This document shows positions 1 to 64,000 of a DNA stretch of 64,000 nt, in pieces (positions within the stretch are counted from its first letter, which is position 1; the number at the start of each line of letters is the position of its first letter). The notes under the pieces were generated by a model. It had not been told where the DNA came from, searched no databases, and was given only the letters and a program-made list of their open reading frames with translations. The stretch spans positions 62,001-126,000 of the forward strand of contig JABXIQ010000002.1 of NCBI GenBank assembly GCA_013373015.1. The letters are read 5' to 3'. Source of the DNA: Kangiellaceae bacterium. Its GTDB lineage: Bacteria > Pseudomonadota > Gammaproteobacteria > Enterobacterales > Kangiellaceae. The translations under genes were made by a program, and so were the position numbers.

Positions 1-498
1 GACGTATCCTTGTGTACCTAGAAATGCTTCGGCATCTTCGCCTGAAAGTAGGGCTACCCACCATTCTATAAGTTCGTAGAAAGCGCTAAAAGCTAAGCAA
101 AAACAAATGGTTAGGAAATCCCTCCACCAGTTACCATTAACCACATTGTGTCTGATAAAGACTTCGCGGGCGATGATTGCGGGGATAAAACCTTGGGCAA
201 AATGGCCAACTTTGTCGTAGTTGTTACGTTCTGAACCCATCCATTCGGCAATGGTGTCGAATAGCGGCACTTCTGCGTAGGTGTAGTGGCCACCGATCAT
301 CAGAATAACGCAGTGGATCAATATTAGGACGTATGTGAGTTGGGTTAGCCTGAATTTGTGGTAGCTAATTGCCAAAATGATTAAGCCAATAATGGCGGGT
401 AGAACTTCTAGGAACCAAGTGAACTGATCTTTGGGGTTGATGGCTGACCATAGCAAAACGGCAAAAAATATCGTTAGCCAGATAACTTTTTTGAGCAT
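1..498 (-). CDS. DUF2238/YjdF-like integral membrane protein (partial, runs off the left edge)
   Basis: Reverse complement from ATG at 498 reads open to base 1: MLKKVIWLTIFFAVLLWSAINPKDQFTWFLEVLPAII...MIGGHYTYAEVPLFDTIAEWMGSERNNYDKVGHFAQGFIPAIIAREVFIRHNVV... Absent from the ORF track because it has no stop inside the window. Confidence 0.8.
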   Translation of the reverse strand, partial: MLKKVIWLTIFFAVLLWSAINPKDQFTWFLEVLPAIIGLIILAISYHKFRLTQLTYVLILIHCVILMIGGHYTYAEVPLFDTIAEWMGSERNNYDKVGHFAQGFIPAIIAREVFIRHNVVNGNWWRDFLTICFCLAFSAFYELIEWWVALLSGEDAEAFLGTQGYV

Positions 499-693
499 GA
501 TCACCTCTTCAATTGGTCTTTTTACAATTAAAAGTCTCATAAATCATACCTTAACTTAAAGTAAATTCTAACTTTAATCTCTAATTTTATGATAAATAAG
601 CAGTTTATTTTTTAATGTTTGTTAGTGCTAACTAACATTCGCTAAGTGTTTGTAAAAAAAGGACATTTTTCACATTTCTCATGCAAATTTGCC

Positions 694-722
694 TTGCAAA
701 AGTCATCTAAAATTCATATAGT
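694..722 (+). promoter_or_regulatory. Candidate sigma70 promoter of the mra/dcw operon
   Basis: TTGCAA (694-699), 17-bp spacer, TATAGT (717-722), directly upstream of the MraZ-type repeats. Confidence 0.6.
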
Positions 723-766
723 GTAGAGAAGTGGAGAAAAGTGTCGCAAAGTGGATCGTAGAGGAT
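721..766 (+). promoter_or_regulatory. MraZ-box array, GTG-containing direct repeats at 10-bp period
   Basis: gtgtagagaa/gtggagaaaa/gtgtcgcaaa/gtggatcgta/gaggat begin at 721, 731, 741, 751 and 761; matches the known repeat architecture bound by MraZ. Confidence 0.75.
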
Positions 767-799
767 CAATGATGATGAATACGAACACATTGCTTAAAA

Positions 800-935
800 G
801 TAAAATTATTGGGTGCCGCTAAGACAAGGCAAACGATAAAGAAAAAGCGCAGTTTAGTTCCCTAAATGAGCATTTTTCTTTTGAGGCTTAACGCAGTATT
901 AGCAATACCCAGAAATTGTTAACGAGTTAAATGGG
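800..935. repeat. Palindromic intergenic repeat family, copy A (in mraZ leader)
   Basis: Core AAAAAGCGCAGTTTAGTTCCCTAAATGAGCATTTTTC (844-878), flanked by imperfect inverted arms TTGGGTGCCGCTAA...TTAGCAATACCCAG; core shared with 40086-40112. Confidence 0.6.
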
Positions 936-949
936 GTTTAAGAACTAAA

Positions 950-1405
950 ATGTTCCGTGGCGCAAATGCAATCAATATGGACGCGAAAGGGCGTATCGCT
1001 ATTCCAGCGAAGTACCGTTCGCGTTTTGCTGATGTTTGCGCAAACCAAATCGTAGTAACCATTGACTTGTTTGACCCATGCCTATTACTTTTCCCGCTAC
1101 CCCACTGGGAACAACTCGAAGCAAAACTCGACACTTTCTCTAACACAGACCCTAATCAACGCCGGGTTAAGCGTATGTTGCTTGGTCATGCTTCTGAGCA
1201 TGAGATTGATAGCAACGGACGTATTTTACTTCCTCCTGTGTTGCGTGAATACGCACAACTTGAAAAAGAATTATTGTTAGCTGGTCAAGGCAAGACCTTC
1301 CAAATTTGGAATGAAGCTAACTGGCACAAGAAAATTGAGGATGATGTGGCGGCATTGACTGATGGGCCTTTGGATACTGAAACCTTACCGGATCTCGCTT
1401 TTTAG
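950..1405 (+). CDS. mraZ: Division/cell wall cluster transcriptional repressor MraZ
   Basis: 151 aa, MFRGANAINMDAKGRIAIPAKYR..., first gene of dcw cluster. Confidence 0.95.
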   Translation: MFRGANAINMDAKGRIAIPAKYRSRFADVCANQIVVTIDLFDPCLLLFPLPHWEQLEAKLDTFSNTDPNQRRVKRMLLGHASEHEIDSNGRILLPPVLREYAQLEKELLLAGQGKTFQIWNEANWHKKIEDDVAALTDGPLDTETLPDLAF

Positions 1406-1416
1406 GATTATCTAAG

Positions 1417-2352
1417 ATGGAACCACAAACGCAGCACGATGCAGTTCTCCTCGACGAAGCAGTGCAAGCACTGGTGATCGATCCGGATGGTAAATATATC
1501 GATTGTACTTTTGGGCGCGGCGGACACAGTCGCGCCGTTTTGGATCTACTGTCGGAAAAAGGTCGTTTACTGGCGTTTGACAAAGATCCGCAAGCGATTG
1601 AAGTCGCGAATAAATTAAAAGCAGAAGATAGTCGCTTTGATATAGAACACAACAGTTTTTCTCTTTTACAACAAGAGGTTACAGAACGTGGCTGGGCTGG
1701 CGAAATCACTGGTGTGTTGATGGATTTAGGGGTTTCGTCACCTCAGCTCGACCAAGCGGAGCGCGGCTTTAGCTTTATGAATGATGGTCCATTAGATATG
1801 CGTATGGATGTCACGCGCGGCCAAACTGCAGCGCAATGGGTTGCACAAACTGCAGAAGAAGATATGGCGTGGACCTTTAAGGCTTATGGTGAAGAGCGTT
1901 ATGCCAAGCGAATAGCCAGATCGATTGTGGAAAAACGTGCGCAAGCACCGATCAATCGTACCAAAGAGTTGGCGGATATTATTGCAGAAGCACATCCACG
2001 TTGGGAAAAGCATAAGCATCCTGCAACACGTTGTTTTCAGGCAATTCGTATCGCAGTTAACAGTGAGTTGGATGATTTAAAAAATACCTTAGAGCAAATT
2101 CTTGAGGTGTTGGAAGTCGGTGGCCGGATGGTAGTGATCAGCTTCCATTCGTTAGAAGACCGAATGGTAAAGCGCTTTATCCAACAACAAGAGCAAGGGC
2201 AAGATTTTCCAGCGGGCTTGCCAATTACTGATGAGATGATTAATCGTCGCATGAAGAAAGTGGGCAAGTTTGTTAAAGCTGGGCAAGAAGAGTTAGAGCG
2301 AAATAATCGTGCACGAAGTGCAGTGATGCGTGTAGCTGAAAAATTGGCATGA
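1417..2352 (+). CDS. rsmH: 16S rRNA (cytosine(1402)-N4)-methyltransferase
   Basis: HDAVLLDEAVQAL...DCTFGRGGHSRAVL; dcw position. Confidence 0.97.
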   Translation: MEPQTQHDAVLLDEAVQALVIDPDGKYIDCTFGRGGHSRAVLDLLSEKGRLLAFDKDPQAIEVANKLKAEDSRFDIEHNSFSLLQQEVTERGWAGEITGVLMDLGVSSPQLDQAERGFSFMNDGPLDMRMDVTRGQTAAQWVAQTAEEDMAWTFKAYGEERYAKRIARSIVEKRAQAPINRTKELADIIAEAHPRWEKHKHPATRCFQAIRIAVNSELDDLKNTLEQILEVLEVGGRMVVISFHSLEDRMVKRFIQQQEQGQDFPAGLPITDEMINRRMKKVGKFVKAGQEELERNNRARSAVMRVAEKLA

Positions 2353-2714
2353 GCAAGAATAATAGTAAAGCCAATAAAACTAATGAAACCAATAGCTTAT
2401 GGCCATTTTATAGTTTAATGGCAACCGTATTAAGACGCTTTGGTTTGATTTTGTTGGGAGCGTTGGTGGTTGTTTCGGCGGTGATGGTGGCCAATCAAAC
2501 TCATCAATATCGCCAAGCGACGATTGAATACAAACAGCTTCAAGATGAGCAAACGGCGTTGGACTTGCAATGGCAAAAGCTGAGTTTGGAGCAAAGTGCT
2601 TTATCGGAACACAGCCGCATCGAAACATTAGCGGAAAAAAAATTGAATATGAAACAGTTGGATCAAGAAAGTGAAGTGATATTAAACGAGCCAGCTGAAA
2701 AAAATAATTTATAG
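2349..2714 (+). CDS. ftsL: Cell division protein FtsL
   Basis: Small single-TM protein with coiled coil between rsmH and ftsI. Confidence 0.9.
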   Translation: MSKNNSKANKTNETNSLWPFYSLMATVLRRFGLILLGALVVVSAVMVANQTHQYRQATIEYKQLQDEQTALDLQWQKLSLEQSALSEHSRIETLAEKKLNMKQLDQESEVILNEPAEKNNL

Positions 2715-2744
2715 CAACAACGGAACAGGACCAATAGCAAAGCA

Positions 2745-4490
2745 ATGAAAAAGGTGCGTAACCGCAAAGTTAAAACAGTACCACTATGCACATGGCGTTA
2801 TTACACCATGTTAGTTGTGGTGTTGTTGGCTTTTGGCGCTTTAGTGACACGCGCGGCTTATTTGCAGGTTTTAAGTTCTGAAGATTTAACAAAGGCGGGT
2901 GAGTCACGTTCGGTACGTGTTAAAGGTATCTCCTCACATCGTGGGTTAATTGTTGATCGTAATGGTGAAGAGTTGGCACGTTCGGTGCCCATCGAGTCGG
3001 TATGGCTTGATCCACAGACATTACTAACAAATCCTAAAGTGTTACAAAGTAAAGAATGGAAAGGTTTTGCCGCGGCCTTAAAGCGTGATGAAGCAGAGCT
3101 TAATCAATGGGTACAAGATCGTGCCAGCCGCCGCTTTGTTTGGTTAGAGCGTCAGCTTGATCCTAATGTTTCTTTATATATCAAGCGCTTAAACATCAAA
3201 GGCGTGAATTTCAAAACCGAATACCGCCGTTATTACCCAAGTGCGGAAGTGGCTGCACATGTGGTGGGTTTTACCGGTATTGATGATAAAGGTTTAGAAG
3301 GTGTTGAGCGCGCTTTTGATAATTTCTTAACGGGGCAACCGGGTAAAGAAAAAGTCGTTGTAGATTTGTATCGTCGTGTGGTCGAAGAGCGTGGCGTGTT
3401 GGCAGAAGCCGAGCAGGGCAATGATTTACAACTGAGTATTGATTCGCGTATTCAAGCAACGGCCTATAAAGAATTAAAAGAAGCGGTCATTAAAAATGGC
3501 GCAAAAGGTGGTTCAGTTGTTGTAGTGGATATAGAAACTGGCGAAGTATTAGCAATGGCCAGTCAGCCTTCTTTTAATCCAAACCGTACTGACAGTCGTT
3601 TGCCAGAATTAACGCGTAATCGTTCAATTACTGATTTGTTTGAGCCGGGTTCAACGGTGAAGCCACTAACGGTAGTCAGCGGTTTAGCGAGCGGCAAATT
3701 TAATGCTAACTCTAAAATTGATACTTCACCTGGTCGCATGAAATTAGGTTATGGAACTGTGCGTGACCATCGCAATTATGGTGTGTTAGATCTTGATGGC
3801 ATTATCAAAAAATCAAGCAACATGGGTGTTGCTAAAATAGCTCTTGAGTTAACCGATCAAGAATTTTTAAGCACTTTATATAACGTGGGTTTCGGTGTGA
3901 ATACAGGATTAGGTATCCAAGGTGAATCTGATGGTATTCTAAATCCTCGTGATAATTGGTCTGCGCATGAAAAAGCAACATTTTCATACGGTTACGGTTT
4001 TATGGTCAGTCCTGTTCAGTTAGCACAAGCCTATACGATTATTGGTGCAGGCGGCATTAAACGTCCATTAACTTTGCTTAAGCGCAGTGACGATCAAGAA
4101 ATTGAAGAGCAATCAGTCATCAAGCCTGAAATCGCACATGCGGTGGTACGCATGATGGAAGAAGTGGTGGCGCAAGGCGGCACTGGTACCAAAGCTAAAG
4201 TCAATGGTTACCGCGTGGCGGGTAAAACAGGAACAACCCGTAAAGCAGAGCGCGGCGGTTATGGTGATGAATACGTTACCGTTTTTGCAGGTTTAGTTCC
4301 AGCGACCAATCCTAAGTTTGCGATTGTGGTCATGGTCGATGAGCCTGCTGGCGACAGCTACTATGGCGGTACGGTTTCAGCGCCAGTTTTCTCAAAAGTT
4401 GCCACTAAAGCGCTGCATCTGATGAATGTTGCGCCAGATAATAAAACTCCTGCAATTGCTGTGGCGGGACAGGGAGTTGCTCATGACTAA
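2745..4490 (+). CDS. ftsI: Peptidoglycan transpeptidase PBP3
   Basis: SSNMGVAKIALEL, GTTRKAERGGYGDEYVTVFAGLVPA motifs; 581 aa. Confidence 0.97.
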   Translation: MKKVRNRKVKTVPLCTWRYYTMLVVVLLAFGALVTRAAYLQVLSSEDLTKAGESRSVRVKGISSHRGLIVDRNGEELARSVPIESVWLDPQTLLTNPKVLQSKEWKGFAAALKRDEAELNQWVQDRASRRFVWLERQLDPNVSLYIKRLNIKGVNFKTEYRRYYPSAEVAAHVVGFTGIDDKGLEGVERAFDNFLTGQPGKEKVVVDLYRRVVEERGVLAEAEQGNDLQLSIDSRIQATAYKELKEAVIKNGAKGGSVVVVDIETGEVLAMASQPSFNPNRTDSRLPELTRNRSITDLFEPGSTVKPLTVVSGLASGKFNANSKIDTSPGRMKLGYGTVRDHRNYGVLDLDGIIKKSSNMGVAKIALELTDQEFLSTLYNVGFGVNTGLGIQGESDGILNPRDNWSAHEKATFSYGYGFMVSPVQLAQAYTIIGAGGIKRPLTLLKRSDDQEIEEQSVIKPEIAHAVVRMMEEVVAQGGTGTKAKVNGYRVAGKTGTTRKAERGGYGDEYVTVFAGLVPATNPKFAIVVMVDEPAGDSYYGGTVSAPVFSKVATKALHLMNVAPDNKTPAIAVAGQGVAHD

Positions 4491-6117
4491 TCTGCAGACA
4501 ACTCACAGCAATAGTGCAATAAGCGTAAAATCTATTTCGTTGGTGAAATTGATTAAACCGTTTGTTGACAAAAATGACCTAGAGCAAGTTGAAAAGCATT
4601 GCGCAGACATTAATGTAAGTGGCTTACAGCTTGATAATCGTCAGCTGAAAAGTGGTGATGGATTTGTAGCTTATCAAGGTCATGCAAATGATGGCCGTAA
4701 CTATATTAAACAAGCCATCGAGTCAGGTGCGAGCGTAGTTCTTGCCGAAAAAGAACAATTAGAAAATATATTAATAAAGCAAAACCTTCTGCTTAATGAC
4801 AACCAGCAGGCAAAAGCTCCTATCTATTTGGTACAAAATGGAGCTGTCATGGTTCCAGTGATTGCTATACAAGACTTAGCTAACAAAGTGAGTGCTATAG
4901 CTGCACGCCTTTATCGCAACCCAACAAAAAAAATGTCTGTGATAGGCGTGACTGGAACTAATGGCAAAACGAGTTGCTGTTATCTTATTGCACAAGCATT
5001 AGAGTTTTTACAACACAAAACATTAATGTTAAGCACGATTGGTAACGGTAATGTTAATCAAGGTGATGTGTCAAAATTACAAGCAACTGCCAATACCACT
5101 CCTGATGCAATAGCCGTTCAGCAATTAGCCGCAGATTATCTGGCTCAACAGAATAACTACATGACTATGGAAGTTTCTTCACATGGTTTGCAGCAAGGGC
5201 GTGTTGCTGCGGTCAATTATAAAGTCGCAGTATTTACCAATCTCAGCCAAGACCATTTGGATTATCATGGTGATATGGAGTCTTACTTCCAAGCAAAGCG
5301 TGATTTGTTTGTTTCTGAAAGCCTTCAAGCTGTAGTAATTAATGCTGATGATGAATATGGCCGTCGATTACTCAATGATACTGAAATTAAATGCAGAAAA
5401 ATTGCTTTTAGTACCGCAGGGATCAATTCAACAATCAGCGCGAATGATTGGTTAGTTGCAAGTGATGCAGAGTTTACCATGCAGGGTATTAATGCTGCTT
5501 TGCAAACCCCTTGGGGCAATGGTCGCGTGCACTCAAGCTTGTTAGGTGATTTTAATTTATCTAATTTATTAGCGGTTGCAGGTGTTCTTGGTGCGTTAAT
5601 TGGCGATATAAACAAGTGGATCGTTGCTTTGAATGCAGCCAAGGCTGTACCGGGTCGTATGCATAAATTCCAAGTTGCTAATAAAGCAACTGTGGTGGTG
5701 GATTATGCGCATACGCCTGATGCATTGGAAAAATCTTTGATAACACTGCGTCGTCACAGCAAAGGTGATTTATGGTGCATCTTTGGTTGTGGCGGTGATC
5801 GCGATAACAGTAAACGTGCACTTATGGGTAAAGCTGCAGAACAATATTCCGATAAAGTGATTATTACTGATGATAATCCTCGTAACGAGCAAGCCGCAGC
5901 AATCGTTGACATGATCCGCAAGGGTATGCATGACACTGACATTCCTTATATTGCTAAGCGTTTAGATGCCATAGATTTTGCATTAAAAAACGCACAGGCG
6001 AGCGATATGATCTTGGTGGCAGGTAAAGGCCATGAGGATTATCAGCAGATTGGTAATGAAAAATTACATTACAGTGATTTAGAAACGGTACAACAGTTAA
6101 TGGAGGTTGCGGCATGA
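4483..6117 (+). CDS. murE: UDP-MurNAc-L-Ala-D-Glu:meso-DAP ligase
   Basis: GVTGTNGKTSCCYLIAQ, DNPRNE DAP motif; probable start ATG 4483 overlapping the ftsI end. Confidence 0.96.
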   Translation: MTNLQTTHSNSAISVKSISLVKLIKPFVDKNDLEQVEKHCADINVSGLQLDNRQLKSGDGFVAYQGHANDGRNYIKQAIESGASVVLAEKEQLENILIKQNLLLNDNQQAKAPIYLVQNGAVMVPVIAIQDLANKVSAIAARLYRNPTKKMSVIGVTGTNGKTSCCYLIAQALEFLQHKTLMLSTIGNGNVNQGDVSKLQATANTTPDAIAVQQLAADYLAQQNNYMTMEVSSHGLQQGRVAAVNYKVAVFTNLSQDHLDYHGDMESYFQAKRDLFVSESLQAVVINADDEYGRRLLNDTEIKCRKIAFSTAGINSTISANDWLVASDAEFTMQGINAALQTPWGNGRVHSSLLGDFNLSNLLAVAGVLGALIGDINKWIVALNAAKAVPGRMHKFQVANKATVVVDYAHTPDALEKSLITLRRHSKGDLWCIFGCGGDRDNSKRALMGKAAEQYSDKVIITDDNPRNEQAAAIVDMIRKGMHDTDIPYIAKRLDAIDFALKNAQASDMILVAGKGHEDYQQIGNEKLHYSDLETVQQLMEVAA

Positions 6118-7514
6118 TTCCATTAACGCTAGAAACAATTGCAACAATCACTGGCGGTCAATTAGTGGGAGATAATCTTACGATACAAGGACTGGTTACA
6201 GATAGTCGAGCACAAAATATGCAAGGATTATTTGTAGCTTTGGTCGGTGAGAAGTTTGATGCCCATCAATTTATCCATCAAGCGCAAGACAATGGTGCTA
6301 TTGCATTATTAGTTTCAAAAGCAGTAACTAGCTCATTGCCGCAGATTGTTGTAGAAAATTCAGAGCAAGCCTTAGGCAAAATTGCTGCTTACGTTCGCCA
6401 GCAAGTTAATCCAAAAGTGATTGGTATCACAGGTAGCGCAGGAAAAACCAGCGTTAAAGAAATGGTTGCTAGTATCTTGCGCGTGTATAGCCATGATGAT
6501 GGAAAAGTATTGGCCACCAAAGGCAATTTCAATAATCACATCGGTGTGCCTTTGACTTTATTAGAGCTTACTCAGCAGCATGAGTTTGCAGTGATTGAGA
6601 TGGGCGCTAATCATAAGGGTGAAATAGCCTATACCGCACATCTTGCGAAGCCCGATACAAGTGCCATTAATAATGTTGAAGCTGCTCATATTGAAGGATT
6701 CGGTTCAATTGAAGGTGTAGCCGAAGCAAAATCTGAAATTTATGAAGCTTTATCAAGTTCAGGTACTGCTGTAATCAATTTAGATTGTGAGTTTGCACGC
6801 GATTGGCAAAAGCAGTTTGAATATCTACATAAAGTAACAGTATCTCGCCATAAAAATGCCCAATTCACCGCACATAATTGTCACCTCAATCAACAAAGTC
6901 AGGTGGAATTTATGTTGCAACATGAGAATGATGGCTGTAGTCAAAGCGTAGCAATATGTTTGCCGACGCCAGGTATGCATAACGTGTCAAATGCTTTGGT
7001 CGCTGCAGCATTAGCACATAGCGTTGGTGTAGATATGGAATCCATTCAGATGGGTTTACAGTCAGTTGCATCAGTAAAGGGCCGATTGAATGTACACCAA
7101 ACGACGAATGGCATAACGCTAATTGATGATACTTATAACGCCAGTGTTGGATCGGTTAAAGCTGCGATTGACTATTTGGCTAGTTTAGCTGGACATAAAT
7201 TATTAGTGCTCGGAGATATGGCTGAGTTGGGCGTTGATTCGGATAAGTACCATTTTGAAGTAGGTGCTTATGCTCAAGAAAAAAATATTGATCAACTATT
7301 TGTCTGGGGAACTTTTGTTCAACATACAGTAAAAGCATTTGGTGAAAATGCTCGTTTATTTGAACAGAAAGAGCAATTAGTTGAAGCCATTAAAAGTGAT
7401 ATATCACTACAAAATGTTTTAGTAAAAGGTTCGCGCAGTGCTCGTATGGAACAGGTAGTAGAAGCGTTACTCGAAAATGATAAAGAAAACCGTGAGGGGG
7501 TAGGCTCATGCTAA
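6114..7514 (+). CDS. murF: UDP-MurNAc-tripeptide:D-Ala-D-Ala ligase
   Basis: [35 protein letters not shown]. Confidence 0.96.
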
Positions 7515-8587
7515 CGTGGTTGGCTGATTATTTATCGCAATATTATTCTGGATTTAACCTGTTCCAATATTTGACTATGCGTTCAATTTTAAGCGTCATT
7601 ACCGCCTTGGGTATTTCTTTATTAGTGGGTCCTAGCATGATCCGAAAATTAAGTAGTTATCAGATTGGTCAAACGGTACGTGACGATGGACCGCAAACAC
7701 ACTTGGTTAAGGCGGGTACTCCAACGATGGGTGGAGCATTAATTATTTTAGCCATTGCTTTTAGTTCATTAATGTGGGGACAACTGGACAATCGCTATTT
7801 GTGGGTAGCATTAGTAGCAATTGTAGGTTTTGGCTTAGTAGGCTTAGCAGATGATTACATCAAATTAGTGCGCAAAGATCCAAAAGGTTTGATTGCGCGT
7901 TGGAAGTATTTTTGGCAGTCGCTGTTGGGTGCTGGAATTGCCATTTATTTGTTCTATACGGCATCACCAGTTGAAACACAATTGTTAGTGCCGTTCTTAA
8001 AAGATGTGATGCCGCAACTCGGTTTGATGTTCGTATTTATGGCTTATTTTGTCATTGTGGGTACAAGTAACGCGGTGAACTTAACTGATGGTTTAGATGG
8101 TTTAGCAATACTACCGACGGTTTTAGTGGCCGGCGGTTTAGGTATTTTTGCCTACCTCACAGGTAACCAGGTTTTCTCAGAATATTTGCAAATTCCATAC
8201 ATTAATGGTGTTGGCGAGTTAGTGATTTTCTGTGCTGCGATTGTTGGTGCAGGCTTAGGCTTCTTGTGGTTTAACACCTATCCAGCGCAAGTATTTATGG
8301 GTGACGTAGGTGCTTTGGGCTTGGGTGCAGCGTTAGGTGCTGTAGCTGTCATGGTGCGCCAAGAATTAGTGTTATTCATTATGGGTGGTGTTTTTGTTAT
8401 AGAAACTGTTTCAGTGATTCTACAAGTTGCATCGTTCAAATTGACAGGGAAAAGAATTTTTAGAATGGCGCCATTACATCATCACTATGAATTAAAAGGC
8501 TGGCCGGAGCCGCGAGTCATCGTTCGCTTTTGGATAATCTCGGTGATATTAGTATTAATTGGTTTAGCGACATTAAAAATTCGCTAA
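7508..8587 (+). CDS. mraY: Phospho-MurNAc-pentapeptide transferase
   Basis: [44 protein letters not shown]. Confidence 0.97.
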
Positions 8588-8618
8588 AGAAAGTGTAAAC
8601 GTAAAACATTGGATTGAA

Positions 8619-9956
8619 ATGTTAGCAATGAAAGTAAATGAAATAGCAGAAAGAAATCGCTTAATTATCGGTTTAGGTCAAACCGGTTTGGCGGTTGCAC
8701 GCTATTTATTTGCTAAAAATTTGCCGTTTAAAGTGATGGACAGTCGCTACCAACAACATAGTGATCAGGTGTCTGGTAAAGAGGCATTATTAGCGTTTGC
8801 GCCTGATGCCTTGTTGGTATGGAATGGCGACTTGATGAAAGATTTTGATCAATTGGTAGTAAGTCCTGGAGTGGCTGTGGCAACTCCAGAAATTGCTGAA
8901 GCAAAACAATTTGGCATTGAAATTGTCGGTGATATTGAACTGTTTGCTCAGGCAGTAACGATTCCAGTTATCGCTATTACAGGTTCTAATGGAAAAAGCA
9001 CCGTAACAGAATTGGTTGGCAAGTTAATTGATGCCAGTGGTAAAAAAGCCTTGATCGGTGGAAATATTGGCTTGCCTGCGCTGGAATTGTTAGACAAAGA
9101 GGGTGATATTGCGGTACTGGAATTATCGAGTTTTCAACTCGAAACAACCGATAGCTTGCAGCCAGTTGCGGCAACAATTCTCAATGTAAGTGAAGACCAT
9201 TTAGATCGCTATCAAAGCTATCAAGATTATATTGAAGCTAAGAAACGTGTTTATCGTAATGCAAGAACTCTTATTGTTAATCTTGATGATAACAATACTT
9301 GGATGATCGGCCGCAATATTATGAGTTTTGGGCTCAAAGATTGTGATTGGCAGGTTGATGTTGAAAACCAAGTAATTAAACATAATGGTATAGAAGTAAT
9401 TGCAATATCAGATCTAACATTGCAAGGAACGCATAATGCATTGAATGTTGCAGCAGCTTTAGCGTTAATAGATGCGGCTGGAGTTGTAATCAACGATGCG
9501 GTACTTGATGCGGCCAAGTCATATCAAGGTTTAGCACATCGTTGCCAATTAGTTGCGCTAATCCGAGGTGTGACTTATATCAATGACTCAAAAGCTACTA
9601 ATGTGGGAGCAACAGTTGCTGCCATTGAAAGTTTTTCACCAAGTTTTGCCAGCAATATAATTTTGATAGCTGGTGGTGATGCAAAAGGTGCAGATTTATC
9701 GCCTTTGAAGTCAATTATTAATAACAATCTAAAAGCACTAATTACGTTCGGTAAAGATGGAGATGCGATTGCAGATTTAGCAGTTTCTATCGAACCTTAT
9801 AAAGTGGCTAATTTACAACAAGCTGTTCAACAAGCAGATAAGTTAGCGCAAGCTGGCGATTTGGTCTTGTTGTCACCAGCATGTGCAAGTTTAGATATGT
9901 TTACCAATTATATGCAGCGCGGAGAAATGTTCGCGCGCTATGTGGAGGCGTTATGA
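8619..9956 (+). CDS. murD: UDP-MurNAc-L-alanine:D-glutamate ligase
   Basis: ITGSNGKSTVTELVGKL, INDSKATNVGATVAAI. Confidence 0.96.
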   Translation: MLAMKVNEIAERNRLIIGLGQTGLAVARYLFAKNLPFKVMDSRYQQHSDQVSGKEALLAFAPDALLVWNGDLMKDFDQLVVSPGVAVATPEIAEAKQFGIEIVGDIELFAQAVTIPVIAITGSNGKSTVTELVGKLIDASGKKALIGGNIGLPALELLDKEGDIAVLELSSFQLETTDSLQPVAATILNVSEDHLDRYQSYQDYIEAKKRVYRNARTLIVNLDDNNTWMIGRNIMSFGLKDCDWQVDVENQVIKHNGIEVIAISDLTLQGTHNALNVAAALALIDAAGVVINDAVLDAAKSYQGLAHRCQLVALIRGVTYINDSKATNVGATVAAIESFSPSFASNIILIAGGDAKGADLSPLKSIINNNLKALITFGKDGDAIADLAVSIEPYKVANLQQAVQQADKLAQAGDLVLLSPACASLDMFTNYMQRGEMFARYVEAL

Positions 9957-11164
9957 AACAGTTAAACGTCTTAAGAATTGGTGATTTTATCGAACAGTTA
10001 AAATTATCTGATCCGCGCACAAAACTAGATCCTTGGTTACTTGGACCTGTAATGGTGTTATTGGCAATCGGTTTTATTATGGTTGCCTCTAGTTCAATGC
10101 CATACGCTGAAGATAATATCAATGGCAATGAATATCATTTCTTGATACGCCACAGTATTTATCTTGTTATTGCGCTGATAGCAGCGATTTTTGTATTGCA
10201 ACTTGATAGTCGTTTTTGGCAGGTCAATGGCCCATACTTATTGCTGTTGGGCGTGGTTTTGTTAATAGCTGTGCTAATTGTTGGACGTGAAGTTAATGGT
10301 AGTAAACGTTGGATAGCATTTGGGCCATTAACAATGCAACCAGCTGAACTAATGAAGTTCTTCATCGTTACTTATTTGGCAGGGTATCTTGTCCGTCGTA
10401 GTGATGAATTGCAAACACAAATTCGTGGCTTTATGAAGCCATTATTAATCATCGGACTAATCGTTGCTTTCTTGCTATTGCAACCTGATTTTGGTTCTTC
10501 TGCTGTAATTTTAGCTACTGCTCTGGCTATGATGTTTTTAGCGGGCGCACGTTTATGGCAGTTTATTTCACTAAGCGCTTTTGTAGCTATTGTTATGGCT
10601 TTAGTAGCTTGGAAAGAGCCCTATCGTATGAAACGCTTGACCAGTTTTCTAGACCCTTGGGCGGATCAATTTGGTAGTGGTTATCAGTTAGTACAGTCAT
10701 TAATTGCTTTTGGACGAGGCGATTGGTTTGGAGCAGGTTTAGGTAATAGCGTACAAAAATTGTCGTATTTACCAGAAGCTCATACCGACTTTGTTTTTGC
10801 AGTGTTTGCTGAAGAATTTGGTTTTGTTGGCGTACTTTTCGTGATTGCTATGTTCATCATTATTTTTGTCAAAAGCCTTAGCATTGGCCGTCGTGCCCTA
10901 AAAATGGAGCAGTATTTCTCAGCTTATTTATGCTATGGCTTTGGTTTCTGGTTAAGTTTACAAGCCTTGATAAATATTGGCGTTGCTAGCGGCTCATTAC
11001 CAACAAAGGGGTTAACACTACCCTTTATAAGTTATGGCGGTAATTCATTAATCGTCAGCTGCATGGCGATTGCCATATTGTTGCGAGTAGATTTTGAAAC
11101 ACGTCGTAAAGAGCACGAATTTAATAAAGTAAAACAAGCCTATGCAGGAGGACAAGATGACTAG
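9953..11164 (+). CDS. ftsW: Cell division SEDS protein FtsW
   Basis: SEDS signature, TKGLTLPFISYGGNSL; likely start ATG 9953 rather than 9881. Confidence 0.95.
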   Translation: MKQLNVLRIGDFIEQLKLSDPRTKLDPWLLGPVMVLLAIGFIMVASSSMPYAEDNINGNEYHFLIRHSIYLVIALIAAIFVLQLDSRFWQVNGPYLLLLGVVLLIAVLIVGREVNGSKRWIAFGPLTMQPAELMKFFIVTYLAGYLVRRSDELQTQIRGFMKPLLIIGLIVAFLLLQPDFGSSAVILATALAMMFLAGARLWQFISLSAFVAIVMALVAWKEPYRMKRLTSFLDPWADQFGSGYQLVQSLIAFGRGDWFGAGLGNSVQKLSYLPEAHTDFVFAVFAEEFGFVGVLFVIAMFIIIFVKSLSIGRRALKMEQYFSAYLCYGFGFWLSLQALINIGVASGSLPTKGLTLPFISYGGNSLIVSCMAIAILLRVDFETRRKEHEFNKVKQAYAGGQDD

Positions 11165-12311
11165 TTCGAATGCACAACAAAATGCTATTCAAAAAACAAT
11201 TTTATTAATGGCTGGTGGAACAGGAGGGCATATCTTCCCTGCTTTAGCGGTGGGTCATTATTTACGTGACAAAGGTTGGAAATTACACTGGCTTGGCTCA
11301 GAAAATGGTATGGAGCAGGATTTAGTGCCAAAGCATGCTATTGATATGACATTGCTGCCAGTATCAGGTGTGCGCAAGAAAGGATTGTTGTCATTAATAA
11401 AAGCGCCTTTTCAATTGTTGAAATCAGTCTTGTTAGCACGAAAAGCTATTAAAGCAATTAAGCCAGATGTGGTTTTAGGTATGGGCGGTTTTGCTAGTGG
11501 GCCAGGTGGTTTAGCTGCAAAATTATGTGGTGTACCTTTGGTGATCCATGAGCAAAATGCCATTGCAGGAATGACTAACAGACAACTCAATCGCTTTAGT
11601 CAGTGGACGCTACAGGCTTATCCTGGTGCTTTTGCAGCAAATAAAAAAGTTAAAACGTTAGGAAATCCAGTTAGAACCGACATCTTCCATATTGCTGATG
11701 CTAATGAGCGAATAAAAGATAAGGAAGGCTCGATCAATATTTTGATTGTTGGAGGTAGTCGTGGAGCCGCTGTATTTAATGAGCGTTTACCCGAAACAAT
11801 GAATATTGTTAATGATGGTTTGTATTTAGATGTGCGCCATCAATGTGGCAAAGGCAATTCTCAAGCGGTTAATGAGCGTTATAACAATGGAACTAATCAA
11901 CGTCTAAATTTCTGCGTGACTGAATTCATTGAAGATATGGCGGAAGCCTATGCTTGGGCTGATTTGGTGATTTGTAGAGCTGGCGCATTAACAGTTGCCG
12001 AAGTTGCTATGGCGGGTTGTGCAGCAATTTTTGTTCCCTACCCTCATGCGGTAGATGACCACCAAACTCATAATGCTCGCTATCTTGCCGATCAAGGCGC
12101 AGCAGTAATTATTCAGCAGCATGATTTATCTGAACAAGTGCTGGCGCAAAATATCACTGCTTTGGCAAACAATAAACAACACATTATCGACATGGCACAA
12201 AAAGCACGTTCTTTAGCAAAACCTAACGCCACTCAGGAAGTCGCAGCATATTGCGAGTTGGCTGCAGGTGTAAGTATTACAGATGAGACAGAGGGTAAAA
12301 ATGGTTACTAA
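11157..12311 (+). CDS. murG: UDP-GlcNAc transferase to lipid I
   Basis: [25 protein letters not shown]; start ATG 11157. Confidence 0.97.
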
Positions 12312-13770
12312 TATCACTAACCCTAATGCTTTAATGCAGCAAGTTCCTGAGATGCGCAGAATTAAGCGTATTCATTTTATTGGTATTGGCGGTGCTGGTA
12401 TGAGCGGCATTGCCGAGGTGTTATTAAATTTAGGCTATAAAGTTTCAGGTTCTGATCTGAAGCAAAGTCGCGTAACAGACCGCTTAACACAAATGGGCGC
12501 TGAAGTTTTCTTTGGCCACCAAGCGAGTAATGTGGTTGATGTTGATGTTGTGGTAGCTTCCACAGCAATACCGCACGCTAATCCAGAAATCGTTGCGGCC
12601 AAAGAAAAGCGTATTCCGATTGTGCCAAGAGCAGAAATGTTAGCTGAGTTAATGCGTTTCCGTCACGGCATAGCAATTGCTGGAACGCATGGTAAAACTA
12701 CAACGACCAGTTTGATTGCCAGCATTTTTGCTGAAGGTGGTATGGACCCAACTTTCGTGATTGGAGGTTTGCTTAATAGTGCAGGTACTAATGCACGATT
12801 AGGAACCAGTCGTTATTTTATTGCTGAAGCAGATGAAAGTGATGCTTCATTCTTGCATTTACAACCAATGGTTTCGGTGGTTACTAATATTGAAGCAGAT
12901 CATATGGAAACTTACGGTGGTGATTTCAAAAATCTTGAAAATAACTTCATTGACTTTTTACACAACCTACCATTCTATGGTTTAGCCGTTATGTGCATTG
13001 ATGATCAAACAATAGAGGGTTTGTTAGCGAGAATTACACGACCTGTTTTGACTTATGGCTTTAGTGAAAAAGCAGATATACGAGCTATTGAATTTGATCA
13101 GCAGGGTACACGTAGCCATTTCAAAGTTGTTCGTAAAGGACATGATGGCATGCTAGAGATTAGTTTGAATTTACCAGGTCAGCATAATGTACAAAATGCT
13201 CTAGCAGCTATTGCTGTTGCTACTGAAGATGGCGTGAGTGATCAAGCAATTCAAAAAGCCTTGTCTGAATTTCAAGGTATTGGCCGTCGTTTTCAAATGT
13301 ACGGAGAGTTTAAGGTTGCAGATAAAACCGTCACCTTGCTGGATGACTATGGACATCATCCAAGCGAAGTTGCGGCAACGATTAAAGCAATGCGTAAAAG
13401 CTGGCCAAATAAGAGGTTGGTAATGGTTTATCAACCGCATCGCTATACCCGTACTCGTGATTTGTATGAAGATTTTTGCCAAGTGTTGTCAGAGGTTGAT
13501 GTTTTATTGTTGCTTGATGTTTATGCGGCAGGAGAGGAACCGATAGCTGGTGCCGATAGTCGTTCATTGTGTCGTAGTATTCGTCAGCGTGGAAAGCTAG
13601 ATCCAATTTTTGTGGAAGAACACAGTCAACTGCCAGAGTTATTGAATAACGTGATGCAAGATGGTGATGTGATTGTCACGCAAGGTGCAGGAAATGTCGG
13701 AACTTTGGCTCCCGCTTGGGCTCAAGCCAATATGGATTTAACCCGCTTGATAGATCAGGAGGAAAAGTAA
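12301..13770 (+). CDS. murC: UDP-MurNAc:L-alanine ligase
   Basis: [34 protein letters not shown]; start ATG 12301. Confidence 0.97.
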
Positions 13771-14726
13771 TGTTTGTTTTATCTCCTGAGCAAGCAGAAC
13801 AATTTGGCAAGGTTGCTGTTTTATTGGGTGGCTCATCCGCTGAGCGAGAAATATCATTAAAAACTGGTAATGCTGTGCTTAAAGGACTACAAGCTGCTGG
13901 TGTTGATGCATACGCGGTTGATCCAAAAATAGATGGTTTAGCGGCAATTAGCAACGGTGGTTTCGATCGTATTTGGAATGCTTTACACGGTCGTGGTGGT
14001 GAAGATGGTGTGATGCAAGGTTTCTTGGAGTTGCATGGCATTGCATACACTGGCTGTGGGGTAATGGCTTCGGCCATTGCGATGGATAAATTGCGCACTA
14101 AATTGATTTGGAGTGCGCTAGGTTTGCCTGTAGCGAAACACGCTATGGTCGAGACTGGAGCAATCAACCTAGAGCAGGCGCAAGAATTATTGGATCAACT
14201 CAACGGTTGTGTGATGGTTAAACCTATCCGTGAGGGCTCAAGCGTAGGAATGGCTAAAGCTGATAATGCGCAGGACTTAGTTGCTGCAATAGCGCAAGCA
14301 AGCGAATTTGATCGAGAAATTATGCTTGAGCAATGGGTCGATGGCGAAGAGTTTACTGTGGCACTTTTGAACGATAAGGCTTTACCGAGTATTCGCTTGC
14401 AAACACCAAATACCTTTTATGATTTTAAGGCGAAATATCAAAGTACAACTACGGAGTATTTTTGCCCAAGCGGTATAACGGATCAAGAAGAAGTAGAGCT
14501 AGCTGATTTGGCGCAAAAAGCATTTGCTGCATTGAATGGTCAGGGTTGGTCACGAATTGATTTTTTACGTGACCGAAAAACTAAGCAATGGGTGTTGCTA
14601 GAAGCCAACACGATTCCAGGTATGACCGAAACAAGTTTAGTTCCAAAAGCAGCAAAAGCGGCTGGTATGAGTTTTGAAGAACTCGCTGTAGAAATACTCA
14701 AAACGAGTTTTGTGGAGCGTCGTTAA
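13770..14726 (+). CDS. ddl: D-alanine:D-alanine ligase
   Basis: VLLGGSSAEREISLKTG, EANTIPGMT; start ATG 13770. Confidence 0.96.
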   Translation: MFVLSPEQAEQFGKVAVLLGGSSAEREISLKTGNAVLKGLQAAGVDAYAVDPKIDGLAAISNGGFDRIWNALHGRGGEDGVMQGFLELHGIAYTGCGVMASAIAMDKLRTKLIWSALGLPVAKHAMVETGAINLEQAQELLDQLNGCVMVKPIREGSSVGMAKADNAQDLVAAIAQASEFDREIMLEQWVDGEEFTVALLNDKALPSIRLQTPNTFYDFKAKYQSTTTEYFCPSGITDQEEVELADLAQKAFAALNGQGWSRIDFLRDRKTKQWVLLEANTIPGMTETSLVPKAAKAAGMSFEELAVEILKTSFVERR

Positions 14727-14727
14727 T

Positions 14728-15540
14728 ATGGCAAAAATGGCAACCCGAGCGCAAAAACGTGATGTAAAAAATAGAGGTGACTCTATTAAAGCGTTAGTCA
14801 AACCAATGAAATGGTTTGCGGGTTTGTTAGCAGGCGGTTTAGTCGCGGTTGCATTGGTTTTTGCAGGGGTTTGGCTGTTTAGTATTAATACGGATAATGT
14901 TTTTCCAATTAATAGAGTAGAGATTACAGGGCAGCAATTTACTCAAGCTAAAGATATTCATGGCGCTTTAAGAGCAATTGAAGACCGTGGTTTTTTCACC
15001 ATGGATATGCAGCAGGCAGAACAAGTGATGCAAGAAATTGCTTGGATCAAAAAAGTGCAATTAAGGAAGATTTGGCCAGATACCTTACAAATTGTTGTGA
15101 GAGAACATAAGCCGTTTGCATATTGGGGTAAAGATGGAGTGGTTTCTGATGATGGTGAAGTTTTTTATCCAAATCAATTACCAGAAGCTAACTGGGTAAG
15201 TCTTAACGGACCTGACAGTTTGGCTAAAGATTTAACTCAGTTGTTACAAAATTATCAACAGCAATTGCAACAACAAAAATTAGTAATACAAAAAATGGAC
15301 TTGAGTGAACGTGGTTCAATCGATCTTACTTTACAGGGTGATATAAAAGTGTACTTAGGTAAGGTGCATGTGGAGCAACGGTTGGAGCGTTTATTACAGT
15401 ATTTTGAAGTTTTGACAGCGCAAAATAAGCAGCAGTTGGCTTATTTAGATATGCGCTATCAGAACGGTATGGCAGCAAAGTGGATTGATGGTGAAACACA
15501 AACATCGAGTGAGAACGGCCAAAGTAGCCGGGGTATATAA
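14728..15540 (+). CDS. ftsQ: Cell division protein FtsQ
   Basis: POTRA-like region following ddl, single N-terminal TM; start ATG 14728. Confidence 0.93.
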   Translation: MAKMATRAQKRDVKNRGDSIKALVKPMKWFAGLLAGGLVAVALVFAGVWLFSINTDNVFPINRVEITGQQFTQAKDIHGALRAIEDRGFFTMDMQQAEQVMQEIAWIKKVQLRKIWPDTLQIVVREHKPFAYWGKDGVVSDDGEVFYPNQLPEANWVSLNGPDSLAKDLTQLLQNYQQQLQQQKLVIQKMDLSERGSIDLTLQGDIKVYLGKVHVEQRLERLLQYFEVLTAQNKQQLAYLDMRYQNGMAAKWIDGETQTSSENGQSSRGI

Positions 15541-15543
15541 GCT

Positions 15544-16770
15544 ATGTCGAAAATATCAGATAAAAGATTAATTGTGGGGTTAGATATTGGTACCTCTAAA
15601 GTGGTGGCCATTGTCGGTGAAGTTGGTGCTGATGATACGGTAGATATTATCGGTATCGGCTCTCATCCTTCGCGAGGACTGAAAAAAGGTGTGGTTGTAA
15701 ACATCGAGTCAACAGTTGCTTCTATTCAACGTGCGATTGAAGAAGCTGAGTTGATGGCGGGCTGCCAAATTCATTCTGTTTATACAGGAATTGCGGGCTC
15801 CCACATTAAGAGTTTGAACTCTCACGGTATCGTAGCGATTAAAGACAATGAAGTGGGTCAAAGTGATGTTGAGCGCGTCATTGATGCGGCAAAAGCTGTT
15901 GCTATTCCTGCAGATCAGAAAATTCTGCATGTATTACCGCAAGAGTTCATCATTGATAACCAAGAAGGTATTCGTGAGCCTGTAGGTATGTCAGGTGTGC
16001 GCTTAGAAGCAAAAGTTCATATGGTGACTGGCGCCGTTTCTGCTGCACAAAATATTACGAAATGTGTAGCTCGCTGCGGATTAGAAACAGAGGATGTGAT
16101 CCTTGAACAGTTAGCATCGAGTTATGCCGTGTTGACCGATGATGAAAAAGAACTCGGTGTTTGTTTGATTGATATAGGTGGCGGCACTACTGATATCGCA
16201 ATCTTTACAGGCGGCGCTATTCGTCACACTGCAGTTATTCCAATTGCGGGAGATCAGGTGACTAATGATATTGCAGTTGCTTTGCGTACACCGACTCAGT
16301 TCGCAGAAGAAATTAAAATCAAATATGCCTGCGCATTGCGTCAATTAACAAATTTAGAAGAAACCATTGAAGTTCCGAGTGTAGGTGATCGTCAACCACG
16401 ACGTTTATCACGTCAAATTTTAGCTGATGTGGTTGAGCCGCGCTATTCAGAGTTATTTGAACTAGTGCACGCTGAAATTCGTCGCAGTGGTTTTGAAAGC
16501 ATTATCGCAGCAGGCATCGTGATTACTGGTGGCGGCTCAAAGATGGAAGGCGTTATTGAGTTAGCTGAAGAGGTTTTCCACATGCCGGTACGCCAAGGTA
16601 TGCCGCAACACATCAAAGGTTTGGTGGATGTAGTGAAAAATCCAATTTATGCAACTGGCGTAGGTTTGTTGTTATATGGCAAAGATGATGTTGGCCATAG
16701 TAGAGAAAGAAATGTTTCTGGCTTTTCCAGCTTGTTGGAGCGCATGAAAAGTTGGTTTAGTGGCTTTTGA
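15544..16770 (+). CDS. ftsA: Cell division protein FtsA
   Basis: LIVGLDIGTSKVVAIVGEV, DIGGGTTDIAIF, C-terminal amphipathic helix. Confidence 0.97.
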   Translation: MSKISDKRLIVGLDIGTSKVVAIVGEVGADDTVDIIGIGSHPSRGLKKGVVVNIESTVASIQRAIEEAELMAGCQIHSVYTGIAGSHIKSLNSHGIVAIKDNEVGQSDVERVIDAAKAVAIPADQKILHVLPQEFIIDNQEGIREPVGMSGVRLEAKVHMVTGAVSAAQNITKCVARCGLETEDVILEQLASSYAVLTDDEKELGVCLIDIGGGTTDIAIFTGGAIRHTAVIPIAGDQVTNDIAVALRTPTQFAEEIKIKYACALRQLTNLEETIEVPSVGDRQPRRLSRQILADVVEPRYSELFELVHAEIRRSGFESIIAAGIVITGGGSKMEGVIELAEEVFHMPVRQGMPQHIKGLVDVVKNPIYATGVGLLLYGKDDVGHSRERNVSGFSSLLERMKSWFSGF

Positions 16771-16879
16771 TAAATGCTTTACAGCATTTATCGAAAAGTG
16801 AAGTAAGACAAATCATTGAAGTAACAAATTTTTTTTATTTTTAGTAGTAAACAGGTAAACAAATCGAAGGGGAAAGATT

Positions 16880-18052
16880 ATGCCTAATATGTTTGAGTTA
16901 GTTGATAGTTGCACAAGCAGCGCAGTAATCAAAGTCGTTGGTGTTGGCGGCGGCGGCGGTAACGCTGTTGAACACATGGTTAAAGCCAATATCGATGGTG
17001 TTGAATTTATTTGTGCTAATACAGATGCACAGGCTTTGGATGCGTCGTCGGCAAAGACCACTATCCAAATTGGTCAAAATATTACTCGTGGCCTTGGTGC
17101 TGGCGCCAATCCTGAAGTAGGTCGTCAAGCGGCCATGGAAGATCGTGAGCGCATCATGGAAGTGTTAGAAGGTTCTGACATGGTGTTTATTACTGCTGGT
17201 ATGGGCGGTGGAACAGGTACTGGTGCTGCACCAGTGATTGCTGAAATTGCTAAAGAAATGGGTATCTTAACCGTTGCTGTAGTAACTAAGCCATTCAAAT
17301 TCGAACGTAAAAAACGTATGGCGTTAGCTGAACAAGGTATTGATGAATTACGCAGTGTAGTTGATTCATTAATCATTATTCCAAACGATAAGTTAGTTGC
17401 TCAATTTGCTGGGTTGCGTTTAACCGAAGCCTTTGCTTCTGCAAACTCAGTTTTACACGGTGCTGTGCAAGGAATTGCTGAATTGATTACTTGCCCTGGC
17501 TTAATCAACGTGGATTTCGCAGACGTGCGTACAGTTATGGCCGAACAAGGTCAGGCTATGATGGGAACTGGAATTGCTTCTGGTGAAGGTCGTGCACAAA
17601 TCGCTGCAGATATGGCCGTTGCGAGTCCATTGCTTGAAGATGTGGATCTATCAGGAGCACGCGGTATTTTGGTGAATATTACTGCTAATGAAGACTTCAC
17701 CATTGATGAATTCTCAGAAGTGTGTGAAGTGATCGAAGATATCGCCCATGATGATGCAACAGTGGTCGTTGGTACTGCGATTGATGCGGCCATGGGTGAC
17801 GAAATTCGCGTTACTGTGGTTGCAACTGGTCTTGGCCAAGAAGCGGGTATGCGATTAGTCAGCAATAATAATGAACAAGCGCGTAAACCAAGCGGCGACT
17901 TGGATTATGGTAAGTTGGATTTACCACCAGCATTGCGTAAGCAAGCAGGCGTTGCACAACAGAAAGTCGAAGAGCCGCAAAAGATGGCGGTTGGTAGTGA
18001 TGTTGATAACTTTTTAGACATTCCTGCATTCTTGAGAAAGCAGGCTGACTAA
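16880..18052 (+). CDS. ftsZ: Cell division protein FtsZ
   Basis: GGGGNAVEHM, GMGGGTGTGAAPVIA tubulin signature, C-terminal DIPAFLRKQAD. Confidence 0.98.
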   Translation: MPNMFELVDSCTSSAVIKVVGVGGGGGNAVEHMVKANIDGVEFICANTDAQALDASSAKTTIQIGQNITRGLGAGANPEVGRQAAMEDRERIMEVLEGSDMVFITAGMGGGTGTGAAPVIAEIAKEMGILTVAVVTKPFKFERKKRMALAEQGIDELRSVVDSLIIIPNDKLVAQFAGLRLTEAFASANSVLHGAVQGIAELITCPGLINVDFADVRTVMAEQGQAMMGTGIASGEGRAQIAADMAVASPLLEDVDLSGARGILVNITANEDFTIDEFSEVCEVIEDIAHDDATVVVGTAIDAAMGDEIRVTVVATGLGQEAGMRLVSNNNEQARKPSGDLDYGKLDLPPALRKQAGVAQQKVEEPQKMAVGSDVDNFLDIPAFLRKQAD

Positions 18053-18147
18053 TTGTTGGAGCATTTATTCAGCATAAAGTCAGAATTAATAGTATAAAAA
18101 GTGTCATAAATTTGAAACTAATCGGTTAGCTTGGTTTCATAGAGTTT

Positions 18148-18187
18148 AGGAGGCAATCCCTTCGAGCCTCCTTGCTCGCCCTTTTTA
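18148..18187 (+). terminator. Candidate terminator/attenuator after ftsZ
   Basis: AGGAGGC(18148-18154)...GCCTCCT(18166-18172) stem overlapping alternative CGAGC(18163-18167)/GCTCG(18174-18178) stem, followed by CCCTTTTT. Confidence 0.45.
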
Positions 18188-18389
18188 TGACCATTCAGGA
18201 AACTGAAGTGCGAAGTTAAAGGGATGCAGCAAAAATAAGAAGAAGGTCGCATTTAAACGGATATTTCAAACAGTTGTATAAAAAATGTTCAAAAAATGTT
18301 CAAACAACTAAAATATTGTGTTAATATGCGCAGAAATTGTAGATAGATTTTACATAAACTCTTGATTTTTCAAGAATTTGGAGAAGTTA

Positions 18390-19304
18390 ATGATAAGACA
18401 ACGTACGTTGAAGACAACCATTCGCGCTACTGGCGTAGGTTTGCACACTGGTGAAAAAGTGTACTTAACCTTGCGTCCAGCACCAGTGGATACAGGGATT
18501 GTGTTCCGTCGCGTTGATTTAGATCCGATCGTGGAGATCGATGCTAAGCCAGAAAATGTAGGTGATACCACACTTTCAACCTGTTTGGTGAAAGGCGATG
18601 TGCGTATTTCGACCGTTGAACACCTTTTGTCAGCAATGGCGGGTTTAGGCTTAGATAATGCATTTATTGATGTGTCAGCACCTGAAGTTCCTATTATGGA
18701 CGGTAGTGCTAGCCCATTTGTATTCTTGTTGCAATCAGCAGGAATTACCGAACAAAACGCTCCAAAGAAATTTATTAAGATCAAAAAACGTGTAGAAGTT
18801 TCTGATGGCGAAAAAACGGCTGTATTTGAGCCTTTTGATGGATTTAAAGTAGCGTTTACCATTGATTTTGATCACCCAGTATTTAAGAAAAGCCGCCAAA
18901 CATCAGTGATTGATTTTTCAAGCACTTCGTTTGTCAAAGAAGTCAGCCGCGCGCGTACTTTTGGCTTTATGAAAGATATTGAATATTTACGTGCTAATAA
19001 TTTAGCGTTAGGCGGTAGCCAAGATAATGCCATCGTGATGGACGATTATCGTGTATTAAACGAAGATGGTTTGCGTTACGACGACGAGTTTGTAAAGCAT
19101 AAGATTTTAGACGCGATTGGTGATTTGTTCTTGCTAGGTCATAGTTTAGTAGGCGCATTCTCAGGTTATAAATCAGGCCATGCGCTAAATAATCAATTAA
19201 TCCGTCACCTAATGGCTGATGAAACTGCTTGGGAGTTGGCTACCTTTGATGATGCCAGCGCAGCACCAATTTCTTATATTATGAATCCAGCGTTATCTGT
19301 TTGA
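18390..19304 (+). CDS. lpxC: UDP-3-O-acyl-N-acetylglucosamine deacetylase
   Basis: [24 protein letters not shown]; start ATG 18390 (track start is an upstream TTG). Confidence 0.97.
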
Positions 19305-19333
19305 TTTAACAAGAAATTTTATTAAAAGGATTT

Positions 19334-19366
19334 AACTGGCGCTACTATGGCGCCAGTTGCGTTTTT
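19334..19366 (+). terminator. Rho-independent terminator after lpxC
   Basis: AACTGGCGC-TACTATG-GCGCCAGTT followed by GCGTTTTT. Confidence 0.75.
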
Positions 19367-19438
19367 GAGTTGTGTCACGGATATGGAACGGTTTTAATGG
19401 CACAATCTAGCGCTCTTAGAATGTTAAAAACTGTAAAA

Positions 19439-19756
19439 TTAACTATTCACGTTAGGCGCTGTTTGTATTAGTATGTTGCCGAGTGAAAAATGACCAGCTT
19501 GACGCAAGTCGGTCAATAACTGAGAAGAAAGATATCTCAAGCGTGTTGCCCAGACTGGGCTGTCAGCACCAAGTATTAAGGTTTGTCGGTTGTAATTGAC
19601 AACTCTACAGTGCGCAGCAAGCTCTGGTGGTAAAAACTGGTGGACATCTTGAGTGATGGAATCGAGCGCATTGGATTTATCCATAAGCGCCTTTAACACC
19701 CCGTCGGGAGTGTTGAGAATATCAGCCACGGATTTGGCTCGGAATGGACGCTTCAT
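19439..19756 (-). CDS. DUF721 family protein
   Basis: 105 aa, FLPPELAAHCRVVNYNRQTLILGADSPVWATRLRYLSSQLL; located between lpxC and secA. Confidence 0.8.
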   Translation of the reverse strand: MKRPFRAKSVADILNTPDGVLKALMDKSNALDSITQDVHQFLPPELAAHCRVVNYNRQTLILGADSPVWATRLRYLSSQLLTDLRQAGHFSLGNILIQTAPNVNS

Positions 19757-19952
19757 AGTATGTATTAGGTTGTAGCTCGTTATTTATTGGGTTGCAATCA
19801 CTGCCTTGAATGTTCTGGGCTAATGAATGGTCAGTAGGCATTGTAAGCTGACTGAAGTGAGTTTGTCATTATACGACGCACAACTAGGGTAAATTTTTTA
19901 ATTTTACATGGAGCTAGGTGTCGTGAATTTAGAGTGTGGTTGATTATTAACG

Positions 19953-20870
19953 ATGCGAATTACGGTAATTAAAAGCGATCAAAAAGGAATCAAGGCTTTG
20001 GAGTTTGGTCGCTCAAAACTTTTATTAACCAGCATGTTAACTTTGACGGTGGTAGTTGGAGCAATTGCGGCAACGCATTTTTTAACGCGTTGGTCTTTAC
20101 AGCAAGATTTAGTCAGCGAAGCTGCTATTGAGCAATGGCAACAAGAGTTGGTGACGCAAAAAGCTGAATTAGCAGAAGCGAAGAAGGCTTCAGATGCTCA
20201 AGTCCAAGCTTTATCAAGTCGTTTGGCGACGATGCAAGCGCACATTTTGCGTTTAGACGCGGCAGGTTCGCGTTTAGTAGCTCAAGCGGGTATTGATGAT
20301 GAGTTTGGATTTGGACAAACTCCTGCTATTGGTGGCCCATCAGAAAGCGAATATGCGGTTAAAGCAACCTATGCCGACGTTTCTTATTCATTAGATCGTT
20401 TAGAAAACAGTATTCAAGCCAAAGAGCAAGAGCTAAGTGCTTTGGAAGCACTTATATTTGATCGCGAAATCAGCGCCGAGCAGGAAATTAGTGGTCGTCC
20501 AATTGCTAAAGGTTGGTTGTCATCTCCATACGGTAATCGCGCAGATCCTTTTACGGGTAAGCGCGATTGGCATCCAGGAATTGATTTCGCCGCATTATCA
20601 GGCTCAGACGTTGTAGCAACAGCTGCTGGAGTGGTAACTACCGTTGAGCGTAAAAATGGTTATGGTACTTTTGTCGAGATCAGTCATGGCGACGGCTATA
20701 CCACGCGTTATGGTCACAATAAGACGGTATTGGTTAAGAAAGGCGATATCGTTGAGAAAGGTCAAGTGATAGCAAAAGTTGGCTCTACCGGTCGATCTAC
20801 TGGTCCGCACGTGCATTATGAAATTACTCGTAACGGCAAGACTCTTAATCCGTACAAGTTCTTAAAATAA
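19953..20870 (+). CDS. M23 family metallopeptidase, envelope-anchored
   Basis: GWLSSPYGNRADPFTGKRDWHPGIDFAA...HGDGYTTRYGH...GSTGRSTGPHVHYEI. Confidence 0.93.
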   Translation: MRITVIKSDQKGIKALEFGRSKLLLTSMLTLTVVVGAIAATHFLTRWSLQQDLVSEAAIEQWQQELVTQKAELAEAKKASDAQVQALSSRLATMQAHILRLDAAGSRLVAQAGIDDEFGFGQTPAIGGPSESEYAVKATYADVSYSLDRLENSIQAKEQELSALEALIFDREISAEQEISGRPIAKGWLSSPYGNRADPFTGKRDWHPGIDFAALSGSDVVATAAGVVTTVERKNGYGTFVEISHGDGYTTRYGHNKTVLVKKGDIVEKGQVIAKVGSTGRSTGPHVHYEITRNGKTLNPYKFLK

Positions 20871-20888
20871 ATATCGGTTGTGAAAAGA

Positions 20889-20911
20889 AAGGGCTTGCGA
20901 GCCCTTTTTTT
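20889..20911 (+). terminator. Rho-independent terminator
   Basis: GGGCTTGCGAGCCC followed by TTTTTTT. Confidence 0.85.
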
Positions 20912-21158
20912 ATGCCAATAGCCTGTTGCAAGTTTTCTTTCTGATTGGTTCAATAAAACGCTACTTAAGCCTTGTTTTTTTGTGCTAAAACCCCATTTGA
21001 TGAAAATAGTCTATGATTTGCACATTCTGGCGTTTACAGAGCGCCTAATATGGGTACAATCGAGTGCTTTATACAATATTTTTAGCAAGATAATAAATTT
21101 CAGCAAGCAGCTACTTAGGCTGTTTTGACAAGATAAACAACTATAAGACCTGACACAC

Positions 21159-23870
21159 ATGAGTTTTTTAAGCAAAATCTTTGGAAGTCGTAACGAGCGT
21201 ACGATCAAAAAATTATCTAAACAAGTTGCCAGCATTAATCAGCTAGAGCCAGAGTTTGAAGCCTTGAGCGATGAACAGTTAAAGGCTAAGACTGAGGAGT
21301 TTAAGCAGCGCTTAGAACAAGGCGAGACGCTTGATGATCTACTAGCAGAGGCTTTCGCTGCGGTGCGTGAAGCGAGTAAGCGTACTCTGGGGTTGCGTCA
21401 CTTTGATGTGCAATTGATTGGTGGCATGGTCTTGCACAGCGGACGCATTGGTGAGATGCGTACTGGTGAGGGTAAGACCCTAGTGGCTACCTTGCCTGTT
21501 TATCTTAATGCGCTATCAGGGAAGGGTGTCCACGTTATTACCGTCAATGACTATCTCGCAGCGCGTGATGCTGAGTGGATGGCTCCTGTTTATCAATTCT
21601 TGGGTATGAGCGTCGGCGTGATTTTGTCAGGTCAAAGCCACGATCAGAAACAGGACGCTTACAGCGCAGACATTACTTACGGTACCAATAACGAGTACGG
21701 TTTTGATTATTTACGCGATAACATGGCGTTTCAAAAAGAACAACGTGTTCAGCGTGATTTGAATTTTGCTGTTATCGACGAAGTTGATTCGATCTTAATT
21801 GATGAAGCACGTACACCGCTGATTATTTCTGGGCCGACAGACGATAGTTCAGAAATGTATCGTGCCATTGACCGTTTGATCCCTATGCTAGAGCAGCAAG
21901 AAAAAGAATCAGAGGAAGGACAAGAGGATACCGCTGATTTCACCATTGATGAAAAAGGTAAACAGGCTCATTTAACTGAATTAGGTCAGGAAAAGATTGA
22001 GCAATTGTTAGCCCAAAATGGTTTATTGCCAGAAGGACAAAATCTCTATAGCCCAGCTAGCATACTATTGTTACACCACGTTAATGCTGCATTACGTGCG
22101 CATACGTTATTCAAAAAAGATGTTGATTATGTAGTCAAAGAAGGCGAAGTGGTCATTATTGATGAGCACACAGGTCGTGCGATGGAAGGTCGTCGTTGGT
22201 CTGACGGTTTGCACCAAGCGATTGAAGCTAAAGAGCGCGTGCAAATTCAAAACGAAAACCAAACATTAGCCTCCATTACTTTCCAGAACTATTTCCGCTT
22301 ATACAACAAGCTATCAGGTATGACGGGTACTGCCGATACTGAAGCCACTGAATTACATATGATTTATGGCTTGGAAGTGGTTGTTATTCCGACCAATAAA
22401 CCAATGCAACGTGATGATCGTGGTGATTTAATTTTCCTCACCAAAGGTGAAAAGTACGCTGCAATTATTGAAGAAATCAAAGAGTTACAAGCTAAAGGTC
22501 AGCCTGTATTAGTAGGTACTGTATCTATTGAGTCATCTGAGTTGATTTCTAAAGAATTGAAACAAGCTAAGATTAAACATCAAGTCTTAAATGCAAAGTT
22601 CCATGCTAAAGAAGCCGATATTATTGCTCAAGCAGGTCGTCCGGGAACTGTGACTATTGCAACTAATATGGCGGGTCGTGGTACGGATATCGTATTAGGT
22701 GGTAATTTGAAGGCTGATATTGCTGCCTTGGGCGAAAATCCAACAGAGCAACAGTTAGAAGCCGTAAAGTCTGACTGGAAAGTACGTCACCAACAGGTGT
22801 TGGATGCAGGTGGTTTAGCGATTATTGGTACTGAGCGTCATGAGTCGCGCCGTATTGATAATCAGTTGCGAGGTCGTTCTGGTCGTCAGGGTGATCCTGG
22901 TTTGAGCCGTTTCTATTTGTCCTTGGAAGATGATTTGATGCGTATTTTCGCTTCAGAACGCTTGGGCATGATGATGCAACGCTTAGGCTGGGAAGAGGGC
23001 GAAGCTCTTGAGCATAAGATGGTATCGCGTGCAATTGAGAATGCGCAGCGTAAAGTTGAACAACGCAACTTTGATATTCGTAAAAACTTGCTTGAATACG
23101 ATGATGTGGCTAACGATCAGCGCCGTGTTATTTATGAACAGCGAAATGACTTGATGGAGTTGGATGATATTTCTGAAACCATTGAAGACATGCGTGATGA
23201 CGTTGTTTATAACGTGGTCAGTGAATATGTGCCTCCACAGTCGATTGAAGATATGTGGGATATCAAAGGTCTTGAACAGCGTTTGGAGCAGGAGTTTGCT
23301 TTAGAGCTACCGTTGCAAAAATGGCTAGATGAAGATGATAAGCTCGCAGAAGAAGGTTTAAGAGAACGCATTTATAATGGTGTTGTGGACGCTTATAAAA
23401 CTAAAGAGGCGGCTTTGCCTGAAGCAGGCATGATGCGTCATCTTGAAAAGCAGGTTATGTTGCAACACTTAGATCTGCATTGGAAAGAGCATTTAGCTAA
23501 TATGGACCATTTGCGTCAAAGTATTAACTTACGTGCCTATGCTCAAAAGAATCCAAAGCAAGAATATAAGCGAGAATCATTTGAGCTATTCTCGGGTATG
23601 CTGGATAACTTGAAGCATGATGTTATTACTGTGCTTTCAAAAATTCAGTTCCGTATGCCAGAAGAAGTTGAAGCAATGGAGCAGCGCCAAGTAGATCAAT
23701 CACGTATGAATATGCAGCACGATTCGGCATCGGCTATGCCACAAGAGCAATCGGCAAGCCAACAAGCAGAAACCTTTGTTCGCGAGCAACCTAAAGTTGG
23801 CCGTAATGATCCTTGTCCTTGCGGCTCAGGGAAGAAATATAAGCAATGTCACGGTAAAATCACTCAATAA
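21159..23870 (+). CDS. secA: Preprotein translocase ATPase SecA
   Basis: 903 aa, [34 protein letters not shown]-terminal SEC-C zinc motif [13 protein letters not shown]. Confidence 0.98.
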
Positions 23871-23894
23871 TATTTAGTTGTAGATAACCTTATT

Positions 23895-24281
23895 TTGAGT
23901 GAAACCATTCATGTCGCGGTTGCCGTTATTCAAATCGGTGACCGCATCTTAATCGCCAAAAGGCCTGTGCACCTGCACAAAGGCGGCTATTGGGAGTTTC
24001 CTGGTGGTAAAGTCGAGTCAGATGAAACTATCCAACAAGCTCTTATCCGCGAGTGTTATGAAGAGTTGGCTATTGTTCCTTGCCTTTTTAGACCTTTAAT
24101 AGAAATTCGTCATCAATACCCCGAAAAAGAAGTATTGCTTGATGTGTGGCTGGTGACAGACTATTTGGGCGTGCCTGCAGGTGTTGAGGGGCAGCCATTG
24201 GTTTGGTGTACTTTGCAGAACCTAAAAGGCTATCAATTCCCGGAAGCCAATATTCCAATTATTGAAAAACTAACGTCTTAA
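23895..24281 (+). CDS. mutT: NUDIX hydrolase, MutT-like (8-oxo-dGTP diphosphatase)
   Basis: GYWEFPGGKVESDETIQQALIRECYEEL Nudix box; TTG start. Confidence 0.88.
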   Translation: MSETIHVAVAVIQIGDRILIAKRPVHLHKGGYWEFPGGKVESDETIQQALIRECYEELAIVPCLFRPLIEIRHQYPEKEVLLDVWLVTDYLGVPAGVEGQPLVWCTLQNLKGYQFPEANIPIIEKLTS

Positions 24282-24299
24282 CCTTTTATTTATTGTGCA

Positions 24300-24497
24300 C
24301 TAATCTTGCTGTTTTTTTAACTCTTCGACTAGCTCTTCTGGCAGCTCTTGACCAGCAATACGGTGACTTTCACTAGCCCACTCTCCAAGATCTATTAAGC
24401 GACAGCGTTTGCTACAAAATGGCTTGAAATTATTGCTGTCTTTCCATGCGACAGATTTTTTACAGGTTGGGCAGTTAACGATAAGATCTTTATTCAT
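24300..24497 (-). CDS. yacG: DNA gyrase inhibitor YacG
   Basis: [10 protein letters not shown]...[15 protein letters not shown] zinc motif, 65 aa. Confidence 0.95.
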
Positions 24498-24527
24498 AAT
24501 AGTTTTGTTTTCGATGTCTGGAACAAG

Positions 24528-25310
24528 TTAGCAAATAGCCAACTCAAAAGATACAGGTTGATTATAAGCTATTGTGTCTTCCTGCTCGGGGGTTAAAAAG
24601 CGAATGGTAAAGCAATGTTTTGAACCACTGATTTCAGGGAAATAAGGAGCAGACACTGGAAGTTTTATACGTAACATTTGCGGATTGATCTTCTTATCAA
24701 AATTATATTGAAATACACCTTGATCCGATGTGATGGTATTAAACTGGCCATTTTCACGAAATAGGCGTAGTAAAATACGAATGCATTGATATAAACCGTC
24801 GAGGTGCTTAAACCATTGGTTAAAAGCCTCTTCTCGCTGCGCAAAGGGTAGGTGTAAAAACTGGTGCAGTTCAGGAAGATCAAAGCTACAGGAGCCGCCA
24901 GGAATGCGAATACGATGTTTGATCAGTTCGATAAAACGATCTTTGCGTAATTGTTGACCAAATTTACCTTGATAATGGCTGATCCAATTAAACAGTTGCT
25001 CTAATTGTTCTAAAAAGCGTCTTAATTTGATTTCATCAATATAAGGACTGTCTTGTAATTGTCTAAAATGATTACGTTGTTGCTCTAATTCTTTTAGTAG
25101 CTCACCTTTAATATCACCTCGATCAAGACAATCTAATATCTGCCATAGATTTTGCAGAGCGCTAGTTTGGCAAGCAATGGTATCTGTTTGCTGTAGTTGA
25201 AGTTGAGTATTGAAAAGGTGCTCAAGTCGCAGATAGGTGCGAATGTGCTCATTAAGCGGGTGCTCGTACAAAATATTTTCGGCAAGCTCTGGCATACTCT
25301 TCCTTATCAA
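24528..25310 (-). CDS. zapD: Cell division protein ZapD
   Basis: YEHPLNEHIRTYLRLEHLF; between yacG and coaE. Confidence 0.95.
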   Translation of the reverse strand: MIRKSMPELAENILYEHPLNEHIRTYLRLEHLFNTQLQLQQTDTIACQTSALQNLWQILDCLDRGDIKGELLKELEQQRNHFRQLQDSPYIDEIKLRRFLEQLEQLFNWISHYQGKFGQQLRKDRFIELIKHRIRIPGGSCSFDLPELHQFLHLPFAQREEAFNQWFKHLDGLYQCIRILLRLFRENGQFNTITSDQGVFQYNFDKKINPQMLRIKLPVSAPYFPEISGSKHCFTIRFLTPEQEDTIAYNQPVSFELAIC

Positions 25311-25325
25311 TTACCAAGCTAAACT

Positions 25326-25931
25326 CTATAGTTGAGATTTTGCTAACTGACGATACTGTTTATCCAGCTTTATAACTTGTTGTTGCAGCGATTGCAAATC
25401 TGAATCGTTGACAATGATATCGTCGGCGATAGAAAGACGTTGTTCTCTAGTTGCTTGGCTTTTGAGCATGTTACGCGCTTGCTCTTCTGAAATATTGTCG
25501 CGAGCCATTAGACGCGCAATTTGCGTTGATGGAAGGCAATCAACAACTAGTATTCGATCGTAGTGACTCGACTGTTGAGTTTCAAACAGCAAAGGTATTG
25601 CGCTTATGCTGTAATCGGAAGTTGCTTGAGCTCTTTGTAGAGCCATTTGCTCACGAATAAGCGGGTGTAATAAGTTGTTTAGCCACTGACGTTCCAATTC
25701 ATCTTCAAACACGATAGAGCGTAAAAGAGGGCGGTCTAAGGTGCCATCAGAGTTAATCACTGAGCTTCCGAAATAATCTCGTATGGCTTTTAGGCCAGTT
25801 GAACCAGGCTCGACTACTTGACGCGCGACTATATCCGCATCAACGACAGTAATCCCAAGTTCTGAAAACATATTGCTAACTGCTGTTTTACCGCTGGCTA
25901 TGCCGCCTGTCAGAGCTATATGTAAAGTCAT
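25326..25931 (-). CDS. coaE: Dephospho-CoA kinase
   Basis: HIALTGGIASGKTAVSNMF, DADIVARQVVEPG. Confidence 0.96.
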   Translation of the reverse strand: MTLHIALTGGIASGKTAVSNMFSELGITVVDADIVARQVVEPGSTGLKAIRDYFGSSVINSDGTLDRPLLRSIVFEDELERQWLNNLLHPLIREQMALQRAQATSDYSISAIPLLFETQQSSHYDRILVVDCLPSTQIARLMARDNISEEQARNMLKSQATREQRLSIADDIIVNDSDLQSLQQQVIKLDKQYRQLAKSQL

Positions 25932-25955
25932 AACTAATGAGCCACGAACAACAGG

Positions 25956-26864
25956 TTAGGGTTGTAGAATATTAATATAGCTTTGGGTGAGTGTTTCGCC
26001 CCATATCAATGCTATCCAGCCTGCAATAGCTAAGAATGGGCCAAAAGGAATTTGATAATCACGACCTTTTTTATTGATGATCATGGTGGCGATCCCAAGT
26101 ATTGCCCCTGTCACTGTGGAAAGAATGATAACCAAAGGCAAGTTTTGATAACCGACAAAAGCACCAATTGCTGCTAGTAACTTAAAGTCACCATGTCCCA
26201 TGCCTTCTTTGCCCGTCACTATCTTAAATAGCCAATAAATTGACCAAAGAATCATATAACCCGCAATAGCGCCAATTACCGACGAAGGAAGATCTTTTGC
26301 GAATGAAGGTAAAATGTCGTTAGGTTCGATCACTAGGGCGGCAAGAATGCCAATCCAAACTAAGGGTAATGTCAGTTGATCAGGCAAAATTTTGTGGTCA
26401 TAGTCGATAAAACTACCAGCGATTAAAATGGCCGTAAACAGAATGGCAAAGGCTAAAGACCAGCTAAAACCAAAGGTATAGGCGCAAGCTGCAAAGGTCA
26501 CTGCAGTTAATAGCTCAACGAAGGGATAACGTGCTGAAATCTTAGTTTTACACTGCGAGCATTTTCCGCGAAGAAATAACCAACTAAAAACAGGGACATT
26601 CTCTAAAGCCGTTATTTGATGGTTACATTGCGGACAGGCTGAGCGGGGTGCCATTAAGTTATATTTCTCTGGCAAAGTTTCTTTAGGGCAAGTCACTTGG
26701 CAATTAGCTTCAGTTAGTATTTCTGTTGCTGTAGTGCGCCATTCGCGATTAAGCATAATCGGCAAGCGGTGTATGACCACGTTCAAAAAGCTGCCTGTCA
26801 AAAGCCCTAATACAAAAATAAAACCTACCAGTAACGGTAGGTTTGTAGATAATAATTCAATCAT
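25956..26864 (-). CDS. pilD: Prepilin peptidase / N-methyltransferase
   Basis: CPQCNHQITALENVPVFSWLFLRGKCSQCKTKIS, GMGHGDFKLLAAIGA. Confidence 0.96.
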   Translation of the reverse strand: MIELLSTNLPLLVGFIFVLGLLTGSFLNVVIHRLPIMLNREWRTTATEILTEANCQVTCPKETLPEKYNLMAPRSACPQCNHQITALENVPVFSWLFLRGKCSQCKTKISARYPFVELLTAVTFAACAYTFGFSWSLAFAILFTAILIAGSFIDYDHKILPDQLTLPLVWIGILAALVIEPNDILPSFAKDLPSSVIGAIAGYMILWSIYWLFKIVTGKEGMGHGDFKLLAAIGAFVGYQNLPLVIILSTVTGAILGIATMIINKKGRDYQIPFGPFLAIAGWIALIWGETLTQSYINILQP

Positions 26865-26888
26865 GTTTTAAATATTTTATTCTCTATA

Positions 26889-28139
26889 TTAGAATGCTTC
26901 ACCAATTTTAAATAGTGGCAAGTACATTGCAACGACCAGGCCGCCAACAACGGTACCCAAGAAGACAATAACAAACGGTTCAATTAGTGAGCTGATACCA
27001 TCTACGGCATCATCTACTTCGCCTTCATAAATATCGGCAACTTTTGCTAACATAGTATCTACTGCACCAGATTCTTCACCAATAGCCACCATTTGGTTAA
27101 CCATATTTGGAAACACACCCGTTGAAATCATAGCTGTATTAATCTGTAAGCCTGAGGTTACATCTTCTTTGATTTTTAATATTGCGTTTTTATATACAAC
27201 ATTGCCAGAAGCACCTGCTGCTGAATCTAGAGCATCAACGAGAGGCACACCAGCTGCAAAAGTAGTGGCTAAAGTTCTTGAATATCTAGCAACAGCTGCT
27301 TTTTTAACTATGGGTCCAAAAATAGGAAACTTTAAGAGTAATCGATCTTTAAATGCTCTAAATTGCGGCGAATTTGTATTCAAATATTTATAAGCAAAAA
27401 CGGTTGCTATGATGATACCAAGATAAACATACCAGTACTCTCTGGCACTATCAGACATATCTACTACCATTTGCGTGAACGCAGGTAGATCCGCTCCAGC
27501 ACTTTGGAATAAATCTGCAAACATAGGAACTACGTAAATAAGTAAGATCGCAGTAACGCCTATTGCAACTGTTACAACAGCTGCAGGATACATCATTGCT
27601 TTTTTAATTTTTGATTTCAAGGCTTCAGCTTTTTCTTTATACGTAGCAATTCTATCAAGCATTTGCTCCAGCGTTCCTGACTGCTCACCTGCATGGACTA
27701 AGTCGCAAACCAATTCATCAAAATGTTTATGGTGTACTCGTAGAGCGTCCGCGAAAGGGCTTCCTGACTCAACATCTTGTTTAATTTGTAAGACAAGATC
27801 AGACATGCTAGGGTTTTCATTACCTCTTCCTATGATGTCAAATGACTGTACAAGCGGTACACCAGATTTCATCATAATAGCTAGCTGTCGTAAAAAAACC
27901 GCAATATCAACAGGTTTAATAGGCTTTTTTGCACCTGCAAATGAGAAGAGCTCTGCATTTACTGTTTTTGGAGTAATCCCTTGCTTTCTCAGGACTGTTT
28001 TTACTGCATCAGCGTTTTCGGCTGGCATTGAACCTTTAACCTTTTGTCCTTGCTTGTTAACTCCTGCCCATTGAAAGTTCTTCTGTTTTTTTACTTTCTG
28101 TTTAGCTGTATTTCTTCTTACTGCAGTTGCCATAACCAC
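26889..28139 (-). CDS. pilC: Type IV pilus inner membrane platform protein
   Basis: GspF/PilC family with duplicated T2SSF domains, C-term MYLPLFKIGEAF. Confidence 0.96.
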   Translation of the reverse strand: MVMATAVRRNTAKQKVKKQKNFQWAGVNKQGQKVKGSMPAENADAVKTVLRKQGITPKTVNAELFSFAGAKKPIKPVDIAVFLRQLAIMMKSGVPLVQSFDIIGRGNENPSMSDLVLQIKQDVESGSPFADALRVHHKHFDELVCDLVHAGEQSGTLEQMLDRIATYKEKAEALKSKIKKAMMYPAAVVTVAIGVTAILLIYVVPMFADLFQSAGADLPAFTQMVVDMSDSAREYWYVYLGIIIATVFAYKYLNTNSPQFRAFKDRLLLKFPIFGPIVKKAAVARYSRTLATTFAAGVPLVDALDSAAGASGNVVYKNAILKIKEDVTSGLQINTAMISTGVFPNMVNQMVAIGEESGAVDTMLAKVADIYEGEVDDAVDGISSLIEPFVIVFLGTVVGGLVVAMYLPLFKIGEAF

Positions 28140-28148
28140 TCCTAACCA

Positions 28149-29846
28149 CTAATCCTGCGTAATTCTGTTGATTTCAGCTAAACTCGTGAGTCCAGCTTTC
28201 ACTTTATTCAAACCAGCCCTTCTTAGGTTTGGAACACCTTCTTTTTCGGCTTGATCGGCAATATCTATTGCATTGCCTCCTTCCATTATGATTCTTCCTG
28301 TAGCTTCTGAAATGGGCATTACTTGAAAAACACCTACCCGCCCTTTATAGCCCATTGTACATTTATCGCAACCAATTGGATCGTAAATTGTGAGATCGCT
28401 CAATTCTTCCTCTGTAAAACCTTCTTCTAACAGAGCTTCTTTTGGAAGGTCAGCTGGTTTTTTGCAGTGCTCACATAGTCTTCTGGCTAGGCGCTGAGCG
28501 ACAACTAGGTTGACTGTTGTGGCTATATTAAAAGGGGCAACCCCCATATTAACTAAACGTGTTAATGTTTCTGGAGCCGAATTAGTGTGTAGTGTTGATA
28601 AAACTAAGTGACCTGTTTGAGCGGCTTTAATTCCTATTTCAGCCGTTTCTAAGTCACGGATCTCACCCACTAACACAATATCAGGATCTTGACGTAAAAA
28701 AGCTCGTAAGGCAGAAGCAAATGTGAGTCCGGCTTTCAGATTAACATTAACCTGATTTATCCCTTCCAAATTGATTTCTACAGGATCTTCGGCTGTTGAT
28801 ATATTGATATGTTCTTCATTCAAAATATTTACGCCAGTATATAACGTTACCGTTTTACCAGACCCCGTGGGGCCAGTAACAAGAACCATTCCTTGAGGCT
28901 TCTGAATAGCATTCATAAAGTCTTTTTTTTGCCTGGCTTCAAAGCCTAACGCATCAACCCCAATTTGCGCGCTAGTGGGATCTAGTATACGCATAACTAT
29001 CTTTTCACCAAATAATGTTGGTAAGGTGTTAACACGAAAATCAATAGCTTTTGTTTTGGAAATTTTAAGTTTTACACGACCATCTTGAGGAACTCTACGC
29101 TCAGAAATATCAAGTCCTGACAATACTTTTAAGCGTGCAGATATTCTATTTGCAAGCTGAATTGGAGGTGATGCTACTTCATGAAGCATACCGTCTATAC
29201 GAAACCTAACTCTATATTTTCGTTCATAGGGCTCAAAGTGTAAATCCGAAGCGCCTTTACGAATGGCATCAACCAGCATCTTTTTAACGAACTTTACAAC
29301 AGGCGCATCATCAGCAGAGTTGTCTCCACCCACATCATTTTGTTCATCTTCATCAATGGCATCGAGATCAATGTTATCAAGATCAGCATCATCAAAATCA
29401 GAAAGTGACTCGTTTTCCTTATCTTCAATAATTTTGTCGATTAAATTATCAAGCTTTGAGCTCTCAACTAAGAGTCCTTCTACAGAGTGACCTGTTTGGA
29501 AGCGGACTTCTTCAAGAGCTTTTAAGTTTGTTGAGTCAGTAAGGCCAACGAATAAGCGATTACCTCTTTGAAAGAGTGGCAATACCCTATGTTTTCGCAT
29601 TAACTTAACGTCGATAGTATCAGAAGGAAGAGAGTGAACTGATATTGCATTAAGATCAAACAACGGTGAGCCAAAGGCAATACTTTGCACCTTTGATAAT
29701 GCTGAACTATCTAGCCATGAGGCTGAAACCAACCAATCAACTAACGGCTGAGCTTCTTTTTCAGCATTTTTGACGGCCTCTTTCATCTTATCTTCTGAAA
29801 GAAGGCCATTTGATACAATAAGATAGGGTAAACCAGTAAGTTTCAT
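28149..29846 (-). CDS. pilB: Type IV pilus assembly ATPase
   Basis: GPTGSGKTVTLYTGVNILN Walker A, HLVLSTLHTNSAPETLTRL, CEHCKKP/CDKC tetracysteine motif. Confidence 0.97.
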   Translation of the reverse strand: MKLTGLPYLIVSNGLLSEDKMKEAVKNAEKEAQPLVDWLVSASWLDSSALSKVQSIAFGSPLFDLNAISVHSLPSDTIDVKLMRKHRVLPLFQRGNRLFVGLTDSTNLKALEEVRFQTGHSVEGLLVESSKLDNLIDKIIEDKENESLSDFDDADLDNIDLDAIDEDEQNDVGGDNSADDAPVVKFVKKMLVDAIRKGASDLHFEPYERKYRVRFRIDGMLHEVASPPIQLANRISARLKVLSGLDISERRVPQDGRVKLKISKTKAIDFRVNTLPTLFGEKIVMRILDPTSAQIGVDALGFEARQKKDFMNAIQKPQGMVLVTGPTGSGKTVTLYTGVNILNEEHINISTAEDPVEINLEGINQVNVNLKAGLTFASALRAFLRQDPDIVLVGEIRDLETAEIGIKAAQTGHLVLSTLHTNSAPETLTRLVNMGVAPFNIATTVNLVVAQRLARRLCEHCKKPADLPKEALLEEGFTEEELSDLTIYDPIGCDKCTMGYKGRVGVFQVMPISEATGRIIMEGGNAIDIADQAEKEGVPNLRRAGLNKVKAGLTSLAEINRITQD

Positions 29847-29885
29847 ATTAAGTATATTTAATAGAATATACTTAATATCATATCG

Positions 29886-31595
29886 CTAAATGTTTAATTT
29901 TCCAGTCTTTTCAACATCATTTAGCCATTTTTTAAACAAATCATGCCCTGGGTAAAGGTAATTCATCCTCTCTAATATACTTTTCAACTCTTTTTTCTGT
30001 CCAGTACAGTCATAGGCTAGGGCTAAGTAGTAGAAATAACGACGATAATAAGTATGTTCCAACTGTTGAGTTGCCCAGTTAGTATAAGGTTGGCAGCTTT
30101 GTGGGCGATTTTGCTCTCTTCCATAATCAACGTGCGCCGCATATTGATAAAAATCAATGCGATTTTTCCAAACCAGCGGATTGACGATTTGATTTAAGTA
30201 TTTTGTGGTTGTGGGGGAAGATGTTAGATATGTTCTAACTTGATGAATCGTATGTAGGTTAGTGAAGAAAAAAATACTTGAGGAAAAAGCTATAATAATT
30301 GTAAAAAAACTGAAAGGGATTTGGGCTTTGAATTTAACTTTATTACAACGTATGTTTTGAGACATACATGAAATAAAAACTATCACTATAAATACTAAAG
30401 TAGCAGATGAATAATAAGGTATATCGGTCATACCAATAAATATAAATGGTATAAGAAAAATTAAAAAGGGTAAGCTCTGCGCGTACGTTTCTCTTATGAA
30501 AAGCAAATACCATACACCAAAAATTATAAACGCTAGCAAACAAATAATGCCGCCTTCAACCCACCAGAAAAGGAGTTCATTGTGAGGATGTGTTATGTTT
30601 TTTTCTATCGCTTTTGCAACTTTGAGTTTATCGGAAGCAACCATTGCACTGTATTTATCAAGAACTTTTTTGGGATACATTCCATAGCCTATACCTAAAA
30701 GAGGATTTTCTTTTATAAGCTCTAATGTTACGGTATAAGTTTCTACTCGTTGATTTGCTGAAAATACTTCTCTTTCTTCTGAGTTAGTTTGTTGCTTTAT
30801 AGCATAACTAATAACTATACCCACGAGCAGTATAAAAGTAGCAATAATAAATTTGACAGTATGCTTTCTTTTATTTTTGTTGATATAAATATGCAACAAC
30901 CAAAATATAACTGAAAAAACTAGTGCTAGAAAACCAATTCTAGAGCCAGTGAAGCCAAAACTTAATCCGAATAAAAATATTAAAAAATAGGCAATCAGGT
31001 AGAAGTTATTATTGTATCTTTTCAGATCTTTTTCATCATCGTTAGCCTGCAGGTAATATACCAGTGAAAAGCCTGCTACCATAAATATTGATTGGATATT
31101 AGGTTGTAAAATAGAGCCTTCACTAGCTCTTGTAAGTGATTCCATCATTGTGTAAGCAGAATACACCTGTGCGAGACCAATTACCGTTTCAATTACAAAG
31201 TATGCGATTACTAATATTAGCAACAAGCGCTTGTCTTTAGAGCTAAAATTAAATTGGGTAAGTGAAAATAGCAATAGCAACAAGCCTATAAGGCCAGCCA
31301 CTCTGCCCGCATAAATATCGACATTGGTTTCAGATTGATATAGTAAAGGTAATAATAAGAATAATACAAAAAGGCTTGCAGCTTTAACAATTGGATTTGC
31401 TAGTATAAATTTATTTTGATGTATTTTGTAAAAACCAAGAGCGATCAATATTGAAATAAAAAACCAAACAAGATTATTGATCGGCAAATCTAAACCAAAA
31501 CCTCCCGGTGACTTTTGCCAATAAATTGGACTGATAAGTAACAAAGCTGCAATAACTAATATTGCCAGTGTATTTAGAGATAGATATTTTTGCAT
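29886..31595 (-). CDS. PglL/Wzy-family O-oligosaccharyltransferase or O-antigen ligase-like polytopic protein
   Basis: Many TM segments, periplasmic THPHNELLFWWVEGG motif typical of Wzy_C ligases, C-terminal NPLVWKNRIDFYQYAAHVDYG region. Track starts at a TTG (31613); ATG at 31595 is likelier. Confidence 0.8.
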   Translation of the reverse strand: MQKYLSLNTLAILVIAALLLISPIYWQKSPGGFGLDLPINNLVWFFISILIALGFYKIHQNKFILANPIVKAASLFVLFLLLPLLYQSETNVDIYAGRVAGLIGLLLLLFSLTQFNFSSKDKRLLLILVIAYFVIETVIGLAQVYSAYTMMESLTRASEGSILQPNIQSIFMVAGFSLVYYLQANDDEKDLKRYNNNFYLIAYFLIFLFGLSFGFTGSRIGFLALVFSVIFWLLHIYINKNKRKHTVKFIIATFILLVGIVISYAIKQQTNSEEREVFSANQRVETYTVTLELIKENPLLGIGYGMYPKKVLDKYSAMVASDKLKVAKAIEKNITHPHNELLFWWVEGGIICLLAFIIFGVWYLLFIRETYAQSLPFLIFLIPFIFIGMTDIPYYSSATLVFIVIVFISCMSQNIRCNKVKFKAQIPFSFFTIIIAFSSSIFFFTNLHTIHQVRTYLTSSPTTTKYLNQIVNPLVWKNRIDFYQYAAHVDYGREQNRPQSCQPYTNWATQQLEHTYYRRYFYYLALAYDCTGQKKELKSILERMNYLYPGHDLFKKWLNDVEKTGKLNI

Positions 31596-31611
31596 AATTC
31601 TTTTATATGGC

Positions 31612-31640
31612 AAAAAAAAGCGAGCTATAGCTCGCTTTTA
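31612..31640 (-). terminator. Terminator/attenuator between pilA and the ligase gene
   Basis: AAAAAAAGCGAGCTATAGCTCGCTTTT inverted repeat with T tract on the minus strand. Confidence 0.8.
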
Positions 31641-31656
31641 AATTAAAGAAGTAGTA

Positions 31657-32121
31657 TTAACCTCTGCAAGAACCTGGACGGTATTTTGCATCAATTGAGC
31701 CAGCACATCTCCACTCATAAATTGTTAAAGGCATATTTGCAGGATCTGCTGCATTGGTTCCATCTTCATATGGAGTTAATGTAATTGTATCACCATCATT
31801 AACGCCACCATCAATATTTCTTGCCTCTACTGTAACAACTCCATTGGCGTCAGTTGCAATAGAATTTACATATTTACTCTGACCCGTCGCAGAAGTTACT
31901 TCACAGCCCCAATTGTTAGCACCTGGTGATGTTGACGCCGATTGGTATACTTCAGTGATAGTTGTACGACAAGCAGAAGCTGCCAAAATAACTTCAGATA
32001 CTTTTGAGCGAGTGGTATAGCTTTGGTAAGCTGGTAAAGCTACCGCTGCCAAAATACCGATAATCGCGATTACGATCATCAATTCGATAAGGGTGAAACC
32101 CGCCTGTTTTTTAGTTTGCAT
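31657..32121 (-). CDS. pilA: Type IV major pilin
   Basis: [41 protein letters not shown]-terminal Cys pair [14 protein letters not shown]. Confidence 0.97.
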
Positions 32122-32599
32122 AAGACTCTCTCCTAGGAAAATTAAATGTTTGCAAAATATAAAAATTTATTCACACAGAATTTGTCAGCTTTGATTGAGC
32201 TTCGATCACAAGCTGTTTGAGGGCATCAAAACCAACAAAAACGTTGTGAACAAATTCTGTAACTTAATGTTAGGAGTGTTTTTGGGTTTGATCAAGTAGA
32301 AAGATTAAATAACTGTAAAAAAAACCGACACATAATAAAAACAATAGCTTAGGATGGGTTGTGATGCAAATATGCAAAAAAATGTTAAATTTTCGAGCTC
32401 AAAATTGAGCTGTTTAGTGCTTAAAGTGACAAAAAGTGTCACTTTTGATTGTTTCTTACTATATGCTGTGAGTTGTTCATTGTACAAATCGATACAAAAA
32501 GAGTGTTTTTAAGTGAAATATTGAATTTATCAATAACTTAAAGTCCTCAAGCACCTCAAAAATGTTTCATTAACTTACACATGCCTCTCACATAAACCG

Positions 32600-33508
32600 C
32601 TACATATCCAATCGTAACGATAAATCTACAGCTCTAACGTGTTTTGTCAAAGCACCCACAGATATGAAATCGACTCCTGTTTCAGCAATATCATGCAGTG
32701 TTTCAAGGGTGACATTACCAGAGGCTTCAATTTTCGCACTATTAGCATGGGCTTGGTTGATTTCAACACCTGTTTTCATGTCTTCAATTGAAAAGTTATC
32801 CAGCATAATCACGTCTGCACCAGCTTTTAGGGCTTGATCGAGCTGGGCAAAGCTCTCAACTTCAACTTCGACTAGGATTTCTGGGTAGAGCTGACGAGCA
32901 TTTTGTACTGCAGATTCAATCGAATCGGCTGAGTCAATATGGTTTTCTTTAATTAAGAAAGCGTCAAACAAACCTATCCGGTGGTTTTTGCCGCCGCCGC
33001 AATAAACGGCATATTTTTGTGCCAACCGCAGCATGGGTATGGTTTTACGGGTATCCAGCAACTTGGTATTGGTGCCTTTTAGCTCGGCAACATAGCGCGA
33101 GGTAATGGTCGCTGTGCCAGATAGAGTTTGCAGGAAGTTCATGGCTGTGCGCTCGGCGGTCAAAATATTGCGCGCATTCCCTTTGACGTAGCACAACACA
33201 TCATTGGGCTTCACTTTATCGCCATCTTTAACGTGCCATTGCAATTCAATACTCGGATCAATGGTGTTAAATACTCGGGTAAACCATTCGATGCCACAAA
33301 TCACCGCGTCTTCACGGGTGATCAATTTGCCGTCGGCGATTCTGTCTGCATCAATTAATTGTGCGGTAACGTCCACTCCTTCAATCCCTAAGCCATAGCT
33401 TTTGCCCAAATCTTCGTGCAAAGCCATATCGATTTGGCGATCAATTTCTTTTAGCAGCTGTTGGCTGTAAGGCGTTTCAATTAGCGAGTGATTCAAAACC
33501 TGATTCAT
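32600..33508 (-). CDS. nadC: Nicotinate-nucleotide pyrophosphorylase (carboxylating)
   Basis: TAERTAMNFLQTLSGTAT, LLDTRKTIPMLRLAQKYAVYCGGGKNHR. Confidence 0.97.
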   Translation of the reverse strand: MNQVLNHSLIETPYSQQLLKEIDRQIDMALHEDLGKSYGLGIEGVDVTAQLIDADRIADGKLITREDAVICGIEWFTRVFNTIDPSIELQWHVKDGDKVKPNDVLCYVKGNARNILTAERTAMNFLQTLSGTATITSRYVAELKGTNTKLLDTRKTIPMLRLAQKYAVYCGGGKNHRIGLFDAFLIKENHIDSADSIESAVQNARQLYPEILVEVEVESFAQLDQALKAGADVIMLDNFSIEDMKTGVEINQAHANSAKIEASGNVTLETLHDIAETGVDFISVGALTKHVRAVDLSLRLDM

Positions 33509-33745
33509 AGTGTGTGGCTTCCATTGACGTTTTCTTATTCAGTGCGATTTGTTCGGCTTACTGGTTTAGAGTTTCTTTTCAGCCGCAATTTCTTATAAGC
33601 TATAAGCATATCATTTGTCAGCCATTGTAATCAGTCTGATGAAAAGAATAAATATGTTCCGAGAAAAACATAGTAAGTTACAAATCCAGTAGCATAGCTA
33701 GGGGTTTGGATTACCCATAACTTTATGAAAAATAAGTAGAATATA

Positions 33746-34342
33746 ATGAATTTAGCTTCTCTTATAGATGTTGCACAACATTATTGCCTAAACCAACAAA
33801 CGGGTTTGATCGAGCAAGCGCGTCAAGTTGTCAGTCCTTTTTATGACGAGCGGCTGGATGAGCAAGGCTGTCCCTGTTCGGTTAGTTTATTGGTGATCCA
33901 TAATATCAGTTTGCCGCCTCATCAGTTTGGCGGTCCCTATATTGATCAACTTTTCACAGGTTCTTTAGATCCAAATGAGCACGAATATTTCAAAGAAATC
34001 AGTGGTTTGCGAGTTTCCAGTCATTTGCTAATTCGCCGCGATGGTGAGTTAGTGCAGTATGTTCCATTGCACCAGAGAGCGTGGCACGCGGGTGTTTCAA
34101 GTTTTCAAGGGCGTGAAAAATGTAATGATTTTGCTATTGGCATTGAATTAGAAGGTGCTGATGATGTGCCTTATGAGCCTGTTCAATATCAAGTCTTAGC
34201 GCAAGTGACTAAGCTCATTCAAAAAGCGTATCCTGAGATCAATGAAGAGCGCATCACTGGCCATTCGGACATAGCGCCTGGCCGTAAAACCGATCCTGGA
34301 GCTGCTTTTGATTGGCAAGCTTATCGTCAATTATTAGCCTAG
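33746..34342 (+). CDS. ampD: 1,6-anhydro-N-acetylmuramyl-L-alanine amidase
   Basis: SLLVIHNISLPPHQFGG, AWHAGVSSFQGREKCNDFAIGIELEG, HSDIAPGRKTDPG. Confidence 0.96.
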   Translation: MNLASLIDVAQHYCLNQQTGLIEQARQVVSPFYDERLDEQGCPCSVSLLVIHNISLPPHQFGGPYIDQLFTGSLDPNEHEYFKEISGLRVSSHLLIRRDGELVQYVPLHQRAWHAGVSSFQGREKCNDFAIGIELEGADDVPYEPVQYQVLAQVTKLIQKAYPEINEERITGHSDIAPGRKTDPGAAFDWQAYRQLLA

Positions 34343-34508
34343 TCGTAGGTAATAGAGGGCATAATAGGGTGATTGTTAATAAAAGTTTCAATTCCAACTT
34401 TTTGAGATTGGCTGTTACAATTTATCAAAGCAAACATGCAAACCAATTGCTATAGTAGCTCTATTAATAGGTCGGTTTGTTGATATAAATAACTAAAGGG
34501 TAGTCATC

Positions 34509-35495
34509 ATGGCTTTGTTAACATTAATCATTGCCTTACTCATCGAGCGTCATTACCACAAAACCCATCGTCGCGAAGGTATTGCCAGTAATGCTGAAAA
34601 CGGACAGGTGGCGGATAAACTGTATTCTAACCCGCGTACCAAACTGAGTAGTGATAATTGGTTTATCAATTATCAGCTACAAGTCAACAAGCTTTTATCT
34701 GAGCAAAGCTGGTTTAGCGGCTGGGTTAAAGAGTTTGCGCTAGTTATTTTGCCCGCAATCTTGGTATATATCGCTTTTGAGTCTTTTGATCATGGGTTTA
34801 TTGGTTCCTTGATCATGTTAGCTTTTGCAGTATTGGTATTAGTGCATTGTCTAGGGCCTGAAACGCCTCGCAGCAGCTTACGTCAATACTTTGATGATGT
34901 GCGCAATCAAGATGAGCAGGGAGCCTATCAACGTGCCAAAGCATTCAGTGGGCAAGAGGCTGATGATTGGGAAGGCACGCAGGCCAACGTCAGCCGTGCA
35001 ATCTTTCGCGAAACCCAAATCCGTTATTTTGCAGTAGTCATTTGGTTTGCATTTTTTGGTCCAGCAGGCGCATTGCTCTATCGCTTAATGAACTGGTATT
35101 CGCGTCAGCATGAGCTTGGTGTGTTAGGCCGAAATCTCAAGGCTATTTTAGAATGGATTCCAGCTCGGATCAGCGCGATTGCCTATTTGCTTGCTGGTGA
35201 TATGGCTAATGGGATCAGCGTTATTAAGCGTAAGTTGTTCGATTTTGAGGTTGAAGGCTTGGCTTTGGTTGAGCAAACAGGGGTTGCTTCAATGGGTGCT
35301 TTTATGGAGGAAGTGCGTGAAGAAGCCCAAGAACAAAGCCAAGAAGAGACCGAAACAGGCGTTGTTGCTCCCGCAGCAGATCTTGGCTTATCCGTTGATG
35401 GTAATCGTTGTGCCTTAAAGCTTTCAGAGCGAACAGGGGTTATTCTATTTGCTTTTGTGGCAATCGTTTCTTTATTGGGGTGGAGTTTTGTTTAG
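34509..35495 (+). CDS. ampE: AmpE-like regulatory membrane protein
   Basis: Follows ampD; LIALLIERHYHKTHRR, DDVRNQDEQGAYQRAKAF, FGPAGALLYRLMNWY. Confidence 0.9.
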   Translation: MALLTLIIALLIERHYHKTHRREGIASNAENGQVADKLYSNPRTKLSSDNWFINYQLQVNKLLSEQSWFSGWVKEFALVILPAILVYIAFESFDHGFIGSLIMLAFAVLVLVHCLGPETPRSSLRQYFDDVRNQDEQGAYQRAKAFSGQEADDWEGTQANVSRAIFRETQIRYFAVVIWFAFFGPAGALLYRLMNWYSRQHELGVLGRNLKAILEWIPARISAIAYLLAGDMANGISVIKRKLFDFEVEGLALVEQTGVASMGAFMEEVREEAQEQSQEETETGVVAPAADLGLSVDGNRCALKLSERTGVILFAFVAIVSLLGWSFV

Positions 35496-35571
35496 TTTTG
35501 ATGGTTAACAGGTGTTAATTAAATTTAGTTGAAAACCACAACTCTGACCTCAATCAAATAAATATTATTGT

Positions 35572-35606
35572 GAAGCGCAAAATGTATCTTTTTTGCGCTT
35601 TTTTGT
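35572..35606 (+). terminator. Rho-independent terminator after ampE
   Basis: GAAGCGCAAAATGTATCTTTTTTGCGCTTTTTT. Confidence 0.75.
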
Positions 35607-35696
35607 CTATTATGTTGCCTTTCGAAAATTTACTGCAATTACTTAACTTCTGTTAATTAATTGTTGGCGAATAAACTTATAAGAAAAGGCAACTTT

Positions 35697-38375
35697 ATGT
35701 CAGACTCGAATACCCCAGCTGGGATCAATCAGGACCTTGATCCTATCGAAACTCAAGAGTGGTTAGATGCGCTTGACGCGGTGATTGTTGAAGAAGGTGC
35801 TGAACGGGCACACTTTTTACTGGAAAAATTAGTTGAAAAGGCGAGAAGAGCGGGTGCTCACTTACCTTTTGATCTAACAACTGCTTACCTTAATACTATT
35901 CCGCCATCACAAGAAGCCCATATGCCGGGAGATCAGGAAATGGAGCGCCGTTTGCGTGCCATTATCCGTTGGAATGCGATTGCTGTGGTGTTGCAAGCAA
36001 CCAAGAAAGACCTTGATTTAGGTGGTCACTTGTCGAGCTTTGCTTCCAGCGCCACACTGTATGATGTTGCTTATAACCATTTCTTTAAGGGCGATGCGCA
36101 AGGTAAAGGTGATTTAATCTATTACCAAGGTCACTGTGCACCAGGTATTTATGCTCGTGCCTATTTGGAAGGGCGTATTCAAGAGTCGCAACTGAAAGGT
36201 TTCCGCCAAGAAGTTGATGGTAAGGGTTTATCGTCTTATCCACATCCGTGGTTGATGCCAGATTTTTGGCAGTTTCCCACCGTTTCAATGGGACTGGGCC
36301 CCATTCAAGCGATTTACCAAGCGCGTTTCTTAAAATATTTAGAAAACCGCGGTTTAGCCGATACTAAAGGGCGTAAAGTGTGGGCATTCTTGGGTGATGG
36401 CGAGATGGATGAGCCTGAATCAATGGGGGCGATTGGTTTGGCTGGTCGCGAAGGCTTGGATAATTTGATTTTCGTGGTCAACTGTAACCTGCAGCGTCTT
36501 GATGGCCCTGTGCGCGGTAACGGCAAAATTATTCAGGAACTGGAAGGCGAGTTCCGTGGTGCTGGTTGGGATGTGATCAAAGTGATTTGGGGGCGTTACT
36601 GGGATCCATTGATTGCCCGTGATACTGAAGGTCGCTTGCTTAAAGTGATGGAAGAAACCGTTGATGGTGAGTATCAAAACTGTAAAGCCAAAGGTGGCGC
36701 TTACACTCGTGAGCATTTCTTCGGTAAAGATCCTAAATTATTAGAAATGGTCGCCAATATGTCGGATCAAGATATATGGCGTCTTAATCGTGGTGGTCAT
36801 GATCCGCATAAAGTTTACGCGGCTTACCATGAAGCGGTGAAAGCTGACGGTCGTCCAACGATTATTCTTGCTAAAACCGTGAAAGGTTATGGCATGGGCG
36901 ATTCGGGTGAGGGTAAGAATATTTCTCACCAAGTGAAAAAGATGAATTTAGATGCGCTAAAACACTTCCGTGATCGCTTCAATGTTCCTATTCCAGACGA
37001 CAAGTTAGAAGAGGTTCCTTTCTATCACCCGGGCGATGATAGTCCAGAAATCAAGTACTTACATGAGCGTCGTCAAAAGCTAGATGGTTATTTACCTGCC
37101 CGTCGCCAAGAGTCTGAATCTTTGGATATTCCACCATTATCGGCCTTCGATGCCTTATTAAAATCTACTGGCGAGCGTGAAATTTCAACCACTATGGCCT
37201 TTGTTCGCGCTTTAAATGTGTTAATCAAAGATAAGGGTTTGAAAGAGCGTATCGTACCAATTGTACCTGATGAAGCGCGTACCTTTGGTATGGAAGGTAT
37301 GTTCCGACAAATTGGTATCTATTCATCAGTAGGCCAGTTGTACGAGCCAGTCGATTCCGATCAGATCATGTATTATCGCGAAGATAAAAAGGGTCAGATC
37401 TTAGAAGAAGGTATCAACGAAGCGGGCGCAATGTCATCTTGGATGGCGGCGGCGACCAGTTATTCCAGCAATAACTTGCCAATGATTCCTTTTTACGTGT
37501 TCTATTCAATGTTTGGTTTCCAACGTATTGGCGATTTAGCGTGGGCAGCGGGTGATATGCAGGCGCGTGGTTTCTTGATTGGCGCAACTTCTGGCCGTAC
37601 GACCTTGAATGGTGAAGGTTTGCAGCACCAAGACGGTCATAGCCATATGATGTCAGCGACTATTCCAAACTGCATCAGTTACGATCCAACCTATTCACAC
37701 GAAGTGGCTGTGATTGTTCGTGATGGTTTGCGCCGTATGTATAAAGATCAAGAAAATGTTTTCTATTACATCACTACACTGAACGAAAACTATCCGCATC
37801 CAGATATGCCAGAAGGTGCTGAAGAAGGCATCTTGAAAGGGATGTACTTGCTCAAGCCCAATAAGTCGAAGAAGAAAGCCCCGCGTGTGCAGCTAATGGG
37901 CTCTGGCGCGATATTGCGTGAAGTGGAGTATGCTGCTGAGTTGCTGGAAAAAGACTTTGGTGTGTTATCGGATATTTGGTCAGTGACCAGTTTCACCGAA
38001 TTACGTCGCGAAGGTATGGCGGTTGAGCGTGAAAATATGCTGAATCCTGAAAAGAAAGCCAAATTATCTTACGTTGAACAATCATTGGCCAAGCAAAAAG
38101 GCCCTGTGATCGCAGCTACCGACTACATTAAATCTTATGCCGATCAAATCCGTAACTTCGTTAAAACCGATTACACCGTATTAGGAACTGATGGTTTTGG
38201 TCGCTCAGACAGTCGTGAGAATTTGCGTCGTTTCTTCGAAGTGGATCGCTACTATGTGGTGTTGGCAGCACTTAAAACATTGGCTGATCGTGGTGAAATT
38301 GATGTTAAAGAAGTCACCAAAGCCATTAAGCGCTACAAGATCGACACCACTAAAGCCGATCCGGCAACACTATAA
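35697..38375 (+). CDS. aceE: Pyruvate dehydrogenase E1, homodimeric type
   Basis: Start ATG 35697 (MSDSNTPAG); NLQRLDGPVRGNGKIIQELEG, GRTTLNGEGLQHQDGHS. Confidence 0.98.
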   Translation: MSDSNTPAGINQDLDPIETQEWLDALDAVIVEEGAERAHFLLEKLVEKARRAGAHLPFDLTTAYLNTIPPSQEAHMPGDQEMERRLRAIIRWNAIAVVLQATKKDLDLGGHLSSFASSATLYDVAYNHFFKGDAQGKGDLIYYQGHCAPGIYARAYLEGRIQESQLKGFRQEVDGKGLSSYPHPWLMPDFWQFPTVSMGLGPIQAIYQARFLKYLENRGLADTKGRKVWAFLGDGEMDEPESMGAIGLAGREGLDNLIFVVNCNLQRLDGPVRGNGKIIQELEGEFRGAGWDVIKVIWGRYWDPLIARDTEGRLLKVMEETVDGEYQNCKAKGGAYTREHFFGKDPKLLEMVANMSDQDIWRLNRGGHDPHKVYAAYHEAVKADGRPTIILAKTVKGYGMGDSGEGKNISHQVKKMNLDALKHFRDRFNVPIPDDKLEEVPFYHPGDDSPEIKYLHERRQKLDGYLPARRQESESLDIPPLSAFDALLKSTGEREISTTMAFVRALNVLIKDKGLKERIVPIVPDEARTFGMEGMFRQIGIYSSVGQLYEPVDSDQIMYYREDKKGQILEEGINEAGAMSSWMAAATSYSSNNLPMIPFYVFYSMFGFQRIGDLAWAAGDMQARGFLIGATSGRTTLNGEGLQHQDGHSHMMSATIPNCISYDPTYSHEVAVIVRDGLRRMYKDQENVFYYITTLNENYPHPDMPEGAEEGILKGMYLLKPNKSKKKAPRVQLMGSGAILREVEYAAELLEKDFGVLSDIWSVTSFTELRREGMAVERENMLNPEKKAKLSYVEQSLAKQKGPVIAATDYIKSYADQIRNFVKTDYTVLGTDGFGRSDSRENLRRFFEVDRYYVVLAALKTLADRGEIDVKEVTKAIKRYKIDTTKADPATL

Positions 38376-38380
38376 GGGGA

Positions 38381-40042
38381 ATGACGATGGCAGATATAAT
38401 CCAAGTTAAAGTTCCTGATATCGGTGATGCGCAAGGCGTTGAAGTTATTGAGGTTTTAGTCAATGCGGGTGAAACAATCGAGATTGATGACAGCTTGATC
38501 GTTTTGGAGACTGATAAAGCAACCATGGAAGTTCCATCTTCTCATGCAGGTACTATTACTGCGGTTGATGTGAAGGTGGGCGATAAAGTGTCCGAAGGTG
38601 ATGTGATTTTGAGCATTGAAATTACAACAAGTGCTCCAGCAGAAACATCAAGTCAAGAGTCGCAAGAAGCGTCTTCTATCAAAGAGGAAGTGGCCGCAGC
38701 AGCTGAAGAGCCAGTAGCTGAAGCTCAGCAAGAGGCTCAATCACAAGCGATCATTATCCCTGATTTAGGTGATGCTAATGGTGTCGATGTGATTGAAGTA
38801 TCGGTTAGCGCAGGCGACTCAGTGGAAAAAGATGATAGTTTGATTGTGCTAGAAACCGATAAAGCGACTATGGAAGTTCCATCGCCATTTGCAGGAACGA
38901 TAGAAAGCTTAACCGTCAAAGTGGGCGATAAAGTGAGCCAAGGCGACCAAATCGGCACTATGCTGGCGGTTGCAGCTAAGACATCTGGTACAAAGGCAGT
39001 GCCTAACCCAGCAACAGCGGCAGCACCAGTTGAGAAATCAACGGAGAAGCCTATAGAGAAAAGTGCTGAACAAAGGGCAGAAAAACGCTCGGCTCCAGTA
39101 GCTGACTATCCAGTGCAAACTCCATCTTCTAGTAATGGTAAGTTAGTACACGCTAGCCCCGCAGTTCGCAGAGTTGCAAGAGAGTTTGGCGTAGACCTCA
39201 GTCAAGTGAAAGGTTCTGGGCCAAAGAATCGTATCCTAAAAGAAGATGTGCAATCGTATGTGAAGTTTGAATTGTCGCGTCCAAAAGCAACCGCAGGTTC
39301 AGCGCAAGCAGCACCAGATTTACCAGAAATTGATTTCAGTAAATTTGGTGAGATTGAAACGACCTCATTGACGCGTATTCAAAAGATTTCCAGCGTAACC
39401 TTACAACGCAATTGGAACTTGATCCCTCATGTCACTCAGCACGAAGATGCGGATATTACTGAGTTGGATAATTTCCGTAAGTCGATGAAAGAAGAAGCTG
39501 CCAAAGAAGGTGTGCGCTTGACACCTTTGGCCTTCATTATGAAAGCGTTAGTTGCAAGTTTGAAGGCATTCCCAACATTTAACAGCTCATTGGCTGCAGA
39601 TGGCGAAACTTTGGTCTTGAAGAAATACTTCAACATTGGCGTTGCGGTGGACACTCCAGACGGCTTGGTGGTGCCCGTTATTCGCGATGTGGATAAGAAA
39701 TCTGTGTATCAACTGGCGACAGAGTTAGGCGAAGTTTCGCAAAAAGCGCGTGATAAGAAACTCACTGCCGCTGATATGCAAGGTAGCTCAATGACCATTT
39801 CATCATTAGGCGGTATTGGCGGCACAGCCTTTACTCCTATTGTAAATTGGCCTGATGTAGCAATTTTAGGATTATCGCGCAATAAAATACAGCCTGTCTG
39901 GGACGGTAAAGAGTTCCAGCCGCGTATGATGTTGCCGATGTCACTGTCTTATGATCATCGTGTGATTGATGGGGCGGTTGCGGCTAGATTTATTGTGCAT
40001 CTTAGTAAGACTTTGGAAGATATACGCCGCATAATTTTATAG
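38381..40042 (+). CDS. aceF: Dihydrolipoamide acetyltransferase (PDH E2) with two lipoyl domains
   Basis: DSLIVLETDKATMEVPS motif twice; peripheral-subunit-binding and catalytic domains, LSYDHRVIDGA. Confidence 0.97.
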   Translation: MTMADIIQVKVPDIGDAQGVEVIEVLVNAGETIEIDDSLIVLETDKATMEVPSSHAGTITAVDVKVGDKVSEGDVILSIEITTSAPAETSSQESQEASSIKEEVAAAAEEPVAEAQQEAQSQAIIIPDLGDANGVDVIEVSVSAGDSVEKDDSLIVLETDKATMEVPSPFAGTIESLTVKVGDKVSQGDQIGTMLAVAAKTSGTKAVPNPATAAAPVEKSTEKPIEKSAEQRAEKRSAPVADYPVQTPSSSNGKLVHASPAVRRVAREFGVDLSQVKGSGPKNRILKEDVQSYVKFELSRPKATAGSAQAAPDLPEIDFSKFGEIETTSLTRIQKISSVTLQRNWNLIPHVTQHEDADITELDNFRKSMKEEAAKEGVRLTPLAFIMKALVASLKAFPTFNSSLAADGETLVLKKYFNIGVAVDTPDGLVVPVIRDVDKKSVYQLATELGEVSQKARDKKLTAADMQGSSMTISSLGGIGGTAFTPIVNWPDVAILGLSRNKIQPVWDGKEFQPRMMLPMSLSYDHRVIDGAVAARFIVHLSKTLEDIRRIIL

Positions 40043-40046
40043 CGTC

Positions 40047-40152
40047 TAATTTGTACAATCTTGGCGTTAAAATAAATCGCTAAAATGCTCATTTAGAATT
40101 ACTAAACTGCGCTTTTTTCGATTTATTTTGCCTTAACCTTGAACAAATTATT
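40047..40152. repeat. Palindromic intergenic repeat family, copy B
   Basis: Core TGCTCATTTAGAATTACTAAACTGCGC (40086-40112) inside perfect arms AAAATAAATCG (40069-40079)/CGATTTATTTT (40119-40129) with weaker outer arms. Confidence 0.7.
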
Positions 40153-40341
40153 TCGCTATAACAAGAAATAGAGAATGTTTATTTCGCATAAAGTGTTTGT
40201 TAATTGACCAAGAAATAGCCTAAATGGCTTTGATTTTCGGTCAGTTCAGGTAAAATACGCCACTCTTTTGGAGTGGCTCGTAGCTAGAACTGTAAAAACA
40301 GCGAAACTAGCTCCAGATATGAATGAATCAAAGAGGATCTC

Positions 40342-41760
40342 ATGAGTAATATTAAAGCTCAATTGGTGGTTTTAGGTAGTGGCCCAGGTGGTTACTCAGC
40401 AGCTTTCCGCGCAGCAGATTTAGGCTTAGACGTGGTCATGGTAGAAAAATACGCTGAATTAGGTGGCGTTTGTTTGAACGTGGGTTGTATCCCATCGAAA
40501 GCACTATTACACACGGCTAAAGTGATTGATGAAGCAGAAGAAACCGCAAAACACGGTGTTAGCTTCGGCAAGCCAGACATTGATATCGACAAAATCCGCG
40601 CCTACAAAGAAGGCGTAGTGGGTCAATTGTCGAAAGGCGTTGCTGGCATGGCGAAAATGCGCAAAGTTAAAACGGTTCAAGGTTACGGTAAATTTACTGG
40701 CCCTAACAGTTTAGAAGTTGAGCATGAAGGCGCAAAACAAGTGATTGAGTTTGAAAACGCTATTATTGCAGCGGGTTCTCGTGTGGTTCAATTGCCATTC
40801 TTGCCACAAGATGAGCGTATCGTAGATTCAACAGGTGCATTGCAATTACGCAAAGTTCCTGAGCATATGTTGGTTATCGGTGGTGGTATTATTGGCTTAG
40901 AAATGGCAACGGTTTACCGTGCATTAGGCGCAAAAATCTCAATCGTTGAGATGGCTGATCAATTGGTTCCAGCAGCGGATAAAGACGTCGTTAAAGTGCT
41001 ACAAAAGTACGTTGCTAAGAAATACGAAAATATCATGCTAGAAACTAGTGTGACTAAAGTAGAAGCTAAAGATGATGGCTTATACGTAACTTTTGAAGGC
41101 AAAAACGCGCCAGCAGAGCCAGTAAAATACGACATGATCTTATCAGCAGTAGGTCGTCGCCCGAATGGTGACTTGATCGACGCTGAGAAAGCAGGCGTTA
41201 AAGTAACTGACCGTGGCTTTATCGAAACTGATAAGCAAATGCGCACCAACGTACCGCACATTTATGCGATTGGTGATGTTGTTGGTCAACCAATGTTAGC
41301 GCACAAAGCAACAGCAGAAGCGCACGTTGCTGCAGAAGTTATCGCTGGTCAAAAACACTTCTTCGACCCAATCACAATTCCATCTGTTGCGTACACAGAT
41401 CCTGAATTGGCGTGGGTTGGTTACACTGAAAAAGAAGCAAAAGCAGAAGGTATCGACTACGGCGTAGGTAACTTCCCATGGGCAGCTTCAGGCCGCGCTA
41501 TCGGTGTTGCACGCTCAGAAGGTTTCACTAAGTTGATTTTCGACAAGAAAAACAACCGTGTAATTGGTGGTGCAGTTGCTGGTGTAAATGCGGGTGAGTT
41601 GATTGCAGAAGTGGGCTTAGCCATTGAAATGGGTTGTGATGCAGAAGATATCGGCTTAACCATTCATGCGCACCCAACGCTTTCTGAATCAATCAGTTTT
41701 GCGGCAGAGGTGTACGAAGGTGTTTGTACTGATTTGCCTCCTCAGCGTAAGAAGAAATAA
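40342..41760 (+). CDS. lpdA: Dihydrolipoyl dehydrogenase (E3)
   Basis: GGVCLNVGCIPSKALLH redox motif, 472 aa, follows aceE-aceF. Confidence 0.98.
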   Translation: MSNIKAQLVVLGSGPGGYSAAFRAADLGLDVVMVEKYAELGGVCLNVGCIPSKALLHTAKVIDEAEETAKHGVSFGKPDIDIDKIRAYKEGVVGQLSKGVAGMAKMRKVKTVQGYGKFTGPNSLEVEHEGAKQVIEFENAIIAAGSRVVQLPFLPQDERIVDSTGALQLRKVPEHMLVIGGGIIGLEMATVYRALGAKISIVEMADQLVPAADKDVVKVLQKYVAKKYENIMLETSVTKVEAKDDGLYVTFEGKNAPAEPVKYDMILSAVGRRPNGDLIDAEKAGVKVTDRGFIETDKQMRTNVPHIYAIGDVVGQPMLAHKATAEAHVAAEVIAGQKHFFDPITIPSVAYTDPELAWVGYTEKEAKAEGIDYGVGNFPWAASGRAIGVARSEGFTKLIFDKKNNRVIGGAVAGVNAGELIAEVGLAIEMGCDAEDIGLTIHAHPTLSESISFAAEVYEGVCTDLPPQRKKK

Positions 41761-41880
41761 ATAAGCAATCTTTTTTCGCATTAGCGTTGTTGTTAGCGTG
41801 CTCAATTGCTCATGTATTAATATACACTGCGCATTTCCGCGCGCTAACGCCTAGCTACTGCAAAAAAATCTAAGCTTATT
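41759..41880. repeat. Palindromic intergenic repeat family, copy C
   Basis: Arms AATAAGC...GCTTATT and GTTAGCG...CGCTAAC around core TTGCTCATGTATTAATATACACTGCGCATTT. Confidence 0.65.
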
Positions 41881-41948
41881 GGGAGTTTCACTCCCGCCTC
41901 GAAAAGGTTTACGCCTCGCTCTAAACAAAAAATCCTAATTTATTATTA

Positions 41949-41980
41949 AAGGCTTCCGAAAGGAGGCCTTTTTGTTTTTT
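41949..41980 (+). terminator. Rho-independent terminator downstream of lpdA
   Basis: AAGGCTTCCGAAAGGAGGCCTTTTTGTTTTTT. Confidence 0.75.
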
Positions 41981-42096
41981 AGAATATAAAAATTGTAAAA
42001 AATCGAAAGAGCGTCTAGTGCGCCCTTTTTCTTTATCGAGAACAGTGCCACAATGATTGGAGTTTTTCATATCAAAGACAAGCTCTAAGAGGATTT

Positions 42097-42576
42097 ATGT
42101 TACTTATTCGTGCTTTTGCGGTTCTATTGATCACTCTGTTACTTAGCAACTGTGCAACTTGGCGTAGTGATTATCAGTCGCCAGATTTAAGTTTGGTTAA
42201 TATCACCATGCTGGAATCAGAAGGATTAGAGCAGTTGTACGAAGTTAAGCTGCGTATCCAAAACCCCAACGATATGGAGTTTCCGATTAATGGCATGAGT
42301 TATCGTCTAAATCTAATGGGTGCTAAATTCGCGACAGGTGTTAGTGACGAGCAATTGGTTTTGAAACCCTTTAGTGAACAAGTTGTTACTTTCAAAGTCG
42401 CTACCAACTGGTTGCAAGCGGGTAGAGCCTTGCTCAACCTTTCAAAGCAAAAAACACCAATCGTTGATTATTCTATGACTGCTAAAATCCATACAGATAA
42501 ACTACTGCTTGGAACCATTCCAGTAGAAAAAGAAGGGAAAGTGGATTTGGATAGTTTGTTTGAAGATAAGAATTAA
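42097..42576 (+). CDS. LEA14-like (LEA type 2) lipoprotein-like protein
   Basis: N-terminal lipobox-like LLLSNCATW; LRIQNPNDMEFPINGMSYRLNLMG resembles WHy/LEA14 domain. Confidence 0.75.
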   Translation: MLLIRAFAVLLITLLLSNCATWRSDYQSPDLSLVNITMLESEGLEQLYEVKLRIQNPNDMEFPINGMSYRLNLMGAKFATGVSDEQLVLKPFSEQVVTFKVATNWLQAGRALLNLSKQKTPIVDYSMTAKIHTDKLLLGTIPVEKEGKVDLDSLFEDKN

Positions 42577-42651
42577 CGCCCACAGCACAGGCGGAGCGTC
42601 AGCGACGTCCAGCGCAACGAAGTGGAGCGATTGTGCCTGTGCTTGTTATAC
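42577..42651 (-). repeat. attC-like recombination site
   Basis: GTATAAC-AAGCACAGGC-...-GCCTGTGCT-GTGGGCG; imperfect palindrome with conserved outer boxes and variable middle. Confidence 0.8.
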
Positions 42652-42657
42652 GTGCGG

Positions 42658-43092
42658 TTAAACATAATCTAAGTCGTGCCCATAATCATCAACAAAATAG
42701 CAATCGAAATCAAAACTAGCCCCGATACTGTAGGCTTTTTCTAATGTTGAATGGTCGAGGTGAATTCCATGCTGGCTAGGGTGATAATAACCTACACACT
42801 GAATACAGATATTATATTTATCGCTCAGTTTTACTAACTCGCTTTTAAGTGGAGTTAGGATGCTAAAAATCTTATCAAGATGTTCTTCGATCGGATGTGT
42901 GTCATCCAAACCGCTTTCGAGCTGCCACGATACTTGATTTCTGGGGCGGTTGTTGGCTCTATTAATGTCACCTTTGTTCCAACAATTAGTAGGCTCTAAT
43001 TTCAAAATTTCCGTTATTTCAGAATGTGAACCATCTTCGTTTGAAATCCGTAGATAAGCGTACTCTCTATCTGTTAGTGGAGGTGATGCCAT
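42658..43092 (-). CDS. DUF4279-like protein, cassette cargo
   Basis: 144 aa; YAYLRISNEDGSHSEITEILKLEPTNCWNKGD...SWQLESGLDD resembles DUF4279; stop codon 6 bp before the R'' box. Confidence 0.7.
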   Translation of the reverse strand: MASPPLTDREYAYLRISNEDGSHSEITEILKLEPTNCWNKGDINRANNRPRNQVSWQLESGLDDTHPIEEHLDKIFSILTPLKSELVKLSDKYNICIQCVGYYHPSQHGIHLDHSTLEKAYSIGASFDFDCYFVDDYGHDLDYV

Positions 43093-43286
43093 TGATTTTC
43101 TCTAGCTCGTATAACAGTTGAATATGCGACATTGAGCATAATTTATTGATTTATAAAACATTTATTTTTGAAATCCCTTTTGCTCTTAATTACATCTATA
43201 AAGGGGACATTCTTGTTCCCGTAGTATTTACTTGATAATAACAAAATCAACAGCTTATGCAAATTGCTATGTGTTAAAGAGAACTT

Positions 43287-44246
43287 CTATGGCTTCGCTA
43301 AAGGTCTTAACGGGTATCTGACCTTTTTGCGTTTGCGTCCTGCTATAGCTGTGATTGCCGAGCCGATAACCACTAGTATTGCACCAAGGATGCTGAGGTG
43401 GTTGATGGGCTCTGCTACTAGATAATCTGGGTAGTAGTGGGCCAATAGTTTCATGCTGCCGATGGTGATTAGCGGAGTTATGGCTAGAACTGAACTTACG
43501 CGTGAGGCTTCCCAGTGGGCTAGAGCTTCGGCGAATGCTCCGTAGGCTATCAGGGTGTTGAGACAGCAGAAGACAAGCAGTGCCCAGCCAAAACCATTGA
43601 GACTAATGGCTTGGAGAGGATTTGCCCAAGGTAGTAATAATGGTACGCAAGCTAGGTAAATCATAAACATGATTTGGTTGGAGCTAAAATTGTTGAGCAG
43701 TTGTTTTTGTGCCAAGGCGTAAGCCGCCCAAGTTACTGCGGCAATCAAGATCCAGATTAGCCCAAGGGTATAGCCATTCATTTGGCTGAAAATCTCGCCA
43801 AAGCGCAGATTGAAGAATAGTATTAAGCCAATCACAAAGCAGCTAAAACCGAGCCATTGCATTTTGCTGAAACGTTCCTTAAAAACAATCAAGCTGCCGA
43901 GTAGCATTAACATAGGAGCTAATTGGATGAGTACTTGTGCGCTACTGGGTGTGATGAGTTCTAGGCCAAGTTGGTAGAAAACATAGTTTAGACACAATCC
44001 AGAAATGGTTATGGCCAGCAACAACCCTACTTTACCTTTCATGGCACTGAAACTGGGTAGTCGCTTTCTGAATAATAAAAATAGAAAGACTACTAACGCG
44101 GCACTAAAGAAGCGATACCAGACGATTGTTATGGCGTCCATTTGCTGCAACAAGCCTTTTAGAGCAATCGGTAACAGCCCCCATAAAAAAGCTGTAGTGA
44201 GCGATAATAATAAGCCGAGTTGCCAGCGACCAGAAACTGTATGCAT
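43287..44246 (-). CDS. EamA/DMT superfamily transporter
   Basis: 10-TM pattern; FLWGLLPIALKGLLQQMDAITIVWYRF. Confidence 0.9.
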   Translation of the reverse strand: MHTVSGRWQLGLLLSLTTAFLWGLLPIALKGLLQQMDAITIVWYRFFSAALVVFLFLLFRKRLPSFSAMKGKVGLLLAITISGLCLNYVFYQLGLELITPSSAQVLIQLAPMLMLLGSLIVFKERFSKMQWLGFSCFVIGLILFFNLRFGEIFSQMNGYTLGLIWILIAAVTWAAYALAQKQLLNNFSSNQIMFMIYLACVPLLLPWANPLQAISLNGFGWALLVFCCLNTLIAYGAFAEALAHWEASRVSSVLAITPLITIGSMKLLAHYYPDYLVAEPINHLSILGAILVVIGSAITAIAGRKRKKVRYPLRPLAKP

Positions 44247-44424
44247 GAGTAATTGAGGTTTTTATGATGAAACTGAATTATGGAGCAAAAGTAGGGGGCT
44301 GACTAGCCAAAATAGGCATTGAATATAGTGTTTGATTATTAGCAGCCAATGAAATGGCTGGTCAGATTTGAAAGTTTATAAATCAGCTACTATGATGCTG
44401 ATAACCATTCGTTAGGAACTCATT

Positions 44425-46695
44425 ATGAACTACAAAAACAATTTATTATTAGGATTGGCGGCAGGAGTTGTTATGGTTGCATCAACTAATCTTTTAGCAG
44501 AAGAGCAGCTTAAGCAGGATACATTCTCGCAAGAACAATTAACGGTCGAACGTATTTATGCCGATCCTTCTTTAGAAGGGCCTGCACCACGCTCGGTTCA
44601 ATTATCACCAGATGGTGAGCGTGCGACTTTCCTAAAAGGTAAGGAAGATGAGCAAGAGCGGCTAGATCTGTGGGAATACAACCTAAAAGATAAAACCTCA
44701 CGCCTATTGGTCGATTCTGCAGATTTATTACCAGGCGAAGAGAATTTATCGGATGAGGAAAAAGCGCGACGTGAACGTATGCGCTTGTTTGCCAAAGGTA
44801 TCATCAGTTATTACTGGGGTGATGATGGGCAAACTTTGTTGTTTCCATTAGGCGGCGATATTTTTGTTTATGACTTAACAAAAAAAGGCGATAAAGCGAC
44901 TAAGCGCTTAACTGAAACGGAAACTTATGAGACCGATATTAAAATGTCTCCAGACGGCTCAAAAGTATCTTTTATTCGCGATCAAAATATTTTTATGATT
45001 GATATTGCTTCGGGCAAAGAAACGCAACTGACTTTTGACGGCAAAGATACTATTAAGAATGGTATGGCTGAGTTTGTAGCACAAGAAGAAATGGGCCGCT
45101 TAACTGGTTATTGGTGGTCACCTGATAGCAAGAAAGTGGCTTATTTGCAGGTTGATGAGTCGCCAGTCAAAATCGAAAAACGTTACGAGATTAATGCTGA
45201 AGATTTTACGGTGTTTGAGCAACGCTATCCAAGCACTGGCACTAATAATGTTTTGATTAAACTGGCGGTTTTAGATTTAGAGAGTAATAAAACTACTTGG
45301 ATGGATACAGGAAAAGAAACTGATATCTATATTCCGCGTGTAAAGTGGCTACCTAATTCTGAGCAGGTTTCCTATCAATGGCAGTCGCGTGATCAACAAA
45401 CTTTGAAACTAAATTTTGCCGATATTAAAACAGGAAAATCACAAACTGTGTTGACTGAAACTTCGGACACATGGATCAACTTAACCAAAGATTTGCGTTT
45501 CTTAAAACAGCAAGATGCATTTTTATGGACTTCTGAGCGCGATGGTTTTCGCCATATTTATCTTTATGACTTAACAGGAAAATTAATTAGCCAACTAACT
45601 CAAGGCGAATGGGTTGTTGACCAAATTTATGGCGTTGATGAAGAAGTGGGCAAGGTGTTTTTTAGTGCCAATAAACAATCGCCGATTGAGCAGCATTTGT
45701 ATGCGGTTAAGCTAAATGAAAAAGATAAGCCAGTAAAGTTAACTCAAGAAGCTGGTGTACACGCTGTAAGTTTCTCGAAAAATATGAAGTTATTTGTGGA
45801 TTACTTTTCATCAACGAGCCAGCCACCGCAAGTCAGCTTAAAAAAATCGAATGGCGAGTTTGTGACTTGGCTTGAGCAGAATGAGTTGAATGAACAGCAT
45901 CCATATTATGCTTATTACAAAAATGCCTCTAAAGCTGAGTTTGGTCAAATAGAAGCTGCTGATGGGCAAATGATGCAGTACCGTTTGTATAAACCTGTGC
46001 CATTTGATGCTAACAAGAAATACCCAGTGGTGGTTGATGTCTATGGTGGTCCTCATGCGCAACGTGTGCGTAATACATGGGGTGCACGTAATACCTATTG
46101 GCATCATATGATGGCGAGCAAAGGCTATGTGGTCTTTTCATTGGATAATCGTGGCTCATGGAATCGTGGTAAGAAGTTTGAAGACCCAATTTATCGCAAA
46201 TTAGGTGATATTGAGATCAAAGATCAATTGACGGGTGTTGAGTTTTTGAAGAGCTTGTCTTTTGTTGATGAAAATAAAATTGGTATGTTTGGTTGGAGTT
46301 ATGGTGGTTATATGACCATTATGGCTATGTTCAAACACCCCGAAGTGTTTAAAGCGGGAGTTTCGGTGGCACCTGTGACCGATTGGTATTTGTACGATAC
46401 TCATTATACAGAGCGCTATTTAGACCATCCAAAAGATAATAAAGAGGGTTATGAAGCGAGTAATGTCTTTCCTTATTTAGAGGGCTTACAAGGGGATTTA
46501 ATGGTTATTCATGGTATGGCTGATGATAATGTGCTGTTTACCAACAGTACCAAGTTGTATAAGGCGCTACAGGATGCCAATAAATCATTTGATCAAATGA
46601 ACTACCCAGGAAGTAAACATTCGATTTGGGGACAAAAGACCAGAACCCATGTGTTTAATGTGATTACGAATTATTTTGAAGAGAATTTGAAATAG
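44425..46695 (+). CDS. S9B family dipeptidyl peptidase IV-like, exported
   Basis: Signal peptide; GWSYGGYMTIMAMF nucleophile motif, DDNVLFTNSTKLYKAL, GSKHSI. Confidence 0.93.
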   Translation: MNYKNNLLLGLAAGVVMVASTNLLAEEQLKQDTFSQEQLTVERIYADPSLEGPAPRSVQLSPDGERATFLKGKEDEQERLDLWEYNLKDKTSRLLVDSADLLPGEENLSDEEKARRERMRLFAKGIISYYWGDDGQTLLFPLGGDIFVYDLTKKGDKATKRLTETETYETDIKMSPDGSKVSFIRDQNIFMIDIASGKETQLTFDGKDTIKNGMAEFVAQEEMGRLTGYWWSPDSKKVAYLQVDESPVKIEKRYEINAEDFTVFEQRYPSTGTNNVLIKLAVLDLESNKTTWMDTGKETDIYIPRVKWLPNSEQVSYQWQSRDQQTLKLNFADIKTGKSQTVLTETSDTWINLTKDLRFLKQQDAFLWTSERDGFRHIYLYDLTGKLISQLTQGEWVVDQIYGVDEEVGKVFFSANKQSPIEQHLYAVKLNEKDKPVKLTQEAGVHAVSFSKNMKLFVDYFSSTSQPPQVSLKKSNGEFVTWLEQNELNEQHPYYAYYKNASKAEFGQIEAADGQMMQYRLYKPVPFDANKKYPVVVDVYGGPHAQRVRNTWGARNTYWHHMMASKGYVVFSLDNRGSWNRGKKFEDPIYRKLGDIEIKDQLTGVEFLKSLSFVDENKIGMFGWSYGGYMTIMAMFKHPEVFKAGVSVAPVTDWYLYDTHYTERYLDHPKDNKEGYEASNVFPYLEGLQGDLMVIHGMADDNVLFTNSTKLYKALQDANKSFDQMNYPGSKHSIWGQKTRTHVFNVITNYFEENLK

Positions 46696-46710
46696 GTATA
46701 AAAGTAATAA

Positions 46711-46735
46711 AAAAAGCGGCAATTGCCGCTTTTTT
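46711..46735. terminator. Bidirectional terminator
   Basis: AAAAAGCGGCAATTGCCGCTTTTT perfect palindrome between convergent genes. Confidence 0.85.
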
Positions 46736-49034
46736 ATAAACTAGAAACTAACCTTCTTGCCTCTAGCAGTTCTTCAAACTCATAATCTGCACCATTCCAT
46801 CCAGAAAGCGCTTTGTTGAGGTATTCTTTTGCTTCAAGGATTTGATTTTGTGCGATTAATGTCTTCGCCATATAGAAATTATAGAATGGGTAAGCAGGCG
46901 CGAGTACCAATATTCGTTTTAACACTTCTTCTGCTTGAGTAAAGTCCTTGGTAGCTAGATGAGTGCGGGCGATCCAAAGTTGCACGCCAATCTGATCGGG
47001 AAAGCGATCATTCATGGCATTAAAGCCTTGCAAGGCCTGCTCGTATTGTCCTAACTCAAGATGGCTTTGGGCTTTGTAGTAGCCAATATTGATATCATTA
47101 CCATCTTGAAGATAAGCACGAGCTACTTTAAATACGTTTTCATACAGTGGAAGGGCTTCGGCTGCGCGACCTTGCTCGTTACGAAGAAGTGCTTCAGCTA
47201 CCTGTACGTTAATGGTGAAAATATCTTCATTGGTATCTTCAGCAAGTTTATAGGCGGCTCGAAGAATTTCTTCTGCTTTATCATCTTGGTTGATGATATG
47301 GTAACGCCAAGCTTGAATAGCCATTCCTTGAACACCTTGCCTCGGAGTTGTTGTTTCGGCATATTCATCGAAGGCCTGTTGGTAAGTTTCAACCGACTTT
47401 ACAACTTTTCCATAGTTCCAATAAAAAGAGGCTAAACCAGTTTTCGAGTTGAGTTTTTCATCACTAGTAGAGCTGTACTCAATAGCTTGTAAGAACATAT
47501 TTTCGGCTTTATCAACTTCGCCAATTCTCGCTAGGCTATTAGCTAAATTACGCAAAGAATTTACATCATTGGGGTTTATTGATAATGCCTGTTGGTAATT
47601 GCTAATAGCAAGATCCATATTTCCCGTTTTGCTGTACAAATCGCCTAAGTTCTTAAACGCTATTGGGTTGTTAGCGTTCTTTTCCGAGTATTTTTCATAA
47701 GCTGTTGCCGCTTGGTCATAATCACCAATCGCTGTGTAGATATCGCCAATAACATCCCATAACACATGTTGTGAAGGATCGAGTTCTATAACTTTTTTAT
47801 AGTTCTCAATGGCTTTTATTGGCTTCTGGGTTACTTGGTAAAAAGAAGCTTTCATTTGGTATGACATATAATCATCAGGATAGAGCAGTGACCATTGGTC
47901 TAAGGTTTTGAATGCTTCTTCAGATTTTTGATTAATGAAAAAGTGGATAGTATTAATGGCAAACTGTTCTCTTTCGGTTAAACGATAGTCTTTATGTTGT
48001 TGCGCTAGCTTGGTGTATTTTTGCGCGCTAACCAGTCCATTCCCTTGCAGAAGAAACCCAGAATATTTAAAGGCTGCTTGAGAAAATGTTGGATCAAGCT
48101 CAATTGCTTTTTCGTAATAGCTTTGAGCATCAAGTCTCTTCTCTGAAAAATGCTCTATAGTCACTGCTTTTGAATAGTCGATAAAAGCTTGCCATTGATT
48201 GGTGTATAAATCTTCTATCGGCAGATCTGTGAAGCTGTTGCTGGTTGCTCGGAAGTGTTCGTTTATCCCTTGAGTAATATTGTCGATTGCAGAAAAGTAA
48301 TTGGTTTTCGTTTGTTCAAATGCGGCTAATTTTTTTCCGCTGTTGGCATCATAAATTTCTGCCGTGATTTGATATTTGCCATTAATAGTATTGACACTAC
48401 CTGTCACAAAATAATCTCTAGCGCGTTTTTTTGCTGTATTGATTTGAAAAGATAAAGGTAAACGTGTCGCGGTAAGAGTGCTTCTTCTAATATCATCATC
48501 AAAATTGGCAAGATCCATTAAAGAATAAAAGATATTCTGACTTAAATCTCTTCTTAATACTTCAGAAGTAATTATTGCTAAAGGATCCAAGTCTGTTTGC
48601 CCTGAAGAGTTCTTAAAAGGAAAAATGGCAATCGACTTTTTATGGGCGTCTTTCGCCACGGAGCGTTCTTGCATTACGCCTTGCTCATCCGCCACCATTA
48701 CCGTTTCAACGGTACTTCCTAAATCTTGATCCGCATACAAATGATGTAAGGCTAATGGAACTGCAAGTAGGTTTAATGGGATAAATATCTTCTCAAACAA
48801 TGACCAACTTTGTTTGCCAGGCGCTCCATGATGCCATGCTAAAACTAAGATTAATGGTAAGCATAACAATAGAAATACTAAAATAATTTCTTCCCAGACT
48901 GGTGCCAATGAATAACGCTCTACGGCCCACTGGGTAAATTCTAATGCTGTCCAACTACCAGCAAGGAAAATGCCAAAGATTTGTGGTATTCGTCTTTCTA
49001 ATACTGTGCTGAAAAAGCCTTTCTTTTGTTCCAT
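46734..49034 (-). CDS. Membrane-anchored TPR protein with TolB/FlgO-like N-terminal domain
   Basis: N-terminal TM region; KKSIAIFPFKNSSGQTDLDPLAIITSEVLRRDLSQ; many TPRs. Confidence 0.8.
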   Translation of the reverse strand: MEQKKGFFSTVLERRIPQIFGIFLAGSWTALEFTQWAVERYSLAPVWEEIILVFLLLCLPLILVLAWHHGAPGKQSWSLFEKIFIPLNLLAVPLALHHLYADQDLGSTVETVMVADEQGVMQERSVAKDAHKKSIAIFPFKNSSGQTDLDPLAIITSEVLRRDLSQNIFYSLMDLANFDDDIRRSTLTATRLPLSFQINTAKKRARDYFVTGSVNTINGKYQITAEIYDANSGKKLAAFEQTKTNYFSAIDNITQGINEHFRATSNSFTDLPIEDLYTNQWQAFIDYSKAVTIEHFSEKRLDAQSYYEKAIELDPTFSQAAFKYSGFLLQGNGLVSAQKYTKLAQQHKDYRLTEREQFAINTIHFFINQKSEEAFKTLDQWSLLYPDDYMSYQMKASFYQVTQKPIKAIENYKKVIELDPSQHVLWDVIGDIYTAIGDYDQAATAYEKYSEKNANNPIAFKNLGDLYSKTGNMDLAISNYQQALSINPNDVNSLRNLANSLARIGEVDKAENMFLQAIEYSSTSDEKLNSKTGLASFYWNYGKVVKSVETYQQAFDEYAETTTPRQGVQGMAIQAWRYHIINQDDKAEEILRAAYKLAEDTNEDIFTINVQVAEALLRNEQGRAAEALPLYENVFKVARAYLQDGNDINIGYYKAQSHLELGQYEQALQGFNAMNDRFPDQIGVQLWIARTHLATKDFTQAEEVLKRILVLAPAYPFYNFYMAKTLIAQNQILEAKEYLNKALSGWNGADYEFEELLEARRLVSSL

Positions 49035-49122
49035 ATTATTATTCGCTTACTTTTCTCATCTTGCGGAAGTCACTAGTTTAATAATATGCTGATAAAAATA
49101 TAGGGTCAAAGGTGAAATTGTC

Positions 49123-50208
49123 ATGAAAAAACTGTTTTTTGTAGCATTTTGTATGTTTTTTAGCATTTTACAGGCTGCTGTTGTGCCAAAAGGCTTTCAA
49201 ATTGAGCTGTTTGCGTCTGATGTTGAGAACGTTAGACAAATGGCTTTATCGGATACAGGCGTTATTTATGCAGGGTCGCGCCGTGCAGGAAAAGTCTATG
49301 CCATTGTGGATACAGATGATGATTTAAAAGCGGATCAAGTTTATGTTATTGCTGAAGATTTATTTTTGCCCAGCGGTGTAGCTTATAAAGATGGTGATTT
49401 GTATGTGGCTGAAGTGGATAAAATTGTGCGTTTTGAAAATATTGACGCTACTTATGATAAACGTCCGCAAGCCGAAGTGATTTTCGATGACTTGCCCGAT
49501 AAAAGTCATCATGGTTGGAAATACATTAAGTTTGGGCCGGATGGAAAACTCTATATTCCAGTAGGTGTGCCGTGTAATGTCTGTTTGTCCGAGGATCAGC
49601 GTTTCGGCACTATTTTGCGTTTGGATATTGAAACTAAGCAACTTGAAACGGTGGCCACTGGAGTGCGCAATAGTGTTGGATTTGATTGGCACCCACAAAC
49701 TGGGGAATTGTGGTTTACTGATAATGGACGTGACATGATGGGCGATGATATTCCGCCTTGCGAGTTAAACCGTGTATCGCAAGATGGAGAGTTTTTTGGT
49801 TTTCCTTATGTACATGGTAAGAATATTGCGGATCCTAAGTTTAGTAAAAAATTAGGCAAGAAGTTTCAAGGCCTAATATTCACACCGCCGAGCTGGGAAT
49901 ATCAGGCGCATGTGGCGCCTTTAGGCATGATGTTTTATGACGGCGATATGTTTCCCGAGGAATATAAAAACAGCGCTTTTGTGGCATTGCATGGCTCCTG
50001 GAACCGAAGCTCTAAAGTTGGCTACAAGGTTGTTAATATGCGGTTTGATAAAAACATTGTGACCGCTGAGAATGATTTTGTCACTGGGTGGCTGAAAGGT
50101 GAAGAGGTGCTTGCGCGCCCTAATGATGTGATTATGTTGAATGATGGCTCTTTGTTGGTTTCAGATGATGGCTTTGGAAAAATCTATCGTGTGAGTTATC
50201 AACCGTAA
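49123..50208 (+). CDS. PQQ-dependent sugar (sorbosone-type) dehydrogenase, exported
   Basis: Signal peptide; GWKYIKFGPDGKLYIPVGVPCNVC, HGSWNRSSKVGYKV. Confidence 0.85.
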   Translation: MKKLFFVAFCMFFSILQAAVVPKGFQIELFASDVENVRQMALSDTGVIYAGSRRAGKVYAIVDTDDDLKADQVYVIAEDLFLPSGVAYKDGDLYVAEVDKIVRFENIDATYDKRPQAEVIFDDLPDKSHHGWKYIKFGPDGKLYIPVGVPCNVCLSEDQRFGTILRLDIETKQLETVATGVRNSVGFDWHPQTGELWFTDNGRDMMGDDIPPCELNRVSQDGEFFGFPYVHGKNIADPKFSKKLGKKFQGLIFTPPSWEYQAHVAPLGMMFYDGDMFPEEYKNSAFVALHGSWNRSSKVGYKVVNMRFDKNIVTAENDFVTGWLKGEEVLARPNDVIMLNDGSLLVSDDGFGKIYRVSYQP

Positions 50209-50225
50209 TTTATTTGTTTCAGCAA

Positions 50226-50256
50226 TAAAAAAGCCTGCAAATGCAGGCTTTTTTAT
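50226..50256. terminator. Bidirectional terminator
   Basis: AAAAAAGCCTGCAAATGCAGGCTTTTTT between convergent genes. Confidence 0.88.
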
Positions 50257-50281
50257 TATGTTAGATAATCAATCTTAATGA

Positions 50282-52372
50282 TTACCAAATTTTCACACGA
50301 TCTTCTGGCGCTGTGTACATCTTGTCACCAGGTTTTACGTCAAACGCTTCGTGGAATTCAGGCATGTTCATGACAGTACCATTTGCACGGAATTCACTTG
50401 GCGAATGCGGATCGGTGTCGATACGCTTACGCAACTCTTCGTCACGGTATTTACGACGCCATACTTGTGCCCAGCCGTAGAATACACGCTGATCACCAGT
50501 CATACCGTCGATTACTGGAGCTTCTTCACCATTTTTAGACAGTTGGTAAGCTTTGTAAGCGATTGTCATACCGCCTAAGTCACCAATGTTTTCACCTTGA
50601 GTAAATTCGCCATTAACATGAACGTCATCCAAAACAGTAAATTCGTTGTATTGAGCAACTAGTTTATCAGTACGCTTTTCGAACTCAGTACGATCTTCAT
50701 CAGTCCACCAGTTACGCAACTTTCCATCACCGTCATATTGCGAACCAGAGTCATCGAAGCCGTGGCCCATTTCGTGACCGATAACTGCACCGATACCACC
50801 ATAGTTTACAGCATCGTCAGCTTCAAGATTGAAGAATGGAGGTTGCAAAATTGCCGCAGGGAATACGATTTCGTTCATTACAGGGTTGTAGTAAGCATTA
50901 ACCGTTTGTGGGTTCATGAACCACTCAGTACGATCAATTGGTTGACCTAGTTTTGAACGATTTTGCTTAACGGCAACCATTGTCGCGCGCTTCATGTTAC
51001 CGACTAAGTCGTCAGCTTCAACGCTTAACTCTGAGTAGTCTTTCCATTTATCTGGGTAACCGATTTTTGGATCAAATTTAGCAAGTTTGTCTAAGGCTTG
51101 TTTCTTGGTTTCTTCACCCATCCACTCTAACTCTTTAATACCTTGAGCATAAGCACGACGTAGATTTTCTACTAACACGCCCATCTTTTCTTTTGCTTCT
51201 GGCTTAAAGTGTTTAGATACATAGATTTTACCAACGACTTCACCTAACACACCATTGATAACGTTTACACCACGCTTCCAACGTGGTTCTTGCTCTTCAA
51301 CGCCACTTAATACGCCTTGGAAGAAACGGAAGTTTTCTTGATCAAGTGCGGAATGCATAAATGGTGCTGCGCCAGAGATTAGGTGCCATTGGTAGTATGT
51401 TTTCCAATCGTTTAAGTCAACGTCAGCTAACATAGCGTTCATTTTTTCGAAGTAGTCAGGTTGACCGACAATAACTTCTGCAAAACCATCCAAGTGAGCA
51501 GCTTTTTCCCAGCGCGCCAAGTCCATATTCGAAACGATTTTTTGCAATTCGTCTTTAGACATTTTGTTGTAACGAGCGACAGGGTCACGCAACTTTTCTT
51601 TTGGCCATTGGTTTTGCGCGATTTGTGTTTCAATCGCCATTACTGTTTCAGCTTTCTCTTGACCGCCTTCAACGCCCGCCAATTCAAACATTTTAGCCAC
51701 GTGTTCTACGTATTGATCACGAACTTTCTGACTTTTCTCATCGTCTTTTAAGTAAGATTCGCGACTTGGTAGGCCTAAACCACCTTGACCCATTTGCGTG
51801 ATATAGGCATCAGGGTTTTTAGCATCAACATAGACAAATACCCCAAATGGAGCGGTGCTGATCATTTGTGCATAGGCCATGTATTCAGATAAATCAGCTA
51901 AGTTTTCAATAGCGTCAATTTTAGCTAACTCAGACTCAAGAGGTTTGTTGCCAAGCTCTTCTAATAGCTCTGCATTCATGTAACTTTTATATAAGTCACC
52001 AACCTTTTGCGCATCAGAACCTTTCTCAGCATTACCTTCAGAGGCTTCTTCGATAATAGCTTTAACATCATCTTTGGCTTTTTCTGCTAATAATGTGAAA
52101 GCGCCATAGTTTGATTTGTCGGCTGGAATTTCAAAATTCTTTAACCATAAGCCATTGGTATGACGGAATAAGTCGTCTTGTGGACGTACAGACATATCAA
52201 AATGGCTTTTATCGATACCTGAAATGAGTTGTTTTTCAACAGCTTGCTCGGCTGCTTGCTGTGCAGTTTGCTCTTGTTTGGCGACTTCTTGATTAGCTGC
52301 TTGTTCTTTATTGTCTGAACTACAAGCCGCTAGAACCGCTAAACAAACAGAGCTAATGATAAATTTTTTCAT
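50282..52372 (-). CDS. M13 family (PepO/neprilysin-like) metallopeptidase lipoprotein
   Basis: Lipobox LAACSS; VIGHEMGHGFDDSGSQYDGDG zinc motif. Confidence 0.95.
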   Translation of the reverse strand: MKKFIISSVCLAVLAACSSDNKEQAANQEVAKQEQTAQQAAEQAVEKQLISGIDKSHFDMSVRPQDDLFRHTNGLWLKNFEIPADKSNYGAFTLLAEKAKDDVKAIIEEASEGNAEKGSDAQKVGDLYKSYMNAELLEELGNKPLESELAKIDAIENLADLSEYMAYAQMISTAPFGVFVYVDAKNPDAYITQMGQGGLGLPSRESYLKDDEKSQKVRDQYVEHVAKMFELAGVEGGQEKAETVMAIETQIAQNQWPKEKLRDPVARYNKMSKDELQKIVSNMDLARWEKAAHLDGFAEVIVGQPDYFEKMNAMLADVDLNDWKTYYQWHLISGAAPFMHSALDQENFRFFQGVLSGVEEQEPRWKRGVNVINGVLGEVVGKIYVSKHFKPEAKEKMGVLVENLRRAYAQGIKELEWMGEETKKQALDKLAKFDPKIGYPDKWKDYSELSVEADDLVGNMKRATMVAVKQNRSKLGQPIDRTEWFMNPQTVNAYYNPVMNEIVFPAAILQPPFFNLEADDAVNYGGIGAVIGHEMGHGFDDSGSQYDGDGKLRNWWTDEDRTEFEKRTDKLVAQYNEFTVLDDVHVNGEFTQGENIGDLGGMTIAYKAYQLSKNGEEAPVIDGMTGDQRVFYGWAQVWRRKYRDEELRKRIDTDPHSPSEFRANGTVMNMPEFHEAFDVKPGDKMYTAPEDRVKIW

Positions 52373-52556
52373 TATGACACCTTTATTGTTTAAAAATTAA
52401 ATCGTTAAGATTTATTAGAATTATTCAGCGCAACATACTACCAGAATGGTGCTTAATGGAAAGGATCTGGATCATGTGAAAAGTAACTAAGTATTACAAA
52501 AGCTAGGTATTTATTAGCCACACAAGACAATAGAAGCAGAAAGTGGATGTATTGTT

Positions 52557-53009
52557 TTACAACTCAGGCTGTAACTCTTTGATTTTATTGAGCAATTCAT
52601 CGCCAAGTTGTGATTTTTGACCCGTGAAGTAATTAATCACCACAATTCGGCTATGGCCTAAAGTAGCAATGGTTTGTTGTTGTTCGCTATAAGCTTGATA
52701 TTCCATGACTAGGCCAAATTCCTGTAGTTCCTTGATTTTACAACCGATATGCAGCGTATCGGGAAAGGTTACTGGGCGGCGATAACGGCAATAGGAGTCG
52801 GCTAAAATTGGGCCGATAGGGTTTGGGTTGTTTTTGGGATCGGAAACATCTGTGTTCATACCAATCGCTTGCATATAGGCGATACGTGCGGACTCGAAGT
52901 AACGCAGATAGACTACATTATTGACGTGTTGAAAGGCATCCATTTCTCCCCATGCCACTGTAATGGGTAAAACAACGGGAAATTGTTGGTTAAATTTTTG
53001 AAAGTCCAT
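52557..53009 (-). CDS. Acyl-CoA thioesterase, 4HBT/YbgC-like
   Basis: VAWGEMDAFQHVNNVVYLRYFESARIAYM. Confidence 0.9.
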   Translation of the reverse strand: MDFQKFNQQFPVVLPITVAWGEMDAFQHVNNVVYLRYFESARIAYMQAIGMNTDVSDPKNNPNPIGPILADSYCRYRRPVTFPDTLHIGCKIKELQEFGLVMEYQAYSEQQQTIATLGHSRIVVINYFTGQKSQLGDELLNKIKELQPEL

Positions 53010-53043
53010 TCATAAACCTATTGTTGATACTGTGAAAAAATAA

Positions 53044-53961
53044 TTAACCGATTTTTATTATATTAATGGATTCGACTAAATCTTCTAACTGTTCGCCTGT
53101 TGCCTGAGGAGCCGAGAACTTTTCTTCATCAAAAAGTGTATCACCTTCGGTAAGGTGTTGCATGTTGTCTTGAGAAAGTCCAACAAAATCAAATAGATTG
53201 GTATCAGTTAAGTGCGAAGGGGCGACATTGCTCATGGCTTTGAAAATGGTTTCAACTCGTCCTGGATATTTACGATCCCATTCTTGCAGCATCATCTTAA
53301 TGTTTTGTCGCTGCAGATTTTCCTGAGAGCCGCATAAGTTACACGGAATGATAGGAAACTCTTTGGCTTTTGCGTATTTGGCAATATCTTTTTCTTTGCA
53401 ATAGGCTAATGGGCGGATCACAATGTGTTTACCATCATCACTTTTAAGCTTTGGTGGCATCGATTTCATTTTGCCACCAAAAAACATATTCAAGAATAAG
53501 GTTTCGATCATATCGTCGCGATGATGACCTAAAGCAATTTTAGTAATGCCGTTGCGCTGAGCCCAGCCGTAAATAATACCGCGGCGTAAGCGTGAGCATA
53601 GGCTGCAAGTGGTTTTACCTTCAGGAATTTTATCTTTAACGATGCTATAGGTATCTTCTTCGATGATCTCAAAAGGAATATTAATAGATTTCAAATAGTT
53701 AGGGAGAACCTGCTCAGGAAAACCTGGTTGCTTTTGATCAAGGTTGACCGCTACTAAATCAAAGTGAATTGGCGCACTTTTTTGCAAGCCCATTAATATT
53801 TCTAGCAAGGTATAAGAATCTTTGCCGCCTGATAGACAAACCATAATTTTGTCGCCATCTTCAATCATATTGAAGTTAGCAATAGCCTCGCCAACCTGAC
53901 GACGCAGTCGTTTTTGTAGCTTATTGAAGTCTGTTTTGGTTTTTTTTGTCTGGGCTTGCAT
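53044..53961 (-). CDS. ttcA: tRNA 2-thiocytidine biosynthesis protein TtcA
   Basis: [18 protein letters not shown]-loop, [20 protein letters not shown]. Confidence 0.97.
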
Positions 53962-54289
53962 CGAAATTAAAGTGTTATCGCGATAGGAGCGCGATTATAC
54001 ATCAGTTTACCAATGAACTGCTATATAGCAGTAAGTTTATACAATATAAAGCGACAGCAAAAAATAGGAATAGTCATTAACGACTTGAGTTTGTAACGAT
54101 TTGTATCGATATATGGTTAAATCGTTGTAAAATAACAGGAACCACTTCTCATTTTTGCATTAAAACGGTATATTGCGCCCGCTGTCTAAATTTTAGACAA
54201 ACATAAGTGCTCATTCGAGCGGACAGGACTCTTCAACTTATTTTTACACTGGATGTAGCTGACACGATAAATATTAAAAGAGGATATCT

Positions 54290-57200
54290 GTGTTAACTAC
54301 TAGACTGCAGAAGTGTTTCTTCGCGCTATTTTTATTACTTATTTCAAATGCTTTATTCGCTGTTTCGGTTACAGTATCGGTTGATTGGCCAAGATACTCT
54401 ACTGAAAATAAAGTAGAAATATACGATCAAAACAATGTTTTGGTTGCTACCATTTGTGATGACACCCTTGGTTCTGTAGAAGGACTGGGCCGTTGCTATT
54501 CTGGTAGTGTTAATACAGCCTACAGTAATACTTTCAATTTTAACTTTCCCGAAGGCAATGATTATCGTTTTGTCATTTATGATTGGAATGATGATGGCTG
54601 GGATGGCGGTGACAACATAACTTTTACGGTTGATGGATACCAGGTCTATAACGGTAATGGTAATGGAGCTGACTTCTCTGGCGTAACTTATTACTTTGAT
54701 TCGGCTGATACCCCTATCTCAGCCCCTACAGGCTCAAACTTAACTACGGTGATTGACTTTGCTGGGACTATTGATCATGTGGTTACTGGCGGTACTTTCA
54801 GAGCAAATGATAATACTACCAATGCTTGTTCAGTAAATTCGAGTTCTTCTGCTGCATTAAGCGGTATTCCAGTTGGCGCAACTATCGAAGGAGCTTATTT
54901 ATATTGGGCGGGTTCAGGGCGGTATAACGATAACTCTGTAACCTTAGATGGAAGCCCTGTAACTGCCGATAATAGTTTTCAAGATTCTTCTGGAGAGCGT
55001 TACTTTTTCGGTGGTATTACTGATGTAACGGCAATTGTGACTGCTAAGGGAAATGGCACCTATACTTTGTCAGGATTAAATGTGGCGAGCAACGATCACG
55101 GAGTGCCAGCTGATGGAGTTGAGGATTATTGCGATACGCAAACCGTATTAGGGGCTTGGAGCCTAATCGTTGTTTATGAAGATACCAGCTTAGAAGCAAC
55201 CAATATTCGTATATTTAATGGATTTGCAGGCGATAATGATGCTTCAAACTCCTATACTCTAACGGGCTTTAGAGCTAACGCCTCTTCGGGTGCAAAAGCT
55301 ACGTTTCTGGCTTGGGAAGGTGATGAGACAATTTCAGGTGTTAGTGCCAGCGGCTTTACCGAATCATTGTATTTTAACGGTTCACAACTGTCAGATGCAC
55401 TAAACCCTGCAACTAATATTTATAACTCAACGATTAATAGCTTGAGTTCAAGCACCACCTATGGCCTAGATTTAGACACTTTCGATGCTTCCAGTTTTGT
55501 GAACCAGGGGGATACCTCGGCAACGGTACAAGTCGATGCGGGGCAAGATTATATTATTCTTTCAGCCGTTGTTATTCAGGTTGGAACTAACTTGTTAGAA
55601 GGGCGAGTCTTTGAGGATGTTAATTACGGTGGTGGTGTTGGGCGTAATTATGTTAACGCTTCGGGCGCGCCAATATCAGGTGCAACAGTAGAAATTTACA
55701 ATAACGCTGGTACTTTAGTTGACACTACAATTACCAATAGCAATGGACGTTATCAGTTTCCGGGGATTAATAACGGTAACTATCAAATCAGGGTTGCCAA
55801 TACTAGCGTTCGCTCTAGTCGAACAGGAGGGGCAGCTTGCAGTAGTTGTGTACCTATCCAAACATTTAGAGTGGAACAGGCAGGAACATCCTTAGTTGAT
55901 ATTACCAATGAAATTGGTGGTGCTGTTCCTAGTGACGTCGATGCTGCGGTTAATGGCGGGGCCGATACCTTATCAAGTTTGAGTTTAGCTACAGGTGTCA
56001 GCATTCAATCGATTAGCCCTGTCAGTGTTACCAATAACGCTAAGTCGGGAATTGATTTTGGTTTTAACTTTGACACTATCGTTAACACTAACTCCTCTGG
56101 TCAAGGATCGTTAGCGCAATTTATTGTTAATAGTAATGCGCTGGGTAATACAGGGTTAGATCAAGACGCTAACAGTATTTTTGATCCAGCCGCGGGTGAT
56201 GAAACGTCGATCTTTATGATTCCAAGCGCGGCCTTAACTTCTGGTGTTGCCAATATTTCTTTATCAGCTCAGATGGATGCCATTACAGATACGGATACCC
56301 ATGTTGATGGCCGTACTCAAACGGCCAATATTGGTGATACCAATACAGGTACGGTTGCTGGTAGTGTGCAAGCAGGTATTACTGCTACAACCATTAATCC
56401 TTTTGAACAGCCAGAGATACAAATTGATGGTAATGCCACTGGTGAGATTTTTAGGGCTCAAGCCAATGGCACCACTATTCGTAATTTGGCTTTGTTCGAT
56501 GCTTCGATAGGTGTTTTATCATCTTCAGGCTCTTCTGCTAATCCAGTGGTGGTCAATGATAATCTTATTGGCGTGGATGCAGATGGCGTGTTACAAGATC
56601 GATTGGCTCGTGGCGTTAGAACGACTTCCGGTTATTTTGATGCACTCAATAATTATTTTGCTTATGCCAATATCACTGCGGCAACAGTATCAGGTGGTTC
56701 AGAAACCTTAATTCAAGGCAATCATTTTGACTTTAACGGTAATAATAGTTGTGCCGACTCCATTACTTTAGCTAGTGGCAGTGGGATTACTGTTCAGCAG
56801 AATTATATTGATAGAACAGCTGCTATTGGTGTCGAGGGTTGGGGGTTTGCTGGCGGTGCTTTAATTACCGATAATACTATTACCCGCTCGGGTCAAAATG
56901 GTGGAGATTGCTCTGGCGCTGTTGAGGAAGCAGGAATACGCTTATATGGCAATGGTTCAACGATTAGCTCGAATATAGTTCATACCAATGCGGGTGATGG
57001 TATCGTTATTGCGGGCGGCAGCACATCGGGTAATTTAATCAGTCAAAATTCAACCTATGCTAATGGTGGTTTAGGGATTGATTTAGATGCTGGAACCAGT
57101 GGTAACCTAGTTGGTGATGGTATCACGATTAATGATTTGAATGATCCTGATAGTGGCGCTAATGGTTTGTTGAACTTCCCTGTATTTGAAGAAGCGATTA

Positions 57201-58363
57201 TTGATGGTTCTGACTTGGTGCTAACTGGCTGGGCGCGTCCTGGATCAACATTAGAGCTGTTTATTTCTGATATTGGTGAAGGTAGCGCTTCTGTGGGTGA
57301 CAATAGCTTTGGCTTAACTCAAGATTATGGTGAAGGCCAAACCTATTTAACGACCTTCGTTGAAGGTTCTGGTCAAGATACGGACTCTTCAACTTTGGCC
57401 TATTCTGATGTGGATGGCAATATTGATAATACCAATCGTTTTCAATTTAGAATTGCTGCCCCTGCTGGCGTTATTGTTGGAACCAATTTAACTGCAACTG
57501 CCACTGTTTCAAATAGCACTTCCGAGTTCGGTATTTTTAAGATTAGCCGTGGAGTTGATTTTGGTGATGCTCCAGATGCTAGTTACGCAACCTTATTCGC
57601 TAGCGATGGTGCAAGACACGGCATTAGCTCAGGAATATATTTAGGTGCGGTTGCACCTGATGCTGAAACTGATGGTCAGCCTAATGCTACCGCTAGTGGT
57701 GATGATGGAGATGCTAACGGTGATGATGAAGATGGTGTGACCTTACCTTCAACTTTAGTGATCGGTGATACTAACAGTATTACTGTGGTGGCTTCTGTGT
57801 CAGGCTTTTTGAATGCGTGGGTTGATTTCAACGCGGACGGAGACTTTTTAGATGCTGGTGAGCAGGTGTTTAGTGATCAAGCGTTGACCGCTGGTGCAAA
57901 TAACTTAAATGTAGTTTTGGCTCAAGGTTTAACGGCAGGTAATAGTTTTGCTCGTTTCCGCTTTACAAAACAAAGTGGAGTGGCTACTACTCCAAGCGGC
58001 TTTGCTGTTAATGGTGAGGTTGAAGACTATTTGGTAGTGTTCGGCGGTTTGGCCGATATTGAAGTCAGTAAAGATGATGGTCTTACTAACTACCAACCAG
58101 GCGCTACAGGATCCTATACCATTACAGTTACCAATAATGGCCCAACAGATGTATCTGGCGTTCAAATTGCAGATACACTGCCTAACGGAGTGACTTTATC
58201 TGGAAGTTGGTCATGTAGCGCGAGTGCAGGTTCGACTTGTAGTGCGGCAGCGGGTGGTTCTGCTGGAGATAGTGTAATTAATTTAACTGCGGATATTATT
58301 GATGATGGGGTTATTACCATCACGGTTCCTGTTCAATATGCCGTGAGCCCAGGCGCATACTAG
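54290..58363 (+). CDS. Large exported multidomain surface protein (SdrD-B-like, parallel beta-helix-like, GEVEDY and DUF11 modules)
   Basis: GTG start with AGAGGA SD, signal peptide; LEGRVFEDVNYGGG...GATVEIYNNAGTLVDTTITNSNGRYQFPGI; NGEVEDYLVVF; DIEVSKDDGLTNYQPGATGSYTITVTNNGPTDVSGVQIADTLP. Confidence 0.8.
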   Translation: MLTTRLQKCFFALFLLLISNALFAVSVTVSVDWPRYSTENKVEIYDQNNVLVATICDDTLGSVEGLGRCYSGSVNTAYSNTFNFNFPEGNDYRFVIYDWNDDGWDGGDNITFTVDGYQVYNGNGNGADFSGVTYYFDSADTPISAPTGSNLTTVIDFAGTIDHVVTGGTFRANDNTTNACSVNSSSSAALSGIPVGATIEGAYLYWAGSGRYNDNSVTLDGSPVTADNSFQDSSGERYFFGGITDVTAIVTAKGNGTYTLSGLNVASNDHGVPADGVEDYCDTQTVLGAWSLIVVYEDTSLEATNIRIFNGFAGDNDASNSYTLTGFRANASSGAKATFLAWEGDETISGVSASGFTESLYFNGSQLSDALNPATNIYNSTINSLSSSTTYGLDLDTFDASSFVNQGDTSATVQVDAGQDYIILSAVVIQVGTNLLEGRVFEDVNYGGGVGRNYVNASGAPISGATVEIYNNAGTLVDTTITNSNGRYQFPGINNGNYQIRVANTSVRSSRTGGAACSSCVPIQTFRVEQAGTSLVDITNEIGGAVPSDVDAAVNGGADTLSSLSLATGVSIQSISPVSVTNNAKSGIDFGFNFDTIVNTNSSGQGSLAQFIVNSNALGNTGLDQDANSIFDPAAGDETSIFMIPSAALTSGVANISLSAQMDAITDTDTHVDGRTQTANIGDTNTGTVAGSVQAGITATTINPFEQPEIQIDGNATGEIFRAQANGTTIRNLALFDASIGVLSSSGSSANPVVVNDNLIGVDADGVLQDRLARGVRTTSGYFDALNNYFAYANITAATVSGGSETLIQGNHFDFNGNNSCADSITLASGSGITVQQNYIDRTAAIGVEGWGFAGGALITDNTITRSGQNGGDCSGAVEEAGIRLYGNGSTISSNIVHTNAGDGIVIAGGSTSGNLISQNSTYANGGLGIDLDAGTSGNLVGDGITINDLNDPDSGANGLLNFPVFEEAIIDGSDLVLTGWARPGSTLELFISDIGEGSASVGDNSFGLTQDYGEGQTYLTTFVEGSGQDTDSSTLAYSDVDGNIDNTNRFQFRIAAPAGVIVGTNLTATATVSNSTSEFGIFKISRGVDFGDAPDASYATLFASDGARHGISSGIYLGAVAPDAETDGQPNATASGDDGDANGDDEDGVTLPSTLVIGDTNSITVVASVSGFLNAWVDFNADGDFLDAGEQVFSDQALTAGANNLNVVLAQGLTAGNSFARFRFTKQSGVATTPSGFAVNGEVEDYLVVFGGLADIEVSKDDGLTNYQPGATGSYTITVTNNGPTDVSGVQIADTLPNGVTLSGSWSCSASAGSTCSAAAGGSAGDSVINLTADIIDDGVITITVPVQYAVSPGAY

Positions 58364-58370
58364 AGGTATT

Positions 58371-58715
58371 ATGATGACTAAAATAAGTATTTTAGGATTA
58401 TTGATGCTGGCAAGTTTTTCTTTGTCAGCCGAGCAATTACTAAAAGTGGATAGCGATGAAGCCAAAAATCCCAGTTTTTACAATAAGTTGCTTGTTGAGT
58501 GGAAATCTACATACGCCAATCAATTTAAGGTAATTAAGTCAAAACAGAGCAAAATTTTGATTCAAGTCAGTCCGCGTATGACTCAAGAGCAGCAACAACT
58601 GTTTATAGACAGTGAAGCTAAAAAGGTGTCTTATATGGAGTTTATCGAACGTGAAGACGTGAAACAAAGTAGGCATAATGGTAGCAAAAGACGCTCTAAC
58701 AACCAGCAACAGTAA
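58371..58715 (+). CDS. Small exported hypothetical protein
   Basis: 114 aa with signal peptide MMTKISILGLLMLASFSLSAEQ, directly downstream of the large surface protein. Confidence 0.6.
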   Translation: MMTKISILGLLMLASFSLSAEQLLKVDSDEAKNPSFYNKLLVEWKSTYANQFKVIKSKQSKILIQVSPRMTQEQQQLFIDSEAKKVSYMEFIEREDVKQSRHNGSKRRSNNQQQ

Positions 58716-59328
58716 TTGTAAGCATCAGATTTCCAAAGCCTTAGAGCTTTTTGCTCAGCCATCCCATGAGCTGTCTCAAATCGTTCGGTATTACCCCCGA
58801 TGTGTGATTAACCCTAATTTGAGACAGCCTTTCGAATACCTCGTACGCTCTATCATTTCTCAACAATTATCCTCAAAAGCTGCCTCAACTATAGTGGGGC
58901 GAGTCGAAGTAAAATTAGGTCGTAAAAAGTTTAGCCCAAAAAATATTCTCGCGCTTAGCTTTGATGAGTTGCGTGCCTGCGGTTTATCAACGGCTAAAGT
59001 TAATTATGCTCATGGTATCGCTCAGGCAACACTTGATAAAACCATTATCTTTGAGGATTTGTATCAGACCAATACCGAACAGGCGATTGAGCAGTTAGTT
59101 GCGTTAAAAGGTGTTGGTGAGTGGACTGCGCAGATGTTTTGTATCTTTGCGTTAGGTCATTTAGATGTTATGGCTACTGCTGATGTAGGCTTACAGCGAG
59201 GTTTGCAGATTTTGCATCAGCTAGATGAAAAGCCTAACAAGCAGCAGATGCTAGAGTTGACTGATAGTTGGCGACCTTATCGCAGTGTGGGCAGTTGGTA
59301 TTTATGGCGGCTTGCTGACGATAACTAA
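58678..59328 (+). CDS. DNA-3-methyladenine glycosylase II (AlkA-like HhH-GPD)
   Basis: EYLVRSIISQQLSSKAASTI, LVALKGVGEWTAQMFCIFALGHLDVMATADVGLQRG. Confidence 0.92.
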   Translation: MVAKDALTTSNSNCKHQISKALELFAQPSHELSQIVRYYPRCVINPNLRQPFEYLVRSIISQQLSSKAASTIVGRVEVKLGRKKFSPKNILALSFDELRACGLSTAKVNYAHGIAQATLDKTIIFEDLYQTNTEQAIEQLVALKGVGEWTAQMFCIFALGHLDVMATADVGLQRGLQILHQLDEKPNKQQMLELTDSWRPYRSVGSWYLWRLADDN

Positions 59329-59377
59329 TTACGGTAATTTAACGCTATTAAACAAACTTACCTAATAAATTATATCT

Positions 59378-60607
59378 ATGCTTAATATTTTATGGCTGTT
59401 GTTCTTTGTGATCGCTTTTGTGCTGACATGCTATCAATGGCTGATTGGTGGCAATCATCAAGCCTTTCCTGAACTCGTCAAATCAATCTTTGATATGGCT
59501 AAATTAAGCGTAGAAATTTCCATTGGATTGATTGGTGTTTTAGCTTTTTGGTTGGGTTTACTCAAAATTGCTGAAAAAAGTGGTTTGGTCAATGTGTTGG
59601 CAAAAGCATTAGCGCCACTGTTTTCAAAATTGATGCCTGAGGTGCCGCAGGGACATCCTGCACTTGGCAGTATTTCCATGAATATGGCGGCGAATATGCT
59701 CGGTTTAGACAATGCGGCTACGCCAATGGGTATTCGCGCCATGGAGCAATTGCAAGAGCTCAACCCTATCAAGGATACTGCATCTAATGCGCAAATCTTG
59801 TTTTTGGTATTGAACACCTCTGCAGTCACCATTATTCCGATCACCATTTTGCTTTACCGCACGCAAATGGGCGCCGCCGATCCAGCCGCAGTGTTCTTAC
59901 CGTTACTTTTGGCCACCAGCGCATCAACTTTTTTTGGTTTGTTAGCGGTTTCAATCATTCAAAAGATTAATTTGTTCAATCGCGTGATCGCTGCCTACGC
60001 ACTAGGTTTTGCTGGCATCATTGGAACTTTGGTTTGGGCATTAATGCGCCTACCGAGCGAGCAAATGACCCAAGTAAGTTCCGCCGTGGGTAACTTTTTA
60101 TTGGTTTTGGCAATAGTGGTTATTCTGCTTTATGGTTGGCGAAAAGGTGTGGCTGTCTATGAAGACTTTGTAGAAGGAGCCAAAGAAGGCTTTAAAGTTG
60201 CGATAACCATTATTCCTTACTTAGTTGCCATGTTAACCGCGATTGGCGCTCTACGCGTTTCTGGTGCGCTTGAATTCCTTTCAAAATTCCTCAGCAAAAT
60301 AGTTTCTGCTTTTGGTGGGGATGTGGCATTTGTTGATGCGCTGCCAACTGCGTTAATGCGCCCGTTCAGCGGAAGCGGTTCTCGCGCTATGATGCTTGAA
60401 ACGATGGAAACTCACGGCGTTGATTCTTTTGCTGGAACTTTAGCTTCAATTATCCAAGGCAGCACCGAGACCACCTTTTATGTTTTGACTGTATATTTTG
60501 GTGCGGTTGGAATCAATAAAGTTCGTCATGCCTTGGCTTGTGGCTTGATAGCTGATGTCGCAGGTATTGTTGCCGCTATCATTTTGAGTTATTGGTTTTT
60601 TGTATAG
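59378..60607 (+). CDS. Nucleoside recognition/SpmA-SpmB-type membrane protein
   Basis: Two Gate-domain halves: GHPALGSISMNMAANMLGLDNAATPMG and LPTALMRPFSGSGSRAMMLE. Confidence 0.9.
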   Translation: MLNILWLLFFVIAFVLTCYQWLIGGNHQAFPELVKSIFDMAKLSVEISIGLIGVLAFWLGLLKIAEKSGLVNVLAKALAPLFSKLMPEVPQGHPALGSISMNMAANMLGLDNAATPMGIRAMEQLQELNPIKDTASNAQILFLVLNTSAVTIIPITILLYRTQMGAADPAAVFLPLLLATSASTFFGLLAVSIIQKINLFNRVIAAYALGFAGIIGTLVWALMRLPSEQMTQVSSAVGNFLLVLAIVVILLYGWRKGVAVYEDFVEGAKEGFKVAITIIPYLVAMLTAIGALRVSGALEFLSKFLSKIVSAFGGDVAFVDALPTALMRPFSGSGSRAMMLETMETHGVDSFAGTLASIIQGSTETTFYVLTVYFGAVGINKVRHALACGLIADVAGIVAAIILSYWFFV

Positions 60608-60959
60608 CCCCATTAATTATTAATAATAACTATCAATAATGTTAAGAGTGTAAAAAAAGCCGACACTAACAAGCTGCTTCCCATAGTTTCGTGCTTTCAT
60701 ATTGTCAAGAAATTTACATGTTTTTTGCAGCCAAATATTACAGTTGTAAGGTGAGAAATCCACAAGCAGCTAAGAAGTCCCATTTTATGCGGCTTTGCGC
60801 GAGTTCAAAAAGTAATCAACAGTATAAAACACTATTGGTATAGCGCTAAGTATATGATTTTAAACGAAAAATAACTTTTCTGTATAAAAAATAAACAATT
60901 CGAAACTAAGGCCTATGTTTTCGGGGCTTAGCTCAGTTTCGGTCAACTTTTCCCCAAAG

Positions 60960-60968
60960 TTATCCACA
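60960..60968 (+). promoter_or_regulatory. Consensus DnaA-box sequence
   Basis: TTATCCACA exact match in a 547-bp non-coding convergent gap. Confidence 0.4.
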
Positions 60969-61154
60969 GAAACTGTGAAAAAATGTGACATAAATGTTTC
61001 ACCAGCTTTGCACCAAAATGACACTAGATAGTGATATAGGCTTGGTGTGTTGTTTACATGACACTTTAGGGAGTCAGATCTTCTAGGTTTATCTAATTGT
61101 TTTCTGAGTATTTGTCGTCAGTCGTACAAAAACACCAATAAGATTGTAAAGAAT

Positions 61155-61751
61155 TTAGGCTTCTTTAGTTGCACTGGCCACCGTATAGGCAGGACCTTGT
61201 TTATGTTTTTTATAGTTACCAAAGACCTCTTTGAAGGCTTTTTTCATAAAGTCTCGCAAGCCTGTGATCGTCACAACATAGAAGGTGCCGCCAGGAGCTA
61301 AGCGCTTATAGGCGTCATGTAGGAAAATATAGAGTAGCTCATTACCCACTTTAGCTGGAATATTGGAGACTATAACATTGAAATGGCGTTCATCAATGGC
61401 GCTAAAACCATTGGAAAGACGAGCCTCTGCGTTGGCAACCTTATTCAAACGGCAGTTATGGTTTGCATAATCAACGGCTACAAAGTCTTTATCAGCCATA
61501 ATCACATGTCCTTTGGGTGCTTGTTTAGCCATAGTTAATCCTAAAACACCATAACCACAACCCAGATCTAAGCATTTATCATCCGCTTGAACATCAACAT
61601 ATTTCAGTAACATGATAGAGCCATCATCAATCGCTTTGGGTGAAAATAATCCCCAAGTGGTTTTGAACTGCATGGGAAAACCACACAATGAATGCTCGAT
61701 TGTTAAATCTTGTTTAAGCTGTTGGATTTCGTCTTTGCTGTAATGAGCCAT
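61155..61751 (-). CDS. RsmC-like class I SAM methyltransferase (MTS domain)
   Basis: KCLDLGCGYGVLGLTMAKQAPKG, VSNIPAKVG. Confidence 0.88.
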   Translation of the reverse strand: MAHYSKDEIQQLKQDLTIEHSLCGFPMQFKTTWGLFSPKAIDDGSIMLLKYVDVQADDKCLDLGCGYGVLGLTMAKQAPKGHVIMADKDFVAVDYANHNCRLNKVANAEARLSNGFSAIDERHFNVIVSNIPAKVGNELLYIFLHDAYKRLAPGGTFYVVTITGLRDFMKKAFKEVFGNYKKHKQGPAYTVASATKEA

Positions 61752-61948
61752 AGTAATGAGCCGTAGCGGTGAGAGTGATTAGATGACAGGATTTTAACAT
61801 CGACCACAGCTTTTCACTAACTTAATTGCTCTAAGCAATGACTTCTGGTCATAAGTCTATGCTAGAATAGCGCTCTCTAATATTTCCGTGATCATTCGAT
61901 ATGACGGAATAGTTCCGTCAATAGATAACGCTTGCGAGTGATATATCA

Positions 61949-63034
61949 ATGAATCAAATGCCATTTGTTTTTTATTGCCGACCTGGTTTTGAATCAGATT
62001 GTGCGGCTGAAATTCAGGATTTTGCCAACTCTTATGATCTAGCAGGCTATCCGAATGCCAAGCCCAATAGCGGTTGCGTACGATTTTATTGCTTTGATCA
62101 AGATAGCTCACAGCAGTTGTTTGAGGCATTGGATATCAATGAGTTAATCTTTGTTCGACAATGGTTTTGGGCGCAACAAGAGCTGGATGATTTACCATTG
62201 CAAGATCGTATTACACCAATTTTAGGCGCAGTTGCGATCACAACCACTGATAATATTCAGGCTCAAAAAGTGTTGGTTGAACACTTAGACGATGATGCGG
62301 GACGTGAGTTATCGAAATTTTGCAAAAAGTTCACCACGCCATTAACCATTGCTTTGGAAAAACATGAGCTGTTGGATTCAGAAGGCGACTATCAATTACA
62401 CTTGTTGTTTTTAACCAATAACCATTGCTTAATTGGAATTTCACCAATCGGAAAAGCCTCCGAATTAAAAGGTGGCATTGTGAGATTAAAATTCCCCAAA
62501 GATGCTCCAAGCCGCTCAACGTTAAAGTTGGAAGAGGCTTTTTTGAGTCTGATGTCGGGTAAAAAGCGCAAACAAGTGTTAAGACTTGGCAACACAGCGG
62601 TTGATCTTGGCGCTGCGCCAGGTGGTTGGACATATCAATTGGTTAAACATGGCTTACAAGTAACTGCGATTGATAATGGCCCTATGGATAAAAAGTTGAT
62701 GGCAACGGAGCATGTAATCCATTTGCGTGAAAATGCTTTAGCTTGGCTGCCAGAAAAGCCAGTGCATATGTTGGTTTGTGATATGGTGGAAAAACCATCA
62801 TTGGTTGCAAAATTAATGGCTAAATGGTTAGTGCAGGGTAAAACAGAGCATGCCATCTTCAATCTTAAACTACCGATGAAAAAGCGCTATCAAGAGGTGG
62901 CAGATTGCTTAGATATGATCTGCGATGCATTGGAAGAGCACGAGATAGAGTATGATTGGCATGCCAAGCATTTGTACCATGATCGAGAAGAGATCACGGC
63001 TTATTTTCGACGCAAAATGCCTAAACTAAATTAA
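61949..63034 (+). CDS. rlmM: 23S rRNA 2'-O-ribose C2498 methyltransferase
   Basis: AVDLGAAPGGWTYQLVKHG; FYCRPGFESDCAAEIQ. Confidence 0.95.
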   Translation: MNQMPFVFYCRPGFESDCAAEIQDFANSYDLAGYPNAKPNSGCVRFYCFDQDSSQQLFEALDINELIFVRQWFWAQQELDDLPLQDRITPILGAVAITTTDNIQAQKVLVEHLDDDAGRELSKFCKKFTTPLTIALEKHELLDSEGDYQLHLLFLTNNHCLIGISPIGKASELKGGIVRLKFPKDAPSRSTLKLEEAFLSLMSGKKRKQVLRLGNTAVDLGAAPGGWTYQLVKHGLQVTAIDNGPMDKKLMATEHVIHLRENALAWLPEKPVHMLVCDMVEKPSLVAKLMAKWLVQGKTEHAIFNLKLPMKKRYQEVADCLDMICDALEEHEIEYDWHAKHLYHDREEITAYFRRKMPKLN

Positions 63035-63046
63035 TTAGTAAAAGTT

Positions 63047-63880
63047 ATGAGTAGTGAGATCCCGTTAGGAAAAGAAACCCAATACCCAAGCCAGTATGAT
63101 GCTTCATTGTTGTTTCCAGTCTTACGACAACTGAAACGTGATGAGCTAGGTTTTGGCGCAGAGTTACCTTTTGTAGGAAGCGATATTTGGAACGGTTATG
63201 AACTGTCCTGGCTAAACACCAAAGGCAAACCACAAGTCGCTATTGGTGTCTTTGAGTTTGCTTATGATAGTCCGAATATTATTGAGTCAAAGTCCTTTAA
63301 GTTGTATTTGAACTCTTTTAATCAAAGTCGTTTTGAGTTTTGGCAGCAAGTGTCTGAACTGATGACTAAGGATTTATCCATCGCTGCTGGGAAGCAAGTG
63401 GTGGTGCAACTTTACTCATTAGATGAGTTTAATCAGCAGTTTCCAATAGTTGCTGTTGATGGTGAGTCAATTGATGAGCTGGATATTAAAGTCGATAACT
63501 TTGATTATCAGCCTGAATTATTACAGCTTGAATCTGACGTTGAGATTAATGAAGTCTGTCATGAGATATTAACCAGTGACCTATTGAAAAGTAATTGCTT
63601 GATCACTAATCAACCTGATTGGGCAAGTATTATCATTGAGTATCAAGGCCGTAAAATCAATCGTGAAGCACTGCTCAAATACCTTATATCGTTCCGCACC
63701 CATAATGAATTTCATGAGCAGTGTGTAGAAAGGATTTTTACCGATCTGATGCAAAAGTGTCAGCCGCAAGAGTTGACGGTGTATGCGCGTTATACTCGTC
63801 GTGGAGGTTTGGATATCAATCCTTTTAGAACCAATGTAACGGATAAACAGGCTCAAAATATACGTTTGAGTCGTCAATAA
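63047..63880 (+). CDS. queF: NADPH-dependent 7-cyano-7-deazaguanine reductase, long form
   Basis: LGKETQYPSQYDASLLFPVLR, SKSFKLYLNSFNQSRF; C-term RYTRRGGLDINPFRTN. Confidence 0.96.
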   Translation: MSSEIPLGKETQYPSQYDASLLFPVLRQLKRDELGFGAELPFVGSDIWNGYELSWLNTKGKPQVAIGVFEFAYDSPNIIESKSFKLYLNSFNQSRFEFWQQVSELMTKDLSIAAGKQVVVQLYSLDEFNQQFPIVAVDGESIDELDIKVDNFDYQPELLQLESDVEINEVCHEILTSDLLKSNCLITNQPDWASIIIEYQGRKINREALLKYLISFRTHNEFHEQCVERIFTDLMQKCQPQELTVYARYTRRGGLDINPFRTNVTDKQAQNIRLSRQ

Positions 63881-64000
63881 ATACTCATTTAGCCTATTTT
63901 AATGCTCATTTCGCCTTCATTTCTTGATTTACAAAAAAGGACTGGACGAATTAAAGTCGTTATATAACAATGAATGGCTTTATTTTGGCAGGACCAACTG

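Follow-up and report, generated by a model that had tools for sequence, protein, structure and literature searches.

The integron gene cassette and its attC site

The window, i.e., the whole stretch of 64,000 nucleotides analyzed here, corresponds to C54:62001-126000 in the draft assembly of a Kangiella genome (G000; 2.58 Mb, 62 contigs, 95% complete). The features relevant to this work are the following.

42097..42576, plus strand: LEA_2 family lipoprotein gene (PF03168), flanking gene outside the cassette
42574..42576, plus strand: stop codon of this convergent gene, at the same place as the right crossover (sequence)
42571..42651, minus strand: attC site, with R'' GTATAAC at 42651-42645 and R' GTTAATT at 42577-42571 (covariance model)
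42577..43114, minus strand: integron gene cassette, 538 bp (sequence; attC model; all attI copies diverge here)
42658..43092, minus strand: cassette ORF, 144 aa, DUF4279 (PF14106; Pfam, 5.1e-26)
43115..43221, minus strand: attI copy, conserved unit ending at the crossover G43115|T43114 (own-genome repeats; intI-adjoining in G015 and G016)
43234..43250, minus strand: promoter-like module TTGATTTTGTTATTATC with an extended -10, TGtTATTAT (also present at other remote attI copies; putative promoter)
43287..44246, minus strand: flanking gene outside the unit, conserved in all 20 genomes, which we take to encode an EamA-type transporter

The segment at 43114..42577 (minus strand) comprises the DUF4279 ORF and an attC, and had been proposed in a first-pass annotation to be an integron cassette with its own attC; the coordinates given there were exact to the letter. 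On the minus strand, its left junction reads ...CAACTG(43115)|TTATACGAGC, the crossovers being G|TTATAC on the attI side and G|TTAATT on the far side. A 22-bp leader (43114 to the ORF start) precedes one compact ORF, the only one in the cassette, as annotated. Its stop codon TAA (42660-42658) is followed by CCGCAC, by R'' GTATAAC and then by AAGCACAGGC ... GCCTGTGCTGTGGGCG(42577)|TTAATT, with paired arms between R'' and R' G|TTAATT. R'' is indeed the exact complement of the circularized R', GTTATAC, as had been pointed out.

The attC was evaluated with a covariance model that is independent of G000, its 19 training sites all coming from other species of the genus; a stricter search, in which R'' and R' had to be complementary, overlooked integrated sites. 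The model matched 42651..42571 with 59.3 bits (E=4.6e-11), which ranks first among the seven attC matches in the whole 2.58-Mb genome, and it revealed no second attC in the 64-kb window up to E=5. In a control of 36 loci without these attI copies (129.6 kb), it returned 0 matches up to E=1. The check suggested with the annotation thus yielded a strong match, the only one in 64 kb, and the strength of this match is enough to keep the cassette reading, which was to fall only if the model failed and relatives also lacked a clean junction. The folded strand is only modestly stable (z=-2.1 for the bottom strand, -1.5 for the top strand), so that the evidence for attC lies in the conserved boxes and their pairing, not in folding energy. 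An Rfam scan of the whole window gave no matches. We conclude that the segment is a real integron gene cassette, ordinary in itself, with putative recombination by IntI. As annotated, no integrase is found within the 64-kb window, which therefore contains no functional intI adjoining attI, as a complete integron does, and its single attC is fewer than the two or more, without integrase, that characterize a CALIN.

An attI copy upstream of the cassette

About 107 bp directly upstream of the cassette (43221..43115) end exactly at its left border. When the G000 genome was searched with the locus, three other places matched 90 bp upstream of the cassette and not the cassette itself, and at each of them the repeat is followed by another ORF with an attC. 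In relatives, this element is found in divergent orientation to a full intI, at a distance of 134 bp in G016 and of 132 bp in G015, which identifies the unit upstream of the cassette as attI; in these two native loci it adjoins intI and cassettes start at its G|TT crossover. In an alignment of ten attI copies, conservation extends to the crossover ...CTGTT and nothing is conserved beyond. Native and remote copies thus all diverge right after this point, which establishes the left junction of the cassette. By sequence and position, the upstream unit is an attI, i.e., a predicted IntI site, and this copy is itself remote from intI.

The description of the cassette as solitary is incomplete, since it overlooks the attI directly upstream. 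Nor do the data support the related view that the cassette stands alone, with no platform for integration: it is docked on an attI copy that has about 13 further copies in the genome. The locus is probably an array of a single cassette, docked at one of the dispersed attI copies of the Kangiella chromosome. The usual reading of lone cassettes is off-target insertion at a non-classical site (attG), with no involvement of attI. The far junction, G|TTAATT at the stop codon of a gene, may be such an ordinary genomic target, and off-target insertion is among the proposed origins of CALINs, together with degraded integrons and rearrangement, the question being open (PMC8618304). Against it, the near side is an attI copy, repeated widely and adjoining intI in relatives, which makes an attG insertion highly improbable here. 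The attG insertions of Loot et al. (2024), as far as they are presented in PMC11023631, are likewise chromosomal cassettes outside the native array; the sites as described there are not attI copies, whereas the left side of the window cassette is one.

Upstream of attI, the module at 43234..43250 may correspond to a promoter. A TTGATTTTGcTA-like box was found in 16 of 77 attI copies, belonging to several attI types, while a promoter pattern scan of the window alone gave nothing above shuffled sequences. Short-form remote copies combine approximately 94-118 bp of homology to the native region with a module like TTGATTTTGCTACTATC, which contains an extended -10 (TGnTAnTAT); in other remote copies, homology to the native region reaches the intI start (approximately 205-235 bp) or enters intI by a short distance. 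At mnmE in G016, the remote attI is 98% identical to the native attI of the same genome, and the module upstream of it is the one seen at remote copies of other species, which suggests that the attI part may have undergone conversion.

Right border and state of the site in relatives

On the far side, the last attC base is followed by TTA, which is the stop codon of the LEA_2 gene (TAA, 42574-42576) read from the other strand. Considering convergent ORFs of at least 100 codons, 8/43 terminal attC junctions and 0/19 internal ones fell at such a stop codon; some attC were counted as terminal only because the retrieved sequence ended there or because the model missed the next attC, and this coincidence is only suggestive. 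Another attI copy with an attC lies approximately 100-900 bp to the left of the window start (C54:61077-61907, plus strand), and the last junction of that array, G|TTA, is also the stop codon of a convergent gene (window 1..540, minus strand).

The clean empty site expected in relatives at 42576/43115 was not found, the LEA gene being detected only in G000 and G016. In G016, a different gene of 142 aa occupies the place of the window cassette (L068, 4855-5354), and the sequence downstream of it likewise finishes with GGCG|TTAATT ahead of the LEA stop codon; neither an attC recognizable by the model nor an attI was found at this gene. For the remote loci of G012 and G016, too, no simple before/after pair was found: these places are hotspots of variable content, and where G012 has its remote locus, the sister genome G010 has an attI of a type of its own.

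Dispersed attI copies and the cassettes that follow them

A G016-type query and six other native attI types revealed about 14 attI copies in G000, roughly six of which rest on short matches of about 45-70 bp. With six native-type queries, attI matches were obtained in all 20 Kangiella genomes, including those without a full intI. Most copies end at TG|TTA and are followed by unique DNA, often by cassettes. The left flanks of 77 attI sites, a few of them native, fall into 43 groups, so that most of these sites are different places. Shared hotspots hold different attI types depending on the species, as at the place of the FMN-binding gene (G010, G012) and at mnmE (G016 versus G000 and G004).

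Such a copy number and such dispersal between unrelated genes would also suit a MITE-like repeat that merely resembles attI and lies beside cassettes by coincidence. A repeat of this kind has two defined ends, yet the Kangiella copies share a precise right end only, the crossover G|TTA, with left homology ranging from 41 to 400 bp. Moreover, in every native locus examined attI lies beside intI, with the intI start codon 230-237 bp from the crossover (ten intI loci), and the attached ORFs differ from each other and carry attC. A coincidental repeat is, in our view, almost certainly not the explanation.

Cassettes indeed follow the attI copies. All seven attC detected genome-wide in G000 (E<0.001) lie 460-2368 bp downstream of an attI copy and on the same strand; a uniform placement of attC would give this arrangement with a probability of about 9e-16. 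Over 71 loci searched, 68 attC matches were obtained up to E=0.5; at the sensitivity of the model used, many remote attI copies had no attC within 2.6 kb. The first cassette of a remote site in G014 has a counterpart with 90% identity in the native array of G011, and the cassette on contig C28 of G000 has one with 81% identity in that of G017. Cassettes being common to remote and native arrays, both kinds of site draw on one cassette pool.

Concerning the spread of attI itself, identities of 97-98% between some native and remote copies suggest that the native site was copied or that homologous conversion took place. Simple copying from the native site would be insufficient, since G000 also carries attI types unlike its own native type. 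The insertion by IntI, at both ends, of a circle bearing attI was also considered and was dropped for Kangiella, where the conserved left ends do not start after G|TT. In three loci (L173 in G019, L184 in G014 and L185 in G004), two attI copies on one strand are separated by less than 2 kb, showing that units of attI plus cassette can stack in tandem.

The native locus and its integrase

The native locus displays the order comM-intI-attI-cassettes in G015, G016 and G017, and in G015 it extends to a gene that contig C1 of G000 also carries. The integrases of G000 comprise XerC/D-like matches only and one partial IntI, in which residues 27-127 are followed, in frame, by residues 303-321, and then by comM. 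This partial intI, with its in-frame internal deletion, opens contig C40 beside comM; contig C1 breaks off shortly after its attI, and the flank on the other side corresponds to the G015 native locus. Contigs C1 and C40 thus probably border one native locus. Comparable internal deletions of intI were found in G013 and G009.

These deletions, in G000, G009 and G013, are compatible with the view that every remote site was once a complete integron in its own right and has since lost intI, as are the presence of several attI types in one genome and the copy on contig C20, which retains 20 intI codons. Very few of the remote copies examined, however, keep recognizable intI codons, and their left flanks are mostly unrelated genes, in the 43 groups mentioned above. 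Furthermore, short-form copies bear the shared promoter-like module where intI would start, and the single place with a recurring intI, whole or broken, is the comM-linked one. Independent decay of many integrons consequently appears unlikely to us.

A distributed integron as the best reading

The best reading of these data is a distributed integron, in which one integrase acting in trans would serve many attI landing pads. From a mechanistic point of view, the comM-linked IntI may have acted in trans on the dispersed copies, recombining the folded bottom strand of the attC of a circular cassette with the G|TTA crossover of any available attI, and the promoter module carried with many remote copies may then express the first cassette. 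An intact intI is not present in every relative, which speaks against this reading, and, the intI of G000 being defective, action in trans is deduced from relatives and from the past. Having lost the middle of its intI, G000 probably holds frozen arrays, and its cassettes are probably immobile now, barring an intact intI missing from the assembly or supplied from outside. For the broader form of the proposal, in which promoter-bearing dispersed pads would be kept native-like throughout the genus and in a second family, and would be the source of some CALINs regarded as degraded, we consider the chances to be about even.

Outside Kangiella, further short matches to the attI core were found in other genera of the family, a few of them with attC. 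G053, which belongs to the same order but to a different family and was meant to serve as a negative control, came out positive: it possesses one intI locus with its native attI and eight remote attI copies. Most of these eight begin at the same upstream point, and the remote copies (L244-L251) share an upstream stretch unlike the native one. ORFs follow all attI copies in G053, and same-strand attC were detected at 7/8 remote loci (not at L248), with up to five attC at one locus. Ten other genomes gave no match to the attI query, which was of the G053 type only.

The integron parts themselves are known; what departs from the usual scheme is the attI network, i.e., many attI copies away from intI. 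A sedentary chromosomal integron has the same attC, the same G|TTA crossover and, in relatives, the same type of attI adjoining intI, and its native arrays share a cassette pool with the remote sites. It has, by contrast, one attI, near intI (PMC9024848), where Kangiella has many remote attI, each with a short array. CALINs likewise contain attC-bearing cassettes without a neighboring integrase, but the array in the window is headed by attI and has one attC, below the default threshold of at least two (PMC9024848). In a Shewanella prophage, M16-3 (PMC9892861), a complete integron and an integrase-less array both have the same attI type first; this is one case in one prophage, whereas the Kangiella copies are chromosomal, numerous and genus-wide. 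The Delta-attI cassettes of mobile integrons (PMC12901181) also display an attI sequence outside its normal position; in them, a cassette within an array has attI instead of its attC, while in Kangiella attI precedes the cassette at a separate place in the chromosome. Our literature search, mostly restricted to papers available without subscription, returned dispersed attI in the Shewanella prophage only and no genus-wide report.

CALINs are about as frequent in surveys as complete integrons (2961 versus 2760; PMC9024848), and a whole genus now shows that a true attI copy can stand at the head of integrase-less clusters. Standard software ignores attI outside class 1, and cases with a single attC fall under its default threshold. 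If IntI acts in trans, a single integrase could insert cassettes and have them expressed at numerous sites of the chromosome simultaneously, beyond the head of a single array. Since natural attI variants number in the dozens and come with matching integrases, the requirements of attI also become definable.

Gene content of other arrays

The gene content of other arrays offers further observations. A remote attI of G010 is followed by a three-gene cassette (L114, 1015-3920, minus strand) encoding a SMEK domain protein, ABC-3C middle component 6 and a DUF2326 protein, a candidate ABC-three-component defense system carried in one cassette. On contig C28 of G000 (L065, 8866-13861), a gene run directly follows the remote attI and its cassette; we read it as resembling a filamentous phage, with a replication protein and a Zot-like protein. 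Finally, a cassette protein in the native array of G000 (L063, 8457-9929, minus strand) matches DitA of PADLOC (3e-66) and is a candidate defense protein, with SUKH and TraB family proteins as neighbors.
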